Below are positions 1 to 64,000 of a stretch of DNA of 64,000 nucleotides, in pieces. The stretch's first letter is position 1, and every line of letters starts with the position of its first letter. Below the pieces are notes generated by a model. That model was given only the letters and a program-made list of their open reading frames with translations. It searched no databases and was not told the DNA's origin. Source of the stretch: Acidobacteriota bacterium (GTDB taxonomy: Bacteria > Acidobacteriota > Holophagae > Acanthopleuribacterales > Acanthopleuribacteraceae); NCBI GenBank assembly GCA_020439745.1, contig JAGQSC010000050.1, positions 248,001 through 312,000 on the forward strand. The letters run 5' to 3'. The position numbers and the translations under genes are program-made.

Positions 1-2206
1 GTAGTTGTTCTGCAAATGAACGTCGCGCAGCGGCCTCTTTCTCGCGCTGATCCAGCTCGTTTTGCATGCGTTTCTTATCGCCCATAGAAATGCGGAAACC
101 CACTTGTGTGTTCCGATCTTCCTGAAAACTATCACGAGTCGCATCGCGATCGGGTTGCATGGAATCCATATCCAGTGCCCGGTCTGCAATCGACTTCGCG
201 GTGGCAGTAGTAGGCGCATCCCGTGGAAACTCCAAGTGATACACATGCAAACCGGTTTGACGCAATTCAACCAACATGGCTTCCAATTGCGTCAGATCCT
301 CAGTCAAGTGATCTGTAATCAAAATCAGGTGGTGAGGCATGGTGGTGTGATATTCAAGGTGGGTCACCTCCTCCAACAACACGCTGAAATCCAAATTGGT
401 GCTCAAACCATGAGTGGGCGTAACCGCCTTGAGTGCACTCAACCACTCAGCTCTGTTGGATGTTGGCGCCAGCGCTAAGCGGGTCCGTGGCCCACCCGAA
501 CGCACGATATAGGTCAAGTCACCCGGTTTGAGTTCACTCTTAAACCATTGGACCAATTCCTCTCTCAAGAATGGCCAGATACCGCGATTCACGACATCTT
601 CATGAATCGCGATGCCCCAAATCTGGTTCAATTCATGAATCGAGGTGTGCTTCAAATCAGCGAGTTGTTGCCCCTGATAAAATGGATCTGGAGGTACAGA
701 GGCCGAGCCGTCCACATGTCGTGCGGCCGCCACCAAGTTCGGGTTTCGAACGCTGATCTCAGTAAACACATCTGTGCGACTTAACACGGTACTTTGAGTG
801 GACCAGGTGCCGTCCTTAAGAAACCGCACGTCAACTTGCGTCGTAGGTCCCCAATCAAAAGGCGGCCAGGGAATTTCGCCCGTACTTGTGGACAGAAAGG
901 GATGACCACCGATACATACATACAACTCCGGTCCCGCTGCCTTCAGAGTGAGTGTCTCCAATTCCAGGTAGTTGTCGGTTTGATTGGTGACGACTTTTGA
1001 TGAATCTTGGATCGCCACAGTCCAATCTGCCGGAAAGGTTCGAAACCCTCGAAGACCGTGGGCGTCAGGTAGGGTTTGCGCCATCACGCGGAAAGGCCCC
1101 TGCTGTGGCGGCAATTCAAACATGAACCAATCCCCTGCGCGATTGATATAGCTGAGCGGACGTGGGATATCATCTTCCTTAATCATGAGTGCTTCCGGCG
1201 AAAGGTGCGCTGCATGAACAAGCACCATAGCCAACCGACTGGGGTCATAGGGTTGATCCCAGCGATATCGAAATCCACCGATCATGAGTTCGCGCTTGTC
1301 AGGCTTGATCAGCCCTTCAGGAGCCCACTGTTGAACGATAATAGGTGTGCCCACTCTCGGCAATGTAGGAGGGGCAACATATATGGAACTGCTGGTTTTC
1401 AGACCACTGGTCAGGAAGCCAGAAAATATCTTCAGATCGGCATTAAAGTGACCCGGTGGCATATGCACTTCAAACACCACCGCGTCGTCCTTTTGTAAAT
1501 TTACAGCGGTCGCATCATGCCTCGTCTCCACCTCGCCTACCCCTTTGTCCAAGGTGATCAGGAGTTCCAAAACAACATCTTCTCTGCCTTTTGATTGAAC
1601 AGCTTCACGAAACGAAGGCGTCAACGCAACTGCCACCCGCAACAGCTCACCGCGGGGATCTGGGTCCAAGAGATACGTGAGAATTCGGGTGTCGTACCAA
1701 GTGATTTGATCGGGGATCCGGGTTCTGCCAAAGGGACGCATGTCGAAACTGTAGAGGATCTGGGGATGGAGGATCATTCTGTTTTTTAGTCGGTCCCATT
1801 CGGTAACGCTTCGTTCGGTCAAAGTCACTCGATTGCGACCAATGGGGATGAAATGAAACTCATAGTCTGCGAAATGCCATTCCGAGGGCAGCAAACTGTT
1901 GGAGGGATTGGTTGTCGTCGATTCAGGCTCACCGAGCACTTCCACGATGTAATCACGAATGTCTCCGTAGGTTCGCTCACAGAAAAACTGGGGCAAAAAC
2001 AATCCTTGATCTGAAAAGAGACCCGGGTGTTCTTGGCGACGCGCCACAAAGGTGCCCCGGAATCGCAAACGTTCGTTTTCGTCCAATGCATCGAACAGTG
2101 TTTCCTCGGCGGCGGTCATCCAAGGACGTGCCAGTTCATCCCAAGGCTGCATGTTGGTAAACGGTTTATCTGAGAAAAGGAGCGCAAGCCACGCTAAATA
2201 GATCAA
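1..2206 (-). CDS. GWxTD/VWFA-like exported protein, 3' end outside window
   Basis: An open frame of 735 codons runs off the left edge, so the C-terminus is missing. I chose the TTG at 2206 because GGAGGG lies five or so bases upstream; an in-frame GTG at 2233 has no ribosome binding site. The product begins with a short hydrophobic stretch (IYLAWLALLF), probably a signal peptide. Residues about 40-110 resemble the GWxTD domain, with a run ending IVEVLGEPES like the usual VYILLGEPD. Residues about 515-665 have a von Willebrand A-like pattern (LILITDHL near 625), as in the VWFA-related proteins common in Acidobacteria. A charged helical stretch rich in Lys, Arg and Glu begins near the window edge. 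It is transcribed divergently from the AAA+ gene, with 92 bases between starts. The role is unknown; the domain calls are by eye and moderate. Confidence 0.7.
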   Translation of the reverse strand, partial: MIYLAWLALLFSDKPFTNMQPWDELARPWMTAAEETLFDALDENERLRFRGTFVARRQEHPGLFSDQGLFLPQFFCERTYGDIRDYIVEVLGEPESTTTNPSNSLLPSEWHFADYEFHFIPIGRNRVTLTERSVTEWDRLKNRMILHPQILYSFDMRPFGRTRIPDQITWYDTRILTYLLDPDPRGELLRVAVALTPSFREAVQSKGREDVVLELLITLDKGVGEVETRHDATAVNLQKDDAVVFEVHMPPGHFNADLKIFSGFLTSGLKTSSSIYVAPPTLPRVGTPIIVQQWAPEGLIKPDKRELMIGGFRYRWDQPYDPSRLAMVLVHAAHLSPEALMIKEDDIPRPLSYINRAGDWFMFELPPQQGPFRVMAQTLPDAHGLRGFRTFPADWTVAIQDSSKVVTNQTDNYLELETLTLKAAGPELYVCIGGHPFLSTSTGEIPWPPFDWGPTTQVDVRFLKDGTWSTQSTVLSRTDVFTEISVRNPNLVAAARHVDGSASVPPDPFYQGQQLADLKHTSIHELNQIWGIAIHEDVVNRGIWPFLREELVQWFKSELKPGDLTYIVRSGGPRTRLALAPTSNRAEWLSALKAVTPTHGLSTNLDFSVLLEEVTHLEYHTTMPHHLILITDHLTEDLTQLEAMLVELRQTGLHVYHLEFPRDAPTTATAKSIADRALDMDSMQPDRDATRDSFQEDRNTQVGFRISMGDKKRMQNELDQREKEAAARRSFAEQL

Positions 2207-2298
2207 GGAACCCTCCGCGAAACTGCTTCTCACTATTGTACTTGAATCGAATTCAGTGCTGGTATGATTCCAAGGTCAAAACTGAGGCGGAATGTACT

Positions 2299-5200
2299 GT
2301 GGGTGTGTATTTATTGTTCATTTTTACAGGGGCTATCGGGGCTCTCGTGATCGCCAGGTTCGTCCTCGGATGGCAACCAAATCCGGATCAAAACGAAGAT
2401 ACTACCGATGACATACCTGCTGATATCTACCAATTGGCCAGCGAACTGGACGGCGTTTTTCAGGCATCAGCACAGCCTGCAGATCTTCTGAATCAACCCA
2501 AATTCCATCAAGCCATTGAAATCCTCACGAGTCCTGATATCTCACAGGATCAAGTGCTGGGATATGCACGTGGCGACAATAACCTGCTTATCTGTGTGGC
2601 GTTGGCTGCCCTGAAAAAACGCAACGAAAAGCCACCTCGCACCGATGAAGTGATCGCACTTATCGGAAAAACTTATGCTTGGCAGATCTACTACGCCCTT
2701 GATTACCTTGCCGACAAGCCCGACGATCATATGGTCGTCCGCGTTTTGGGAAAAATTCAGCATTGGTGGCCCAACCCTGCTTTCTTCCCCGAAATGATCG
2801 CCAACTTCATCAAGGCTCGATTGAGCAGAAACGAGTCGCTCGAAATCGGTTCCCATTTCGATCATTTAGACGATGATGAGCTCGAGTGTATGGAGCAACT
2901 ACTCCAGTCCATACCTCAAGTCGCTGAGTCGTTGGTGGCTTCGCTTAAGAAATACAAAGAGCACAGATTAGATCGCGACTACCTGAAATCCATCGGTCGA
3001 TTGATGGACAGCGATTCCCAAAAGGTGGTCAGCCACCCCGTCTTTGAGCGAAACCTGGCTCAACTCAGGGATTGGACGCTATCGACGAATCCCAGATCCG
3101 TGATGATCGTTGGCGAGTCAGGATGCGGCAAAACCACTCTTGTCAAACATTTCGCGCAACAAGTACAGGCATCTGGATGGACCCTTTTCGAGGTGGCCGC
3201 TCGCCAGATCGTCGCGGGACAGTCCTACATAGGCGAACTCGAGGAACGGGTCCTAAAAATGTGTGAAAAGGCGACGCGTTCAAGAAAGGTCATTTGGTTC
3301 ATACCTGATTGCCACGAGCTCTTGCTGGCAGGTGCCCACCGTTTCAGTCACGGTGGCGTTTTGGATATGCTGCTGCCATACGTGGACGAGCAACAGATCC
3401 TCGTTATTGGCGAAACCACGCCTTCAGCTTATGAACAGTTGGCCCGTCAAAAACCTCGTGTCAAACAAAGTCTTGAGCCGCTGAACATGCAGCCGATGTC
3501 CAAACCCGAAGCCATTGACTTGTTGGGTCAGGTTTTCGAGTCGGAAAAGGACCTTATGACCGAGGCCGTTGAAATGGCAACCATGTATCTGGCCGATACC
3601 GAACTTCCGGGAAACGCCATGAGATTGGTGCGAGCTACACAGGAACGATTGGCCAAGAGTTGTGCTCCCTTCACCGCTCAAGAACTTCTCACATCGCTTT
3701 CGCAGCTCACGGGGCTACCTGTCGCTCTGCTCGACGACCGAGTCCCTCTAGACCTCGAGGTGGTGCGCCACACGTTCCTAAAACGAGTACTTGGCCAAAA
3801 CGACGCCGTTGACGTGCTGGTCGACCGCATCGCAATGGTCAAGGCGGGCGTCACAGACCCCTTGCGCCCCTTAGGGGTATTTATGTTTGTGGGACCCACT
3901 GGCACGGGTAAGACCGAACTCGCCAAGACACTGGCAGAACTGCTCTTTGGCTCAGAGAACCGAATCGTCAGATTCGATATGAGTGAATTCAAGACAGCCG
4001 ACGCGATCTCTCGAATTCTCGGCGGATCAGATGAACAAAGACAACAGGTTAGTCTCACCACTTCCATTCGACAACAGCCGTTTTCAGTCATCTTGCTGGA
4101 CGAATTTGAGAAGGCACACCCCAATATCTGGGACCTATTTCTACAGGTGTTTGATGACGGGCGTTTGACCGATGTAGCCGGCCGAACTGTCGATTTTCGA
4201 TACACCATGATCATTATGACCTCGAATCTGGGCGCTGCAGTACCCAGTGGTATGTCCATCGGGTTCAGCGGAGATCAAGGCACATTTTCCGCACATCAAG
4301 TGATGAAAGCCATGGCCACTACCTTTCGTCGGGAATTCATGAACCGCATTGACCACATTACCGTATTCAGACCTCTATCACGCCAAACGATGCGTCAAAT
4401 CCTCTATCACGAACTCGATCGAGCACTGATGCGACGCGGCCTGAAATCCAAATCATGGGCGGTGGAGTGGGAGCCATCGGCCATTGAATTCCTATTAGAC
4501 AAGGGGTTCACCCAAGATCTGGGAGCCCGCCCATTGCGCCGGGCAATCGAACACCATCTTCTGGCCCCGCTCGCGCGAACCATTGTTTCCCGTTCCACAC
4601 CAGAGGGTGACCAGTTTCTCTTTGTAAGGGCGCTGGGCGACCAGTTACAGGTCGAGTTTGTGGATCCAAACCAGGAAGACCAGGAGTCTACCGCGGATTC
4701 ATCACCTTCATTGAGTCTGGCTCAGATTTCCTGGCAACCCTCAGCTTCACCTGCGGTCATTGATTTGCTCAACACTCATTTGCAAGCGCTCGAGCATCGG
4801 ATCAATGATCAAGCATGGCAGAAAGACAAAGATCAATTACTCAGTCAAATCAACCAATCGGGTTTCTGGAATCGGCCAGACCGGTTCAACACACTCGAGG
4901 CGTTTGAAGTACGTGATCGCTTGGAAATGGTGTGTCGCACCCTAACTTCGCTGGCCAAACGCATCAAACCAGGAAGTGCATCACAGCCTGTGGTTGAAAT
5001 GGCACATCGCTTGAGAATGTTACCTCAGGCCATGGATGACATAAGCTCAGGCTTGTCCCAGGACGCGTGCCTTTGGATTGAATGGGATTCCTCGCACGAT
5101 CCTCACCCATTTGCCGAGCGGCTAAAAGACATGTATCTGGGATGGGCAGCCTCCCGCGGCATTCGCGCTTCTGTAATGCCCCTACCAAAAGCCAGGCTTA

Positions 5201-5523
5201 TGACGATGATCGGTCTTGGCGCTTATGCCGTTTTGAAAAGCGAAACCGGACTGCACATTTGGGAGACAGGTGAACGGCCCAAACAGCGTGAGCGTATCCA
5301 GGTTCGAGTGTGGGTCGTGCGCCATCTGCCGGGAACCGAGTTGACACCCGAACTCCTGAACCAGCTTATGTCCGACAGCCGTCCTCAGAGTTGGGAAATC
5401 GTACGACGATACCGCGAGCAACCCTCCCCTCTCATTCGCGATACGAAACATGGTTGGAGAACCGGGAAACTGGACAAGGTCTTGGCTGGTGATTTCGACT
5501 GTGTGCCCAACACAAAACCTTGA
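2299..5523 (+). CDS. Membrane-anchored Clp-type AAA+ ATPase with C-terminal RF2-like domain
   Basis: About 1074 residues from GTG 2299 (GAGGCGG eight bases upstream); the frame is open to TTG 2236. A transmembrane helix (residues 2-25) replaces the usual Clp N-domain and is followed by about 240 helical residues. AAA module 1: Walker A GESGCGKT at about 272, pore loop SYIGELEER at about 309, but Walker B reads FIPDCHEL instead of the usual FIDELH. AAA module 2: Walker A GPTGTGKT at about 532, intact LLDEFEKAHP, a ClpB D2-small-like GARPLRRAIE, but no GYVG pore loop. Residues from about 835 resemble peptide chain release factor 2: FWNRPDRF, MYLGWAASRGI, AYAVLKSETGLH, and at the end IRDTKHGWRTG...LAGDFD. 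The GGQ segment between the last two is absent. It sits just upstream of a T6SS operon and may be its ClpV/TssH relative, but it lacks the ClpV N-domain. Substrate unknown. Confidence 0.85.
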   Translation: MGVYLLFIFTGAIGALVIARFVLGWQPNPDQNEDTTDDIPADIYQLASELDGVFQASAQPADLLNQPKFHQAIEILTSPDISQDQVLGYARGDNNLLICVALAALKKRNEKPPRTDEVIALIGKTYAWQIYYALDYLADKPDDHMVVRVLGKIQHWWPNPAFFPEMIANFIKARLSRNESLEIGSHFDHLDDDELECMEQLLQSIPQVAESLVASLKKYKEHRLDRDYLKSIGRLMDSDSQKVVSHPVFERNLAQLRDWTLSTNPRSVMIVGESGCGKTTLVKHFAQQVQASGWTLFEVAARQIVAGQSYIGELEERVLKMCEKATRSRKVIWFIPDCHELLLAGAHRFSHGGVLDMLLPYVDEQQILVIGETTPSAYEQLARQKPRVKQSLEPLNMQPMSKPEAIDLLGQVFESEKDLMTEAVEMATMYLADTELPGNAMRLVRATQERLAKSCAPFTAQELLTSLSQLTGLPVALLDDRVPLDLEVVRHTFLKRVLGQNDAVDVLVDRIAMVKAGVTDPLRPLGVFMFVGPTGTGKTELAKTLAELLFGSENRIVRFDMSEFKTADAISRILGGSDEQRQQVSLTTSIRQQPFSVILLDEFEKAHPNIWDLFLQVFDDGRLTDVAGRTVDFRYTMIIMTSNLGAAVPSGMSIGFSGDQGTFSAHQVMKAMATTFRREFMNRIDHITVFRPLSRQTMRQILYHELDRALMRRGLKSKSWAVEWEPSAIEFLLDKGFTQDLGARPLRRAIEHHLLAPLARTIVSRSTPEGDQFLFVRALGDQLQVEFVDPNQEDQESTADSSPSLSLAQISWQPSASPAVIDLLNTHLQALEHRINDQAWQKDKDQLLSQINQSGFWNRPDRFNTLEAFEVRDRLEMVCRTLTSLAKRIKPGSASQPVVEMAHRLRMLPQAMDDISSGLSQDACLWIEWDSSHDPHPFAERLKDMYLGWAASRGIRASVMPLPKARLMTMIGLGAYAVLKSETGLHIWETGERPKQRERIQVRVWVVRHLPGTELTPELLNQLMSDSRPQSWEIVRRYREQPSPLIRDTKHGWRTGKLDKVLAGDFDCVPNTKP

Positions 5524-5580
5524 ATGCTCTATCTGCTTCCAACACGATCACTTACACCGCAATCGGGCCATTTCGCGCGG

Positions 5581-5608
5581 TTGACAGAATTACTCGCAAC
5601 TCTATAGA
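5581..5608 (+). promoter_or_regulatory. Predicted sigma-70 promoter of the T6SS operon
   Basis: TTGACA at 5581-5586 and TATAGA at 5603-5608 are separated by 16 bases, in the 134-base gap before tssJ. The spacer and hexamers are close to consensus. An imperfect inverted repeat (ACTTG...CAAGT) lies just downstream within the transcribed leader. AAGGAG precedes the tssJ ATG. Confidence 0.6.
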
Positions 5609-5657
5609 CTTGTTTCACAATTTCAAGTTGTCTACCTGAACGCCAAGGAGATACGTC

Positions 5658-6113
5658 ATGAAGCGAATTGGACTCGTTTGTATCAGTGTCGCCGCCTTTT
5701 TTTCGTGCGGACCGAGACCCTTCTCCAATCTCTATTTGCTCAGCCTACCAGAAACCAATGAAGGCCGAGCAATGCCATTGCACGTGGTCCCTGTGGATAA
5801 CATGTTGATGGTCAAGATAACCAACGTCAAACCTGAAGAATGGTTTGTAAGTGAAATGATGGAAACCACTTCTGGGATCAAGAAACGCGTGCTTCAAGGC
5901 GCCCAATCAGAATTAGTCAAAATCGAACGCCAGAACGATCGCAATGATTTTGTGGTGATTGTGGACTATGCCGAATCCGAAAGCGTGGACGCACAACGCA
6001 TAGTGATCGGCGAAAAGTACCATAAAGCCAAGGACATATACATTCTCGTGTCAAAAGATGCTATTCGAATCGTAGACAAAAAAGTCTACGAAGACTTCAA
6101 GCGGTCCATGTAA
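5658..6113 (+). CDS. tssJ: T6SS outer membrane lipoprotein, TssJ-like
   Basis: A 151-residue protein with a lipoprotein signal: MKRIG start, hydrophobic core, then AFFSC with Cys17 as the likely lipidated residue. Size, position directly before tssK-tssL-tssM and the lipobox fit TssJ, the outer membrane lipoprotein that binds the periplasmic part of TssM in the trans-envelope complex. The mature part (LYLLSLPE..., FVVIVDYAE, IYILVSK) is predicted to be beta-rich. Sequence similarity to the textbook TssJ family is weak by eye, so the name rests mainly on context. It starts at ATG 5658 with AAGGAG eight bases upstream and heads the operon behind a near-consensus promoter. Confidence 0.7.
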   Translation: MKRIGLVCISVAAFFSCGPRPFSNLYLLSLPETNEGRAMPLHVVPVDNMLMVKITNVKPEEWFVSEMMETTSGIKKRVLQGAQSELVKIERQNDRNDFVVIVDYAESESVDAQRIVIGEKYHKAKDIYILVSKDAIRIVDKKVYEDFKRSM

Positions 6114-6123
6114 CGGAGCGACC

Positions 6124-7473
6124 GTGTCAACTGGGCGACATATCAATTGGTCTGAAGGTCTGTTCATTCAGCCTCACCATTTTCAGCAGTCATCATTGCA
6201 AGTGGACGGCGAAATCGGGGACCTGATCCGAGATTATCAAACCCACGGTTATGGTGTGGCTCATATCAAAATATCTGAAGCAGACTGTGAGAACTACGTC
6301 CTCAACGTGCTGGAACTCGATTGTCGTTTGACCGACGGTACGCGAATAAGCTTTCCGGAGAACTGTGTGGTGGAGTCGCGCAGTTTCAAGGACGTCATCG
6401 ATACCTATCAGGGCCGCGTTGAAGTCTTCTTGGGTTTACCGCTGATCACTGAACTGGAACCCAACTGCTTGAGATTCAATCAAACACCCATGGGTGGGAT
6501 CAAATATCGCTATATCACCAAAATGGTTGAAGTCAACGACATCAACACCGGTTCTAACCCCCAACAAGTAGAGGTTCGACTGTTCAATCCGCGCTTGTTG
6601 TTTTCAGGGGAGTCTACCTACGGTTATGAATGTGTCAAGATCGCGGAGGTCGAACGCTCAGCCAAATACGGAAGTACACCCAAAGTGCGCAAAGACTATG
6701 TGCCACCGACCATCACCCTGCAATCATCACCCGCTCTCCTGCACATCCTTCGCGAGACTGGCAGCCGACTCATCGCCAAGAACCGAATCTTGAGGGGTTA
6801 TTGGAAGAGTAAAAGTACAGCCACTCTGATGAAGGCTCGCGATGCCTTGAAGGTACAGGCCATTGCCGCGGCAACCAACGCGTTCATGCAGTTCACAAGC
6901 ATGAGCCGCATCCATCCATTTCCGGTCTATCTCAAAATGGTCGAGGTGGTGGGCATGCTATCCATCTACTCCGATAACGACGCGCATGTCGAGGTGCCCA
7001 CCTACGACCATGATCATCTGGGTGATTGTTTTGCCAAGGTTGAACAGTGCATCATCAAGTTGTTGGCCATGCTCGAGGAAGCCAGCTTCGAGTCTCGGGT
7101 ATTCGAACCCAAAGACGGCATGCTGGTCTGCCCGATGGAAACCTCGTGGTTTGATGAGAAATATGACCTGTACATTTGTTTTGAATCCAAAGTGGATGAT
7201 GCAGAGGCTGGCCGACAAGTGTACGGACTAAAAGTATCCCCTGAAAGCCATATGGCGCTCTTGAATCAGCGGCGGATTCGCGGCATGGACATGGAGGGCC
7301 CCATCCATCACCTGCCCGCACTTCCAGCTTCCCCCAACCATCATTATTTCAAGGTTTCGCGCCAGCACCCCTTGTTCGAAAAGCTACGCGAAGCGCCAAC
7401 CCTTGCCATTTGGGGACCCTACCAGTTCTCCGAGCTCACCACCTTGTATGTGGTTGAGAAAGCTGTCTCATGA
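6124..7473 (+). CDS. tssK: T6SS baseplate adaptor TssK
   Basis: A 449-residue protein starting with GTG ten bases after tssJ ends. The N-terminal signature INWSEGLFIQPHHFQQ is the hallmark of the TssK (ImpJ/VasE) family, and the length is usual. TssK forms trimers that connect the baseplate (TssF/TssG) to the cytoplasmic domains of TssL and TssM. The C-terminal region around FKVSRQHPLFEKLREAPTLA fits the family's end domain. It is soluble and cytoplasmic with no signal peptide. Confidence is high. Confidence 0.95.
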   Translation: MSTGRHINWSEGLFIQPHHFQQSSLQVDGEIGDLIRDYQTHGYGVAHIKISEADCENYVLNVLELDCRLTDGTRISFPENCVVESRSFKDVIDTYQGRVEVFLGLPLITELEPNCLRFNQTPMGGIKYRYITKMVEVNDINTGSNPQQVEVRLFNPRLLFSGESTYGYECVKIAEVERSAKYGSTPKVRKDYVPPTITLQSSPALLHILRETGSRLIAKNRILRGYWKSKSTATLMKARDALKVQAIAAATNAFMQFTSMSRIHPFPVYLKMVEVVGMLSIYSDNDAHVEVPTYDHDHLGDCFAKVEQCIIKLLAMLEEASFESRVFEPKDGMLVCPMETSWFDEKYDLYICFESKVDDAEAGRQVYGLKVSPESHMALLNQRRIRGMDMEGPIHHLPALPASPNHHYFKVSRQHPLFEKLREAPTLAIWGPYQFSELTTLYVVEKAVS

Positions 7474-7497
7474 CTTGACAACCAAAGGTGAAACATC

Positions 7498-8202
7498 ATG
7501 CATTTACGCGATGTCATCGTGGACCTGTTTCTATTTGTGGCCACCTTCAAAGAAAGACTAGAACAAGGTACGCCACCAAGTCTCGAAGAGGTGTACCAAG
7601 AAGTTCGCACCATATTCGGTACCATGGACCAACAGGTACTGGCTGATAGCGTGTTGAAATCGCGCTACGACCGAATCCGGTTCGGTCTGGTTGCATTAGT
7701 CGACGAGGTGATAGTCACATCTACTTGGCAGCATGCGCCTCAATGGCCGGTTCTGGAGATGGAGTTCTATGGGACCAAAGTGGCGGGTAACAAGTTCTAC
7801 GATTTTATTGCCGAACTGACCGCAGCGGACAAAGAACTGATTGAAGCGTCCTTCTACATCCTGGCATTGGGATTTCGCGGGGCCTATGTATTTGATGAGT
7901 CCCGCTGGGAACAGACCATCACCATCCTCTATCAACAACTTCCCAATCCCATTGGCCAAGAAAATTTCAAGCTCTCACCGGAGGCCTATCACGTCATCAA
8001 GAAAAAGGCACAGCGGCTGGATCCTCTGTTTTCCCTAGGTCGTTCCGTCATTATCTTTATGGCTACCCTGTTTTTGCTGGCGATTTTTTACCAAGTGGTT
8101 TGGTCCAGCATCGTGAGTGAAATTAAAGACAAATCGGAACAGGCCAAATCACAAGTTCAAGATGAAGATCTACGCGAATCACTGAAGGAGACCGACCTGT
8201 GA
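7498..8202 (+). CDS. tssL: T6SS inner membrane protein TssL (DotU/IcmH family)
   Basis: A 234-residue protein of the DotU family. The cytoplasmic helical domain shows the family pattern (VIVDLFLFVATFKERLEQG near the start, RIRFGLVALVDEVIVTSTW, then LEMEFYGTKVAGNKFYDF). A single transmembrane helix lies near the C-terminus at about residues 182-200 (SVIIFMATLFLLAIFYQVV), followed by a short charged periplasmic tail. There is no peptidoglycan-binding OmpA-like extension, so cell wall anchoring must come from elsewhere. Its stop overlaps the tssM start (GTGA), which suggests translational coupling. Confidence 0.93.
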   Translation: MHLRDVIVDLFLFVATFKERLEQGTPPSLEEVYQEVRTIFGTMDQQVLADSVLKSRYDRIRFGLVALVDEVIVTSTWQHAPQWPVLEMEFYGTKVAGNKFYDFIAELTAADKELIEASFYILALGFRGAYVFDESRWEQTITILYQQLPNPIGQENFKLSPEAYHVIKKKAQRLDPLFSLGRSVIIFMATLFLLAIFYQVVWSSIVSEIKDKSEQAKSQVQDEDLRESLKETDL

Positions 8203-11200
8203 GTAAGCTACTCGATCTGTTTCGCTTGATTCCCGGAACTGGCCGCGTGATTAGCCTGTTGATCATCATCGGTGGCGCCATCTTTTTTGTCTACTACCGC
8301 TTTGGTACGATGCCTGCCGTTTTCCTGGCCGGCGGCATCCTCGTAATCTTCCTATTGATCTTCATTTATAACCTGGTGCTCAAAGCCAGCGAGCGCCAGA
8401 ACGGCATTGCCTTCGGAAAAGCCATCAGCAATGCCCAGGTAGGCGCATCCAGTGAGGAAGTAAAATCAGCTGTAAGCGCTATGGCCCAGAAATGGCGCGA
8501 AGCTAATGTCAACCTGAAAACCGCCGGTTTGGACATGTACACGCTGCCCTGGTACATGTTGATTGGCGAACCACAGTCAGGCAAGTCAACCACGCTCAAG
8601 TTCTCAGGCATCAAGTTCCCCATTGGTATGGAATCGATTTCAGGTGGCGGCGGAACACGAAACTGCGATTGGTGGTTCACCGAACAAGCAGTGATTTTGG
8701 ATACGGCCGGGCGCCTAACGTTTCAGGAAGAAAATGCCACCGATGCTGCCGAATGGAACCACTTTCTCAATCTGCTGGCAAAACACAGGCCCTACTGCCC
8801 TATTAACGGCGTGATGCTGGTTATTCCCGCAACATCCCTTCTAGGCGATGACGCCGCAACGCGACATATGAAAGCGCGCAACATCAGTGAAAAGCTGCTC
8901 AATATTCAGCGCACGCTTTCGATTCAATTCCCTGTATTCGTGGTGATCACAAAGGCAGACACAATTTATGGCTTCACTCAATTCTTCAACAAATTGAATG
9001 TGGATCAACAGCGCGAGATGTTTGGATGGTCCAGTCCTTCGTTGGAGTCCGGCTTCAACATCAATACGTTTGATCAAAGCTTTGGCCAACTGATTGAACG
9101 CGTCGACCAGATCAAACGCCGCAATCTCAGCCGAACCCACTATTCAGACGACGCCAACAAAACTTTTATTTTCCCTGAAGAGTTTCGCGCCCTTTACCAA
9201 CCTCTGCGTGAATACATGAGCATCATTTTCGAAGACAGTGTGTATCGCGCTCCTATGTTCTTTCGTGGCTACTACATCACGTCAGGCATGCAGGAAGGCC
9301 AGCCCATAGCCAGTGCCTGTAAGGCGCTACTCAAGAAAGGGACGGTCATACCCAACCTGGAGCAGGTCTTCACCAAATCGCGTGCCTTTTTCATTCGCGA
9401 CTTCTACACCGAGAAGGTCTTCCCCGAAGAGGGACTGGTACAGCGAGCGTTTCATCACGTACGAGCCGACAAGATCAAGCGGCGATTAATTTATGGGTTG
9501 AACATCAGCTTCGTCGTGCTCGGTGCCCTGTTCATGGTGCTGATGTATCGCAATCTCAATGCGAGATTGGCCGGACCAAAACGAACCATCGACGAAACAC
9601 TGATTTTGTTGGCGGACAATCAAGGTACCTTCTTTACCAGTGACGATGATCGTGAAGAAATCTTCAAGAACCTTAAGAACCTGCAGTCAGCCATCACCAT
9701 TGGACAAGCGGGAGGCAGCTTCAACTTCTTTAAAGGAAAACAGAATGCACTTACGGCCCACCTACAGGACACGTTTTCATACGTGTATTTGGACCGTTTC
9801 CTTGTAGGTCTATACGACTCGGTCGTACAACAACTGGCAGCATTTGAGCAGCAATCCCCTCAGACGCCAAGAAACAGTGACGCCGAGTTGACCCTGTTGC
9901 TCCATGCACTGGCCGAAGTCAATAACTGGCGCTATCACAGTAAGAACGACACGCTGGATGAGCTGAAACCATCACTTCAACCATTTCTTGCGTTGGCACT
10001 GGATCCCGAATGGAATAGCGACCTGGCTTCCCATTTGGTTTCATTGAACCTACAAGAACAACTAGAGCAGTGGTTTCAGGAAGTCCATGCCCGCAGTTCG
10101 GACGAAGTAAAAGGGTTTGTCATTCAGGCACTCGTTCATCGCTCCGAACAGTTGTTTCAAGGATTGGACAAGGCGGTGCTTGACTTCTACGTCAATCAGC
10201 CAGAAATGCAGCGATACCTTGAAAAACTCAAGGTCCTCGAAGAGTTAGACAGCGCCTATGCAGAGACACTCGTTTACATTTCTCCCAGTGATTACCACGA
10301 GAAACTCATGCGTTTTGCCTCCTATTTCTCGCCCGAAAACCAAGAAATGCTGGGCCCGGGCGGCGATCAATACTTGAAAATACCCGAAGTGGTTGAACGC
10401 ACAGCCAAAGCTTTAGGTACACCATACGACAAGGTGGGTACGGCTGACGAAAAACTCAACTCCCGCGACCGCAAGCGTCTGGAACTGCAACCGGATACCG
10501 CAACTTTTATGCGCGCCCTGCGGGCGTTTGACCCAAAAAATTACCGCGATCCGCGCGCTGAGCGGGAAGGCGATGTCCCCAACCCTGAAGGTCTTACCTA
10601 TTCCAAAGAAATCAAATCGTTTTGGGATGAATTGATCAAAGGCTACGCTGAGGTCATTGCCAAGAGCAACAACCCCTATTCAGATCTTCCCGAAGTCGGA
10701 GCCGGCCGGGACGCATCGATGGACAGCTTGTTTACCCGGGGTTATGAACGCATGGTGGTGATTGCCCAAATGAGTGGCCGCGGCATCAATGCTCATGTCG
10801 GCGTAATGACAGACAGCGGCAACTCACGCTTGCTGGAAAAAAACATTTTGGATTACACAGCATCCTTAACCAAGGCCGAACGCAAATTGTTCTCCGATGC
10901 GTTTGTTCGGTCCATGGGCGAGGACACATTGAAGGTGCCACCCCCTTCCTCTTCCAATTGGAGTTCGATTGTCGAGGATTTGCGTCAGAAAACAGATCGG
11001 GGCAGACATGCAGACTGGTTCCTGACACCCGCTGATGAGGTGAAGTCGGTATTCCGCCAACATAACCGTGAAGTGGAGACCATTTTCGGGACTCTTGCCC
11101 TCACATCCATGAACCAGTACACCAGGGACGTAGAAGACCACACCAAACGCTTTTATTCGGCGGTCCAGGGTCTGGCAAACATCAATCAAGTCGATTTGGC

Positions 11201-12068
11201 TCAGAATCGAGGACAGTACACCAACAACATTCCAAGAGACATTGAGGATTTTGCCGATATCGGCGTTGAGGAAACGCCGTACTTGGAGATGCACCGTGTA
11301 TCGCTGGACGCTTGGTCGCGCGCGGTCATCGATGCATTTCTAAACTATGCGGGAAACGTGGATCCCTGCCCGGAATGCAGTCGTGACCTGAACGAAATTC
11401 GGACGCTTGCCAAAAATATTGGCAATGCCTTTCCCGTGGCAACCCGAAACGTGATGAAAATCAACTACGACGAATTGGGCCTCGCCAACGCTTGGATCAC
11501 AACCGCACGCGAGGACGATCTCACAAAATTGGTCGCCGCAATCGAGAAGTTTCGTTCTCCAGATGCGACGCGCTCGCGGTTCTTAAAGAACAAGCGGCTG
11601 GAAGCTAGAATGGAACACGCGCTTGCATGGTCAGATACTGTCAGGAAGCTTCAAGATGGTACGCTGACACTGCGTTACAAGTTGGAACCTTCCGTGGAAG
11701 CAGATGCTGCATCCCGTGAATTCACGTTCTGCGACCTGAAAGGCTACTTCACTGCACGCCGTATTGCGTTGAACTCACCGGCTTATCGAGATATCACCGT
11801 CAATCCTGACACCGAGTCCAACAACATCAGTGCTGCATTCAGACTATTCAACGACACGGAAGGCAACGACTCCGAGTCTCGCATCGTAGTCCATGGAAAA
11901 GCGCTGGAGCTGTTTGGTTTCGTGTTGGCAGATATGAATCAAGGTTCCGATACGTACGACCGCCAATTGGATGTTCCCCTCAACTACGCCAATCGTACCG
12001 TCAAGGGCCTATTCCGATTCAGGTTCTCTGAACCGGTCACACTACCGCCCAACTGGAGCGATTTTTAA
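8199..12068 (+). CDS. tssM: T6SS membrane complex protein TssM (IcmF family)
   Basis: A 1289-residue protein. Two N-terminal transmembrane helices (about residues 16-60), a cytoplasmic GTPase-like domain with Walker A GEPQSGKST at residues 123-131 and DTAGRL near 168, a third transmembrane helix at about 430-450 (LNISFVVLGALFMVLMY), and a long periplasmic region. This is the TssM/IcmF layout. The C-terminal beta domain (after about 1150) is where TssJ docks in studied systems. The nucleotide-binding motif is intact, whereas some TssM proteins have lost it. The GTG start overlaps the tssL stop. Length is in the usual 1100-1300 range. Confidence 0.95.
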   Translation: MSKLLDLFRLIPGTGRVISLLIIIGGAIFFVYYRFGTMPAVFLAGGILVIFLLIFIYNLVLKASERQNGIAFGKAISNAQVGASSEEVKSAVSAMAQKWREANVNLKTAGLDMYTLPWYMLIGEPQSGKSTTLKFSGIKFPIGMESISGGGGTRNCDWWFTEQAVILDTAGRLTFQEENATDAAEWNHFLNLLAKHRPYCPINGVMLVIPATSLLGDDAATRHMKARNISEKLLNIQRTLSIQFPVFVVITKADTIYGFTQFFNKLNVDQQREMFGWSSPSLESGFNINTFDQSFGQLIERVDQIKRRNLSRTHYSDDANKTFIFPEEFRALYQPLREYMSIIFEDSVYRAPMFFRGYYITSGMQEGQPIASACKALLKKGTVIPNLEQVFTKSRAFFIRDFYTEKVFPEEGLVQRAFHHVRADKIKRRLIYGLNISFVVLGALFMVLMYRNLNARLAGPKRTIDETLILLADNQGTFFTSDDDREEIFKNLKNLQSAITIGQAGGSFNFFKGKQNALTAHLQDTFSYVYLDRFLVGLYDSVVQQLAAFEQQSPQTPRNSDAELTLLLHALAEVNNWRYHSKNDTLDELKPSLQPFLALALDPEWNSDLASHLVSLNLQEQLEQWFQEVHARSSDEVKGFVIQALVHRSEQLFQGLDKAVLDFYVNQPEMQRYLEKLKVLEELDSAYAETLVYISPSDYHEKLMRFASYFSPENQEMLGPGGDQYLKIPEVVERTAKALGTPYDKVGTADEKLNSRDRKRLELQPDTATFMRALRAFDPKNYRDPRAEREGDVPNPEGLTYSKEIKSFWDELIKGYAEVIAKSNNPYSDLPEVGAGRDASMDSLFTRGYERMVVIAQMSGRGINAHVGVMTDSGNSRLLEKNILDYTASLTKAERKLFSDAFVRSMGEDTLKVPPPSSSNWSSIVEDLRQKTDRGRHADWFLTPADEVKSVFRQHNREVETIFGTLALTSMNQYTRDVEDHTKRFYSAVQGLANINQVDLAQNRGQYTNNIPRDIEDFADIGVEETPYLEMHRVSLDAWSRAVIDAFLNYAGNVDPCPECSRDLNEIRTLAKNIGNAFPVATRNVMKINYDELGLANAWITTAREDDLTKLVAAIEKFRSPDATRSRFLKNKRLEARMEHALAWSDTVRKLQDGTLTLRYKLEPSVEADAASREFTFCDLKGYFTARRIALNSPAYRDITVNPDTESNNISAAFRLFNDTEGNDSESRIVVHGKALELFGFVLADMNQGSDTYDRQLDVPLNYANRTVKGLFRFRFSEPVTLPPNWSDF

Positions 12069-12077
12069 GGGTCGCGT

Positions 12078-13076
12078 ATGAGTTTGTTTTCCTTCCGCAA
12101 GAACACCATCAAGTTTCCCGAGTTCACCATAGGCGTGTTTGGCAAGCTGCCTTTTTATAAAGACTTTCTTTACAGTAGCTTCGACAAATCCTATTCAGAT
12201 CTCCGAGATGCATTTGACCAGGGTTTTGATACGTTGATTCGGTCGCAGGCTGACCGACCTTACGTCCTTCCAAGTCGGGGATTCCTGGTGCATATGCCGA
12301 AAACAAAAGTCGATCTTGTAGGTTGTATCTGGGAAAGCGATGACGGCTTACGCGGTTTCCCCTTTATGATGGCCTGCGTTTTTCCGCGCAAACTCAAATC
12401 GTCTCCCTTCCATATCTTCTGGCAAGCACTGGAAGCCTATTGGAAATATTTCAACGCCTATTACCAAGACTTGAAGGCCCAAGAAAACCCGGGCGAATTC
12501 TACAAACGAGTTCGCGGCATTGTGCATGCCTTGCCTTCGATTGAAGCGGCGGTATGGGAACCGGAGCCCGGTGACGCCATCGGTGCATCGGTCCAGGAGG
12601 GTTTCCTAACCCCGGTGGATTTGACAGGTAAAGCGCCTTTCGAAGAAGCCGCAATATTGCGGTCCATTGCGCTTAAGGACAATCCGTCCTTTGTGTTGTG
12701 GCCCAGTAAGAATTGGGCCGAACGAGATAATCTGTCGGTTACTGGTTACTTGGGTAGCAATGGCTTGGTTGACTTAAGATTCACTTTTTTCTTGCCGGAA
12801 CGAATGGAAGAGACAACCGAATTAGATGGCGATGAAACGGCTGAACTGGAATTAGCCAAACTTACATCTCATCCCAATCACGACGAAGTGCGCGAAGCAT
12901 TGGACTCCGATGAGGAAGCGGACGCAGAAACGCTCCGCATATCCCGAGCGTTGGCACACGCAAAGGAAATCGGCGCACTTGATGACGCGCCAGATACGGC
13001 TCAAATGGAAACAAAAAAGAGCGAAGACGATATTGAAACCACAAAGATGCCCATTGACCGCGACCAATACAAATGA
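12078..13076 (+). CDS. tagF: T6SS-associated protein TagF (ImpM family)
   Basis: A 332-residue cytoplasmic protein. The N-terminal region (residues 17-150: VGVFGKLPFYKDFL-type opening, RGFLVHMPK, CIWESDDGLRGFPFMMACVFP) matches the TagF/ImpM domain. In Pseudomonas, TagF holds the T6SS inactive until it is relieved by the PpkA/PppA phosphorylation pathway or other signals; no kinase or phosphatase partner is in this window. The last 80 residues are an acidic, low-complexity tail rich in Glu and Asp, unlike the compact family members. It lies nine bases after tssM and nine before tssA. Confidence 0.88.
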   Translation: MSLFSFRKNTIKFPEFTIGVFGKLPFYKDFLYSSFDKSYSDLRDAFDQGFDTLIRSQADRPYVLPSRGFLVHMPKTKVDLVGCIWESDDGLRGFPFMMACVFPRKLKSSPFHIFWQALEAYWKYFNAYYQDLKAQENPGEFYKRVRGIVHALPSIEAAVWEPEPGDAIGASVQEGFLTPVDLTGKAPFEEAAILRSIALKDNPSFVLWPSKNWAERDNLSVTGYLGSNGLVDLRFTFFLPERMEETTELDGDETAELELAKLTSHPNHDEVREALDSDEEADAETLRISRALAHAKEIGALDDAPDTAQMETKKSEDDIETTKMPIDRDQYK

Positions 13077-13085
13077 GGAAGTTCC

Positions 13086-14684
13086 ATGGATCTAACGACC
13101 GTTAAAGAGATCTGCCTGACGGACATACCGGGCGGCGATCCATGTGGTGAAGACCCTAAATACGATACAACCTACGAGTCCATTCGCGAGGAGATTGCCA
13201 AAATGGCCGGCATCGGTCGGGGCGCTACAGATTGGGAGATGGTTGTCCGTGATTCCCTGCAACTCCTTCAAAACACAGCCAAAGAAATCAACCTGATGAT
13301 CTATCTGGCCACGGGCCTGGCCCACACCCAAGGATTTTCGGGATTGTTGCTCGGTGTAGAAACCGCCAATGAGTTCATCCACAAATACTGGGATAACATG
13401 CATCCCAACCTCAAGAAAATCAAGATTCGCGGACGGGCACTGGACTGGTTAAACGAAAGGTTGGTGGAACTGAGGGACCAGGGGAAACTGGACACAAAAA
13501 GCCGCGAAGACCTCAAACAGGGAATCGATCTTCTCGACGCCTTTAAGAACAACATCTATGAACGGTTTGATGATCCCCCCTCCAATTTCAAGGCACTTCG
13601 CAACTGGATGGAAGAGGTACTTTCCCAAATACCAGAACCCAAACCCGAGCCTCCACCGCCCCCTCCCGCTGCCGAATCAGATGAATCAGCAGACACGTCA
13701 GAGCCGAAGTCGGCACCTTCACCTCAGCCCGCAGCCAAAGCCCCTACCCCAACCACGATTGAGGTGGCTGCACCCGTTGTGGGTGAAGATGCATCTCTCG
13801 GTGAACTCATGGCCGCGTTGCAGCCGATCGCACAGCAGATACTCGCTCAAGCACCGAAATCATCCATCGGTTACCAGTTATTGAGACAAACCATCTGGGC
13901 GGAAGCCAAACTACCCAATCATCAAGACAATTTTGAGACATTCATTCCGGCACCGGCTGATGAAATAAGAGACAGCCTTAAATCCATGTTTGGCAAAGCC
14001 AATTGGGAGTCACTGCTGCAGCGAAGCCAGGATCTAGCTCTGCGCTTCCCACTTTGGATGGACCTCCAGTTCTACGCCGTCACAGCTTGTCAAAACCTGG
14101 GTGAAAGCTATGGCGCCGCCATGCGCGCCATCCAGTTTGAAACCCATCAACTCAACGAGCGATTCCCCAAGCTCATTCAACTCAAATTCGATGACGGTTC
14201 GCCGTTTGCCTCCACGCAAACTCGTGACTGGATGGGTCAACTGGCCCAACAAATCGGCGGCGGCGGCGGTTCAGTCGACGACCCGGTGGCAGCCATGAAG
14301 AGTGCACTCATGCAACGGGGTACCGAGGCATTCGCGGAAGCATTGGCCGAGGCGCAACAAGCCATAGCAACCGCAACCTGTCCACGAGATGCCATTCGGA
14401 TGCGCGCTGAGGTAGCCGGATACTGCCTGGATGCAGAACAGCCACAATGGGCATACGCCACCCTACATTCATTGGCACAACAAGTGGATTACTATCACAT
14501 CGATCAATTCGAACCCCAACTCTCAGCACGTATCTGGTCACTACTCGTGAGGTGCTGCCGAGAGCTCAAAGGTGAGACAGGTCCTTATCAAGAAACAGAA
14601 CGCATGGCAATGGCTCGACTAACGGCTGTCGATGTGAGCCTTGCTGGCGAACTGCGAGTGGCCAAGAATCCTTTTGGAGACTAG
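13086..14684 (+). CDS. tssA: T6SS protein TssA (ImpA family)
   Basis: A 532-residue protein. The ImpA N-terminal domain is clear: DIPGGDPCGEDPKYD, a helical stretch with GRGATDWEMVVRDSLQLL, and YWDNMHP near residue 100. A Pro/Ala/Ser-rich linker follows at about 178-225 (EPPPPPPAA and similar), then a second helical domain. TssA proteins prime tube and sheath assembly and cap the distal end of the sheath. Which TssA class this belongs to cannot be settled by eye. It is the last gene of the operon; the next promoter begins nine bases after its stop. Confidence 0.9.
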   Translation: MDLTTVKEICLTDIPGGDPCGEDPKYDTTYESIREEIAKMAGIGRGATDWEMVVRDSLQLLQNTAKEINLMIYLATGLAHTQGFSGLLLGVETANEFIHKYWDNMHPNLKKIKIRGRALDWLNERLVELRDQGKLDTKSREDLKQGIDLLDAFKNNIYERFDDPPSNFKALRNWMEEVLSQIPEPKPEPPPPPPAAESDESADTSEPKSAPSPQPAAKAPTPTTIEVAAPVVGEDASLGELMAALQPIAQQILAQAPKSSIGYQLLRQTIWAEAKLPNHQDNFETFIPAPADEIRDSLKSMFGKANWESLLQRSQDLALRFPLWMDLQFYAVTACQNLGESYGAAMRAIQFETHQLNERFPKLIQLKFDDGSPFASTQTRDWMGQLAQQIGGGGGSVDDPVAAMKSALMQRGTEAFAEALAEAQQAIATATCPRDAIRMRAEVAGYCLDAEQPQWAYATLHSLAQQVDYYHIDQFEPQLSARIWSLLVRCCRELKGETGPYQETERMAMARLTAVDVSLAGELRVAKNPFGD

Positions 14685-14692
14685 CTTTCAAG

Positions 14693-14721
14693 TTGAAAAT
14701 CGTTGATTTCAAACATATAAT
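14693..14721 (+). promoter_or_regulatory. Strong sigma-70 promoter of the RRM protein gene
   Basis: TTGAAA at 14693-14698 and a perfect TATAAT at 14716-14721 with the optimal 17-base spacer. It lies directly behind the tssA stop and implies independent, strong expression of the RNA-binding protein. Confidence 0.75.
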
Positions 14722-14870
14722 CCGTATCGTTCGAGTAAAGAGCTTCAGATACTCTAAACTGATCTCAGCTTCATGGGTTGTCAGAAGGAACTGAATCGAA
14801 CGCGCGCTCGGCGCCAACACCCCCTCGACAACCCGCTGTCATTGAGCACGGGAAAGCACAAGGAGTTCAG
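14722..14870 (+). promoter_or_regulatory. Structured 5' leader of the RRM gene
   Basis: About 140 transcribed bases lie between the -10 box and the start codon. GGGTTGTC at 14775-14782 can pair with GACAACCC at 14827-14834, enclosing 44 bases that contain a further GC-rich palindromic stretch. A long, foldable leader on an RNA-binding protein gene suggests temperature control or autoregulation. That is inference; no known riboswitch was recognised. Confidence 0.4.
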
Positions 14871-15200
14871 ATGTCTACGACTAAGTTGTTTGTGGGAAAT
14901 CTTCCGTTTTCCACTACAGAAGAAGAAGTGCGTGCACTTTTTCAGGAAATTGGGGAAGTTCAATCAGTGAACCTGATCAACGATCGCGAAACCGGCCGTC
15001 CCCGTGGCTTTGGTTTTGTTGAATTATCAACGGAAGTTGCTCAAGTGGCATTGCGCGAGTTCGACGGCATGGAATTCAACGGCCGCACTTTGCGCGTCAA
15101 TGAAGCCCGTGAGCGAGAGCGCCGCGAGCGTCCGTTCCGCGGTGGTGATCGCGGTGACCGTGGTGACCGCGGTGGCGACCGAGGACATCGCCGCTACTAA
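14871..15200 (+). CDS. RNA-binding protein with one RRM domain
   Basis: A 109-residue protein from ATG 14871, preceded by AAGGAG. A single RNA recognition motif fills residues 4-80: RNP2 is KLFVGNLPF and RNP1 is RGFGFVEL. The C-terminal 30 residues are Arg/Gly/Asp-rich (repeated GGDRGDRGD-type units). This is the layout of cyanobacterial Rbp and other bacterial glycine-rich RRM proteins, which bind RNA and are often cold-induced. The frame is open 31 codons further upstream, but that region is better read as an untranslated leader. A strong terminator follows. Confidence 0.93.
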   Translation: MSTTKLFVGNLPFSTTEEEVRALFQEIGEVQSVNLINDRETGRPRGFGFVELSTEVAQVALREFDGMEFNGRTLRVNEARERERRERPFRGGDRGDRGDRGGDRGHRRY

Positions 15201-15218
15201 CAACAGTATTCATGCTTG

Positions 15219-15247
15219 AAAAAGGGGCCTTCGGGCCCCTTTTTTTA
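15219..15247 (+). terminator. Rho-independent terminator after the RRM gene
   Basis: AGGGGCC, a TTCG tetraloop and GGCCCCT form a very stable hairpin flanked by an A run on the left and a T run on the right. The symmetry lets it act in both directions, so it may also end transcription of the convergent minus-strand gene whose stop codon lies at 15245. Confidence 0.9.
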
Positions 15248-15586
15248 TGGCTGTTTGGGTTTGTGACCGAGCCACTTCCAAAGGGTCATCATCACGGTCG
15301 CTACTGGGAGGAATGAGGTTCCTGGAATGCTACAGTAAAGGCCGACTACAACACTCCAAAAGAGCTTGGGTTTGGGTGGTACTTTGTTCAGTGTCGCCAC
15401 TACATAAGTGCCCACGCCGCCGATGAGCCAACCCCACATGACCCCCAAAGGACCCAATGTAGCCAGGTCCAGCATATCGACCACCATACCCACCAAGATC
15501 GGGGTCATGCCTTCCATCCAAGGATTAGAGGTGGGCTGGGGTTTGTTCATATGAATATTCTGCCAGTAGTCGCGCAGTTCCACCAA
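15245..15586 (-). CDS. Small multi-pass membrane protein, unknown function
   Basis: At most 113 residues from GTG 15586; ATG 15550 (MNKPQPTSNPWMEGM) is an equally plausible start, and neither has a clear ribosome binding site. Three hydrophobic segments can be seen (PILVGMVVDML, GVMWGWLIGGVGTYVVATL, FWSVVVGLYCSIPG to VATVMMTLWKWLG), ending in a basic KPKQP tail. No family recognised. It is convergent with the RRM gene and shares its terminator. Confidence 0.6.
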   Translation of the reverse strand: MVELRDYWQNIHMNKPQPTSNPWMEGMTPILVGMVVDMLDLATLGPLGVMWGWLIGGVGTYVVATLNKVPPKPKLFWSVVVGLYCSIPGTSFLPVATVMMTLWKWLGHKPKQP

Positions 15587-15660
15587 GCAGAGAACACAAA
15601 AAGTAAATCTTCAGCAAAGGCTGCGGTTCTCCTTTACCTCCTGGTTCGGAATTGATTAGA

Positions 15661-16956
15661 ATGACGCCCCATGCGGTGCAGCCGCAGTTTCAGGGGGGTC
15701 CATTGGGTCCGGTGATTACACGCGAATTTGAACATGCACCGAGCCTGGATCAATCTCGTGCCAGCGACGAGATGAAATTATTGGTGAAATTGGCGACGGC
15801 ATTGCAACACTACGGTGCCCCAGCTCACAGACTGGAACGAGCCTGTACAGCTGTATCTCAAAAGATGGGTCTCGAAGCCCATTTCTTCTCGACACCTACT
15901 GCCGTTTTTGCCTCTTTTGGGAATCTGGAGAATCAACGCACTTATCTACTGCGCGTCGTTTCCGGCGACATCCACCTAGAGCGAATCAGTCAGATTGATT
16001 GGGTGATTCAGGAACTCATGACCGATAAACTCATGTGCCGGGATGCCTTGACAAGCCTGGATGAGCTCTTATCGGCCCCAGAGAGATTTGGGCAACTGCT
16101 CACCACGTTCACGTTTGGCATTGCATCGGGTACCGCCTGTCGATTCATGGGGGGTGGCATCCCAGAAATCCTTGTGGCGACCGTGATTGGTTTGATCATC
16201 GGCTGTCTGGCTCTGGTAGGTGCCAAGAATCCGGCCATGGGTAATGTCATGATGCCGCTTTCAGCCATCATCGCTTCTTCCTTGGGAGCGTTGGGGGCGA
16301 CAAACATCGATGGCTTTGTCGCCTACCCTGCAACCGTCGCAGGCCTGATTGTGCTTGTTCCTGGTCTTAGCTTTACCACCGCTATGGTGGAACTATCCAC
16401 TGGGCACCTGGCTTCAGGCACGGGCCGATTGGCCAAAGCACTATCGATGTTCTTATTGATGGCATTTGGGATCGCATTGGGTAGCCAGGTGTCGTGGAAC
16501 ATACCCATTTCCTTGAACATGGCCAGTGCTGCATTGCCGCCTTGGACAGAGTGGTGTGCCCTGGGCATTGCGACGCCTGCCTTCGCCATACTGTTCCGCG
16601 CGCAACCCAAAGATTGGATTTGGGTCATATTGGCTGGACCGATTGCATTCTATTCCGCACGATTTGGTGGACAGGTGATGGGTCCCGAACTTGGCAGTTT
16701 CATCGCTTCATTTACCTTAGGTACGGTTGCCAATCTTTTCGCCAGGTTCCTCAAACGCCCTGCCGCGATCATGATGGAACCCGGAATTATCTTTCTCGTG
16801 CCGGGGACCATGGGCCTCAAGAGTATCAGTGCCCTACTGGCTGACGACCCACTTCTTGGTATTGACTCGGCGTTTTCCATGGTTTTGGTGGCCATTGCCC
16901 TTGTGATCGGGATTCTTTTCGCCAATGTGGTGGTTCCACCACGTCGTTCGCTGTAA
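15661..16956 (+). CDS. ThrE-type threonine/serine exporter family protein
   Basis: About 431 residues from ATG 15661 (a TTG three codons earlier is possible; the ribosome binding site is weak). The N-terminal cytoplasmic part shows the ThrE pattern: LLVKLATALQHYGAPAHRLE, MGLEAHFFSTPTAVFASF. This is followed by about ten hydrophobic helices in two halves (DUF1212-like and DUF3815-like), giving the full-length fused form. ThrE of Corynebacterium exports threonine and serine using the proton gradient; the substrate here is not shown. It is a stand-alone gene, convergent with the GFA gene at zero spacing. Confidence 0.85.
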   Translation: MTPHAVQPQFQGGPLGPVITREFEHAPSLDQSRASDEMKLLVKLATALQHYGAPAHRLERACTAVSQKMGLEAHFFSTPTAVFASFGNLENQRTYLLRVVSGDIHLERISQIDWVIQELMTDKLMCRDALTSLDELLSAPERFGQLLTTFTFGIASGTACRFMGGGIPEILVATVIGLIIGCLALVGAKNPAMGNVMMPLSAIIASSLGALGATNIDGFVAYPATVAGLIVLVPGLSFTTAMVELSTGHLASGTGRLAKALSMFLLMAFGIALGSQVSWNIPISLNMASAALPPWTEWCALGIATPAFAILFRAQPKDWIWVILAGPIAFYSARFGGQVMGPELGSFIASFTLGTVANLFARFLKRPAAIMMEPGIIFLVPGTMGLKSISALLADDPLLGIDSAFSMVLVAIALVIGILFANVVVPPRRSL

Positions 16957-17364
16957 TCAGAGAGGCTCGGTTCCCGATTCCCCACCATAATGCTTCAACG
17001 CGTCATTGAACACCATCCAGGGCACATGACGGTCAAAAAACACATGCGCTTTTGGCTCTCGATCCAGCGGATCGTCCATCACCGCGAGGGCAACGTGTAT
17101 TTCGTCAGACCAACGCATGCCTTCAAAAAAGAGGGTGGTTCCGCACCGTACACAAAACCCCCGATTAGCCTGCTCTGAGCTGGGGAACCATTTAAGAAAG
17201 TCCTGACCGCGAACCAGTGAAAACTGATTGGTAGCCACGCCAAACCAGGTCACAAACGCAGCTCCGTGGGCTTTGCGGCACATGTTGCAGTGGCAATGGG
17301 CACACCACTTGGTAGGCGGTTTCACTTGAAACCGAATGGCTTGGCAGAGACAGCTCCCGAACAT
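16957..17364 (-). CDS. GFA/CENP-V family zinc-binding protein
   Basis: A 135-residue protein from ATG 17364 (the frame is open to TTG 17415). Cysteines are placed as in the GFA family: C5 and C7, then CAHCHCNMC at residues 21-29, then CVRCGTTLFF near 80. Family members bind zinc; some were described as glutathione-dependent formaldehyde-activating enzymes, though that activity is disputed, so the reaction here is unknown. It lies divergent from the ArsR gene, and the region upstream of its start contains the arsR promoter. Confidence 0.85.
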   Translation of the reverse strand: MFGSCLCQAIRFQVKPPTKWCAHCHCNMCRKAHGAAFVTWFGVATNQFSLVRGQDFLKWFPSSEQANRGFCVRCGTTLFFEGMRWSDEIHVALAVMDDPLDREPKAHVFFDRHVPWMVFNDALKHYGGESGTEPL

Positions 17365-17403
17365 GCCCCTATTGTCTGCATCACGGAAAGTTAGGTCAAT
17401 AAC

Positions 17404-17432
17404 TTGACTATTCAATTATTTAGTTATATAGT
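17404..17432 (+). promoter_or_regulatory. Promoter and probable ArsR operator of the efflux operon
   Basis: TTGACT at 17404-17409 and TATAGT at 17427-17432 with a 17-base spacer. The spacer and -10 region are A/T-rich with near-palindromic runs, typical of an ArsR-family operator that overlaps the promoter. The operator placement is inferred. Confidence 0.6.
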
Positions 17433-17453
17433 ACTGATCATGGAGGTGTGATC

Positions 17454-17774
17454 GTGTTCTCATCACAACAAATTCGAGATATGGCAACCATTTTTAAGGC
17501 CATGGGAGAACCTTCCCGTCTCGACCTGCTTAGACAGCTTATGGACCATCAATCGCTGACAGTGGGCGACCTCGCTACACGTACAAATCTCTCACAAGCC
17601 AACGTCTCTAAGCACTTGAAAACGCTGGCACAGACCGGTCTCATCCAATCGCGTAAAGACAAGAACTTCGTGTTTTATGCCATCGCACATCCGTTGGTGA
17701 AGGAAATCTGTGGTCTCTGCTGCCAGCATCTCGATATCCCAAAACCCGCACCAAAACTCAAGTCGCAGGAGTAA
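17454..17774 (+). CDS. ArsR-family winged-helix repressor
   Basis: A 106-residue protein from GTG 17454, which is seven bases after GGAGG; an earlier GTG at 17448 is too close to that site. The ArsR/SmtB helix-turn-helix is clear: FKAMGEPSRLDLLRQL, VGDLATRTNLSQANVSKHLKTL, FYAI wing. The classical alpha-3 ELCVCDL metal site is missing. Instead, cysteines cluster at the C-terminus (ICGLCCQH), a possible metal or thiol sensor. It heads the operon for a TolC-like channel, adaptor, RND pump and DUF2892 protein, and probably represses it. Confidence 0.9.
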   Translation: MFSSQQIRDMATIFKAMGEPSRLDLLRQLMDHQSLTVGDLATRTNLSQANVSKHLKTLAQTGLIQSRKDKNFVFYAIAHPLVKEICGLCCQHLDIPKPAPKLKSQE

Positions 17775-17778
17775 CCTT

Positions 17779-19077
17779 ATGATCTGGTTGACAGTCCTCA
17801 TCGTGTTTCAGCAGCACAACTGGCATTGGGTCCAAGAACGGATGCGAGATCTTCCGCAACTTCGCCAGCAACAAGCCCACGTGGCCATTGCTGAGTCCAT
17901 AGCCAATCAAGCAGCAAAAGCCTGGTCGCCCCAGGTTTCTGCCGAAGTGAATGCCACCTCAACCAACGACCCCACGGCCGTATTTTCGGGAAAACTCGCC
18001 AATGGCACCTTTGAGTTGCGTGATTTCGCCATCGTTTCGCCAACCGGATTCGACACCTACCCCGTCAACAACCCGGACGCATTTTCTGACTTGCTGCTTC
18101 ACATTCACGCCAACCAGAAATTATATGACGGAGGAAGCAGTCACAACCTCCGTCAACAAGCCCATTGGCAATATCAATCCCAACAATGGATGTTCCGAGA
18201 TCACGAGCAGCAGGCCTGGTTACAACTTGTGAGGGGTCTGCTTGAAATAGACATGTTGACGAACCAACTGGTGGCGGCGAAGGAGTTACTGGAACACACA
18301 GAATTAAGTCTCAGACGTGTGGAAGCGCTGGCAGCCGAGGGGCAAGTTCCCACGGTACGGGTGGCACAGTCGCAAGCATCCCAAGCCAGTATGGCCGCCC
18401 GCGTAATCGCCATTGAAGCCCTACTCACAGCCAGAACACAAGCGCTCGCCAATTGGCTGGATGTTTCCCCCTCGGATATCGAACACTTTCCAGAACTACC
18501 GAAAGTTCCAGACATCCAGACAACGGACATCAGGTATTCGGAACATGTTGCCCAATCAATCCTCCATGCTAGTGAGTCCGGACAAAAATCGATTCTGCCC
18601 AAATGGAAGCCGAAAGTGAATTTGAACGCGGTATTTACCAATCACCAAGGTGATCAAACCCATTGGTGGGCGGGAATCAGCGCATCTTGGCATCTTATGG
18701 ATCGTGGCGCTTCTCAAGCGCGAAAGGGCCAAGCATCGGCAAATGTCATGCTGGCACAGGCACACCTGGAAACACAGCAGCGATCCAGCAAACAGGCACG
18801 TGACGTGACCCAAGCCATGTACGCCGCAACCCAAGCCGAACATCGGGCTCTTAGCCAAGCCGAACAAGCCGCATCGTCAAGTTTGCAGGCACAGAACGCC
18901 ATGCTTGAGGAAGGTCAACTGGACGCCGGTTCGCTGTTCGAAGTCCGACAGAACCTGCTTAACCTACAGCAGGATCGCATCGCCACCCAGGCGCGCATGG
19001 ACCAACTGGGCTGGCAGCTCTTGGATGCGCACGGTATCGACATCCAGTCAGTACTCATGAAAGGAAACCAACCATGA
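17779..19077 (+). CDS. TolC-like outer membrane efflux channel
   Basis: A 432-residue protein from ATG 17779 (AGGAG eight bases upstream), four bases after the regulator. A short hydrophobic start (IWLTVLIVF) serves as a signal peptide. Two long, Gln/Ala-rich coiled-coil regions (about 100-210 and 300-410) flank beta-strand segments, the duplicated layout of the outer membrane factor family. It should form the trimeric exit duct for the RND pump encoded downstream. Its ATGA stop overlaps the adaptor start. Confidence 0.85.
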   Translation: MIWLTVLIVFQQHNWHWVQERMRDLPQLRQQQAHVAIAESIANQAAKAWSPQVSAEVNATSTNDPTAVFSGKLANGTFELRDFAIVSPTGFDTYPVNNPDAFSDLLLHIHANQKLYDGGSSHNLRQQAHWQYQSQQWMFRDHEQQAWLQLVRGLLEIDMLTNQLVAAKELLEHTELSLRRVEALAAEGQVPTVRVAQSQASQASMAARVIAIEALLTARTQALANWLDVSPSDIEHFPELPKVPDIQTTDIRYSEHVAQSILHASESGQKSILPKWKPKVNLNAVFTNHQGDQTHWWAGISASWHLMDRGASQARKGQASANVMLAQAHLETQQRSSKQARDVTQAMYAATQAEHRALSQAEQAASSSLQAQNAMLEEGQLDAGSLFEVRQNLLNLQQDRIATQARMDQLGWQLLDAHGIDIQSVLMKGNQP

Positions 19078-20024
19078 TTCTAGCCTTACTACTTCACACC
19101 ATGGTCCAGTGGGGAGATCTCCAAACTGCCACAACCTCAACCCGGCTGAGTCAAACATTGCTCGCCGGAACGGTTGAAGCAACCAGCCAGTCACAACTTC
19201 AGACAAATCGTATGGCGAGAGTAGTGGACATCGCTGTCCGCGAAGGTGCCCAGGTGGCAAAGGGCGATCTGGTGATACGCCTTCGCGACGAGGCGGTACT
19301 TTCCGAGATAGCGGCGCTGCAAGCGTCCATACAATCACAAGAAAATGCGTTGCAACATGCCACCACGCAACGCGAACGACTGGAACGTCTCGAAGTTAAG
19401 GGCGCTGCATCCAAGGTGCAGGTTGAGCAAGCGAGCCTTGTCGCAAGCCACAGTCAGGCACAACTTCAGGCCATGAAGGCTCAGTTGGCTCAACTCACAG
19501 AACAACAAGAATTCCTGGAACTTCGCTCATCAGTAGCGGGACAAGTGGTTCGTCTCTCCGTTTCGGTTGGCGCTATGGCGCAGCCCGGCCAGGTATTGGC
19601 TGAAATCACCAATACGGATGCACGCAATATTCGTGTCATGGTACCGGCCAGGCTCCACAGGTCGCTCTCCGATGCTCAGTGGTTTGTCTCCACTGACTCG
19701 AATGAATGGCACCCTACCCAGATTCAGGCTGTTTCCGAAACGCCCCAACCTCAGGGAGCTACGTACACCATTTACCTGGAATCCACACCTGTTCTCCAGC
19801 CTTTTCAACGAGTGATCATCAAGCTGCTTCAGCCCCATTCAGGCGTGTTTGTGCCTCAGACAGCTATCGAGAGACGCGGTCAGCTCTCATATGTTTACGC
19901 GAATTACGATGGCAAGCCCATGCGACGTCTCGTACGAACGGGCTATGAATTCGATGGATGGGTAGAAGTGGTATCGGGTCTGAATGAAGGTGAGTCATAC
20001 ATGGACGGGGTGTCCCATGAGTAG
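19074..20024 (+). CDS. RND efflux periplasmic adaptor (membrane fusion protein)
   Basis: A 316-residue protein overlapping the channel gene by four bases. A short hydrophobic N-terminus, a lipoyl-like half (VVDIAVREGAQVAKGDLVIRL), a coiled-coil hairpin (about residues 80-145, rich in Gln), the second lipoyl half (GQVVRLSVSVGAMAQPGQVLA) and beta-barrel strands follow in the order of the HlyD/AcrA family. It has no lipobox. It should join the RND pump to the TolC-like channel. Confidence 0.9.
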   Translation: MILALLLHTMVQWGDLQTATTSTRLSQTLLAGTVEATSQSQLQTNRMARVVDIAVREGAQVAKGDLVIRLRDEAVLSEIAALQASIQSQENALQHATTQRERLERLEVKGAASKVQVEQASLVASHSQAQLQAMKAQLAQLTEQQEFLELRSSVAGQVVRLSVSVGAMAQPGQVLAEITNTDARNIRVMVPARLHRSLSDAQWFVSTDSNEWHPTQIQAVSETPQPQGATYTIYLESTPVLQPFQRVIIKLLQPHSGVFVPQTAIERRGQLSYVYANYDGKPMRRLVRTGYEFDGWVEVVSGLNEGESYMDGVSHE

Positions 20025-23000
20025 CCACCATAAAGGCATTGCTGGACGGCTTGCCGACAGCTTTGCCACGAGCAAGCTCACGCCCCTTCTGGTGGCGATA
20101 TCCATCCTATTGGGCATTGCATCACTGAACCTCACACCCCGTGAGGAAGAACCCCAGATCGTCGTACCCATGGTTGACATCATGCTCCCTTGGCCGGGTC
20201 ATGACGCATCGGAAGTGGAACGATTATTGTTGGCGCCCGTCGAGGATGTACTGATGGATATAGCGACACTCGACTATGTTTACGGCATCAGCCAACAGGA
20301 CGGCGCGTTACTGATCGCCAGATTTGATGTGGGCAGCGATGTCGAGGACGCGCTTGTCCAGGTAAACCAGGCGCTCAACGAGGTCGATCTCCCATTGGGC
20401 GCTATGCCTCCTACAACTTCCTCGCTGTCGATTGATGATGTTCCGGTTTTTGCGATGACTATTTGGTCGTCCGAATCCTTGAATGAGCCTTTGCTTGAGC
20501 TCACGGATATCGCAGAGGAAATGGCGCACGATCTGCGGCAGGAAGCGAATGTTTCCGAAGTCGAGATAATCGGTGCACAACATCGCGAGTGGCTGGTTGA
20601 ATTGCGACCAGCCGACATGTGGCGTCACAACGTAAGTGCTGCGTCGGTGGCAAACCAAGTTCAATCGATGGTGCGCAACATGCCGCTTGGTGAAGTAGTT
20701 GAGCGACAAACGCGCAACCATTTCCAAATAAGTACACCGATCTCGAACCCCGACGATCTGGCGCTGGTCCCCATAACCAACATCGACGGAGATGTTCTTT
20801 ACCTGTCTGATGTTGCTACCATCAATCAAAAAGCCCAACCTCTGCGACACATCGTTTGGCATCGTGATCACAATCAAGCACAACCCACCGAAGCAGTCAC
20901 AATTTCCGTGAGCAAAACCGCTGGTGCCAACGCCTCACACCTAACGGAACGCTTGGAAGCACGCATCGAAAACCTGCGCCAGCACGGCGTTTTGCCCGAA
21001 TCCATCCAAACGACGATTACCCGGGATTATGGACACACAGCCAAAGAAAAAAGCGATGAGCTGATCAAGCATCTGCTGATTGCGACATTTTCGGTTATTG
21101 CACTCGTCGCTTTTGCGTTGGGTTGGCGCGAAGCCTTTGTGGTAGCCATTGCCGTACCTGTCACATTGGCATTGACTGTCCTGTTGAGCTACTTGATGGG
21201 ATTCACCATCAACCGAGTGACGTTATTCGCATTGATCTTCTCCATCGGAATTTTGGTGGATGACGCCATCGTGGTGGTCGAGAACATACACCGCCACGCC
21301 GTGATGCGAGACGCTAGGTCCTGGCGACAAAAAATAGTCGATGCAGTGGATGAAGTGGGTAATCCCACGATTCTCGCCACCTTCACGGTGATCGCAGCCA
21401 TTCTTCCACTGGCTTACGTCGGTGGGCTAATGGGTCCCTACATGTTACCCATACCCATCCTTGCTTCTTCAGCTATGGTATTCAGCCTGTTGATCGCCTT
21501 CATGATCAGCCCCTGGGCCGCCATTTTCACGATGAAACCCAATGATGTGGATCACCAAGTACACGAAGGCCGACTCACAAGGCTTTATCGCCGCGGAATG
21601 ACGCGACTCTTAACCAGCCGAAGAGCCTATTGGACCTTTTTCGCACTGACTGCGGTGCTCATGTTGATGGCCTTTAGCCTCGTGTCCATGGGTTGGGTCG
21701 AAGTCAAGATGTTACCCTTCGACAACAAGTCGGAACTCCAAATAGTGGTTGATATGCCTGAGGGGACCACCTTGGAAGAGACCGCTCGGGTAAGTCTGGC
21801 CACCGCAGACACCGTCTTGCAGCATCCCGATGTCGCACACGTGCAGATCTACGCAGGTACTGCAAGTCCATTTACTTTTAATGGCTTGGTGCGCCATTAC
21901 TTCATGCGTCATAACCAACACGAAGCCGATCTTGCCATCACACTCACCGATCGCCATGATCGTAAACGCGACAGTCATGAAATCGCCAAGCAACTAAGGG
22001 CGCTGGTTCAATCCATGGAACCAGTTGGCCAAGCCAATATTAAGGTTGTGGAAATCCCTCCAGGTCCGCCCGTGCTTTCAACCATCGTGGCAGAACTCTA
22101 CGGACCCGATCTCGAACAGCAACGCAAGTTGGCACACGCCATAGCGAACGCGATGTCTGAAGTTCCGGGAATCGTGGACATAGACACCTATGAAACGGCG
22201 CCTGTGCAGCGTATGGAACTCGTTCCTCAACCGGCCTTGATGGCCACATACCAAATTGGATCAGGTACGCTGCTCCACGAACTTCACACCTTGAGCAATC
22301 CGTCACTTACGCTGATTCCTGGACAAAGATCGAGACAGGGTATGCCTTTGCGGATCGGCATGCAACGCGAAGATGCTGAAGAGATCGCCTCCTGGCTTAA
22401 TTTGCCCTTGCAAACACCATCGGGCATGATTCCCCTATCAGCCGTAACCCAAGTCGTACAGCAAAAGCAGACACCCACGATTTATCACAAAAACGGTCAA
22501 CGGGTTGTGTATGTGATCGCTGAAGTTGCAGGTGACATTGAGGCACCTGTCTATGCTTTAGCGAAGCTTCAAGACAGCATCCAGGCGACGGCCCAGGCAC
22601 TGGGCATTGCGAACCTCCCTATCCTCCATACCAACATGCCCGACAATCCGGAAACCTACCACCTCAAGTGGGACGGTGAATGGCACATCACGGTCGAGGT
22701 ATTCCGCGACATGGGCATCGCGTTTGGGGCCGTTTTGGTTTTGATCTACCTGCTGGTGGTGGGCTGGTTCAAAAGCTTCATAACGCCACTGGTGATTCTG
22801 TCACCTATCCCGCTCTCACTGATTGGGATTCTGCCCGGACATCTCATTTTCGGTGCCTTCTTTACGGCAACCAGCATGATCGGCTTCATAGCCGGTGCAG
22901 GCATCATCGTGCGCAATTCCATCATCCTCGTCGATTTCATTGAGTTGAAACGCAGTGAGGGCATCAGTTTGCGCAATGCCGTCATTGAAGCCGGGGTCAT

Positions 23001-23175
23001 ACGCTTCAGACCCATGCTGCTCACGGCGGCGGCTGTTGTCATTGGTTCGGCCGTAATCCTGTTCGACCCCATTTTCCAAGGACTAGCAATCAGTTTGATG
23101 ATGGGCGAGGTTGCTGCAACTCTGTTGAGCCGAATTGCCGTCCCCCTGCTATACGCCGGCTTCACCAAATCGTAA
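20017..23175 (+). CDS. RND-family efflux pump permease
   Basis: A 1052-residue protein from ATG 20017, overlapping the adaptor gene by eight bases. It has the RND layout: one transmembrane helix (KLTPLLVAISILLGIASLNL), a large periplasmic loop, a helix bundle with the proton-relay Asp pair in GILVDDAIVVVENIHRH (about residues 414-415), and a repeat of the pattern in the second half. The opening PREEEPQIVVPMVDI is typical of a CusA/HAE-like subgroup often annotated simply as efflux RND permease. The substrate is not evident; ArsR-type control hints at metals or reactive thiol-binding compounds. Confidence 0.93.
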   Translation: MSSHHKGIAGRLADSFATSKLTPLLVAISILLGIASLNLTPREEEPQIVVPMVDIMLPWPGHDASEVERLLLAPVEDVLMDIATLDYVYGISQQDGALLIARFDVGSDVEDALVQVNQALNEVDLPLGAMPPTTSSLSIDDVPVFAMTIWSSESLNEPLLELTDIAEEMAHDLRQEANVSEVEIIGAQHREWLVELRPADMWRHNVSAASVANQVQSMVRNMPLGEVVERQTRNHFQISTPISNPDDLALVPITNIDGDVLYLSDVATINQKAQPLRHIVWHRDHNQAQPTEAVTISVSKTAGANASHLTERLEARIENLRQHGVLPESIQTTITRDYGHTAKEKSDELIKHLLIATFSVIALVAFALGWREAFVVAIAVPVTLALTVLLSYLMGFTINRVTLFALIFSIGILVDDAIVVVENIHRHAVMRDARSWRQKIVDAVDEVGNPTILATFTVIAAILPLAYVGGLMGPYMLPIPILASSAMVFSLLIAFMISPWAAIFTMKPNDVDHQVHEGRLTRLYRRGMTRLLTSRRAYWTFFALTAVLMLMAFSLVSMGWVEVKMLPFDNKSELQIVVDMPEGTTLEETARVSLATADTVLQHPDVAHVQIYAGTASPFTFNGLVRHYFMRHNQHEADLAITLTDRHDRKRDSHEIAKQLRALVQSMEPVGQANIKVVEIPPGPPVLSTIVAELYGPDLEQQRKLAHAIANAMSEVPGIVDIDTYETAPVQRMELVPQPALMATYQIGSGTLLHELHTLSNPSLTLIPGQRSRQGMPLRIGMQREDAEEIASWLNLPLQTPSGMIPLSAVTQVVQQKQTPTIYHKNGQRVVYVIAEVAGDIEAPVYALAKLQDSIQATAQALGIANLPILHTNMPDNPETYHLKWDGEWHITVEVFRDMGIAFGAVLVLIYLLVVGWFKSFITPLVILSPIPLSLIGILPGHLIFGAFFTATSMIGFIAGAGIIVRNSIILVDFIELKRSEGISLRNAVIEAGVIRFRPMLLTAAAVVIGSAVILFDPIFQGLAISLMMGEVAATLLSRIAVPLLYAGFTKS

Positions 23176-23184
23176 AGGAGTGAC

Positions 23185-23376
23185 ATGATGAATCTACACA
23201 GAGCATTGAGACTATTAGCGGGCACCGTGATCTTGATCAGTATTGCCCTCACATTGACCGTAAACAAACACTTCGTATGGCTGACAGCCTTTGTGGGCTT
23301 GAACCTGTTACAGAGCTCGTTCACCAACTGGTGCCCGGCCATGACTGTATTCCGACGACTCGGCCTGAAGGAGTGA
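23185..23376 (+). CDS. DUF2892-type small membrane protein
   Basis: A 63-residue protein following the RND gene after nine bases, with AAGGAG before the ATG. Two hydrophobic helices (LLAGTVILISIALTLTV and FVWLTAFVGLNLLQSSFT) and the ending NWCPAMTVFRRLGLKE match the DUF2892 family, seen as the membrane part of some rhodanese-like proteins such as YgaP. The WCP cysteine is typical. It is the last gene of the efflux operon. Confidence 0.85.
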   Translation: MMNLHRALRLLAGTVILISIALTLTVNKHFVWLTAFVGLNLLQSSFTNWCPAMTVFRRLGLKE

Positions 23377-23456
23377 TGCACCACAGGTGTGTACCACTCA
23401 TGCACACGGCTTGATTGGTGATCAACGGTCAAAAAACGTGATCTGTCTCGCAATTG

Positions 23457-24455
23457 ATGCAGCGGATGGGTGCTACACTCACAGCTATGACTTTGCTGTT
23501 GTTTTTGTACCTGGGCCAGACCAGCGTCGATGCTGGAAGAGCCAAAACTATTTGCGGTGGAGAGGCTGTGACCCTCGAAGGCGCAGTGACCAATCCACCC
23601 GCCAACTACGCTTTGGACTGGAACGGTATGCCTGGCTATGAGTATTTCGTGGCTTTTCCCGTGGGTACGACGGCTTACACCTTCACGTTGACCGATTTAG
23701 ACACACTAGAGACCTACCAGGACACCACTTGGGTGTTGGTCCATCCCGGTGATCCCGACCTGAATGGCGATTTCATGTACAACCTGGATGACTGGCGTCT
23801 GTTTTGGAGTTATTGGCGTGAAGACATGGCACCTCTGGACATGGACCCAGACGGCGACGGCAATGTCACCATCCTGGACTGGTTCTACTTCTGCAACTTT
23901 GACGAAAACCCCAACAATACGCCTCCCATCTTGGACCCCATCTCTCAAGTAGCAACCATCACCGCACAAACTGTGGTGCTCCCCTATTTCATGATGGATG
24001 CGGAACAAACACCCTTGTTACAACTCGTTACGCCACCTAACAACGGACTCGCATCCATTATTGCCGGTGTCTTGAGATACACATCCAATCCTGGATTCTC
24101 CGGCGTGGACAGCTTTGACGTGCGCGCTTGGGATGGCCAGTACTTTTCAGCCACCCAAACAGCCATGGTCAATGTCATCCCACCTGAAACCTGGACAGAT
24201 ATTTACAACGATATCTTTTTTGTCGAATGCAAGGCCTGTCATATCGATGCGGTTTCCGGCGGTTTGAGCCTTTCGACCTATGCTTCGGCCCAGGCTGGCG
24301 GTTTCAGCGGCAACGGATTTGTGCCCGGCTCACCTTCCATGAGTCCTATCTACTTGCGCGTGGCCAGTGAATCGATGCCCTTGGGCAGACCGCCGCTTTC
24401 CTTTGAAGACAAAGAACGCATCCGTTTGTGGATCTACTATGGCGCTAATCCCTGA
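23457..24455 (+). CDS. Secreted dockerin-like protein with C-terminal CxxCH (cytochrome c-like) domain
   Basis: About 332 residues; ATG 23457 or 23466 could be the start. A signal peptide (TAMTLLLFLYLG) is followed by a short beta region, then two EF-hand/dockerin-like half-repeats (DLNGDFMYNLDDWRLFW and DPDGDGNVTILDWFYF, about 100-150), a cadherin/Ig-like domain (about 160-245), and a C-terminal segment with CKACH and SGGLSLSTYA, MPLG and IRLWIYYGA. The last segment resembles the planctomycete-type cytochrome c domain, where CxxCH binds haem. Function unknown. Its end overlaps the convergent oxidoreductase gene by 11 bases. Confidence 0.75.
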   Translation: MQRMGATLTAMTLLLFLYLGQTSVDAGRAKTICGGEAVTLEGAVTNPPANYALDWNGMPGYEYFVAFPVGTTAYTFTLTDLDTLETYQDTTWVLVHPGDPDLNGDFMYNLDDWRLFWSYWREDMAPLDMDPDGDGNVTILDWFYFCNFDENPNNTPPILDPISQVATITAQTVVLPYFMMDAEQTPLLQLVTPPNNGLASIIAGVLRYTSNPGFSGVDSFDVRAWDGQYFSATQTAMVNVIPPETWTDIYNDIFFVECKACHIDAVSGGLSLSTYASAQAGGFSGNGFVPGSPSMSPIYLRVASESMPLGRPPLSFEDKERIRLWIYYGANP

Positions 24456-25473
24456 TCAGCAGGTCCGCCACATACTCGCCAATGGCCATAGCCGCCGTCA
24501 ATCCCGGCGAGTCGATACCAAGACAATGGATCAAGCCACCCTCTTGTAGAAACAAGAAATCACGGTTCTCAGTTTTGGATAGTTTTGGGCGAATACCCGC
24601 ATAACCCGGCTGTAGATCGTCCTCAGAAAGACCCGGAAGAAACCTCTCTGCAGCACGGGCAAATTCACCGGCTCGGGTAGGATCGACCCCATAGTCAATG
24701 CTATCGACCCATTGAAAATCGGGGCCCAGATACCACTCACCTGAAAACGTGCGCACCAGGTGAATCCCCAAGGAAGGGCTGGTCTTTGGAATCGCGGGAT
24801 AAACCAACGAGGTCAACGTTTTCAGTGCTGGGTGACGGACAGAAAAATAGCTACCCTTTGCGTAAGCGTGTTGATAACCCGGCACAAACGTCGCTGCTTG
24901 CAGCCCCGCACAATTAATCACGGTTTTGGCGGTGGTGATGTCGCCTGACACTCGAACTTCCGCTCCATCGGAAATGGCTGCCAGCCCCTCAACAGTTTGA
25001 TCCAACAACACCGTGGCGCCGCTTTGAAGGAGTAATGCATCAATCAACGCGTGCTGGTCCACCACACCGCTTTCCGGTGAGAAGAGTGCAGCAGACGCGC
25101 GAATCCCCGATGGTCCTTGGTCCACCCGGTAAAGGGGTGTGGGTTTGGCATTTTCCAATAGCCAGCTCAGGTAGGCTTCCTCTTCTGGACCATTGGCCAC
25201 AATAAACTTGCCGGTCTTTTCACAAGGGACGCCGTAGTTCGCGCAGAAATCATAAATCATGTCACGGCCCAGGCGGCATAGTTCCGCTTTCAAGCTACCG
25301 GGCGGATAGTACAACCCAGCATGAATGACACCACTGTTACGACTGGACGTTTCGTGACCTGAGTGATGGGCCTTTTCGACGATGGTCACATCGCGGTTTC
25401 GTTGCCCTAATGCAAAGGCCACTGAGGCACCGACAATGCCACAACCCACCACTACGACATCGAGATCTGCCAT
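24445..25473 (-). CDS. FAD-dependent oxidoreductase, L-2-hydroxyglutarate dehydrogenase-like (DAO family)
   Basis: A 342-residue protein from ATG 25473, preceded by GAGGTGG. The N-terminal dinucleotide-binding motif VVVGCGIVGASVAFAL is followed by an acidic strand end (TIVEKA), and the segment SRNSGVIHAGLYYPPGSLKA is the signature of the L-2-hydroxyglutarate oxidase (LhgO/L2HGDH) group of the DAO superfamily. The C-terminal GIRPKLS and IDSPGLTAAMAIGEYV also fit. It would oxidise a 2-hydroxy acid using FAD. No pathway partners are nearby; the tricorn gene precedes it on the same strand. Confidence 0.85.
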   Translation of the reverse strand: MADLDVVVVGCGIVGASVAFALGQRNRDVTIVEKAHHSGHETSSRNSGVIHAGLYYPPGSLKAELCRLGRDMIYDFCANYGVPCEKTGKFIVANGPEEEAYLSWLLENAKPTPLYRVDQGPSGIRASAALFSPESGVVDQHALIDALLLQSGATVLLDQTVEGLAAISDGAEVRVSGDITTAKTVINCAGLQAATFVPGYQHAYAKGSYFSVRHPALKTLTSLVYPAIPKTSPSLGIHLVRTFSGEWYLGPDFQWVDSIDYGVDPTRAGEFARAAERFLPGLSEDDLQPGYAGIRPKLSKTENRDFLFLQEGGLIHCLGIDSPGLTAAMAIGEYVADLLIRD

Positions 25474-25536
25474 GACCACCTCACAGCTATGATGACACAA
25501 TCGGGGCCAGCCCTGAAGCCAGCCCCGGGTTTGTGC

Positions 25537-28500
25537 TTATGGGGTCTTCACAGGTGCTGCAGGACGCCCGGGTATGGACATGGGGTTGGCTTCCATGGCC
25601 TTCAGAACCTCTTCGATGCCTCGGTCCAACTGTGCGTCAATCCCCTTGATCACCGAAGCTGGATCGTTCTCCACTTCGATGTCCGGATCCACACCGTGAC
25701 CTTCTACCACCCATTCGCCTTCAGCGGAGGCATTGCCGAATTCAGGTACATTCACCGAACCTCCGTCCAGCAGTGGTCCGTGGTTCGTAATACCCACAAT
25801 GCCGCCCCAAGATCTTTTGCCAATGAGCGGACCCAACCCCGCACGACGGAAGGTCCAGGGGAAAATGTCACCATCGGATGCGGACGTCTCGTTGAGGAGA
25901 CATACCATGGAGCCATGAAACACCACGTTTGGATAGGTCGTAGCTCGTTCAGCATTACGCGCGTAGTCCAGGCCCAGGAGCGTGCGCGACAGTCGATTGA
26001 TAATCATCTGCGACACGTTGCCGCCCCCGTTTCCACGCACATCGACGATCAAACCTTCCTTGCGGATCTGGCCGTAATACCACTTGATGAATTCACGAAT
26101 GCCGTCCGGGCCCATGTCTGGAATATGTAGGTAGCCTACGCGACCATTGGTCTTCTCAGCCACATATTCGCGGTTGTGATTGACCCAATTCAGGTAACGC
26201 AAGGATGTCTCCTCTGAAATGGGGTCCACCGCTAGAGTACGCACGTTGCTTCCATCTGCCACGGCGACCTCCAATTCAACGGCCTGTCTACCCGCATGGC
26301 GCAACAACGCATAGGGATTATCGTCAACACCCAGGCGAATACCATTAATGGAGATCAGGCGATCCCCAGCTTTGATGCCGGAGCCCACTTCGGTAAGCGG
26401 CGAACGATAAATCACTTCTTCGTTGTGTCCAGACAGCAAGGACGAAAAACGATAAACACCGACTTCGTTGTCCCAGGCCAGTTTCGCACCCAGCAAGGCA
26501 GGTGAAGGGCGACTTGGTGCTCCGTTGTCGCCACCACTTACATAGGCGTGTGACACGTTGAGTTCGGCCACCATCTCGCCCAGGATGTAGTTGAGGTCGG
26601 AACGATGCGCCACATGCGGCAACAACGCACGATAGCGAGCACCGATGGCATTCCAATCGTAGCCGTGCATGTTCTCGACGTAAAAATGGTCACGGAAGCG
26701 CCGCCACACTTCGTCAAAGATGGTTTCCCATTCCTCGCGAGGAACGCGCCACGTAGTGAGATTGGCTGTGGATACAGATTTGGGCTTGTCACCATTCTTG
26801 ATGGCATAAAGCTGGAAAGACCCTTGAGACGAGACCATGACCGACTTTCCATCCGCCGAAACCACCCAACCACCAATACGCTCTGCGATTTCCTTGGCTT
26901 CGCGCTTCTCGAAATCAAAGCGCATGAGCTTGGGTTCAATATCACTTCTCCGTCCATAGTAGAACGGGCCACCAAGTCCGTAGACCAGACCACCATCCAC
27001 CGCGCGCAAACCGAAGTAGTTGTCTTCATCCACAGGTATTCGCAGCACGCGATCGGTGAGGCCGGAAAATTCAATCTTCACCGGCTTTATCGTCTTCTCA
27101 GTGGGTTCCTCTTTGTCTTTGGTCTTCTTATCTTTCTTGCTTTTCTTGTCTTTATCGTCCTTGGCTTTGTCTTCACCCTTCTTTTCGTCCATTCCTTCAT
27201 CGTCGTTTCGGACTGCAAATGGGTTTTTCACATCAGAACGAAGGGCCAAGCCATAAATTCCGGTCTCGCGATCCACGGAGTAGTTCCATTCATAGGAGCC
27301 AATCTGTGGCGCAAAACCACGTCGACTCATGTAAAACAGGAAGTCGCCATTGGGGTCCCAGGTAGGACTGAAGGCGTCAAAGTAGGCATCCGTTACCTGC
27401 TTGGACTCGCCAGTGGAGGCCTCCCAGATATGGACGCCGCCCAACTCATTGTCGCCTGTGATTGAATACGCCAAGTAGGCCGAATCCGGCGACCACGTAT
27501 AGTCGGATCGTCGGGTATATGGATCATCGGCCACTTCAACCATGGCCCCACTGGCGACGGTCAACACAAACACTTTTCCGGACTTCTCCGTAAACGCGAT
27601 GGACTTGGAATCAGGTGACCACGATAGGGCATAGAGCCTTGTCTCCATGTTTTTGGTCAGTTGACGTGCAGCACCCCCATCATGGGGCATCACATAAATG
27701 TGTTCTTCGCCCGATTCATCGGAAACATAGGCAATCCACTTACCATCAGGTGACCAACTGGCTTCTCGCTCATGGGCGTTGGAAGTGCGTGTCAGATTAC
27801 GGGTCACACCATGCTCGACCGGTGCCGTAAACAGATCACCACGCGCCACAAATAGAGCGCGTTTGGCATTGGGACTCACATCAAAGCCCTCTATCTGGTT
27901 GGCGACCGAGATCTGCTCAGGCCGGCTAGAAGTGCCATCATCGCCGACGGTAATGTCGATTCGCTTGCTTTCGCCCGTTCCTTTGTCCCAAATGTACAGT
28001 TCTCCGCCCAGCTCATAGACGATTCGCCCTGACCCATCGCTCGACGGCCAACGGAGGTCCCATTCCTGATTGTGTGTTAATTGCGTCACGGCCTCGGTTT
28101 CCGTATTGTAGTGATACAAATTGAAGTGGCCATCGCGATCCGAGTTGAAATAGATGCCATCCATCGTCCACATGGGATCACGGTCGGCACGAACATGTGA
28201 CGCGATCGTTTTGGATTCATGGCTATTTAGGTCAAACACCACCAGATCTTGGGCCCAGCCGCCTTGATACCGTTTCCAGGTTCTGAAATCGCGAAACAAG
28301 GGCGAATAGACGACTTTGGAGCCATCCGGTGAAAGCGCGCCCCCACCCGCAACGGGCATGGGTAATACATCGGGCATGCCACCATTCATGGACACCAGGA
28401 ACAATCGGGAATCGGACAAGTCCCAGGAATCACGGAGGGAGCGAAACAGAACCTTGTCACCTTGCCAGCCATAGACTTGGTTGTCATAACCCCAGCGATC

Positions 28501-28827
28501 AGGCAAAGGTCCCCGGGCAGGATAAAACGTCAACTGCTTGGGTTCACCACCTGACGTTGGAATCACATACACCTGCTCATCACCTTCATATTGACCCGTG
28601 AAGGCAATATGAGTGCCATCATCAGAAAAACGAGCAAAGAGTTCCAGACCCTCATCGGAGGTCAAACGCTGTGCGGCGCCTCCTTCAACAGGCGCCAGCC
28701 AGATGTCACCGGCATAGGTGAACGCCACCTGGCTCCCATGAATGGCGGGAAACCGCAACAACTTTGTGCCGGCAAATACGCTTGGCAAACTGAACAAAAC
28801 AAGACCTACTAATAACTTGCGGGTCAT
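25537..28827 (-). CDS. Tricorn-like S41 protease with beta-propeller and PDZ domains
   Basis: A 1096-residue protein from ATG 28827 (GGAGG upstream) with a signal peptide (LLVGLVLFSLPSVFAG). The first half carries TolB/PD40-type propeller repeats (SPDGKWIAYVSD, SPDSKSIAFTEK and similar). A Lys/Asp/Glu-rich linker lies at about 548-585. The second half has the tricorn core: SHAY at about 759-762 (matching the Ser-His of Thermoplasma tricorn), a PDZ domain at about 790-870, and the S41 nucleophile in NETSASDGDIF (Ser about 982). Tricorn degrades peptides from larger proteases; exported bacterial homologues probably process periplasmic peptides. The highly charged linker is unusual. Confidence 0.93.
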   Translation of the reverse strand: MTRKLLVGLVLFSLPSVFAGTKLLRFPAIHGSQVAFTYAGDIWLAPVEGGAAQRLTSDEGLELFARFSDDGTHIAFTGQYEGDEQVYVIPTSGGEPKQLTFYPARGPLPDRWGYDNQVYGWQGDKVLFRSLRDSWDLSDSRLFLVSMNGGMPDVLPMPVAGGGALSPDGSKVVYSPLFRDFRTWKRYQGGWAQDLVVFDLNSHESKTIASHVRADRDPMWTMDGIYFNSDRDGHFNLYHYNTETEAVTQLTHNQEWDLRWPSSDGSGRIVYELGGELYIWDKGTGESKRIDITVGDDGTSSRPEQISVANQIEGFDVSPNAKRALFVARGDLFTAPVEHGVTRNLTRTSNAHEREASWSPDGKWIAYVSDESGEEHIYVMPHDGGAARQLTKNMETRLYALSWSPDSKSIAFTEKSGKVFVLTVASGAMVEVADDPYTRRSDYTWSPDSAYLAYSITGDNELGGVHIWEASTGESKQVTDAYFDAFSPTWDPNGDFLFYMSRRGFAPQIGSYEWNYSVDRETGIYGLALRSDVKNPFAVRNDDEGMDEKKGEDKAKDDKDKKSKKDKKTKDKEEPTEKTIKPVKIEFSGLTDRVLRIPVDEDNYFGLRAVDGGLVYGLGGPFYYGRRSDIEPKLMRFDFEKREAKEIAERIGGWVVSADGKSVMVSSQGSFQLYAIKNGDKPKSVSTANLTTWRVPREEWETIFDEVWRRFRDHFYVENMHGYDWNAIGARYRALLPHVAHRSDLNYILGEMVAELNVSHAYVSGGDNGAPSRPSPALLGAKLAWDNEVGVYRFSSLLSGHNEEVIYRSPLTEVGSGIKAGDRLISINGIRLGVDDNPYALLRHAGRQAVELEVAVADGSNVRTLAVDPISEETSLRYLNWVNHNREYVAEKTNGRVGYLHIPDMGPDGIREFIKWYYGQIRKEGLIVDVRGNGGGNVSQMIINRLSRTLLGLDYARNAERATTYPNVVFHGSMVCLLNETSASDGDIFPWTFRRAGLGPLIGKRSWGGIVGITNHGPLLDGGSVNVPEFGNASAEGEWVVEGHGVDPDIEVENDPASVIKGIDAQLDRGIEEVLKAMEANPMSIPGRPAAPVKTP

Positions 28828-28936
28828 TAGACCTCCTCCCAAAACTATCCATGATTCAGGGCGCAAAAATGCCCATATGCTAAGACATGGCGTACGCGCC
28901 CGGAATCACTATGTTTCATACAAATCGGTACTTGGA

Positions 28937-29093
28937 TTAGGGACCCATACCAATCACAAAATCAGACACGTCCCAGATGCCATTGCCAAGTTGATCGGCA
29001 CTGCAGCCTGATCCGTCACCTGCCAACCGCATATCCAACTCCCCATAATTTTTCGAGCATTCTATGTGACGCCACAGACAAATGCACGCACTA
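28937..29093 (-). pseudogene. Possible remnant of a secreted protein's dockerin-like tail
   Basis: Downstream of the 29094 stop, an open stretch in another frame reads ...DQLGNGIWDVSDFVIGMGP and ends at 28937. It looks like the short C-terminal EF-hand/dockerin-like tails of neighbouring secreted proteins (for example DHNGDQIIDIRDFI). No start or upstream domain is visible. It may be the debris of a lost gene. The rest of the 266-base gap (28828-29093) holds only the presumed tricorn promoter region. Confidence 0.25.
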
Positions 29094-29807
29094 TTACGGA
29101 TGGCGCCACAGATTTTCAGTTGGCGTGATGTCCAGCACTTCAAGGGTCAAATTCAAAGGCCCCAATTTGTGGCGACCACTCACCCACACCTGATCTGGCA
29201 ACTGATGCCAGGCCTCCCAGCTGGTCTCCAACCCCCCAACCGGTAAGATCTGGACCCACATACGCCAGGCGCGCGGTAACCCCCGCTCGTCAAACAAGAT
29301 CAGGTACTTATCCCCAGGCGTGACCCCTCCCGATTCGTAGGTCACCAGCAAAGCAGATTCGTTCCCAATCGTCACTCGCTCGCGCTTGGTCCCCGAATTG
29401 CGAATCGTGCAAAACGGGTTGAGCCAGAACGAGTCGTTGATAAATGCACTGTACGCGCGTTCAAGCACTTGCTGTTGTGATTCGCCTGTGATCAGGGTCC
29501 CGTCCTGGGAAACCCAACCCGAGTGGTCGCCCAGGATTAGTACCGTGACGTAGCCATCAAACTCACTTCTAACACGATGTTGTGATCGGTCCCAATAATG
29601 TGTGCGCGTTCCTTTGAAGGTCCAGGCCACAAAAGGCATTTGTTCCCAAGCCTCACACCCAATGCGAGCCATCAGTGCATCGGCAAGCTGTTCGGCTTCT
29701 GGTCCAACTTCACCTTCTGGTAACGAATGATGCAGCTTCAAGACACCCACAAGAGCCAGCAACAACAACACACCAACCGCCAATCCCAGCCATTTCCTCC
29801 ACCTCAA
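29094..29807 (-). CDS. Membrane-anchored periplasmic protein, unknown function
   Basis: About 237 residues from TTG 29807, chosen because GGAGG lies seven bases before it; the frame is open to 29876. One N-terminal transmembrane helix (WLGLAVGVLLLLALVGVL) precedes a soluble domain rich in beta strands (FKGTRTHYWDRSQHRVRSEF, ITGESQQQVLERAYSAF, YLILFDERGLPRAWRMWVQ). The pattern recalls lipid-carrier-like proteins that report on sugar or lipid content (LolA-like fold), but this is only an impression. It is divergent from the flavoprotein gene at 29937. Confidence 0.65.
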   Translation of the reverse strand: MRWRKWLGLAVGVLLLLALVGVLKLHHSLPEGEVGPEAEQLADALMARIGCEAWEQMPFVAWTFKGTRTHYWDRSQHRVRSEFDGYVTVLILGDHSGWVSQDGTLITGESQQQVLERAYSAFINDSFWLNPFCTIRNSGTKRERVTIGNESALLVTYESGGVTPGDKYLILFDERGLPRAWRMWVQILPVGGLETSWEAWHQLPDQVWVSGRHKLGPLNLTLEVLDITPTENLWRHP

Positions 29808-29936
29808 GACGGAACCTCCGATTTGGCGTAGCAAGCATAGCCCAAATTGATTGTTGAATGAACGAGCCGCCGACAATACTCGCGGGTCACAGGAAGACCC
29901 GATATACTTAGCGTCAAATCATAAGGGGTTCGTTTC

Positions 29937-31541
29937 ATGCACTTTGATGTTCTGATCGCAGGCGGGGGTCTCGCAGGTCTAGCAGCCGCCCTGGAAGCCC
30001 TGGACCGCGATCTAAACGTCTGCCTCGTGGAACGTGGACCTCGCGAAGAGTTGGGTGGCCTGGCCAGGAAGTCATTCGGCGGCGTGACCATGATAGATAC
30101 GCCGCTGCAAAGGCGCAGCGGCATCAGAGACAATCCCGAGACAGCCTTGGAAGACTGGTATTCCTATGCCGAGTTTGACGATGATGCTCAATGGCCCAAG
30201 GCATGGGCAGAAGTCTATTGCCAGCACTCAGTCACCGACATTTATGAATGGCTCACGCAGCGAAACGTCAGGTTTATGCCGCTGGTGAACTGGCCGGAAC
30301 GCGGCTTAGACAGGCTCGGGAATCGACTGCCTCGCTGGCACATCACATGGGGCACGGGTCAACGTTTGGTCGGGTGCCTGGTGGACGCATTGGATCGTCA
30401 CCCCAAAAAGGTTCACTTGACATGCCTTTACAGCCACAAAGTAACCGGTTTTCTGTTTGAGGGTGATCGGGTGTTGGGCATCCAAGGTGAGCATGACGGC
30501 ACTCCGTTTGAAAAATCAGCCCAGCATGTGGTCGTTGCCAGTGGGGGCATCTGTGGCGGAGATTTAAGTCTAGTTCGCAAACACTGGGAACCCAGCTGGG
30601 GTGAACCACCCAAAAACCTGTTGAATGGTTCTCACAAGTTCGCCGATGGGTTGCTACACCAAAGCGTGGCGGAACTGGGCGGACAATTAACGCACCTGCA
30701 AAAACAGTGGCATTACGCGGCCGGGGTGCATCACCCACGACCTAAGCTGCAAGCACACGGGCTCAGCTTGGTACCACCCCGCTCTGCCCTTTGGTGCGAC
30801 GCCACCGGCAAACGCTTTGGACCAAGACCCCTTGTGGCCTACACAGACACGCGTCACCTGGTCAAAACAATCTGCCAAAGCCCAGCCCAATACTCCTGGC
30901 TGGTGATGAACTGGCGTATTGCGGCAAAAGAACTGGCTGTGTCTGGTACCGAATACATGACCGCCTTCACGGATCAGGACCGGATCCTGTTACTCAAGAA
31001 CTTGATTTTCGGAAATCACGAACTGGTCAAGCGGTTAACGGACGAATGTGAAGACTTCGTGGTAGCCAACGATTTGGAAGCGTTGGCAGGCGGGATGAAC
31101 GACAAATCGCTAGACGGATTTCGGGTGGACTCGAAGGCTTTGACGCAGTCGGTAACTAACTATGACCGGGCCATCGCCCGAGGGCGCAAGTACGTGACCG
31201 ACGAACAACTCATGCGTATCGATGCCTTTCGCCGATATCGCGGAGATCGCATTCGTACCTGCAACTGGCAACCCATTAACCACCCCAAGGCAAAACCACT
31301 GATTGCCATTCGTTGTTTCATTCTGGCTCGCAAAAGTTTGGGTGGGATGCAGACCGATTTGCATAGTCGCGTGCTGGACCGTGATGGAACACCCATCCAG
31401 GGTCTTTACGCGGTGGGTGAAGCCGCCGGATTCGGCGGCGGCGGCATACACGGAAAGCGAGCATTGGAGGGCACCTTTCTCGGTGCCTGTGTATTAACAG
31501 GGCGCAGAGCCATCCGCGCCATTTGCGGAGGTCTTTCATGA
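29937..31541 (+). CDS. FAD-binding dehydrogenase (KsdD/fumarate reductase flavoprotein-like)
   Basis: A 534-residue protein. The Rossmann motif FDVLIAGGGLAGLAAALEA opens the protein, and GGGGIHGKRALEGTFLGACVLTGR near the end contacts FAD. The family is the FAD-binding dehydrogenase group related to 3-ketosteroid delta-1-dehydrogenase and fumarate reductase flavoproteins (COG3573-like). The natural substrate is unknown. Its stop overlaps the start of the following ThDP enzyme (ATGA), so both are probably made together and may act in one pathway. Confidence 0.85.
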   Translation: MHFDVLIAGGGLAGLAAALEALDRDLNVCLVERGPREELGGLARKSFGGVTMIDTPLQRRSGIRDNPETALEDWYSYAEFDDDAQWPKAWAEVYCQHSVTDIYEWLTQRNVRFMPLVNWPERGLDRLGNRLPRWHITWGTGQRLVGCLVDALDRHPKKVHLTCLYSHKVTGFLFEGDRVLGIQGEHDGTPFEKSAQHVVVASGGICGGDLSLVRKHWEPSWGEPPKNLLNGSHKFADGLLHQSVAELGGQLTHLQKQWHYAAGVHHPRPKLQAHGLSLVPPRSALWCDATGKRFGPRPLVAYTDTRHLVKTICQSPAQYSWLVMNWRIAAKELAVSGTEYMTAFTDQDRILLLKNLIFGNHELVKRLTDECEDFVVANDLEALAGGMNDKSLDGFRVDSKALTQSVTNYDRAIARGRKYVTDEQLMRIDAFRRYRGDRIRTCNWQPINHPKAKPLIAIRCFILARKSLGGMQTDLHSRVLDRDGTPIQGLYAVGEAAGFGGGGIHGKRALEGTFLGACVLTGRRAIRAICGGLS

Positions 31542-33265
31542 AACGCACTGGCGCCAACCTGATTCGCTATGCCCTGGAACAAATGGGTATCACGCATACG
31601 TTTGGGATACCCGGCGTGCACGTCACCGAGCTCTACGACGAATTGAATGCGTCGGAGTCCATCACCCCTGTGCTGGTCACCCACGAAGGTGGCGGTTCGT
31701 TCATGGCCGAAGCCATCAGTCGCACGTCCGATAACGTGGGGACTTTGGTCGTCGTGCCCGCCGCAGGCCTAACCCACGCCATGAGCGGCATTGGCGAAGC
31801 GTTCCTGGATGGCGTGCCACTCCTGGTCATTGCCGGTGGTACGCGCCGAGACACAGGATTCTCTTACCAGCTCCATCAAATGGATCAACAACGGCTGTTG
31901 CAGCCGATTACCAAAGGCACCTTCGAAGTCACTAAACACAACACCATCGTGCAAACGCTTTATGATGCTTATAACCTGGCCATTGACGGAGAACCCGGGC
32001 CTGTGTTCGTAGAGATCCCCGTGGAGATTCAACTCTTCAAGGGCGAGGTATCGGAGCTCCCAGTCTTTCGAAAGACCAAGCGACGCCACGAACCTGAACA
32101 AGTCGACATCGACTCTGCCATGGAGCTTCTAAGAAACGCCAAGCTGGTGGGCCTATTTGCAGGTTGGGGCGCACGCCAAGCTACGGAAGAACTGGTCCAA
32201 CTGGCTGAGCTAATGGGCGCACCGGTCGCCACCTCACTTCAAGGGCTCAGTGTGTTCCCCGCCAATCACCCGCTACATACGGGTATGAGTTTTGGCCGGG
32301 CGGCCGTTCCCGCCGCCGAAAACGCCTTCAAGAAAGTTGACTGTCTTATGGCCGTAGGTGTGCGGTTCGGTGAGATTGGGACTGGCAGTTTTGGGGTACG
32401 TGTTCCAGAAAACCTCATTCATATCGACATCAACCCAGATGTCTTCAACAAGAACTATCCCGCCAAAGTAATCTTGGCGTGCGATGCAAAAGTGGCACTG
32501 CGCGCCCTAATAGATGCCTGGGGCGATGCACCTGCCCGGCCTTCTGAACCCCTGAAAACGCAGATTCTTGAGGATAAACAAGCTTATCGAGCCGAATGGC
32601 TGGCCCACGATTCTAAGGACCGTGTGAACCCGCAACGTTTCTTCGACGCGTTGCGCGAGGCACTAGATCCCTCAGCGTTCATGGTGGTGGACGACGGCAA
32701 CCACACCTTTCTCGCGGCAGAGCTGTTTCCCGTGGCGCAAAGTACTCATTTCATCTCACCTACAGACTTCAATTGCATGGGATATGCGGTACCCGCATCG
32801 GTGGGCGTGAAACTGGTGAACCCTGACAACCAGGTGGTGGCCATCGTGGGAGATGGTGCATTCATGATGACCTGCATGGAACTGGTCACCGCGAAAACAC
32901 TGGGTTTGGGCGTGGCCATATTTGTGTTTAACGACGGTGAGCTGTCCCAAATCTCACAAGGCCAGGAGATCCCCTACAACCGCAAAACCTGTACGGTATT
33001 GGGCCAAGTGAATTACGAGGGTGTGGCCATGGCCACGGGCGCGACTTATGTCCCCATCCTCGATAACGAATCGATTGAAGAGGGCATTCAAGCTGCGGTG
33101 AAAACGGCAGATGGCGGTTTACCGGTAGTGTGTGAGGTGCGCATTGATTACTCCAAGCGCTCGCGTTTCACGCAAGGGATTGTCAAGACCAACCTCAGCC
33201 GCTTCCCACTGAAGGAAAAGGTACGTTTCATCTCGCGCGCACTCAAACGCAAAATCACAGGTTGA
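31538..33265 (+). CDS. Thiamine diphosphate-dependent enzyme, acetolactate synthase-like
   Basis: A 575-residue protein from ATG 31538 (GGAGG upstream), overlapping the flavoprotein stop by four bases. The catalytic Glu lies in HEGGGSFMAEA (about residue 49); the central domain has the FAD/ADP-like fold region; the ThDP and magnesium site is GDGAFMMTCMEL followed by FNDGELSQISQG (about 437-470). The family includes acetolactate synthase, benzoylformate decarboxylase and related 2-keto acid enzymes. The absence of a regulatory subunit and the flavoprotein partner argue against a plain IlvB role. Confidence 0.88.
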   Translation: MKRTGANLIRYALEQMGITHTFGIPGVHVTELYDELNASESITPVLVTHEGGGSFMAEAISRTSDNVGTLVVVPAAGLTHAMSGIGEAFLDGVPLLVIAGGTRRDTGFSYQLHQMDQQRLLQPITKGTFEVTKHNTIVQTLYDAYNLAIDGEPGPVFVEIPVEIQLFKGEVSELPVFRKTKRRHEPEQVDIDSAMELLRNAKLVGLFAGWGARQATEELVQLAELMGAPVATSLQGLSVFPANHPLHTGMSFGRAAVPAAENAFKKVDCLMAVGVRFGEIGTGSFGVRVPENLIHIDINPDVFNKNYPAKVILACDAKVALRALIDAWGDAPARPSEPLKTQILEDKQAYRAEWLAHDSKDRVNPQRFFDALREALDPSAFMVVDDGNHTFLAAELFPVAQSTHFISPTDFNCMGYAVPASVGVKLVNPDNQVVAIVGDGAFMMTCMELVTAKTLGLGVAIFVFNDGELSQISQGQEIPYNRKTCTVLGQVNYEGVAMATGATYVPILDNESIEEGIQAAVKTADGGLPVVCEVRIDYSKRSRFTQGIVKTNLSRFPLKEKVRFISRALKRKITG

Positions 33266-33273
33266 GAGTCATA

Positions 33274-33288
33274 CCCTCCACAGGAGGG
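33274..33288. repeat. Short hairpin resembling the end of the 33669-33798 element
   Basis: CCCTCC, loop ACA, GGAGGG, just after the ThDP gene. The surrounding bases (ACCCTCCACAGGAGGGGG) closely resemble the right end of the palindromic element at 33798. It may be a solo end, and could also weakly terminate the ThDP transcript, though no T run follows. Confidence 0.5.
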
Positions 33289-33370
33289 GGATCTTGGAGC
33301 ACTCGATTGTATGTAACTGATGTTCTTACGCCATAAGTTTGCGATTGGGCGCTTTCGCGCCGGAGGCGCG

Positions 33371-33602
33371 GTTTACATTTAGCCCGGGGTTTCAACCCCG
33401 GGTGTGCCAAAAAAAAGAAAGGCCAACCCCGGTAGGGGTGGCGTAATCGAGTTGCCAAAAAATGCGTGTTCGATTCAATGTCAAATGTGGAGCTCTCATT
33501 TTTTGAGCCCATGATTTTCAGGTAAACAAATCACCCCTACCGGGGTTCTAGGGTCATTTTTATTGTTTTCCCGGGGTTAAAAACCCCGGGCTACGTTTAA
33601 AC
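33371..33602. repeat. Imperfect inverted-repeat element with nested palindromes
   Basis: About 230 bp, part of the 553-base gap 33266-33818. The outer ends read GTTTACATTTAGCCCGGGG and, inverted from the right, GTTTAAACGTAGCCCGGGG. Each arm holds its own palindrome (CCCGGGGTT...AACCCCGGG at 33383-33402 and 33570-33590). A second inner pair, AACCCCGGTAGGGGTG at 33425-33440 and its exact reverse complement at 33532-33547, completes the fold. It has no coding potential. It looks like a non-autonomous mobile repeat. A further small hairpin (AACCCC TCTC GGGGTT) lies at 33603-33618. Confidence 0.7.
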
Positions 33603-33668
33603 AACCCCTCTCGGGGTTGAGACAGACCACTCCCCATCTCGACAAAAGGTGCAGCGAGGCCCGATCAT

Positions 33669-33798
33669 ATTCCCCTCTTTGGAGAGGTGGCAGGCTCAGC
33701 ATAACGGATGGTTTTTTTTACAACCCCACGTGACACAGCGTTGGGGCCAGAAAACGACCACCCCGCCGCTTCGCGGCACCCTTCCGCAGGAGGGGAAT
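33669..33798. repeat. Palindromic MITE-like element, about 130 bp
   Basis: Left end ATTCCCCTCTTTGGAGAGG and right end (inverted) ATTCCCCTCCTGCGGAAGG form imperfect terminal inverted repeats; a further hairpin CCGC-CGCTTCG-GCGG type lies inside near 33765-33775. The element ends only some 20 bases before the sigma factor stop codon at 33819, so it could fold at the 3' end of that transcript. No transposase gene is present in the window. Confidence 0.65.
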
Positions 33799-33818
33799 TA
33801 ATAGATGCGATTGACTGG

Positions 33819-34355
33819 TTAACACGGACAGGGTTTTTTGGGGTGGCATTGGGTGATTCGGCCATATCGGTCCTGCTCGAAATCACATGCCTGCTTCATT
33901 TTCTCCAGGAGCATGGCGCGGCCGCGTTGCACCTTCGATTTGGCACCACTCAACGATAGGCCCAGTCGTTGTGCCACTTCCCTTTGCGGCATTAGCTCCA
34001 GGTCGGCCCAGCGTACGGCTTCACGGTACCCATCCGGCAGCGATTCAATGATTTTCGTCATCCACTGTGCGATTGAGGCTTCCGCCTCCGTCACATTCAG
34101 GCCCTCCATGGCAACAATCTGGGGCGACTTACGCCGGAAATAGTCGATTGCCACGCGTCTGGCCATCACCTTCAGAAAGGCTTCCTCGGACTGGGGATGC
34201 CAGCCCGTGTTCAGACGTTCCTGATACTTCACATAACAATCATGGGCCAGATCCCGAGCGTCCTCGGGATCCGGCACCATGGCGTACATCACGCGGTAGA
34301 TTACCTCCAATGAGGCGTCAGCAACATGCGGCATCGTGACATTTCTGGGATCCAC
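33819..34355 (-). CDS. ECF RNA polymerase sigma factor, SigZ-like, with cysteine-rich tail
   Basis: Up to 178 residues (ATG 34355; ATG 34334 also possible). Region 2 spans about 20-88 (DPEDARDLAHDCYVKYQ, then the -10-binding AFLKVMARRVAIDYFRRK). Region 4 spans about 108-160 (LPDGYREAVRWADLELMPQREVAQRLGLS, then SGAKSKVQRGRAML). The tail CDFEQDRYGRITQCHPKKPCPC carries four cysteines, as in SigZ-type factors, and may bind a metal or arsenical. No anti-sigma factor follows. The start overlaps the end of the ArsI-like gene by 38 bases or fewer, so the two are co-transcribed. Confidence 0.88.
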   Translation of the reverse strand: MDPRNVTMPHVADASLEVIYRVMYAMVPDPEDARDLAHDCYVKYQERLNTGWHPQSEEAFLKVMARRVAIDYFRRKSPQIVAMEGLNVTEAEASIAQWMTKIIESLPDGYREAVRWADLELMPQREVAQRLGLSLSGAKSKVQRGRAMLLEKMKQACDFEQDRYGRITQCHPKKPCPC

Positions 34356-34734
34356 CCTTTACCTCGGAATCTTCAATCACGGTATACACTTCCCAATCTA
34401 CACCGTCTGGGTCCTTGAGCCAAAACTTGTCTTGCAGGGCATAACAACACACACCTGACTCCCCTTCCGGCATGAGGCCGGCTGCTTTCACGCGATCATG
34501 CCAGGTGGCTAGGTCTTTCTGATTGTGGACGCGAACGCCTAGGTGAGACAGAGCGCCTGGACCTATTACCGGTGTACGTGCGGGAACCAACGCGAGATTC
34601 AGGTTGGGGTCACGCATTTCAAACTTTGCATAGTCTTCCTTGCGTTTCACGGGTTCCGAACCCATGAACACCGTGTAAAAAGCGACCGACCTCTCGAGAT
34701 CATGTACGTTCAGTGATATGTGGCTTTGATTCAT
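34318..34734 (-). CDS. arsI: ArsI/CadI-type vicinal oxygen chelate dioxygenase
   Basis: A 138-residue protein from ATG 34734 with AAGGAGG five bases upstream. The VOC fold signature is present: His5 in SHISLNVHDLERSVAFY, His64 in LSHLGVRV, Glu115 in DWEVYTV as likely Fe(II) ligands. Cys96-Cys97 in GVCCYALQDKFW match the vicinal cysteine pair that binds trivalent organoarsenicals in ArsI, the C-As bond lyase. A further cysteine pair ends the chain (CHDAACC). ArsI demethylates methylarsenite; CadI relatives respond to cadmium. No other ars gene is adjacent; the next gene is an ECF sigma factor. Confidence 0.88.
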   Translation of the reverse strand: MNQSHISLNVHDLERSVAFYTVFMGSEPVKRKEDYAKFEMRDPNLNLALVPARTPVIGPGALSHLGVRVHNQKDLATWHDRVKAAGLMPEGESGVCCYALQDKFWLKDPDGVDWEVYTVIEDSEVKGGSQKCHDAACC

Positions 34735-34818
34735 AACCACCTCCTTACCCACCAAGACGGTGAACCACCCAAAAGGACGCAAAAAAAATCGTTCCGATCT
34801 CAGGCCGATCTGAATCCA

Positions 34819-35820
34819 TCAATTCCCATCGCAGTTAATGGCCTCCACATAAGACACAATGGTCTGGGCCGCAAACATCTCCCATAACGGTCTGCAATTT
34901 CTATTCATGCTGATGAGCCCATTCAAGTGGGTGGTGATCAGTTCCTCCTCCGAAAAGAAGAAGAATAGTTCCGAGGTCACCGCGGCATCTGTAACCGGTT
35001 CCGGCAACAAAAAGGGATCACAGCCAGCCAAGATCACACTACCAAGTCCGCCATCATCGCCGCCCGCAAAGAAGTCGAACACGCTTAGCACGTCAAAATT
35101 CGTGGCACATGCAGGTGCCCACGCATTACTTACCAATCGTCGGGTAAAAAGATAATCGCCGGCCACGAATTGGTCTTCGCCTCGCTTCAGTGCTTTGGGA
35201 ATCATGGGATCGGCTAATTGCATCCAAGCCGCCGTAAATGATTGCAGATCCCCAATCGGTTGCTCGTGCACGTAGCTGAAGTTCATCAACGTGGCATCAT
35301 GACGGCCCACACTACCGGACGTTCCCATGAAGAACACATCCCCGGAAGCATGTTGTTGCATCGCCAAGACAAGACCTACCGGGGACACAATGCCCAAACA
35401 GCCTTGGCCCATGCGATCACAACGACCAATAATCGGAAATTGGCTGTCTGGAATGCCGTACCAAATACGATCAGCTGTCAGCAATACCGGCGTAATGGGT
35501 GAGTTTGCAATGGAAATCACCTGGCTCCACGCCAATCCATCCCAATGAAGTACCAGGTTCTGGCCCGACGCCACCACGTCTGTGGCGCTGAGTCCATGCA
35601 CGTCATAGAGATGCTCCATGGTGTTACTGGCCACGACGTTCCATTGCACGCCATCCCAGTGGAGGATGGTGCCGTTGTTGCCCACAATCACGCCGAAAGG
35701 CGAATCATCATCCATCCAAATCCCGTTCAAGTTCTCTGTTGTCCCTGATGGCAATTGGGTGAATTGGCCAAAAACAGGTCGTGCTATCAAAGTCAACATC
35801 ACTGCAAGTGAATATTTCAT
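34819..35820 (-). CDS. Secreted repeat (propeller-like) protein, unknown function
   Basis: A 333-residue protein with a signal peptide (YSLAVMLTLIARPVFGQ). The N-terminal half shows repeats of the form GNNGTILHWDGVQWNVV and GQNLVLHWDGLAWSQV, typical of YCF48/BNR-like beta-propeller blades in secreted proteins of myxobacteria and Acidobacteria. The C-terminus ends in HLNGLISMNRNC...AINCDGN, perhaps a degenerate dockerin-like tail. No catalytic motif seen. Confidence 0.75.
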   Translation of the reverse strand: MKYSLAVMLTLIARPVFGQFTQLPSGTTENLNGIWMDDDSPFGVIVGNNGTILHWDGVQWNVVASNTMEHLYDVHGLSATDVVASGQNLVLHWDGLAWSQVISIANSPITPVLLTADRIWYGIPDSQFPIIGRCDRMGQGCLGIVSPVGLVLAMQQHASGDVFFMGTSGSVGRHDATLMNFSYVHEQPIGDLQSFTAAWMQLADPMIPKALKRGEDQFVAGDYLFTRRLVSNAWAPACATNFDVLSVFDFFAGGDDGGLGSVILAGCDPFLLPEPVTDAAVTSELFFFFSEEELITTHLNGLISMNRNCRPLWEMFAAQTIVSYVEAINCDGN

Positions 35821-35961
35821 CGGGGCCTCCGTGCTTTTGGCCTCAATATGATGCAGCTCCCGTCAAAAGGCTCCTGATCCCTTTTGACCTCCGTTGTCCA
35901 CCCCGTAAGCCACCTAGCCCTAACACTTTAAGGCCGTCAAACATACCTGACTTGGTGTTGT

Positions 35962-36696
35962 TTACCCCTTCGTTATCTCCACCAGCCAGGCTATGTGGTT
36001 CAAGTCATGGAGTACGACCCTGTCTGTCGGGATGCCACAGGCCTCTAGGTTAGAGCGCAGACTGGACTCCCTCCAACGGGCCGACCAGAAGTGTTCAGCC
36101 GTTGCTACAAAGCGAGAGCCTCGGGGCGTCACCACATGTTGGCCCGTGTGGTGATAAAACTCAATCTGTGCTGACTCGGCTTCCACCACATCCTTATACA
36201 CCGTCAAGAACATGGAACCACCTGGCTTCAACACTTGGTAGAAGCGAGAAAAGACCGCTATGAACGCTGGATTACGATCCAGATAGGCATCGCTATACAA
36301 GCTCAAATCTTCAGATGGCTCGCGGAAATTGCCAGGCGTGAAATACAAACACCAAACCACATCGTAGTGATCTGTTTGAGGGGATGCTTTCGTGACATCA
36401 CCCAAAAACAACGCGGTGTTCTCCAGACCCTCCTTCCGCCATCGGTCTTGTGCGACCCGAGCGATTTCAGGTGAGATCTCAAAGCCGTGATACAAACGAC
36501 AACCCGGACCAAACACCGATCCGTGGTAACCCGTACCACAGCCGATATCGGCGATCGCAATCGGCTTCCCCTTGAATCGCTCCATCAATATCGCGTCTTG
36601 GCGTTCCCGAGCTTGCCTGATGGGTTCGGGCACATAGTCTGACTCAAGTGACTTCAACACCACCATGTTTTCGGATTCGCGGGACGATGGGTTCAT
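35962..36696 (-). CDS. SAM-dependent methyltransferase, class I
   Basis: A 244-residue protein from ATG 36696, chosen over GTG 36702 because GAGG is then properly spaced. Motif I is IAIADIGCGTGYHGSVFG (about residues 45-62), followed by the acidic end of strand 2 (HGFEISPEIARVAQ), DVVWCLYFTPG and LKPGGSMFLTVYKD. These are the Rossmann-like methyltransferase motifs. The substrate is unknown and no neighbour suggests one. Confidence 0.85.
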   Translation of the reverse strand: MNPSSRESENMVVLKSLESDYVPEPIRQARERQDAILMERFKGKPIAIADIGCGTGYHGSVFGPGCRLYHGFEISPEIARVAQDRWRKEGLENTALFLGDVTKASPQTDHYDVVWCLYFTPGNFREPSEDLSLYSDAYLDRNPAFIAVFSRFYQVLKPGGSMFLTVYKDVVEAESAQIEFYHHTGQHVVTPRGSRFVATAEHFWSARWRESSLRSNLEACGIPTDRVVLHDLNHIAWLVEITKG

Positions 36697-36810
36697 AAAC
36701 ACCTCGGAAACAGATGCGGGTCTTAGGTCATCATACGCAATCGGTGGACTCGCGCCAATCGGTGACTCAGCTCACGTGCTGGGTGGGGTTGCTCGCCTAA
36801 GATTGTAACC

Positions 36811-38805
36811 ATGAGATGTATCTGCTTATGTGCCCTTTTCGCCATAACTGGTTTCGCTCAACCCCAACTGTCACTGTACGGTAACTTCCACACAATGGGA
36901 ATCACGGTGGAGTTGTTGCCGGGCGATGATCCCGACCAGGATGCCTCGGCCGACCTGCGTATTCGTACGGTGCCGGGCAGTTTCGCGGACGGATTTCCGC
37001 TCACAAGGGTGTCGCTGACGCGGTTCGTGGGGAGTGCATTCAATCTGGAACCCGGTCAGCTTTACGAAGTTGAGATCTCTTTGACCGACCCCGATTTTGG
37101 ACCCATCGATGGTGTGGTGGTCATGCAACAACAGGCGACGCGAGCGGAATTCGCGATGCCTGCTTTCAGCCGTCGACTGGTGGTACATCCCACGGGTAGC
37201 GGTACCACCTGCAGCGATGCCATACCCTGCTCACTCTCTGAAGCCTTGTCACAAGTGGGTCCTGGCGATGAAATTGTGTTGCAAGACGGCGTGTATTACG
37301 AAGGCGACTTTAACCTTCCCATATCAGGAACATCTGCCATGCCCATTGCCATCCGGGCCGATACAGGTACGGCCCCTGTAATGGACGGGTCGTACAATCA
37401 GACATTCATCTGGACCGCCGGCGCGCAAGGGACCTATTCAACGCAAGTCTCGGAACCCGACCCTCATCTGGTTACCTCCAACGGTGAACGCCTGTACCCT
37501 TATCAGAACATATCCGACCTGCAGAATCAGATTTGGGGACTGGCCGGATTCACGGCCAGCGGAACCACGGTAACCGTGAAGTTGGATGGCGGCATCAATC
37601 CCAACACGACAAACATGGTGATTGCCCGACACAATTCAGCCTTCCATGTAGGTCGCGACTACTGGATCTTTGACGGCATCACTTTTCGTCACTACGGTGG
37701 CGGCTCGTTCGCCAAAGCCATCTACATCGACGATGGCTCATTTACCACCATTCAAAACTGTAGTTTTCAGATCAACGACTCGGGCATTGGCATTAAGCGG
37801 GCCTCACATCAGAACTTGATCCAAGACAACGAGTTTTTCGACACCGTCTTTATGTGGCCCTGGGATGCCGTCAAGGCTGGAAGCCAACTGGAGACCGGGG
37901 GCGTAGTGGTCTACGACCCCATGACCGGACGTGGCAACGTCATCCGCCGCAACGTGTTTCACGATTATTTCGATGGGTTGCAGTCGTGCCCCGGTAACGA
38001 CAACGGCCCACTCACCAACGAAATGGACATATACGAAAACGAAGTGTACCGCGCAGGTGATGACGGCCTATCGGCTGATGGGGTTTGCAGTAATGTCCGC
38101 ATATGGCGCAATCGTTTCCACGACGTGCTGGTGGGCATCTCGTTGGCACCCATCCTGGAGGGTCCAGTCTATGCCTTGCGCAACGAAGTCAGCAGAACCG
38201 GTGCCGGCAACAGCATTTACACCGGCTACCCCTTCAAGTTCAACGTGGGTTCCCAACCTACTTCAGGCATGATGTACCTGTTTCACAACACATCCGACGC
38301 CATCTACCCAGGAAACCACGGGTTCGACATCAAATCGCCAGGCACCTGGCAGGGTATCGTGTCGCGCAATAATATTTGGGTAGGCACGGATTACGGACTT
38401 CGCGATGCCAATACGAGTCAACCGCTGGACATGGATTACGACCTGATTTGGAACGACGGACTCAATCACTTGGTGCGTTGGGGCGCAGTGAATTACACCA
38501 CGCTTCTGGATTTTCAAAGCGGAACCGGTCAGAACACCCAGGGCATTGAATCCGACCCCATGTTTGTGGATCGTATGAACGGGAACCTGACGCTGAGCAC
38601 TTCAAGCAATGCCATCGATCAGGGCCTAATCATTCCAGGCATCAACGATGGATTCTCAGGATTAGCGCCCGACCTAGGAGCCCATGAATGGTCCGAACTC
38701 CAAACGCCTTATGACGCATGGCGATTGACCTCTCAAGATCCTGGGTATCAAAGCGCCTACGATCACAACGGCGACCAGATCATAGATATTCGCGATTTCA
38801 TCTGA
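36811..38805 (+). CDS. Secreted right-handed beta-helix protein with short dockerin-like tail
   Basis: A 664-residue protein with a signal peptide (CICLCALFAITGFAQ). After an N-terminal beta domain, the segment LSEALSQVGPGDEIVLQDGVY starts a pectate-lyase-like parallel beta-helix (about 135-620) with repeated short strands (IQNCSFQINDSGIGIK, VRIWRNRFHDVLVGIS). The end DHNGDQIIDIRDFI is half of a dockerin/EF-hand repeat and stops abruptly there. Such proteins bind or cut polysaccharides; no catalytic residues could be assigned. Confidence 0.82.
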   Translation: MRCICLCALFAITGFAQPQLSLYGNFHTMGITVELLPGDDPDQDASADLRIRTVPGSFADGFPLTRVSLTRFVGSAFNLEPGQLYEVEISLTDPDFGPIDGVVVMQQQATRAEFAMPAFSRRLVVHPTGSGTTCSDAIPCSLSEALSQVGPGDEIVLQDGVYYEGDFNLPISGTSAMPIAIRADTGTAPVMDGSYNQTFIWTAGAQGTYSTQVSEPDPHLVTSNGERLYPYQNISDLQNQIWGLAGFTASGTTVTVKLDGGINPNTTNMVIARHNSAFHVGRDYWIFDGITFRHYGGGSFAKAIYIDDGSFTTIQNCSFQINDSGIGIKRASHQNLIQDNEFFDTVFMWPWDAVKAGSQLETGGVVVYDPMTGRGNVIRRNVFHDYFDGLQSCPGNDNGPLTNEMDIYENEVYRAGDDGLSADGVCSNVRIWRNRFHDVLVGISLAPILEGPVYALRNEVSRTGAGNSIYTGYPFKFNVGSQPTSGMMYLFHNTSDAIYPGNHGFDIKSPGTWQGIVSRNNIWVGTDYGLRDANTSQPLDMDYDLIWNDGLNHLVRWGAVNYTTLLDFQSGTGQNTQGIESDPMFVDRMNGNLTLSTSSNAIDQGLIIPGINDGFSGLAPDLGAHEWSELQTPYDAWRLTSQDPGYQSAYDHNGDQIIDIRDFI

Positions 38806-38876
38806 GACTTGTATCTCGGTCTAACTACGCCCCATGCAGAATGCATCTGTAGGGTGTCGTAAATCAAAATGGCCTT

Positions 38877-40937
38877 TTATTCATTCAGTGCTTGGCGGAG
38901 TTCTTCGATTAAGGGGCCTTGCGTGGTGAGTTGCCACGCCAAGCCAATGGCTCGTTTTTGCGCTTCGTCCAACTTCCAGGAAAGCGGCGGGTTTTGGAGT
39001 TGCGAGCCCCGCAACTCATGTTTGACTTTCTCCAACTGGTCCCATTGCTTGGGATTCTGTTTGGCATCGATCCCGTAATTGGCCTGGTCCAGACTGAAGC
39101 GCACATCAAATTCACGAAACTCAATCTGCTGAACCTGGGCTACCTGGCCCAAAAGTACTTCCTCAAGTTGAGTTCTCTCTTGCTGCGTTGAGTTGCGAAC
39201 CGCGGTAATCGCCACCACGGGCCCAATCAATTCCGCTTCCCATCCACCTAGAGGTGTGGGATCACTTTTTTCTTCGGGAAAGGCATTGATTTGGATCAGG
39301 ATGATGCGACGCAACTTCAAAGGGTTCTGAGGGATCACCGCTTTACTGAGCCACTCAATCAGTGTAAAAGCCCCGAAGTTGTCAAAATAACCCCCATCGG
39401 CCAGATGCACGCTTGGTGATGTGTCAAGCGGCCTCGCAACCGGTGTCACATAGGGAAACGTGGCGGACATGCGGGCGGCGGTGACGGCTCGCATATCGAC
39501 GCCTGGATAATAACTGGCCATGTTTTTGGCACGAATGTCGGGGCCCAGATCGAAGGGCGTCATCACGTAACGATCACCGTTTTCCACAATCGTGGCATTG
39601 AACATAGGAACGGGAATCAGACCATTGTAAGCCTTTTCCTGCCATTGATTCATGACGCTGGTTTCTGGCTGCAACATGCGACTGCGAAAGGATCGCTCCA
39701 AGGCTTCACCGCGGTCGGACAAGGGGCTGAGCACCACGCCCAAACCCACACCGCGCAGAAAATCTCGATACACCATACCCCATGCTGTGGCAGGTAGGCC
39801 GTTCTCCATGGCACGTTTGGGAATCTCGTCCAACTGTGAGGGTGCCACGACGCCTTGTTGGTCAAATCCGTCCAAGTAATACAGGGCGCCCACGCTGCCC
39901 CCGGATACGGAACTCACCGCCGCCACGGATTGGGTAAATGACTCGCCTAACTGTACCTGCAGACCGGTCAACACCTCAGCGGTCCAGCCTGCGGCCTGAA
40001 TTCCGCCCCCGCTGGCTGCTACGACCACCATCACATCACGACCATCTAAGCGATTGGCGATTGCCTCCATCAGTGGTCCTTGAGCTTGAGCCGGTGCCGG
40101 GAACACCTCATAGGCGTGTTGTTCATTCTGCATGGTGTAGAGCACAAAACTGGTTGCGAGCGAGGCCAAGACTACGGGTACACGATAGGGGTCCAGTAAG
40201 AATGTGAGACCCGAAAACAGGAAACCCAACAGCATGATCAAGAACAGCACATAAAACATGGCGGGAGCCGTATGCTCCACAGGGCCAAGCCACCAGGCAC
40301 CTATTAAATAGAGCACCATCAAGACCACAAGATTGGCAGCCATTCTGATGTGGTCTACCTCGATGCGCCCATCGCGGACGTATCCATCCAGCATGTAACT
40401 GGGAAGATGTGATGCCCCCTTCGTGAGCATTTGGATCTCGTGATCGAGTAGCGCGCGTTTCACCCACTGCGTAAAGCGCGCGATCGCTGTGGCACCTAAC
40501 AATGCGGCAATCACAGCCACCGCTTTAGTCACAGTACTGACTGCCGGAGATACAAACCACATGGTTGCGACGACGGGAACGGCAAAAATCGGCGCACACA
40601 TCCAAATCCACTTTGGAGTGCGGTCCATACGCGGCAAACCGAACCGCTCATGGGCAAGCGCCATGACAATGGTCCCCGTTTGAATGACCATACCACCTGC
40701 CAGCACGGCCATGATTGTCACCAGCCCAAACGCCAACCCGTTCTCCAAAACCAAAATGTTCCCTAGAAGCTCGTGGGCCAAAAACTGGCTAATCAGCGGA
40801 AAACTCACGATCACCGCAGCAGCAATCAACGGCACACGAAGGTAGAACAACCACTGGAGCAAGGGTTTTTGCCACACCAGTTGCACGTAGACAATCGCAA
40901 AACCTGCGAATAGCAGCCCTATGCTCAAATAAACCAC
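38877..40937 (-). CDS. Patatin/cPLA2-like phospholipase with N-terminal membrane domain
   Basis: A 686-residue protein. The first 270 residues hold six or seven hydrophobic helices. The lipase domain follows: oxyanion segment VAASGGGIQAAGW (about 300-312), nucleophile region SSVSGGSVGALYYL (about 342-355), and the catalytic Asp in LADGGYFDNFG (about 510). The nucleophile elbow has Ser where patatins usually have the first Gly. It should cleave acyl esters of membrane lipids on the cytoplasmic side if the helices are arranged as expected, which is not certain. Confidence 0.85.
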   Translation of the reverse strand: MVYLSIGLLFAGFAIVYVQLVWQKPLLQWLFYLRVPLIAAAVIVSFPLISQFLAHELLGNILVLENGLAFGLVTIMAVLAGGMVIQTGTIVMALAHERFGLPRMDRTPKWIWMCAPIFAVPVVATMWFVSPAVSTVTKAVAVIAALLGATAIARFTQWVKRALLDHEIQMLTKGASHLPSYMLDGYVRDGRIEVDHIRMAANLVVLMVLYLIGAWWLGPVEHTAPAMFYVLFLIMLLGFLFSGLTFLLDPYRVPVVLASLATSFVLYTMQNEQHAYEVFPAPAQAQGPLMEAIANRLDGRDVMVVVAASGGGIQAAGWTAEVLTGLQVQLGESFTQSVAAVSSVSGGSVGALYYLDGFDQQGVVAPSQLDEIPKRAMENGLPATAWGMVYRDFLRGVGLGVVLSPLSDRGEALERSFRSRMLQPETSVMNQWQEKAYNGLIPVPMFNATIVENGDRYVMTPFDLGPDIRAKNMASYYPGVDMRAVTAARMSATFPYVTPVARPLDTSPSVHLADGGYFDNFGAFTLIEWLSKAVIPQNPLKLRRIILIQINAFPEEKSDPTPLGGWEAELIGPVVAITAVRNSTQQERTQLEEVLLGQVAQVQQIEFREFDVRFSLDQANYGIDAKQNPKQWDQLEKVKHELRGSQLQNPPLSWKLDEAQKRAIGLAWQLTTQGPLIEELRQALNE

Positions 40938-41009
40938 GAATTTGTCCTGCTTGAATTAATGTGACCGCAAGCTTAGCATAAAGCTAAGAAGGTACACCCC
41001 AAAATCAAT

Positions 41010-41039
41010 GAGGGGCACCGTTTTTAGGCGGCGCCCCTC
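41010..41039 (-). terminator. Hairpin, possible weak terminator of the Kelch gene
   Basis: GAGGGGC and GCCCCTC (41010-41016 and 41033-41039) form a seven-base stem; on the minus strand it is followed by ATTGATTTT. It is the only structure seen in the 256-base gap 40938-41193, which must also hold the promoter of the phospholipase gene. Confidence 0.35.
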
Positions 41040-41193
41040 GCTCAGGTAATGCAGGAGTAATAATGCATATGTATAGACGCAGGAGCCACCCAAAACGTTT
41101 CGCTGGTTGACAAGATTTGACAAATGTCACGAGATCGAGCGAAAAAATGGCGTCCACACCCAACTTGCGTCCTGTTTGTAAAGGCTGGACGAC

Positions 41194-41883
41194 TTAATTT
41201 GGCGGAAAAAAGACGTGGGTCTGGTCGGTGGGTCTGAATGAACCCACGCTCACGCCACCTGCCACAATGTAGATACCGCGACCCATGGTGGCTGCGCCAA
41301 TGCCATGTAAGGCTGTAGGCATGGGTTGCAAGATGGACCACTGTTGGGTCGCCGGATCATAGGCTTCTACATCGTCATAGGTATCGGGCAATTCACCGCC
41401 GAACACATAGAGCCTGCCTTTCCAGGCGGCAGCCGCGAGACCACTTCTTGGAGTCGGCATGGAGGGTAGACTTGTCCAAACATCCAGTTGTGGATCGTAA
41501 GCTTCCAGAACAGCCATACTTGATCCTCCACTAAAGTCGGCCCGGCCACCGATGATGTAGATAAAGCCACCCATGGCCGCGCCCGCCAAATGTTCTCTGG
41601 GCGTGGGCATGGGTGTCATTGTCTCCCAAGTATCGCTTAAGGCGTTGTAGCGTTGATGGAGTCCGGAAACACGGCCACCCGCAACGCCGCCGGTGAGATA
41701 AAAAACATCGCCCAACCCCACCGCTACCGCAGCCGCACGCGATGTGGGGATGTCGGTTAACCGGACCCAGTTCGCACCATCAAACACATACAGATCCCGT
41801 TCAGCCCTTCCAAACGTCAAGTAGCCACCCATGGCATGGACTCGACCTGCAGCCACTGTGGTCATGTGATGGTGTCGCCGCAC
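41194..41883 (-). CDS. Kelch-repeat protein, C-terminal part after a frameshift
   Basis: The reading frame holds three to four Kelch blades with the GG...Y...W pattern (YNALSDTWETMTPMPTPREH, YDPQLDVWTSLPSMPTPRSG, YDPATQQWSILQPMPTALHG, each followed by IYIIGG-like ends). It lacks a signal peptide and a plausible start. Upstream codons in this frame (DQWREGVSLPVRR) continue the first blade begun in the frame that ends at 41862. The two parts are best read as one secreted Kelch protein disrupted by a one-base shift between 41865 and 41922. Confidence 0.75.
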   Translation of the reverse strand: MRRHHHMTTVAAGRVHAMGGYLTFGRAERDLYVFDGANWVRLTDIPTSRAAAVAVGLGDVFYLTGGVAGGRVSGLHQRYNALSDTWETMTPMPTPREHLAGAAMGGFIYIIGGRADFSGGSSMAVLEAYDPQLDVWTSLPSMPTPRSGLAAAAWKGRLYVFGGELPDTYDDVEAYDPATQQWSILQPMPTALHGIGAATMGRGIYIVAGGVSVGSFRPTDQTHVFFPPN

Positions 41884-42758
41884 CGGCAGCGAGACCCCTT
41901 CCCGCCACTGATCGCGGACGAGTTATAAATGCTCACCGCATCCGAGGCCACACCAAATTCAGCACCGGCAATCACCCAAAGCTCATCATTGAGAGCTACA
42001 TGCGGCATTTCGGATGTCCAGCGGGGACTGGGTCTTTTGCGCACCCAAACCCCGTTAGGATCAGGGTCTGGTGCCATGGGTAAAACAGCCAGGGGTTGCG
42101 CATTGGCCATGGAGGGCTCGCTGAGTGAATTGAAGATAAAGGCGGAACCAAGGATGGGTTGATCTGCTGAAACAACGGCATAGATCGAGCCGACCAAGTG
42201 AGGAAACAATTCGCTTGCCAGCGCAGCAAACGGTCTACCGGAATGAAGTTGCAGCGTAACTTCACCGGCCTTTATGCCTTCTTGATAGGCGCGCATGGTG
42301 AGATGGGCCACTTCATCGCCCATATTGGCAACGACAATGGCAGACTGAAACTGCATATCACTTGGCAGGTAGTTATAGAGCAGATGTTGCGTCGCACTGC
42401 TTGTCTGCACCACGTTTGCCTGGGCTGGTGACCGACCGGAACTGCCCGCCAACAAACGCACCACATAGGCCGCCGAAATGGTTGTTGCATCACATTGCAT
42501 GCGCACCACATAACCTGGCCCCTCCCCTAATGCCGCAAAGACTACGGACGCGTCCACATGCCATGTCTCATAAGGCATGAGTTGATGGGTCACCTGAGCG
42601 GAATCGCCATTGGCGCGCGTGGCCGTGAGCACCAGTTCCACTTGAACGCCTTTGATTTCGTTCACCACTATTTCACTGTCATACTGGCCGTTATGGGTGA
42701 CCCAGGGAAACACTAGATCGCACGGCAAAAGCAAGCCGAAAATACAAAGAACAGTCAT
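41862..42758 (-). CDS. Secreted protein, N-terminal part of the frameshifted Kelch protein
   Basis: A 298-residue frame with a signal peptide (MTVLCIFGLLLPCDLVFPW). Residues 20-235 form a beta-rich domain (YDSEIVVNEIKGVQVELVLTAT, QFQSAIVVANMGDEVAHLTM) with two similar halves. The end enters a Kelch blade (MPHVALNDELWVIAGAEFG, VSIYN), then runs out of phase into a Cys-rich nonsense tail and stops. The next blades are in the -1 frame at 41194-41883. No slippery heptamer was found, so this is more likely a mutation or base-calling error than programmed frameshifting. Confidence 0.75.
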   Translation of the reverse strand: MTVLCIFGLLLPCDLVFPWVTHNGQYDSEIVVNEIKGVQVELVLTATRANGDSAQVTHQLMPYETWHVDASVVFAALGEGPGYVVRMQCDATTISAAYVVRLLAGSSGRSPAQANVVQTSSATQHLLYNYLPSDMQFQSAIVVANMGDEVAHLTMRAYQEGIKAGEVTLQLHSGRPFAALASELFPHLVGSIYAVVSADQPILGSAFIFNSLSEPSMANAQPLAVLPMAPDPDPNGVWVRKRPSPRWTSEMPHVALNDELWVIAGAEFGVASDAVSIYNSSAISGGKGSRCRCGDTIT

Positions 42759-42892
42759 GATTAGGTTCCTTAGATCTCCATACGGCGCCTCGTTTCCCAG
42801 GTTTCGAGGCAGAGAATTTCGCGTGCTTAATAAGACAGGTCAGGCGTGTCGCCGCGCATCAGGTAGAATGGGTCAACAAACACATAGGACGC

Positions 42893-43819
42893 ATGATGGC
42901 CAAAGGCACTCACGATTATTCCTTGGATAAACGCAACGCCCAGATCTTGATCAATATTAACGGCGAGTTTAAGAAACGCTCAGAAGCGGTGGTCTCCGTG
43001 TTTGACAGCGGATTCATGCTGGGCGATGGGGTCTGGGAAGGGCTACGCGTTCATAAGGGGCGAATCGCATTCCTCGATGACCACTTGAAGCGCCTGTGGC
43101 AAGGCGCCAAGGCATTGGATCTGGATCTCGGCCTATCAAAGCAAGACTTGAAGGATCGACTTTATGACACTCTGGACGCCAATGAGATGGAGGAGGGTGT
43201 TCACATCCGCTTGATGGTCACCCGCGGTATTCGAAGCACACCCTACCAGGATCCACGCATCGTCACCTCAGCACCCACCATCGTCATCATCCCGGAATAT
43301 AAACAGCCCCTGAAAGCCACTTTGGAGAAGGGGATCCGCTTGTTCACGGTGCACATACGTCGTGGCCGGGCCGATGTGCAGGACCCCAAGCTGAACAGCC
43401 ACTCCAAATTGAACTGTATCCTCGCTTGCATTCAGGCCATCAAGGCAGGTGCCGATGAAGGACTGATGTTGGATCCCCAAGGGTTTGTGGCCACCTGCAA
43501 CTCGACCCACTTTTTTATTGTTCGCAATGGTGAGATCTGGACCTCGACCGGGGATTACTGCCTTGGTGGTATTACTCGGGGGCACATCATTCGGCTGTGT
43601 CGCAAACACGAACTTCCGGTTTTTGAAAAGAACTTCACGTTGACCCAGGTCTATGATGCCGATGAGGCTTTTGTCACCGGCACCTTTGCCGGCGTGGCGC
43701 CCGTCGTGGAGGTGGACGGACGCATCATCGGCACCGGTAAGCGCGGCGAGTTGACCCAGAAAATGCAACAGCATTATCTCGCGTATTTGGATGCTTCTTG
43801 CTCGGGAAGGTTTGCATGA
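42893..43819 (+). CDS. Class IV aminotransferase (branched-chain or D-amino acid type)
   Basis: A 308-residue protein. The fold type IV pattern is complete: SVFDSGFMLGDGVWEGLRV near the N-terminus, an Arg-rich loop, the PLP Lys172 in SHSKLNCI, STHFFIVRNGEIWT, CLGGITRGHII, and DEAFVTGTFAGVAPV. These motifs fit BCAT-like and D-amino-acid aminotransferases; the exact substrate cannot be read from the sequence. The next gene starts within its stop codon (ATGA), suggesting a joint task. Confidence 0.88.
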   Translation: MMAKGTHDYSLDKRNAQILININGEFKKRSEAVVSVFDSGFMLGDGVWEGLRVHKGRIAFLDDHLKRLWQGAKALDLDLGLSKQDLKDRLYDTLDANEMEEGVHIRLMVTRGIRSTPYQDPRIVTSAPTIVIIPEYKQPLKATLEKGIRLFTVHIRRGRADVQDPKLNSHSKLNCILACIQAIKAGADEGLMLDPQGFVATCNSTHFFIVRNGEIWTSTGDYCLGGITRGHIIRLCRKHELPVFEKNFTLTQVYDADEAFVTGTFAGVAPVVEVDGRIIGTGKRGELTQKMQQHYLAYLDASCSGRFA

Positions 43820-44541
43820 CGCTGCGACTGGCTATGTGGTCGGGACCGCGAAACATTTCCACGGCCATGATGCGTAGCTGGGAGAACCGAGCCGATACCG
43901 AAGTGGTGGACGAACCGTTTTACGCCTACTACCTCGCGCGCACGGGGATTGACCATCCCGGACGCGATGAAGTATTGGCGTCCATGTCGTCTAACTACGA
44001 TCTCGTGGTTCAATCATTGACGACTGGTCCCTGGTCCCACCCCGTGCAATACCAGAAACACATGACCCATCATATGGTCGACAACTGCGACTTGACTTGG
44101 ACCAAACACGTCAAGCACTGCTTCCTCATTCGCGACCCACGTCGGGTGGTGACATCCTATGCGCGAACCAGGGCAGACGTCACACCGGCGGACTTAGGCT
44201 TCGAACAACAAGTGCGTCTTTTCGAGACAATTGCCGATGTGACTGGTCAAACACCACCTGTCATTGACAGCAATGATCTACTCACAAACCCCAAGTCGCT
44301 TCTCAGTAAGCTTTGCGCCCAATGGGGACTCGAATTCTCCGAACAGATGCTTCATTGGCCTGCGGGAAAACGTGCTAGTGACGGTGTTTGGGCTCCCTAC
44401 TGGTACGACAACGTCATCGCGTCAACCAGTTTTAATCCCGCACCAACCAGACCCGTTCCGTTACGTGATGATCTAGCATCCATTGCGGCTGCATGCCAAC
44501 CCTATTACGACAGACTCAGTGCGCGGCGGCTTCGCCCTTAG
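43816..44541 (+). CDS. Sulfotransferase-like protein coupled to the aminotransferase
   Basis: A 241-residue protein from ATG 43816. The opening RLAMWSGPRNISTAMMRSW corresponds to the P-loop-like PAPS-binding segment of sulfotransferases, with DEPFYAYYL next and LIRDPRRVVTSYARTR as the second PAPS motif. This group is often found beside class IV aminotransferases, as here with a four-base overlap. Sulfuryl transfer activity is inferred; the group is little studied. Confidence 0.75.
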   Translation: MTLRLAMWSGPRNISTAMMRSWENRADTEVVDEPFYAYYLARTGIDHPGRDEVLASMSSNYDLVVQSLTTGPWSHPVQYQKHMTHHMVDNCDLTWTKHVKHCFLIRDPRRVVTSYARTRADVTPADLGFEQQVRLFETIADVTGQTPPVIDSNDLLTNPKSLLSKLCAQWGLEFSEQMLHWPAGKRASDGVWAPYWYDNVIASTSFNPAPTRPVPLRDDLASIAAACQPYYDRLSARRLRP

Positions 44542-44588
44542 CAAATGAATACGGCCTGAGTCCGTTCCCATATTCAAGCAGAGTGCTA

Positions 44589-45488
44589 TTAGGGGTAACC
44601 CCATCGTCTGCCCAAATCCAACCCCGTCTGCTGTTCTAACCGAGCGACAACCGGACCCATCTCTTCACGTAATGTTTTTCGCCAAGCCAAGCTCAGCTCG
44701 GTTGGCCTTGACGGGTTGCCTACGTTTCGGGGCTCCAAGTCTAAGCCTCCAGCAATGGCCGGCAATTCCAAGAAAGAAAACACGTGATTGAGACATTGAA
44801 TGGCATCCTCAGCAAGATCTTCCAACAAAATGAAATGAATTTGACGGCGATCGAAAACGTCCAGAAAACGTTGAACCTGATCATCGAAATGTGCCTGAAG
44901 CCGGTAACAGACTGAAAAGGGATAACGGGCAGTGCATGGAACAGCGTTCCCCAAGCGGCGTTGGGGCTCCAAAGCCAACGCCCGTTCAAGGGATGTGACT
45001 TGCTCGCCTACCTTGCCTGAGAGCGCCTCACGATAAATAGAAACGATGTAGGACAAAGGTTCGCGGAGCATAATAATAATACGGGCGTCCGGGCAAAACT
45101 CGGCGATGCGCCCGGCTGCCTGCTCAGACCACATGCTGTCTGCTGATGATTCGCCTACATATCGATGACGCTTCGGATCAGCCTGCTCAAATAGGGACAA
45201 GTAGGCGTCAAGTTCCTCAATGCCTAACCGTCGCGTCGGATTTGCACGAAGTTGACCCCAGATGCAAGAGGGCAAAGTAAGCAAGCCCCGAAGTGATTGT
45301 ATGTGGCGTCGGTACACGCTGCGATGGAAGGCGCGGCCTTGAGCGCGGAGATCATCCGACCAGAATCGCGGTTCTTTCAAGGCGGACATAAAAACTTGGG
45401 GATGCTGGGCAAGGTAACTGTGAAGAGAGGTGGTTCCGCATTTTGGCGCACCCACCACAAAGAGATTGGGCCGAATCTGAATACTCAT
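44589..45488 (-). CDS. Sulfotransferase
   Basis: A 299-residue protein. The 5'-phosphosulfate binding loop is VVGAPKCGTTSLHSYLAQHP (residues 11-30), followed by KEPRFW and, mid-protein, the 3'-phosphate motif IIIMLREPLSYIVSIYRE. These are the standard motifs of PAPS-dependent sulfotransferases acting on carbohydrates or lipids. Acceptor unknown. It faces the previous sulfotransferase-like gene but is not closely related to it. Confidence 0.88.
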   Translation of the reverse strand: MSIQIRPNLFVVGAPKCGTTSLHSYLAQHPQVFMSALKEPRFWSDDLRAQGRAFHRSVYRRHIQSLRGLLTLPSCIWGQLRANPTRRLGIEELDAYLSLFEQADPKRHRYVGESSADSMWSEQAAGRIAEFCPDARIIIMLREPLSYIVSIYREALSGKVGEQVTSLERALALEPQRRLGNAVPCTARYPFSVCYRLQAHFDDQVQRFLDVFDRRQIHFILLEDLAEDAIQCLNHVFSFLELPAIAGGLDLEPRNVGNPSRPTELSLAWRKTLREEMGPVVARLEQQTGLDLGRRWGYP

Positions 45489-45610
45489 TGGGCACGATTC
45501 TCTAAATTCGAGCGAAACACAAGACTCATATCGTGATGGACTGCGTTCACGCCATATTCGCAGGTATACCTATGGTCCACGCACTTGGCGACCAATCCAC
45601 GACCGCCCAC

Positions 45611-47779
45611 TCAGCGCGTTGCGATTTCAGCCGTAATCAGTTCCACAGCAATGGGCGATGGACAGGTGCATGTGCCGTCTATCAACCCTGCAAAGTCAAG
45701 CACGGAGAGCATGCCTGTGCTGCAACTCAAAGCAGGACCCGTTGTCCAACTGGAAAGCAAGGGCAGGAAACACGCGGGCAGTCCGGGCCCACAGTTGCCG
45801 TTGTAGATACAATCCGCCCATTCCGGATGGTCCACAAACGGGTTGCGATTGCCCTGGTAGCGATACACCACCTCGTTACGCGCTCGTTCCTCGTCATCCA
45901 CGGGGTCCGCGGCGTGCCAATCCAGCAGGGTCTGTCTCAAACCCAGATAGGCCGTACCCGTTGTGTTGGTTCCAGTGGTTTGAATCTGAGCTACCATGTC
46001 CGTGAGTTCAAGATTGGGTTCGCTAAACATGCGGAACGGATGCATGCCACCCTCATAACGAAGATCCATGTACAACATGGACCGGGCGATGTCACCTTTG
46101 CGGTGATCCCACACTTCAAAATTGTTGCCCGTACCGGAACCATCAAACCAGTTGGATTGGCCCGGTCCCCCAAAACCATTGTTTATGGTGGTTGTTCGTT
46201 CGGTGCAACCGGGACAATCGTTAAAAGGTGCGTTGCCGCGATCACTGTTGTAACCGATGTCGCACAAGCGCAAATGATGGCAATCCGTGTATGGCATGGC
46301 GTCGTCATTGTCGTCCGGAAACCCGTATGACTTGGCCCAGGTATGTTCACGGTTGTAGAACGAGTTGCCGCCACCCTGTTTGGCATAACTCTCATTCTTA
46401 TAGACATCAATGATATTCGAGGAATTGCTCGGGTTCTCGTCCGCCTGTTCGAGAATGTCCCAAGTATCGGTAAACGTGTCAGTGTAAGGAAACTTAATAT
46501 GGCCCAGAATGGCTTGATGCACAGAATTTCGCAGGGCGACCGCCGACCCCGTGCTCACAGATGCGTAGTAAATAGTGTTAGACACCCTGTTCACAGCGGC
46601 AGGAGTATTGTAGGCCTCGTCGCTACCAATCCCGCCCGCACCGATAATGCCGAGCAAATCAGGGTCGTTCATCACCCAATCGGAGGCCGAATCGGTGTCC
46701 ACGTAATAGGGAAACCTGGAAGCGCCTCCCACCGTGCCCACAGCGGCCGATGAATAAAGAACCACTGCGCCTCCCGAATTGGTCGTTGCAACGGAATCAA
46801 CCAGAGTTGTCCAAGGTGTCACATCCAATGTACCGTCGTCATTGGTGTCCAAATCGTCGGACAAAGCACCCGTAAACCCCTCCACCAGAAGAAGCGTCGC
46901 GGCACCATCTTCAAGTGTTTCCATAAAGAAACCAGAGGCCCAGAAACCAGAAATATCGGTGGTTCCCGGTTCCACAACCATATCTATCTGACCGGGATTT
47001 TCACCCATATCTCCTTCCACCATCAGTAAACGATAGCCACTGTAGCTGGCCAGAGGCGTACCCACTATTTCCACAAATTCATAGTCGTCCTGCCCGGTGT
47101 GGCTGAAGACAAACTCGGTAATCATGGGTGTCAGGTCTGGGGGTGGGCTGTATGCTTGGTTAGGCGCATCGGGGGTGTTGTAGGCTTCTGGCACGGCGAT
47201 GGTCCCTGGAAATCCGCCCATACCGGCACCGTGAAAGTCGTTACGCACCCAATCGGTGACACTGGTGGTGTTCATGCCATCCGGCACGCGCGAGGCGCCC
47301 GCCACGATAAAACTGATGCCGTCATAAAACGGTGCCAAGGTGACGCCTGGTCCATAGTTGTGGTCACCTGCGCCTTCGTCAGTGACGCCAATACTATCTA
47401 CCAGATTCGTCCATAAAACGTTGTCAATGACACCGTCGTCATTGGTGTCGATGTCGTCACCCACAATGCCGCTGAAATTCTCCACTAAAAGTATGGTCAG
47501 CGTCTCGTCGTTCTCCATCTGACTGTTGACAAAACCCGTGTACCAATGTCCGGTTGCATTCGTGGTTCCCACGTTATAAACCAAATCAACCTGACCTGGG
47601 TTCTCACCTACGTCACCATCACACACAATTAGGAAATAGGTACTGTAGGAGGTATTTGGCGCGCCATAAAACTCGATGAATTCGTTGGTGTCCGTGCCCG
47701 TATGGTTGGCCACAAATTCATTAATGACTTGCGCTTGGAGCGCTCCAACGAAAGCAAGGGTGACTAGAACAAGGCGCAC
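45611..47779 (-). CDS. Secreted endonuclease I with two lamin-tail-like repeats
   Basis: A 722-residue protein from GTG 47779 (AGGAGG eight bases before) with a signal peptide (LVLVTLAFVGALQAQ). Two repeats of about 180 residues (VINEFVANHTGTDTNEFIEFYG, and MITEFVFSHTGQDDYEFVEIVG) resemble lamin-tail domains. The nuclease follows at about 415-670: NREHTWAKSYGFP, TDCHHLRL, NSDRGNAPF carry the His and Asn of the beta-beta-alpha metal finger (EndA/Vvn family). It should cut extracellular DNA non-specifically. A short tail (CSTGMLSVLDFAGLIDG) recalls the dockerin-like ends of other secreted proteins here. Confidence 0.9.
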   Translation of the reverse strand: MRLVLVTLAFVGALQAQVINEFVANHTGTDTNEFIEFYGAPNTSYSTYFLIVCDGDVGENPGQVDLVYNVGTTNATGHWYTGFVNSQMENDETLTILLVENFSGIVGDDIDTNDDGVIDNVLWTNLVDSIGVTDEGAGDHNYGPGVTLAPFYDGISFIVAGASRVPDGMNTTSVTDWVRNDFHGAGMGGFPGTIAVPEAYNTPDAPNQAYSPPPDLTPMITEFVFSHTGQDDYEFVEIVGTPLASYSGYRLLMVEGDMGENPGQIDMVVEPGTTDISGFWASGFFMETLEDGAATLLLVEGFTGALSDDLDTNDDGTLDVTPWTTLVDSVATTNSGGAVVLYSSAAVGTVGGASRFPYYVDTDSASDWVMNDPDLLGIIGAGGIGSDEAYNTPAAVNRVSNTIYYASVSTGSAVALRNSVHQAILGHIKFPYTDTFTDTWDILEQADENPSNSSNIIDVYKNESYAKQGGGNSFYNREHTWAKSYGFPDDNDDAMPYTDCHHLRLCDIGYNSDRGNAPFNDCPGCTERTTTINNGFGGPGQSNWFDGSGTGNNFEVWDHRKGDIARSMLYMDLRYEGGMHPFRMFSEPNLELTDMVAQIQTTGTNTTGTAYLGLRQTLLDWHAADPVDDEERARNEVVYRYQGNRNPFVDHPEWADCIYNGNCGPGLPACFLPLLSSWTTGPALSCSTGMLSVLDFAGLIDGTCTCPSPIAVELITAEIATR

Positions 47780-47894
47780 GTTTTTTTCCTCCTCAAATTG
47801 GGCGAGCCGGATATTTTAGCGCAGAACATGTGGCACAAAGCAACAACCAAACAGAAAAATAACAATGTCAGTCACGTTGGCCCTCAATCACAGG

Positions 47895-50366
47895 TCAAGG
47901 CAAGCAATTAACCACAGGAACCAGTGAGGTTATGGCGCTCTGCGGCCAGTCAGGAAGGCGCATCAACAGATCGTCCCTATCAAGCCCGTTTCCATTCAAG
48001 TCATAGATGGCGCATTCCGAATCGCAATCGATTCCATAGCTATCGGCCAAGTCACTGAGGATTTGGCGACCTTTTTTCGAATCGTTCACCAGGATCGTCG
48101 AGAAGCTGAACCCCGTGAATACCGTGCTCTGAAAGCGAATGGCCGCACCTTTGCCATTCTCACCTTGAAACACCAGTTCAGCGGACGGCGTGGGGATCAG
48201 GTCATCGAAAAACTCGCTGCCATATGAAGGATTAAGTGAGATCGTTCCATACGTCGCAAAACTGCCGACGCCAATGGCTTGATCATAATCGCCCAGATCG
48301 GAATCGGCTGACTGAAGTCCGAGTTGTTGGGTCATAAATGGTGTCAGCCCGCGGTCGTGAACATAGTCTTGTGAGCTCAGGAACAAAGCACCGCCCCCGT
48401 TCAGGTATTCGGTCAGCCGCAATTCATCGGTTGCGGAGGGGCCCGCTTCGGGGGTACCTACGCCGTATTGATCACCACTGAACCAAATCACCCAACGATA
48501 ATTTTCCAGTTCAAGTAGCGTGGGACCATCGCCATCGGCTCCCCCAACCTGGAACACATCGGGCAGCAGACCGAGTTCACCCAAATGTCCGCGATAATGG
48601 TGGCCCGCATCTGGGTTGTCATCATCGTCGTCCACCAACAACACAGGCTTCAGGGTGGTGACCATGGTGCGGGCAGCAGAAAAGACGCCCTCACCGCAGG
48701 GATTTACCGTACTCACACGCCAATAGAACAACTGGTTGCGTGCCAATTGCTGCATGAGTTGAAATTGCGGCTCCATGATCAGATCATCGAAGACCATGTT
48801 GCTAAATGTCGCGTCTGAGGCAATCTGCAGGTGATAACCACGCCCTGTGCCCATGGGTTCCCAACTGAATTCAATCCCGTATCGACCCAAGCAAGTCTGA
48901 TCCATCATGGGCGTAAAGAGTTGGGGCGGCAAATCTGGGCCATCCACCACTTCGGCAACCAGGCCGCGTTCCACGGTTTCAGCACCCATTGCTGTTCCTT
49001 CGATCATGAGGGGAAAAACACCCGTCCCTGCGGATGCTTGAAGGGTCAAGGTGGTGTCGGTTCCGGGTAGGACCGGGTTTGGATCGAAATTGGCATTGAT
49101 CCAAGGCGGCAATCCAGTCACCTGGAACTGGATGGGCTGACTGAAACCCAGAACTGATGTCGTATGGATGGGAACCATCACTTGAGTTCCGTCACACAAG
49201 CCCACAGCTGGCTCATCCAAAAAGAACCGGAAGCCCGGGCCAATGTCCGGCTGCAATAGAAATAGGCCACTTTCCTTGTCACTTACCGCAACCACGTTGC
49301 TCGCATAGAAGGGGTAAACGCCAAAAGCGCCATCGAATGGCGAATCGTCGTCAGCCGGGTACGTATCGTAGTAGCCATGATGGGTGACGGCCAGCGGGTT
49401 CGAGATATCGAGCAAGGTATATCCCCTGCGATAATTGGAAAGGTGGACAAAACTGTCTTTCACAAAGCCGTTGTGGTCCACGGCCATGGTGGGACCCACC
49501 CACTCATGCACGACGACAGGATTGTCCAGATCGATCAGGTCAATCACGCGTACGGTCGTGTTATTGCCCTGATGTTCATCCAATTCGTCGAATGCGAACA
49601 AGTAGCGGCCATCCTCAGACATCCAACCTGAATGGGCCACGTAGAGACCCGGATACACATAGTTGGTGATGGTCTGCAGCTGAGTCTTGTCGCTCAAATC
49701 AATCAACGAAATATCCACGAACGCGCAGAAGGCAATACCCACATCGGTTCCGTCATATTGGGGGTCGGCCCAATGATTGCCGACAAAGATATCGTGCACG
49801 TATTTCTCAGTCCAGGCGCCTACTTGGACCGGATTGACAGGGTCAGCAAGGTCAAGTACTGTGACGCCGCCGTTATCGATGTTGGCACCCAACAGATAGG
49901 CATAGGGTGCGTTGGTCAACGGCGATATGAACAGGTTGTGCGCCGTATCAAAGCCATTGCCTCGATAAGTTTGCACCAGGGACACACTGCTGGGCACGCT
50001 GCTTAGATCCAGGATCTGAAGACCGGCCGTATTTCCTTCGGACACCACATAGGCATAGGCCTCAAAATTCAACGCACTGGGGTTGACGATGAGTGTCTTC
50101 ATATCGCGCAACGTGTTGTCCACACCTGGAATGGTGACCACTTCTTGGGGATTCATGGGGTCACTGATGTGGAATACCGCGGTGCCGTTGTACGTGCCGA
50201 CGATGGCATACTCATTACCCACGCCATCGGTAAACCCCCAAATATCACTTACTGATATGGGGTTGAGGCTAAACCCGTTCAGCGGCACCTGAGACAGCAA
50301 ATCCACGTTCTGCTGCTGAGCAAACACGCCCAGGCAAAGCAACGGCCACATCTTTCTGTAAATCAT
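47895..50366 (-). CDS. Secreted choice-of-anchor B family protein with GATase-like domain and dockerin-like tail
   Basis: About 823 residues; ATG 50366 or 50351 could be the start of the signal peptide (MWPLLCLGVFAQQ). Residues 20-385 hold LVIVD-type repeats (VFHISDPMNPQEV, VTVLDLADPVNPVQV, YTLLDISNPLAV), the choice-of-anchor B propeller. Ig/FN3-like domains follow at about 390-570. Then comes a ThuA/GATase-like Rossmann domain (VLLVDDDDDNPDAG, VIWFSGDQYG, YLNGGGALFLSSQDYV). The end has DLNGNGLDRDDLLMRLPDW, a dockerin-like tail. Function unknown. Confidence 0.85.
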   Translation of the reverse strand: MIYRKMWPLLCLGVFAQQQNVDLLSQVPLNGFSLNPISVSDIWGFTDGVGNEYAIVGTYNGTAVFHISDPMNPQEVVTIPGVDNTLRDMKTLIVNPSALNFEAYAYVVSEGNTAGLQILDLSSVPSSVSLVQTYRGNGFDTAHNLFISPLTNAPYAYLLGANIDNGGVTVLDLADPVNPVQVGAWTEKYVHDIFVGNHWADPQYDGTDVGIAFCAFVDISLIDLSDKTQLQTITNYVYPGLYVAHSGWMSEDGRYLFAFDELDEHQGNNTTVRVIDLIDLDNPVVVHEWVGPTMAVDHNGFVKDSFVHLSNYRRGYTLLDISNPLAVTHHGYYDTYPADDDSPFDGAFGVYPFYASNVVAVSDKESGLFLLQPDIGPGFRFFLDEPAVGLCDGTQVMVPIHTTSVLGFSQPIQFQVTGLPPWINANFDPNPVLPGTDTTLTLQASAGTGVFPLMIEGTAMGAETVERGLVAEVVDGPDLPPQLFTPMMDQTCLGRYGIEFSWEPMGTGRGYHLQIASDATFSNMVFDDLIMEPQFQLMQQLARNQLFYWRVSTVNPCGEGVFSAARTMVTTLKPVLLVDDDDDNPDAGHHYRGHLGELGLLPDVFQVGGADGDGPTLLELENYRWVIWFSGDQYGVGTPEAGPSATDELRLTEYLNGGGALFLSSQDYVHDRGLTPFMTQQLGLQSADSDLGDYDQAIGVGSFATYGTISLNPSYGSEFFDDLIPTPSAELVFQGENGKGAAIRFQSTVFTGFSFSTILVNDSKKGRQILSDLADSYGIDCDSECAIYDLNGNGLDRDDLLMRLPDWPQSAITSLVPVVNCLP

Positions 50367-50464
50367 CACGAATCAATTGTGGTTCATGACGGTTGCCACA
50401 TCAAGGTTTTTGACATGCACGTCCTGCTGAGCATACGTTTGCGGCAGAGTATCAGTCGCTCCTT

Positions 50465-50764
50465 CGGCCGCAGGCCTGTGGAGTGCGCTTGCGACATGAG
50501 CATGGCGAGTGAGCCAGCGCTGTGAGGTAAGGTCAACTACGTACGGAAAGCCAATCGAGCGACGCGACACGCAGTGAGCTTCGCGAATCCAGCAACCAGC
50601 TTCCAGGGTTTAGCAGCCAGAATTTAAACGCCAACCATTCGGCTCGTGAGCCTCGCTTCGCGTCGCCTCACGATACATCACTTCGGTTGAGGCGTCCCTT
50701 CGTTTAAAGCGCTAGCTCAATCGCCATGCTCATGTCGCAAGCGCACTCCACAGGCCTTCGGCCG
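50465..50764. repeat. 300-bp element with 44-bp terminal inverted repeats
   Basis: The ends 50465-50508 and 50721-50764 are inverted copies with a single mismatch, 36 bases being perfect (GGCCTGTGGAGTGCGCTTGC and on to GCATGGCGA). It fills most of the 447-base gap 50370-50816. The interior has further short palindromes (near 50640-50690) but no convincing gene. No target-site duplication or transposase was seen. A related hairpin stands at 51517-51576. MITE-like mobility is inferred. Confidence 0.8.
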
Positions 50765-50816
50765 CCATTCCAAGGGGAGGCAACTAACCTGAACCTAAGG
50801 TTGCCAGAACAGGTTC

Positions 50817-51428
50817 TTAGTTTTGAGCGGCGATGCCCCAGATTTGTTTGAGGCCTTGGGAGATCTTCACCAGCTCGCGACAAATATTGATGCGCAACTG
50901 CATATAGTGCTGGTAGCGCGCGGCTAGATGGCGTTGACGGACAAAGTCAACCGACTGCCCCTCTTGGGTGGGTAGTGGAGCATATTGGTCGCTGAGCATC
51001 ACCAACTGCTCCTCCACATACATCAACCGCTTCACGCCGTTGACATATTCCACCAAGGGCAGGTATTCCTGCTTCGTAGCCAACGAGTAGCTGTGTTCCG
51101 TCAAGATGTACTCAAAGACATCGATGGGGTATTGGGGTGCTGGATAGTAGGCATCGCCAAAATCAGGGATGGCACCTGCTGCATATAGATTGCGAAATTC
51201 GCTGAGATGTGTTTCCTGCCAGGCGGCAAAACCACCAAACCGCGACTCATAATGCGTGACCGCGAATTTGACCAAATCAACCAGTTGATTGCGCTGCTGT
51301 TCACGTTTCTTCTCTTCCTGATAATTGTTCAGCAGGAATGCCCCGTACACGCCCAGAAAAACTGTGAATAATTCCAACAAGTAGGCCCAGAACTTGCCCT
51401 TGTTGACCGGTGCTTTTGCTTCACTCAT
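50817..51428 (-). CDS. Small membrane-anchored protein, unknown function
   Basis: A 203-residue protein from ATG 51428, with GGGGGG upstream. One transmembrane helix near the N-terminus (FWAYLLELFTVFLGVYGAFLLNNY) is followed by a charged coiled-coil (QEEKKREQQRNQLVDLVKF) and a helical domain. The LLELFTVFLGVYGAFLLNNYQEEK pattern resembles DUF6090-like proteins of unknown role. It lies between two copies of the local repeat family. Confidence 0.7.
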   Translation of the reverse strand: MSEAKAPVNKGKFWAYLLELFTVFLGVYGAFLLNNYQEEKKREQQRNQLVDLVKFAVTHYESRFGGFAAWQETHLSEFRNLYAAGAIPDFGDAYYPAPQYPIDVFEYILTEHSYSLATKQEYLPLVEYVNGVKRLMYVEEQLVMLSDQYAPLPTQEGQSVDFVRQRHLAARYQHYMQLRINICRELVKISQGLKQIWGIAAQN

Positions 51429-51516
51429 CAATTTCCCCCCGATCTTGGCTGCGAATCATGTTAGCAGGTAAATCCGATATGCTCACAGAAGAAGTCGGAT
51501 GGCTCTGAGTGCTGCA

Positions 51517-51576
51517 GGCCTGTGGCGTGCGCTGGCTCACCGGCTATGCTCATGTCGCAAGCGCACGCCACAGGCC
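51517..51576. repeat. Hairpin copy of the local repeat family
   Basis: GGCCTGTGGCGTGCGCT at 51517-51533 pairs with its reverse complement at 51560-51576. The loop retains ATGCTCATGTCGCA, the same sequence that follows this arm in the ends of the 300-bp element at 50465-50764. It looks like a short derivative of that element, about 750 bases away. Confidence 0.75.
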
Positions 51577-51635
51577 CCCGACCGCCATTCCCAGCCTAAC
51601 CCCTAACCCCTAACAATTTATGCTAGTTTTGGGGG

Positions 51636-52091
51636 ATGGAACGACCCATGGTGCGGGTGCCGCCGCCACTCATATTTGCCGCAGGCATCGGAGCGGGCAT
51701 CTTATTGCATAACACTTGGCCGCTCTCATTCCACTTCCGTCCCTGGACCACTTCCATCGGGTTGGCACTGATCGCCCTGGCCTTAAGTTGGATGCTCTGG
51801 GCACTGGTGTGTTTCAGGCGCGCTCGAACCACCGTCAGCCCGTTTCACGCATCCAACGCTCTGATCACCGCGGGTCCGTTCGGTTACAGTCGCAACCCGC
51901 TGTACCTGGGACTATCAGTGATTCAGATAGGCATCGGTCTGGCCTCCGATAACTTGTGGATGTTGCTTTTGCTGGTCCCGGTGGTTTGGCTCATACAGGT
52001 CGCCGTCATCACCCGCGAGGAGGCGTTCCTCCAATACAAATTCGGAGACGATTACCAAGCCTACACCCAACGTGTGAGACGTTGGTTTTAA
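51636..52091 (+). CDS. Isoprenylcysteine carboxyl methyltransferase-like membrane protein
   Basis: A 151-residue protein with four hydrophobic helices. The C-terminal half has the ICMT/PEMT-type signature: GPFGYSRNPLYLGLSVIQIG and ITREEAFLQYKFGDDYQAYTQRVRRW. Such bacterial proteins are integral membrane methyltransferases using SAM; the acceptor is unknown. The stop codon directly abuts that of the convergent pbpC gene (no bases between). Confidence 0.85.
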   Translation: MERPMVRVPPPLIFAAGIGAGILLHNTWPLSFHFRPWTTSIGLALIALALSWMLWALVCFRRARTTVSPFHASNALITAGPFGYSRNPLYLGLSVIQIGIGLASDNLWMLLLLVPVVWLIQVAVITREEAFLQYKFGDDYQAYTQRVRRWF

Positions 52092-54437
52092 TCACTGCAT
52101 GGTGATTTGAACGGGGTCACTGGCCACAAATGCCTTGGGTAGACGCGCTTGAATCTGGTGTGAGCCTTTTGAAAGCGGTAACCGCACTTCGTAAGGGTAG
52201 GCCGCCGTCTGGAACAGTTTGCCGTTCACCCACCACTCGATGTGCGCAACCTTGGGTTCCACCTCGGCCCGCAAGGCAATCGACTGGAATCGGGTGGGTG
52301 TTTCGGGATCGCTGGCAATGCGACTACCGTCAGAGGGCGATTGAATGGCCAAGCGAATCGGTCCCCGCTGTGATTTTGGCGGTGGGGCCAGGTTCCGTCT
52401 GGCTGCCCACACGGCGTATTCGGGGGCCAGGTTCAGAAAGTCGCGAGACACGATCTGATCGGTCGGCGTGTATTCGTTGGCAACTTCCCCTGTTTCCCGA
52501 TCAATAGCCAGCTTCACGTGTGCCGCACATTCGCCCACCAAGTCAGGCGATACATACTCCACAATCTGAGAGGCACAGGATTCCGTGGCCCGCAGTCCCG
52601 TCCAAGCACAGATATTGGTGGCCACCAGGCTACTGGGCGGCTCAAAGGGCACGGTCGCCACCCCCACAGATGCTTCGGGCTCCAATGCCTCAAAGATTTG
52701 GTGCACCAGGCGTGCCGCCACCAGCCCCCCTACCCGATTCATCTTCTGCCAGTCCTTGTCGCCGAGCCAGGCACCTACCAGGTACCGACTGGAATAGGCT
52801 ACACACCATGCGTCGCGGAAACCTTGTGAGGTCCCGGTCTTTACCGCCACGGGAAACTGGTACTCCAACGGACCCTTACGCGGGAAACTAGGTAGACGTG
52901 CTTGAGGGTCGGAAAGAAACAGCGAAATCAGACGCGCGATATCGGCGGGCATCACGTCTGTGGCTTGCACTTCCTGATCACGAAACCATTTCAGCTCGAT
53001 CTGTTTTCCGTCATTGGCCAAGGCCGTGTAGGCACCGACTACCTGCTCCAGGCTGCAGTACAACCCTCCGACCGCGGTACCCAGACCGTACGCTTCAGGG
53101 TGATCGTTCTGGTCGGCCAACCGCAATTGCTGAAATCGAGTGAACATTTGGGCCGATCCCACCCGTCGCATCAAGGCGACAGCAGGAATGTTGCGGCTGT
53201 TGGCAAGCGCTCGGCGTACCAAAAGCGGACCCAAATAGTCGTCGTCATAGTTGGAGACGGTGTATTGACCTGAGGGATGGACCAAGTGAATGGGCAGATC
53301 GGCCAGGATTTCCTGAGGTTTCAGGCAACCGGTCTCCATGGCGTAGGCAAACAGGAAGGGCTTCAAGACACTTCCCGTGGATCGGGGAATACGCGCATAG
53401 TTCAAGCGACCCCCATTGGCAACGTCGTCATAAAAGGCCGAACCCACGTACGCCAACACCTCCCCATTGGTCACATCCAAGACGATGGCTGCCACATTAC
53501 CGGCACCCAGTCCGCGGTAACTTGAAACGTGTTGATAGGCCAGTTGATCTACCTGGTCTTGTACATCCAGATCCAAGCTGGTGCGGACGGGCCGATCGTA
53601 AGCCAGACCACGGGCCTCCTCCTGTATTCTGAGAATGGCGTGCACGCTGTGAAAGGGCCGTGCTTCCTTGATCGGTGCACCGATGGAGGACAACTGACTC
53701 AGGGCCACGTGATACTCGTCGTCATTCATCCAGGCGAGTTGGTGCACCCGTGCGAGCACTATTTTGGCGCGTTCACGGGCACGAATTAGACCCTGCCTGC
53801 GAAACAGGTTCATGTCACTGGGCGCCTGTGGCAGGGCTGCCAACACCGCCGCCTCAGCCCACGATAGATCTACGAGTGGCTTGCGGAAATATCGGCGAGC
53901 GGCATAGGCCACCCCGTGAATGCGATTGCCCATGGGCACAATGGTCAAATACTGGTCCAGCACGGCACGGCGTCCAAAGGTCCGGGTCAAACCCCGAGCC
54001 ACAAACACTTCTTCGAGTTTTTTGCGGTAGGTACGTGGCCCCTGCTGTTGCATGCGAGCCACCTGCATGGCGATGGTCGATCCTCCTTGTCGGGACGCCC
54101 CATTCAAGTTGTTAAAGAAGGCGCGACCCAATGCATGAACATCCACCCCACCGTGATCCCAAAAGCGGTGGTCTTCAATGGCCAAGAAACAATGCTCAAT
54201 GCGTTGCAGGTCGCCAGAAACGGGCCAGAACCCAACCGTGGCACCTTCGCCCTCGCTGAGGAAGCGACCCTGTCGGTCCTCTAACAACAGAGTGGCTTCG
54301 GTGGGTTGCAACACGACCTGCGCCTGCACGCGCCACCAGGTAATGAGCAAGAACCCACATGGCAGCAGCAACGCTGCCAATCCCCACCGGTAGTGGCGTT
54401 TGAGCCATCGAAGGCCCAAATGCAAGCGATGTTTCAC
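52092..54437 (-). CDS. pbpC: Penicillin-binding protein 1C
   Basis: A 781-residue bifunctional enzyme from GTG 54437 (GGAAGGGAA upstream). A transmembrane helix (WGLAALLLPCGFLLITWW) is followed by the glycosyltransferase-51 domain: catalytic Glu in AIEDHRFWDHGG (about 88) and GGSTIAMQVARM (about 120). The transpeptidase domain has SVLK (about 352), SRN (about 413) and KTGTS (about 532). The C-terminal BiPBP_C-like beta domain ends the protein. PbpC is typically encoded with alpha-2-macroglobulin, as here; the pair is thought to repair and guard the periplasm when the envelope is breached. Confidence 0.95.
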   Translation of the reverse strand: MKHRLHLGLRWLKRHYRWGLAALLLPCGFLLITWWRVQAQVVLQPTEATLLLEDRQGRFLSEGEGATVGFWPVSGDLQRIEHCFLAIEDHRFWDHGGVDVHALGRAFFNNLNGASRQGGSTIAMQVARMQQQGPRTYRKKLEEVFVARGLTRTFGRRAVLDQYLTIVPMGNRIHGVAYAARRYFRKPLVDLSWAEAAVLAALPQAPSDMNLFRRQGLIRARERAKIVLARVHQLAWMNDDEYHVALSQLSSIGAPIKEARPFHSVHAILRIQEEARGLAYDRPVRTSLDLDVQDQVDQLAYQHVSSYRGLGAGNVAAIVLDVTNGEVLAYVGSAFYDDVANGGRLNYARIPRSTGSVLKPFLFAYAMETGCLKPQEILADLPIHLVHPSGQYTVSNYDDDYLGPLLVRRALANSRNIPAVALMRRVGSAQMFTRFQQLRLADQNDHPEAYGLGTAVGGLYCSLEQVVGAYTALANDGKQIELKWFRDQEVQATDVMPADIARLISLFLSDPQARLPSFPRKGPLEYQFPVAVKTGTSQGFRDAWCVAYSSRYLVGAWLGDKDWQKMNRVGGLVAARLVHQIFEALEPEASVGVATVPFEPPSSLVATNICAWTGLRATESCASQIVEYVSPDLVGECAAHVKLAIDRETGEVANEYTPTDQIVSRDFLNLAPEYAVWAARRNLAPPPKSQRGPIRLAIQSPSDGSRIASDPETPTRFQSIALRAEVEPKVAHIEWWVNGKLFQTAAYPYEVRLPLSKGSHQIQARLPKAFVASDPVQITMQ

Positions 54438-54438
54438 G

Positions 54439-57400
54439 TCATTCCCTTCCGGAAATCATCACCAGCTGCCCACGTGAATGGCCGTTCACACTGAGCTGAT
54501 ACATCAATTCGGCCCGTGCCGGTGGTTGTGTATACGCACCGGCGAACATGGCCTTCAGACGTAGATAAAAATCGTAGGTTCCGGCAGGCAGTTCGTCGTA
54601 GTAGTAGGTGATTCGGTCATCTGTAAATCGCACGTAGCTCGGCTCCAACGTATTGGACTGCGAGGGATTCGCTTCGGGAGGAGCCGTGGCTAATCTGGGG
54701 TTCAGCGGATCCAATCCCGCCGCAAAAGGTACCTCAATAGCCACATAGAACCGGTCTTCAGGGTTGACCACACGCGTGTGATCTTCCACCACCTGACCCA
54801 CAGACAGTTCATGGGCGTCGGTATCTTTGACATTGAGATGTGTCTCTAACGAGTCGCCATAGACGCGCCAATCACGACTCACTGCAAACCCATTGGTTTG
54901 GGGTTTCATGTTCTTGCCTGCAATCATGGGCAGGTACTGTAGGCGTTGCCACACCAACACGGCCTTGTCCGCACTCTTCAACGTCATCGGCCCTTTGAAG
55001 GCCTCAGAAATGTCCTCACTTACAAAAGCGGTTGCACCCAGATCTACGGTTCTGGAGCTGCCGTCACTTCGCGTCAGAGACAATTGCCCGCCAATAGCGG
55101 GTCCACTCTCCATCATTTCCTTCAAGGCAATCATGGCGGCTGCGTTGGCGTTGGTGCTGCCCCAGCCATCGCCCTGACCCCGCTCCAAAATGGCGGTCTT
55201 CAACAACGGGAGTGCTTCGTGCTGTGGGTTCACCGAACCCAATCCACGAGCTACTTCGGCTAGTGTCTTTACCTCGCTAGAGTGGAGAGGACCGCCCCAA
55301 GACCTGGAACGATATTGCAAGCCTTTTAGAACGCGCACACCCTGATGATTGGTGAACTCCAAGCTCTTCTCCAGATCATCGACCATACGGGTCATGACGT
55401 CATTTTGAAGACCTGCTCCAGCCAAGGCGCGAAGAATACGAGCCTCGCTTTCCAAGTCCATGGATCGGCCGCGGGCAGCCAACTCAAAGGCATAACCTTG
55501 ATCCATCTTGCCCGCTCGTGCCAATACCGCCAAGGCGGCGCTGCGTTCGCCATAGGCATGGCTTTGAATCACGGTTCGCGAATCAGACCGCAAAGAGCGG
55601 TCCAATGCATCCATCGCGCGAGCCAGCATTTGGGCGTCCACCTGGAATCCAGCGTCTTTGGCTTCCAGCAGGAAGTCGACGACATAGGCCGTTAACCCTA
55701 CATAGCCCCGAGACCCGGGCCAGTAGCCAAAAAGCCCTTCATCATTCTGTGCTTCCAACAGGAACTGAGTGGTTTCAACCATCCATTGCTTCAAGAGTTC
55801 AACACGGCTTTTCGCGCCAATCTTGTCCAGCCACTGAGCCATTGCGATTTCAGGATAGAGCCGTGAAACCCGTTGTTCCGCGCATCCGTGCGGGTAGCGC
55901 CTCAAATAATCCAGTCCCACCATCACGCGGACCAGAGCGGGATCTGCGGCTACCAACATCGACCGACGGAGCGTGCCGTCCACCACGGCAGCGCCCGGAT
56001 TCAACACATCGATTTTGGTTTCAGGTTCCAGTAGCCTGATGTCCTGCTCAAAGGTCCAAGGACGATCTGGCATCACCGGCAACGAGACTTGAAAGGCGTC
56101 TTTGGCCGCATCGGATGAGCGCTCTACCGCCATCTTGATCATGATGTTGGTTGGGTTCTCGCCTGGGGCAGCCGCCATTTGGGTTACCTCAAACGAGCGC
56201 AACAAAGGCAGCGGCGTATTGGGTTGCCATTGGATGTTCGACGTCAAGTCATCCTTCGCTTTCAGACCGGTCACATCAAAGGCCACTCGCCCTTCACCGC
56301 CCAACCCTTCCACGACGCGACCTATGCCGCCTGCCACCATCAAGTCACCGGGTCGTACAAAACGTGGAAGCGCAGTTTGAACAATCACGGGCAACCGAAT
56401 CGCCAACCGGGACTTGGCCCAACCAAACCGGCTCTTGCCATCGGTGGCAATGGCTCTCACAGCAAATTCCGTCAGGTTATCAGGCAACGCCACTTCGACT
56501 TCCGCCACACCATTTCTAACCTCAATCGAGTGATTGTAGTAAGGCACCGTTTTGAAGTTCTTTCTCACCGTAACCTGATCAAATAGGGATTCCTCAGATC
56601 GAGGTGCACCATCACCACCCGGCGACTCCTCGAGTGGGAACGCACCCCAAACATCGTTGCGGCCATCGCGGATTCGGGTCCAGCGGTAGCCCTCTCTTAA
56701 AAAGGCTGGTACAGGATCCAAATCCATTTCCTGCGACAACGCCAATACCGCCCGATCCACCAACCACAGAGTCACTTCACCGTCCAGAGGCGCGCCCTCG
56801 GGATCTTTGAGTTCAATGCCCACGGTCATCGTGGAGCCAGGCAGGTTTTTGGTGGGATGGGTCAGGTTCAATTGAAGTTGATAGCCCAACGGTTTCACGT
56901 TGAGCCACGAGGATGAGCCCACTGTTTTAGGACGGAGCAGTTGATCGTCGGACGTCTCGCCTTTCAATCGTCCCCGCATCGCCAGCACGTACACGGGAAT
57001 ACGCGGCGCCATTTCTGGCTTAACCTGCAGCTTGTACACGCCCTGTCCATTCGCAATACTCACCCATTGATACAAGGTTTCGTCTTTGTCCTCTACAACG
57101 ACCAGGGCGCGACCTGACTGAAATGGGCTCTTAAGAACCAATTGAGCTGTGTCGCCAGGCTCATAGCGTTTTTGGTCCCAAACCACATCAAAGACCAGGT
57201 CTTTCTTCTTCTCCCAGGCAATGGGCGTGTCACCCAGAATCAGGACATCGGCTGTTACGAGCTGCAGACGGCCCAATTGATCGCGTGCCGACAGCTCCAA
57301 GACATAAACGCCTGACTCTTTCACGTCAATTTGGTGCACCACGGCCTTGGCTTCAGAGGTAAAGGCCAATTCTTCGATCATCTGATCCACAACATCGGTC

Positions 57401-60111
57401 TGGTATTTGGCGGGCCCTGTGGTGAAATCACTGTCGATGAGGCTGGAATGCCATTCTCGCCGGTACACGCGCAATCGGCCATTGTGGCCAGCAAGTGGCT
57501 CACCATCAAAACCCAGCACAATCGTCTCGGGACGCAATACCGTGGTGTCTTTCAGTAACCGCTCGGTTTTGATACCAATCGCAAAGGGTGGTAGCGCCAA
57601 CACCCGCTTGGTGGCCGTTACGGTTTGCTCGTCGGCGCCTTGGACGGTGGCTTCCACAATGTAACGACGCGCTCCGCTTTCCAGTTCCTCGCTGGGATCG
57701 ATTTCTATGGAAGCGCTACCATGCTCATCAGTACGGGCAAAATGCTGTTGCGTCTCTTGTGAAATCGGCGGCATCGATCCTCGAAACCGTTCGTCCGACG
57801 AGAACAGGAACCCAGGGAAAAGTTTAGGTTGGAACCGATAAGCAAAAGGCGTCACCGCCCACCGCACCTCATGATCAGCCACCCGACCCCCGGCATAGAA
57901 CTCAGCCGTGAGGTCGATCTGAAAAGGTCTATCCAAGGGCACTTCGTCTGGGCCATCCAACAACACTTCAAACCGGGGAATGCGATAGGCCTCTTTCTCG
58001 AAACGCGCATATCCCATCCAGAAATCACCGGACACTTCGTGAATGGTGATGTCATAGGCTCCGGTTGGCGGATCGTCCACCTGAAAGCGGTGGTAAAAGC
58101 TACCATAAGGAGTAACTTCCAGTGGATAAGACCACTGGTTGTCGCCCGGCCCTTGTATTTCAAGGGTGTAGGTACCCCCATCGGGGATTTCGAGTTTGTT
58201 GCCCGTAATCGTGCGAATATAGCCCTTGATGTGGACCTCGTCCTCAGGACGGTACATGGGGCGTTCCGGCGCAATGAATGCGCGGTACTCGACTTCTTTT
58301 TTGTAGGCTTGAGGGGTGTTACTGAGCCAAGAAAGGAAACGAGCACCCATGCCGTACCAATGGTTGTCTTGAAAAACCGGCGGCGGGTTATCGGGGTCGA
58401 TCACCAAATAGTCTGCACCCAATCTCGCAGATATGCGGGCTACATAGATTTCGGAAGCCTCGCGGTGCTCAAATCGGACCATGCCATCCACACCAGTCGT
58501 CCCTTTGAAAACGATGTGTCGCGTGCCGTCGGCCTCGTCTGGTCCCTCCACAACTACTTCCACACCGGCCAACGGTTCGGCTTTACGCAATGAGGTTGCA
58601 AAGAAGACCACACCACCTTCCTCCTCGACGGTGGTCAGGTTCAGATCGGTCACCTGAACACGAACATATCGGCGGTTCGTGTCCGTACCCAGTTGGCGCA
58701 TACCGATCAGGTAGGTTCCAGGTTGATTCTTTCCCGAGATCTTGGACAACACAGTGGAAATATCCAAGCCAAACCGAGTCTCACCCTTATTCTGCTTGAG
58801 GGGTGTGGGTACCACTTGAGAATCCAAGGGACTTCCCAAGATCTGAATCTGTTGCGCCATGGACTGTGCGTATTCCGGTTCCTCACCCGGTCCGGGCGGA
58901 CGTGTATCCTCGTTGACCACCAGACCTCGATTGGGAAAAGGCCAGAAATTGCGGTCCAAGGCATTGACCTTGTAAATGCGTACATCCACAGCGTCTACGC
59001 CGTTCCCTTCCAGGGGTAGTTCTTGCGGACCATAGCGCTCCACGACTCCTTGTACCTGCTGCCAATTGAGAAACGGAGTGGGTGCCTTATAGCTAAAAAA
59101 CACTCGAGAAGGTTCAAAGGCGTCAAGCGTACGCCCTGCCGTGTCCACAATATCCGTATGTCGCAAACTGAGCCGATACAAGGTTTCACGTTCGCATTCG
59201 AATTGAAGGAGCACGCGATTCCCGACCAGTTCTAGATGCAATTCTCGGACTTCCGGCTCGAACTGAACCAAACGTTTCATTTCAGGTACACTCAAATCGG
59301 CGGGTTGCGCGCTGAACTCTAAAAATAGGGGCGTTCGATGGGTGCCCGCCTCAAGGACCTGTTGTGTGCTGTATTGGCTACCACTTGCTGCAATCGGGTA
59401 GCGCAAATGACCCGTGCCCACAGCGGTCAACTGGAACTTGGGCTTGGTAGACATGCGGTATTTAGCCAGTGAACGATCACCAGAGGTGGCCAGACGAAAT
59501 ACCACGTCAATGGCTTTTCCGTATCCAATAGGTCGATTGAGCTGAACAATATAGGCCGCCCGATCATTGAGCGAGGCTCGCTCCAACGACTTAATATTGA
59601 AATCCCTGCGCGTGATGATTTCGTCGGCTTCAGAGGCCAGGCCGGGAAGATCTCTAACCTCGATCGTCACCATGTTTGCCAGTTGCATGGGATCCAAGGG
59701 ATAGGGAAACCAGAAGGTCAAATCGGTCAGTGGGTCAAGTTGAGATTGCCCCGCTTTAGGTGCCATGTCTACCGGTGCTGCCATGAAGGTGGTTCGGGTG
59801 AAGCGCTCGCGTCCTGCCTCAATGGAGAACGTTTCCAAGGCTGGCCAGGGAATGGTGGGGGAAAACTGAAGGGTACGGGCATCGAGCCAGCGCCATTCAC
59901 CTGGGTGATCTGGTGTTAGGTCTACCACACCGTCAGGCCTATCCAATGGACCACCATTTTCGGGACCTGCATCTTTGGGATAAAACAGCGTAATCGGATC
60001 ATAGCCACGTAGGAAATCTCCAGGCACACAAGTTAGATCTTTTTGACCAAGAAGATGGGATTGGCCCAATGCAAGCGGCAGAAAGAAAAAAAGCCCAACG
60101 ATCGATCTCAT
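54439..60111 (-). CDS. Bacterial alpha-2-macroglobulin with thioester motif
   Basis: A 1890-residue protein from ATG 60111 (GGAGGA upstream). The signal peptide (IVGLFFFLPLALGQ) lacks a lipobox Cys, so it is probably soluble in the periplasm or secreted, unlike lipoprotein YfhM of E. coli. Macroglobulin domains fill the first 1200 residues (for example YRAFIAPERPMYRPEDEVHI). The thioester motif CAEQ is at residues 1410-1413 in YPHGCAEQRVSRLYPE, within the helical thioester domain. It traps attacking proteases by covalent thioester transfer after bait cleavage. It overlaps the upstream gene by four bases and is one base from pbpC. It is longer than the usual 1500-1650. Confidence 0.95.
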   Translation of the reverse strand: MRSIVGLFFFLPLALGQSHLLGQKDLTCVPGDFLRGYDPITLFYPKDAGPENGGPLDRPDGVVDLTPDHPGEWRWLDARTLQFSPTIPWPALETFSIEAGRERFTRTTFMAAPVDMAPKAGQSQLDPLTDLTFWFPYPLDPMQLANMVTIEVRDLPGLASEADEIITRRDFNIKSLERASLNDRAAYIVQLNRPIGYGKAIDVVFRLATSGDRSLAKYRMSTKPKFQLTAVGTGHLRYPIAASGSQYSTQQVLEAGTHRTPLFLEFSAQPADLSVPEMKRLVQFEPEVRELHLELVGNRVLLQFECERETLYRLSLRHTDIVDTAGRTLDAFEPSRVFFSYKAPTPFLNWQQVQGVVERYGPQELPLEGNGVDAVDVRIYKVNALDRNFWPFPNRGLVVNEDTRPPGPGEEPEYAQSMAQQIQILGSPLDSQVVPTPLKQNKGETRFGLDISTVLSKISGKNQPGTYLIGMRQLGTDTNRRYVRVQVTDLNLTTVEEEGGVVFFATSLRKAEPLAGVEVVVEGPDEADGTRHIVFKGTTGVDGMVRFEHREASEIYVARISARLGADYLVIDPDNPPPVFQDNHWYGMGARFLSWLSNTPQAYKKEVEYRAFIAPERPMYRPEDEVHIKGYIRTITGNKLEIPDGGTYTLEIQGPGDNQWSYPLEVTPYGSFYHRFQVDDPPTGAYDITIHEVSGDFWMGYARFEKEAYRIPRFEVLLDGPDEVPLDRPFQIDLTAEFYAGGRVADHEVRWAVTPFAYRFQPKLFPGFLFSSDERFRGSMPPISQETQQHFARTDEHGSASIEIDPSEELESGARRYIVEATVQGADEQTVTATKRVLALPPFAIGIKTERLLKDTTVLRPETIVLGFDGEPLAGHNGRLRVYRREWHSSLIDSDFTTGPAKYQTDVVDQMIEELAFTSEAKAVVHQIDVKESGVYVLELSARDQLGRLQLVTADVLILGDTPIAWEKKKDLVFDVVWDQKRYEPGDTAQLVLKSPFQSGRALVVVEDKDETLYQWVSIANGQGVYKLQVKPEMAPRIPVYVLAMRGRLKGETSDDQLLRPKTVGSSSWLNVKPLGYQLQLNLTHPTKNLPGSTMTVGIELKDPEGAPLDGEVTLWLVDRAVLALSQEMDLDPVPAFLREGYRWTRIRDGRNDVWGAFPLEESPGGDGAPRSEESLFDQVTVRKNFKTVPYYNHSIEVRNGVAEVEVALPDNLTEFAVRAIATDGKSRFGWAKSRLAIRLPVIVQTALPRFVRPGDLMVAGGIGRVVEGLGGEGRVAFDVTGLKAKDDLTSNIQWQPNTPLPLLRSFEVTQMAAAPGENPTNIMIKMAVERSSDAAKDAFQVSLPVMPDRPWTFEQDIRLLEPETKIDVLNPGAAVVDGTLRRSMLVAADPALVRVMVGLDYLRRYPHGCAEQRVSRLYPEIAMAQWLDKIGAKSRVELLKQWMVETTQFLLEAQNDEGLFGYWPGSRGYVGLTAYVVDFLLEAKDAGFQVDAQMLARAMDALDRSLRSDSRTVIQSHAYGERSAALAVLARAGKMDQGYAFELAARGRSMDLESEARILRALAGAGLQNDVMTRMVDDLEKSLEFTNHQGVRVLKGLQYRSRSWGGPLHSSEVKTLAEVARGLGSVNPQHEALPLLKTAILERGQGDGWGSTNANAAAMIALKEMMESGPAIGGQLSLTRSDGSSRTVDLGATAFVSEDISEAFKGPMTLKSADKAVLVWQRLQYLPMIAGKNMKPQTNGFAVSRDWRVYGDSLETHLNVKDTDAHELSVGQVVEDHTRVVNPEDRFYVAIEVPFAAGLDPLNPRLATAPPEANPSQSNTLEPSYVRFTDDRITYYYDELPAGTYDFYLRLKAMFAGAYTQPPARAELMYQLSVNGHSRGQLVMISGRE

Positions 60112-63100
60112 GGTTGATCCTCCATAAAGGCGCGGACGACTGTTTCAGGTATTTCTGTCTCCGTTTTCCGTCCAAAAAGAGCCAATTGGTAGGCGGTCGG
60201 CCTCAAGCCACCTCGTACTGCGATGTGGTAGGTTCCCGCAGGTAAGTCTCGTATCAAGACAGCCCCTTCCTCTATCAGCCGCATGTCCGTTCCAAACAGG
60301 GACAAGGTAATGGGACCGCCATCAGAAATGGCACCCATGCCAATCTTCTTCATCCCGGTGGTGGTCAATTCATAGGCATGAACTCGAGACGGCTGGAGCC
60401 AACGTTTTGGATTCACACCATCGTCTAGAGGTAAGGCGGCAAAGTGGGCGACTTCCATGAACCCGCCGGTTTCGCCGGGCCGCAAGCGTACATTGATCTG
60501 GTAAGTAGCGGGATCGAGAGGTATGGCCACATCTAATCGCGAACCTGACTCAAAATGCACGCAGACCCCGCCTCGAAAAATCCCAAACGACAAGGGCAAA
60601 TCGGAGGTAAACCGATACATTTCCGGCTCTGTGACGTCCAGCGTCCAGCCATTCAGCCGACCGCTCAACACCCAACTGCCGGGCTCTTTGTGTTCTGACG
60701 TCATCATAGGTCGAGGGAAGATGGGTTGGTAGGGTGTGTCTTCCTCCCATATGAGGTACCACCCTGCATGCGGTGGCAGATCCAGCCAGCCACCCACGTG
60801 TTCACCTATTTCTAGCTGATCAAGGGGTTTAATGGCTCCTGCATGGGTCAAGAACCGAGCACCTTGGGCACCACCCAATGCGCGTAACTGGCGATCTGAC
60901 GAGCCTTTCACAGGCAACCTCACGCTATCGACATGGTTCCCGATGCCCTCGAACGGTTGTGCGAGATCCACGATGATGGATTGAGCCGGAGGATTTGTCA
61001 GCAAGACCACCGGAGAAGCCACTTGGGCACTCAGGTTATAAAGAGTCACCTGATCGATGGGATGATCGGGTATCCACTGACACGCTCGGTGGTCGGCCAT
61101 TTGAACCGATGATTGCGCCTTCGACGTCGCAGCCGCCATCACTTGAGGTGGTAAGGTCAACTCATACCATCCATGGTCCATTGGGACACGGGCCACTTCA
61201 CCGGGCTCTAGCGCTTGGAATTGCTCACTGGAACGCATCTTGACCACCCGCAAGTCAAGGCGCGTCCATGCACGATCCGAGTTCGTGTTCCAGAATCTTG
61301 CGTATTGGCCACTTCGAGCAGGAATCCAGGTCTTCAAAGAGCCTACGATCACATCAGGCCAAGAAATGTCGGTCCCGTAGGCAGCCCCCACGTCCACTGA
61401 AGGCGAGGATGCCACCACCAGATCATCATCAGACGCGTCGATCAAGACCACAACCTGGTTCAGCCCTTCCACATCCAGGCTCAAGTGGTCTGATAGTCTC
61501 AGCGGATTCATCCGGATGCGCTTGTCGGCGATTACCCAAGCTGAGCCCCCGGATAGATCGACCGTTGTGGTTCGGTGAAAACCGCGACTGGATTCGGTGG
61601 CCACCCCTATGGGCTGCTCGGCAATCCATGTAGCGGGTTCGGCAGATGTCAGTCGATGTCGGCCGGCCGACAAAGTGCTGGATGGCTGCGCGACGGATTC
61701 AAATGACAACACGTCGCCTTTCAATTCGAAATCGGTATTATCGGAACAGGGGCAGGCAACGGTTATAGACGCACCCGCTTCCATGAGCCACTGTGCCTCG
61801 CCCAATGGAAACCGCGTTACCCCGTGATGGGAGGTCACACTCATCGGTCCGGGGCATCCCGCCACCTGTACCACCGCTTCCTGGTCACTGGACAATTGCA
61901 CCTCAACCACATCCACAGGTTCTTCAGGCACATATTCAAATGCCAGCGATTCGGGCTGCACGGTCACCGTTCGAAACGGCTTGACGCTCAGATTTACCGG
62001 ACCATTTTGGCGGCCATGTGCAGTCAGCATCAATCGATAAGTGCCGGTCTCCAGAAACACGGGCAAGTCAATGTTCCAGTCATTTCCAGCATCATCTTGA
62101 GCTGCAACGAGCTGACCTTGTTGATTGTAGAGTTTTACTTGGATATCGGTCCTACCCTCCGATTGAATACGCGCCCAAGTGGCATCACCCACCGACAAGG
62201 TGACTTCGGCGGGCAAACGGTCCAAGGTCTTGGGGGCGTCAATGGCCAATACATCGGTATCCATACGCCACTCATAATTAAAAAAATCATCCTCGTCCAA
62301 GCGCTCAAGCTTGATCCGGTACTCGCCAGGCTCCAACAGGACCTGTTCCAGAATGCCACCCACAGCAATGAATTCCGTGGGTCCAAAACCAGAAAGTTTC
62401 ATCCCCTTGGTCAAGTGGATAGATACCGGAAGCTGCGCCGGAACCCGCAGTTGGAAGATGTCGGGGTCACCTTTGCGCCATTGGTGTTTGACGGCCGTAT
62501 TGAGGTGGGCTACATGGGGGCCCTTACCCTCTCGAGTAGGTGGCGGTAGGATCTCCGAAAATGAGATGAGCCGACGGCTCTCCACGTCGAAGGGCAATGA
62601 GATCAGTCGATAGGCGCCTGGCTCCAGTTCCACTTCCTGCAGGGTGTTATCGGACCGCAATACGATGGGCCACTGATCGTGATCTTCGATCCGAGTGGCA
62701 AAACTCTTGCCCAAACCCAACGACTGAAATTGATAAGTGCCCTTCTTTTTGATCTGGAACGGTACGGCAACGGCTTGATCGCGATCTAGTTGATATCGCG
62801 CCACCTCATCCGTCAATAAAGGTTGACCTTGTTCCAGCTCAGAACGCTGAAGACGCAATCCCATTCGGCCTTTGGATTGGCCCCTGGGTCCTGCTATCAC
62901 CAGGTATTCACCTTTACGGTGGTAACTTTGAACCAGCGCATTTCGGCCAATCCCATTCTCAGATGCAGAAAAAATGTGCGGGTTCATCCTGGTCCTGATG
63001 ATCAGGTCGGATGCGAGTCTTCCTGTGGTTTCTAAACGGTACAATCCATCTTCGTCGACTTGCAACAGGAAGTAGGCCCTTTCACCCCGTTCATAGTTTC

Positions 63101-64000
63101 GAAACAAAGGCTTTCCTTCGCGCAACACATCCAGCGTGGAGCCAAAATCTAGCGGAACGAGATCAGCCGGCCAATCCGGAGCGGTTTCCGCCCAAATGTT
63201 GGCGGTCTGCTCTCCTTTTAATACCAGCGACCCCAAGCCGTTTACCTGTGTTCTGGGCTCCACCTCCATGCCTTGCCAAAGTGCCTGACCATCAAATCCG
63301 TCCACGGAAAGCCAGGTGGGACGTTCGAATTCGAGATCTAGGGAAACCTCTTCTCCGTCCATGAACACGTCCAAAGGAGTCGCAACGGATAGGGGCCAGG
63401 TTCGTATCTCCAGCCCCACAGCGACTTCGTCGCGTTCTGGAACCCACAAGGTGTACCAGCGCTGACTAGGAGGTAAATGTACCTTCGACCATTGAAGCCT
63501 TGTATTTTGCTTGCCCACCGGCACCGACGCCCAGGAAACCGATTTTGACTTGAGGCCAAGGGTAAAATCGGCAATGCCCTTGCGAATCGGACGCATACGC
63601 ACCAGATACAGACCCTCGATTAGATCGACAGGCGTTCCTGGCAGAACATAGACGGGTTGCACTTGCCGCGAACTGCCTTCTACAAGTGCCGGCACAACCG
63701 AGAAATCGACCATGGCATTGTCGTCATCGTTCAGAATCAGCGTGTATGTGCCATCCTCAACCACCTCTAAGAAGAAAGACGTAGGTCCATTTAGATTGAT
63801 TTTGCGGCGCAAGGGTTGGGAGGCACTGACCATAGGGCCTTGAAAACGGACGGGCTCGGTTAAATCCGGGTGGCTGATCATTGCGGTCAGATCCATGGCA
63901 TCCACGCCCTGTTCTGATTGATGGACAGCAATAAAGACGTCACCCTTATCTCGATCCAGTGACACTTGGTGTTGGCGATGCAACACGCGCAAATCAACGA
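60108..64000 (-). CDS. Giant beta-sandwich extracytoplasmic protein, 5' end outside window
   Basis: The frame is open to the right edge, giving at least 1296 residues and no start. The chain is an array of beta-sandwich modules with PPC/pre-peptidase-like patterns: GTYTLILNDDDNAMVDFSV, DGLYRLETTGRLASDLIIRT, KGEYLVIAGPRGQSKGRMGL, PGEYRIKLERLDEDDFFNY, TGTYRLMLTAHGRQNGPVNL. No enzyme motif was recognised. The stop codon overlaps the alpha-2-macroglobulin start (ATGA), so the protein is translated with that inhibitor and PbpC. An accessory, adhesive or scaffold role in the same defence is inferred. The family is not recognised. Confidence 0.75.
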   Translation of the reverse strand, partial: VDLRVLHRQHQVSLDRDKGDVFIAVHQSEQGVDAMDLTAMISHPDLTEPVRFQGPMVSASQPLRRKINLNGPTSFFLEVVEDGTYTLILNDDDNAMVDFSVVPALVEGSSRQVQPVYVLPGTPVDLIEGLYLVRMRPIRKGIADFTLGLKSKSVSWASVPVGKQNTRLQWSKVHLPPSQRWYTLWVPERDEVAVGLEIRTWPLSVATPLDVFMDGEEVSLDLEFERPTWLSVDGFDGQALWQGMEVEPRTQVNGLGSLVLKGEQTANIWAETAPDWPADLVPLDFGSTLDVLREGKPLFRNYERGERAYFLLQVDEDGLYRLETTGRLASDLIIRTRMNPHIFSASENGIGRNALVQSYHRKGEYLVIAGPRGQSKGRMGLRLQRSELEQGQPLLTDEVARYQLDRDQAVAVPFQIKKKGTYQFQSLGLGKSFATRIEDHDQWPIVLRSDNTLQEVELEPGAYRLISLPFDVESRRLISFSEILPPPTREGKGPHVAHLNTAVKHQWRKGDPDIFQLRVPAQLPVSIHLTKGMKLSGFGPTEFIAVGGILEQVLLEPGEYRIKLERLDEDDFFNYEWRMDTDVLAIDAPKTLDRLPAEVTLSVGDATWARIQSEGRTDIQVKLYNQQGQLVAAQDDAGNDWNIDLPVFLETGTYRLMLTAHGRQNGPVNLSVKPFRTVTVQPESLAFEYVPEEPVDVVEVQLSSDQEAVVQVAGCPGPMSVTSHHGVTRFPLGEAQWLMEAGASITVACPCSDNTDFELKGDVLSFESVAQPSSTLSAGRHRLTSAEPATWIAEQPIGVATESSRGFHRTTTVDLSGGSAWVIADKRIRMNPLRLSDHLSLDVEGLNQVVVLIDASDDDLVVASSPSVDVGAAYGTDISWPDVIVGSLKTWIPARSGQYARFWNTNSDRAWTRLDLRVVKMRSSEQFQALEPGEVARVPMDHGWYELTLPPQVMAAATSKAQSSVQMADHRACQWIPDHPIDQVTLYNLSAQVASPVVLLTNPPAQSIIVDLAQPFEGIGNHVDSVRLPVKGSSDRQLRALGGAQGARFLTHAGAIKPLDQLEIGEHVGGWLDLPPHAGWYLIWEEDTPYQPIFPRPMMTSEHKEPGSWVLSGRLNGWTLDVTEPEMYRFTSDLPLSFGIFRGGVCVHFESGSRLDVAIPLDPATYQINVRLRPGETGGFMEVAHFAALPLDDGVNPKRWLQPSRVHAYELTTTGMKKIGMGAISDGGPITLSLFGTDMRLIEEGAVLIRDLPAGTYHIAVRGGLRPTAYQLALFGRKTETEIPETVVRAFMEDQP

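What the first reader, a model, noticed from the sequence alone, without database searches (positions are those of the whole stretch)
4780..5520. Clp-type AAA+ ATPase fused to a GGQ-less release factor 2-like domain
Directly visible: residues from about 835 on align by eye with the order of motifs in RF2: FW..P.R in the helical domain, MYLGWA.SRG in the PCRF domain, AY..LKSETG.H, and the RF2 C-terminal ending (IRD...G.RTG......L.GDFD). About 75 residues that would carry GGQ are missing between the last two. A release factor shell without catalytic power, tethered to a membrane-anchored double AAA+ engine beside a T6SS operon, suggests ribosome or tRNA-exit recognition, or reuse of the fold as a protein adaptor. 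I know of no assigned function.
Basis: partly seen in the sequence, partly recalled or inferred. Interest (0 to 1): 0.85.

Follow-up and report, generated by a model that had tools for sequence, protein, structure and literature searches.

The report
Membrane Clp motor with release-factor tail
A membrane-anchored protein-remodelling motor of the Clp family carries at its end a release factor 2 fold that has lost both its stop-codon-reading tip and its peptide-releasing domain; the same four-part protein occurs as a stand-alone gene in several bacterial phyla, where a translation factor has apparently been reused as part of a protein-handling machine.

Summary
Gene 2236-5523 (+) encodes an N-terminal membrane helix, an alpha-solenoid, two Clp-type AAA+ modules and a C-terminal domain truly homologous to release factor 2. 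All 9 C-termini scanned match PCRF and prfB profiles. The family profile finds RF2 in the PDB at E 5e-13. AlphaFold (pLDDT 93) gives a fold whose 50 listed PDB matches are all RF1/RF2.
Only the fold core is kept. The GGQ domain is cut to a ~25-residue linker, and the SPF and GGTE decoding tips are gone in every one of 17 aligned members.
The T6SS link is not supported. About 27 species across several phyla carry the gene without conserved neighbours. Seven of eight related genomes checked lack T6SS genes. A same-genus genome has the same T6SS operon without this gene.
Across the family D1 binds ATP but has lost its Walker B acids. D2 looks active, lacks the tyrosine pore loop, and keeps an [ILVP]GF loop where ClpA docks ClpP.
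I propose a membrane-tethered Clp remodeller whose RF2-derived domain is a non-decoding docking module, possibly delivering substrates to ClpP. The architecture is well supported. The function is inferred and untested. I found no description of this fusion in the papers searched.

The parts
2236..5523 (+). Whole gene: membrane helix, alpha-solenoid, two Clp-type AAA+ modules, RF2-like domain (TTG at 2236 is the first possible start; a GTG nearer 2299 is as likely)
2299..2355 (+). Single N-terminal membrane helix (VGVYLLFIFTGAIGALVIA), present in nearly all members with a complete N-terminus and usually followed by Arg/Lys, so the body is predicted cytosolic
   Evidence: hydropathy
2407..3090 (+). 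Conserved all-helical N-domain, HEAT/armadillo-like solenoid, no significant structural match
3112..3135 (+). D1 Walker A (GESGCGKT)
3289..3309 (+). D1 Walker B position, VIWFIPD: the Asp-Glu pair is missing in every member with a readable D1
3865..4614 (+). D2 AAA+ large and small subdomains with intact Walker A, Walker B, sensor 1, Arg finger and sensor 2; no GYVG pore loop
4258..4266 (+). IGF tripeptide at the position of the ClpA ClpP-docking loop; [ILVP]-G-F in all members, absent from ClpB
   Evidence: literature PMC5540906
4750..5046 (+). RF2 domain 1-like four-helix bundle with the RF2-type FW motif
5065..5322 (+). RF2 domain 2 (PCRF) core: MYLGWA..RG, G.GAY..L.SETGLH; GGTE and SPF tips absent
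5323..5397 (+). Short linker in place of the GGQ (peptidyl hydrolase) domain
5398..5502 (+). RF2 C-terminal (domain 4) segment IVRRYREQPSPLIRD...WRTG..D.VL.GDFD, the most conserved part of the domain

Best explanation
A membrane-tethered Clp/Hsp100-family AAA+ remodeller to which an RF2-derived module (domain 1 plus the codon-recognition domain, with the GGQ insert removed and the codon-reading loops gone) has been grafted after D2. Shown by sequence and predicted structure: the four-part architecture, RF2 homology, loss of GGQ, SPF and GGTE, an ATP-binding but probably non-hydrolysing D1, and a D2 with all hydrolytic motifs. Inferred: a hexamer sits on the cytosolic face of the membrane with D2 as motor and D1 as ATP-clamped scaffold carrying the pore-loop aromatic; the solenoid and the RF-like domains serve as docking surfaces for substrate or partner proteins, not for stop codons; and the conserved [ILVP]GF loop lets at least some members hand substrate to ClpP. 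It is a stand-alone accessory quality-control factor, not a T6SS part.
For: RF2 homology. Retained versus lost RF2 residues (core W, M-Y, G, L, E-G-H, R, R-Y, P, D, V-L-G-D at 16-17 of 17; GGTE, SPF and GGQ not kept). AAA+ motifs. ClpP-type loop in the family and in ClpA, not in ClpB. Membrane helix. Wide, sporadic, partner-less distribution. Canonical RF2 also present in all 10 genomes checked.
Against: No binding partner, substrate or oligomer is demonstrated. The G-F tripeptide could be an inherited relic, two members have PGF, and six 270-residue domains after D2 might block ClpP. Without a D2 pore-loop tyrosine, threading may be weak. Domain 1 and the C-terminal strand are conserved more strongly than a generic scaffold needs, so a ribosomal or RF-like contact is not excluded.
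Confidence: 0.5

Rival explanations
1. Membrane ribosome quality control: the RF2-like domain still docks on ribosomes (A site or stalk base), bringing the AAA+ motor to stalled ribosomes to extract nascent chains or dislodge factors; GGQ loss makes it a non-releasing binder, as with catalytically inactive Dom34.
For: RF2 domain 1 (the GTPase-interacting domain in PMC6514570) and the codon-recognition core are both kept. Inactive release-factor relatives that bind ribosomes are known (PMC6514570).
Against: GGTE loop and SPF are lost along with GGQ in all 17 aligned members; no translation or rescue gene is a conserved neighbour.
Confidence: 0.28
2. A stand-alone membrane disaggregase or remodeller without ClpP, with the RF-like domain only stabilising or regulating the hexamer.
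For: Missing D2 pore tyrosine and a bulky C-terminal domain on the side where ClpP would dock (placement inferred).
Against: [ILVP]GF kept in all members across phyla, although ClpB relatives lack it.
Confidence: 0.18
3. A T6SS component, for example a second ClpV-like sheath recycler.
For: It lies 134 bases upstream of the first gene of a TssK-L-M-A operon in this genome.
Against: True ClpV beside TssBC elsewhere in the genome; 7 of 8 genomes with orthologues lack T6SS; same-genus T6SS without it; 262.7 bits against a cut-off of 884.95 for ClpV.
Confidence: 0.03
4. Chance resemblance or assembly fusion.
For: In the window protein alone each hit is modest.
Against: About 27 species with the same architecture, significant profile and fold matches, and a cultured isolate, Pseudoxanthomonas helianthi.
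Confidence: 0.01

Closest known systems
Peptide chain release factor 2 (prfB, TIGR00020; PCRF PF03462)
   Same: Domain 1 helical bundle with FW motif, PCRF core, C-terminal IRxY...P...KD...VLDGDxD segment, overall fold
   Different: No GGQ domain, no SPF, no GGTE loop; fused behind a Clp ATPase on the membrane; canonical RF2 is present as well
ClpA/ClpC and ClpB (Hsp100 class 1)
   Same: Two AAA+ modules of Clp type; D2 motifs; ClpA-like [ILV]GF loop
   Different: No Clp N-domain; membrane helix and solenoid instead; D1 Walker B lost; no D2 GYVG pore loop; RF2-like C-terminal domain
ClpV/TssH (TIGR03345)
   Same: Clp family; T6SS neighbour in this window only
   Different: Far below the ClpV cut-off; T6SS absent from most genomes that have the gene
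PrfH and ArfB (bacterial RF paralogues)
   Same: RF-derived proteins outside normal termination
   Different: According to PMC6514570 both keep the catalytic Gln; this family keeps the complementary part and lacks the hydrolase domain
FtsH-type membrane AAA+ proteases
   Same: Membrane-anchored AAA+ quality-control motor (from general knowledge)
   Different: No protease domain in the chain; Clp-type double ring

Membership tests
Class-I bacterial release factor (RF2) | PCRF / codon-recognition fold | tested here: met
Class-I bacterial release factor (RF2) | GGQ peptidyl-hydrolase domain | tested here: not met
   absent in all aligned members
Class-I bacterial release factor (RF2) | SPF stop-codon-reading motif and GGTE tip | tested here: not met
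   not kept in the 17 aligned members
Class-I bacterial release factor (RF2) | binds ribosome | not testable with these tools
   no binding assay
Clp/Hsp100 AAA+ (two-module) | two Clp-type AAA+ modules and D2-small domain | tested here: met
   PF07724 E 3.6e-48, PF10431 E 1.1e-14, ClpA E 3.6e-92
Clp/Hsp100 AAA+ (two-module) | both Walker B motifs intact | tested here: not met
   D1 lacks the DE pair; D2 intact
Clp/Hsp100 AAA+ (two-module) | Tyr pore loops in both rings | tested here: not met
   D1 aromatic mostly kept, D2 GYVG absent
ClpP-partner unfoldase | [ILV]G[FL] docking tripeptide in D2 | tested here: met
   (two members have PGF)
ClpP-partner unfoldase | forms a complex with ClpP | not testable with these tools
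   needs biochemistry
ClpV/TssH | above curated ClpV score | tested here: not met
   262.7 against 884.95 bits
ClpV/TssH | co-occurs with T6SS | tested here: not met
Known anti-phage defence ATPases (PADLOC) | family-level match beyond the generic AAA+ module | tested here: not met
   only AAA-module matches, best DolB over residues 508-665

The most novel reading that the evidence does not exclude
A bacterial, membrane-tethered ribosome quality-control unfoldase: the GGQ-less RF2 module recognises stalled or specialised ribosomes at the membrane and loads the nascent chain into a Clp motor, and then into ClpP.
Probability: 0.18. Interest if true: 0.9.

Novelty: new variant of a known kind. 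Interest (0 to 1): 0.62.

Why it matters
It shows a class-I release factor keeping its codon-recognition scaffold while losing decoding and catalysis, and serving a Clp motor instead, in several phyla. That is a case of exaptation of core translation machinery that the survey of bacterial release-factor paralogues I read (PMC6514570) does not mention. It defines a stand-alone gene family with a cultured host (Pseudoxanthomonas helianthi), so function can be tested directly. If it docks on ribosomes it would link translation surveillance to membrane proteolysis in bacteria.

Tried and rejected
T6SS function: rejected. Plasmid or phage gene: the C-domain has no match in plasmids, phages or viral contigs; full-length hits in plasmids are ClpB or similar Clp ATPases. 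First genome scan with the single protein found nothing; the alignment A1 had no stretch conserved enough to scan with; alignment A2 worked. The tandem Clp proteins of G003, G005 and G006 look RF-like by eye in their tails but are not supported by profiles, so I do not claim them. The divergent vWA-like neighbour and a vWA gene near the G267 orthologue are unrelated. N-domain fold search gave only generic helical repeats. Literature searches for this fusion found nothing relevant.

Full report
Observation. The ORF at 2236-5523 (+) is 1095 aa. Pfam gives two AAA+ modules and a ClpB D2-small domain. The C-terminal part alone matches PCRF (E 2.4e-4, just under the Pfam cut-off) and, in a separate stretch, the end of prfB (E 6.4e-6). 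Single-sequence phmmer finds RF2 in the PDB at E 0.003. These are modest for one sequence, so relatives were sought.

Relatives. Eight orthologues of the C-domain turned up among 297 genomes of the same phylum at E 1e-29 to 1e-38, each in a Clp-type ORF of over 1100 aa except where the contig ends. A larger draw gave 10 of 396 genomes. A genome-wide scan gave 20 loci with named hosts: Acidobacteria (including Candidatus Polarisedimenticola), Rokuibacteriota, Calditrichia, Planctomycetota, Gemmatimonadetes, Burkholderiales, Xanthobacteraceae, Gammaproteobacteria, Solirubrobacteraceae, and the isolate Pseudoxanthomonas helianthi 110414. That makes about 27 species, as a lower bound. Most are metagenome assemblies. 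Sporadic spread suggests horizontal transfer or repeated loss (inference).

Homology to RF2. All nine aligned C-domains hit PCRF (best 4e-10) and prfB (best 3.9e-9); seven also hit prfA, more weakly. A profile of them finds RF2 at E 4.9e-13 and RF1 at about 1e-10 in the PDB; profile-profile against RF2 gives 97.8%. A larger family profile also picks up the canonical RF2 genes of two genomes at E 7e-18 and 9e-16. AlphaFold on 17 members gives pLDDT 93.2 and pTM 0.89, with four helices, a PCRF sheet and a C-terminal segment. All 50 listed PDB fold matches are RF1 or RF2. TM-scores are 0.40-0.55, which I attribute to domain movement and to the missing domain.

What is kept and what is lost. Aligned to four RF2s, RF2-invariant residues kept at 16-17 of 17 are W27, M129, Y130, G163, L170, E173, G175, H177, R191, R302, Y304, P308, D314, V327, L328, G330 and D333 (numbering of the L039 RF2). 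The GGTE tip and SPF motif are not kept and the GGQ domain is absent throughout. Where RF2 has about 95 residues the family has roughly 25-40. PMC6514570 describes the hydrolase domain of bacterial RFs as inserted into the codon-recognition domain, so the family is RF2 minus that insert and minus the reading tips. Whether it was excised or never gained is not tested; excision is more likely given the RF2-specific FW motif (inference). All ten Acidobacteriota genomes with the gene also have a canonical RF2.

The motor. Across members with a readable D1, Walker A is present but the Walker B Asp-Glu is replaced (typically P-D or P-N); the D1 pore aromatic is mostly kept; D2 has intact Walker A, Walker B, sensor 1, Arg finger and sensor 2 but no GYVG pore loop. 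A G-F preceded by I, L, V or P stands where ClpA has its loop; ClpB relatives in the same alignment lack it. PMC5540906 states that ClpA docks ClpP through IGL/F and that ClpB and Hsp104 lack it. The N-terminus is one membrane helix, usually followed by basic residues, in nearly all members with a complete N-terminus, then an all-helical solenoid (pLDDT 87, no significant fold match).

Context. Downstream genes are TssK, TssL, TssM and TssA plus two without a Pfam match. In the same-genus genome G001 the first genes of this operon are 73-86% identical, and different genes stand upstream; G001 has no member of the family. The own genome has a full ClpV beside TssBC on another contig. Seven of eight other genomes with the gene lack TssK and TssC. 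No neighbour recurs across phyla among 19 loci; neighbours are mixed genes, by my reading of the sequences including MutS- and UvrA-like ones. The T6SS adjacency is therefore local.

Mechanism. Shown: architecture, homology, motif losses and gains, distribution. Inferred: hexamer at the membrane; D2 as motor; D1 as nucleotide-clamped ring; solenoid and RF-like domain as docking modules; possible ClpP hand-off. Loss of all decoding tips makes stop-codon reading very unlikely, and a looser ribosome contact remains possible. I give the non-decoding docking reading 0.5, ribosome docking 0.28, and a ClpP-free remodeller with a merely structural RF-like domain 0.18.

Novelty. No Pfam or NCBIfam model covers the combination, PADLOC matches are AAA-module only, the release-factor survey read here does not mention it, and literature searches found nothing. 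Subscription papers were not searchable, so prior description cannot be excluded. Both halves are known kinds, so I file it as a new variant of the Clp/Hsp100 kind that carries a degenerate RF2.

Noticed in passing
L021:4357-13462, L022:5686-14632, L023:5210-14174: Same-family genomes G003, G005 and G006 carry three tandem Clp-type ATPases (two about 1100-1165 aa, one about 755 aa); their D2 also lacks the GYVG loop, and the long tails look faintly RF-like by eye (AWLWFGAELGLHAWH) but profile tests were inconclusive.
   Followed up: partly
window 5658-15200 and G000 contig C60: The T6SS of this genome is split between two contigs (TssK-L-M-A here; TssBC and ClpV on C60), whereas in the same-genus genome G001 TssK lies beside TssBC on one contig, suggesting rearrangement.
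   Followed up: partly
window 5658-6113: Lipoprotein-like small gene between the Clp-RF gene and TssK, 73% conserved in G001, no Pfam hit; plausibly a divergent TssJ.
   Followed up: partly
window 2-2233 (-): Large divergent gene with a weak von Willebrand A match (E 0.042), unrelated to the vWA-like gene near the G267 orthologue.
   Followed up: partly
window 14778-15200: RNA recognition motif protein directly after TssA.
   Followed up: no
L060:7400-9000: Rokuibacteriota member has a frameshifted or misassembled N-terminal half; D1 motifs unreadable there.
   Followed up: no
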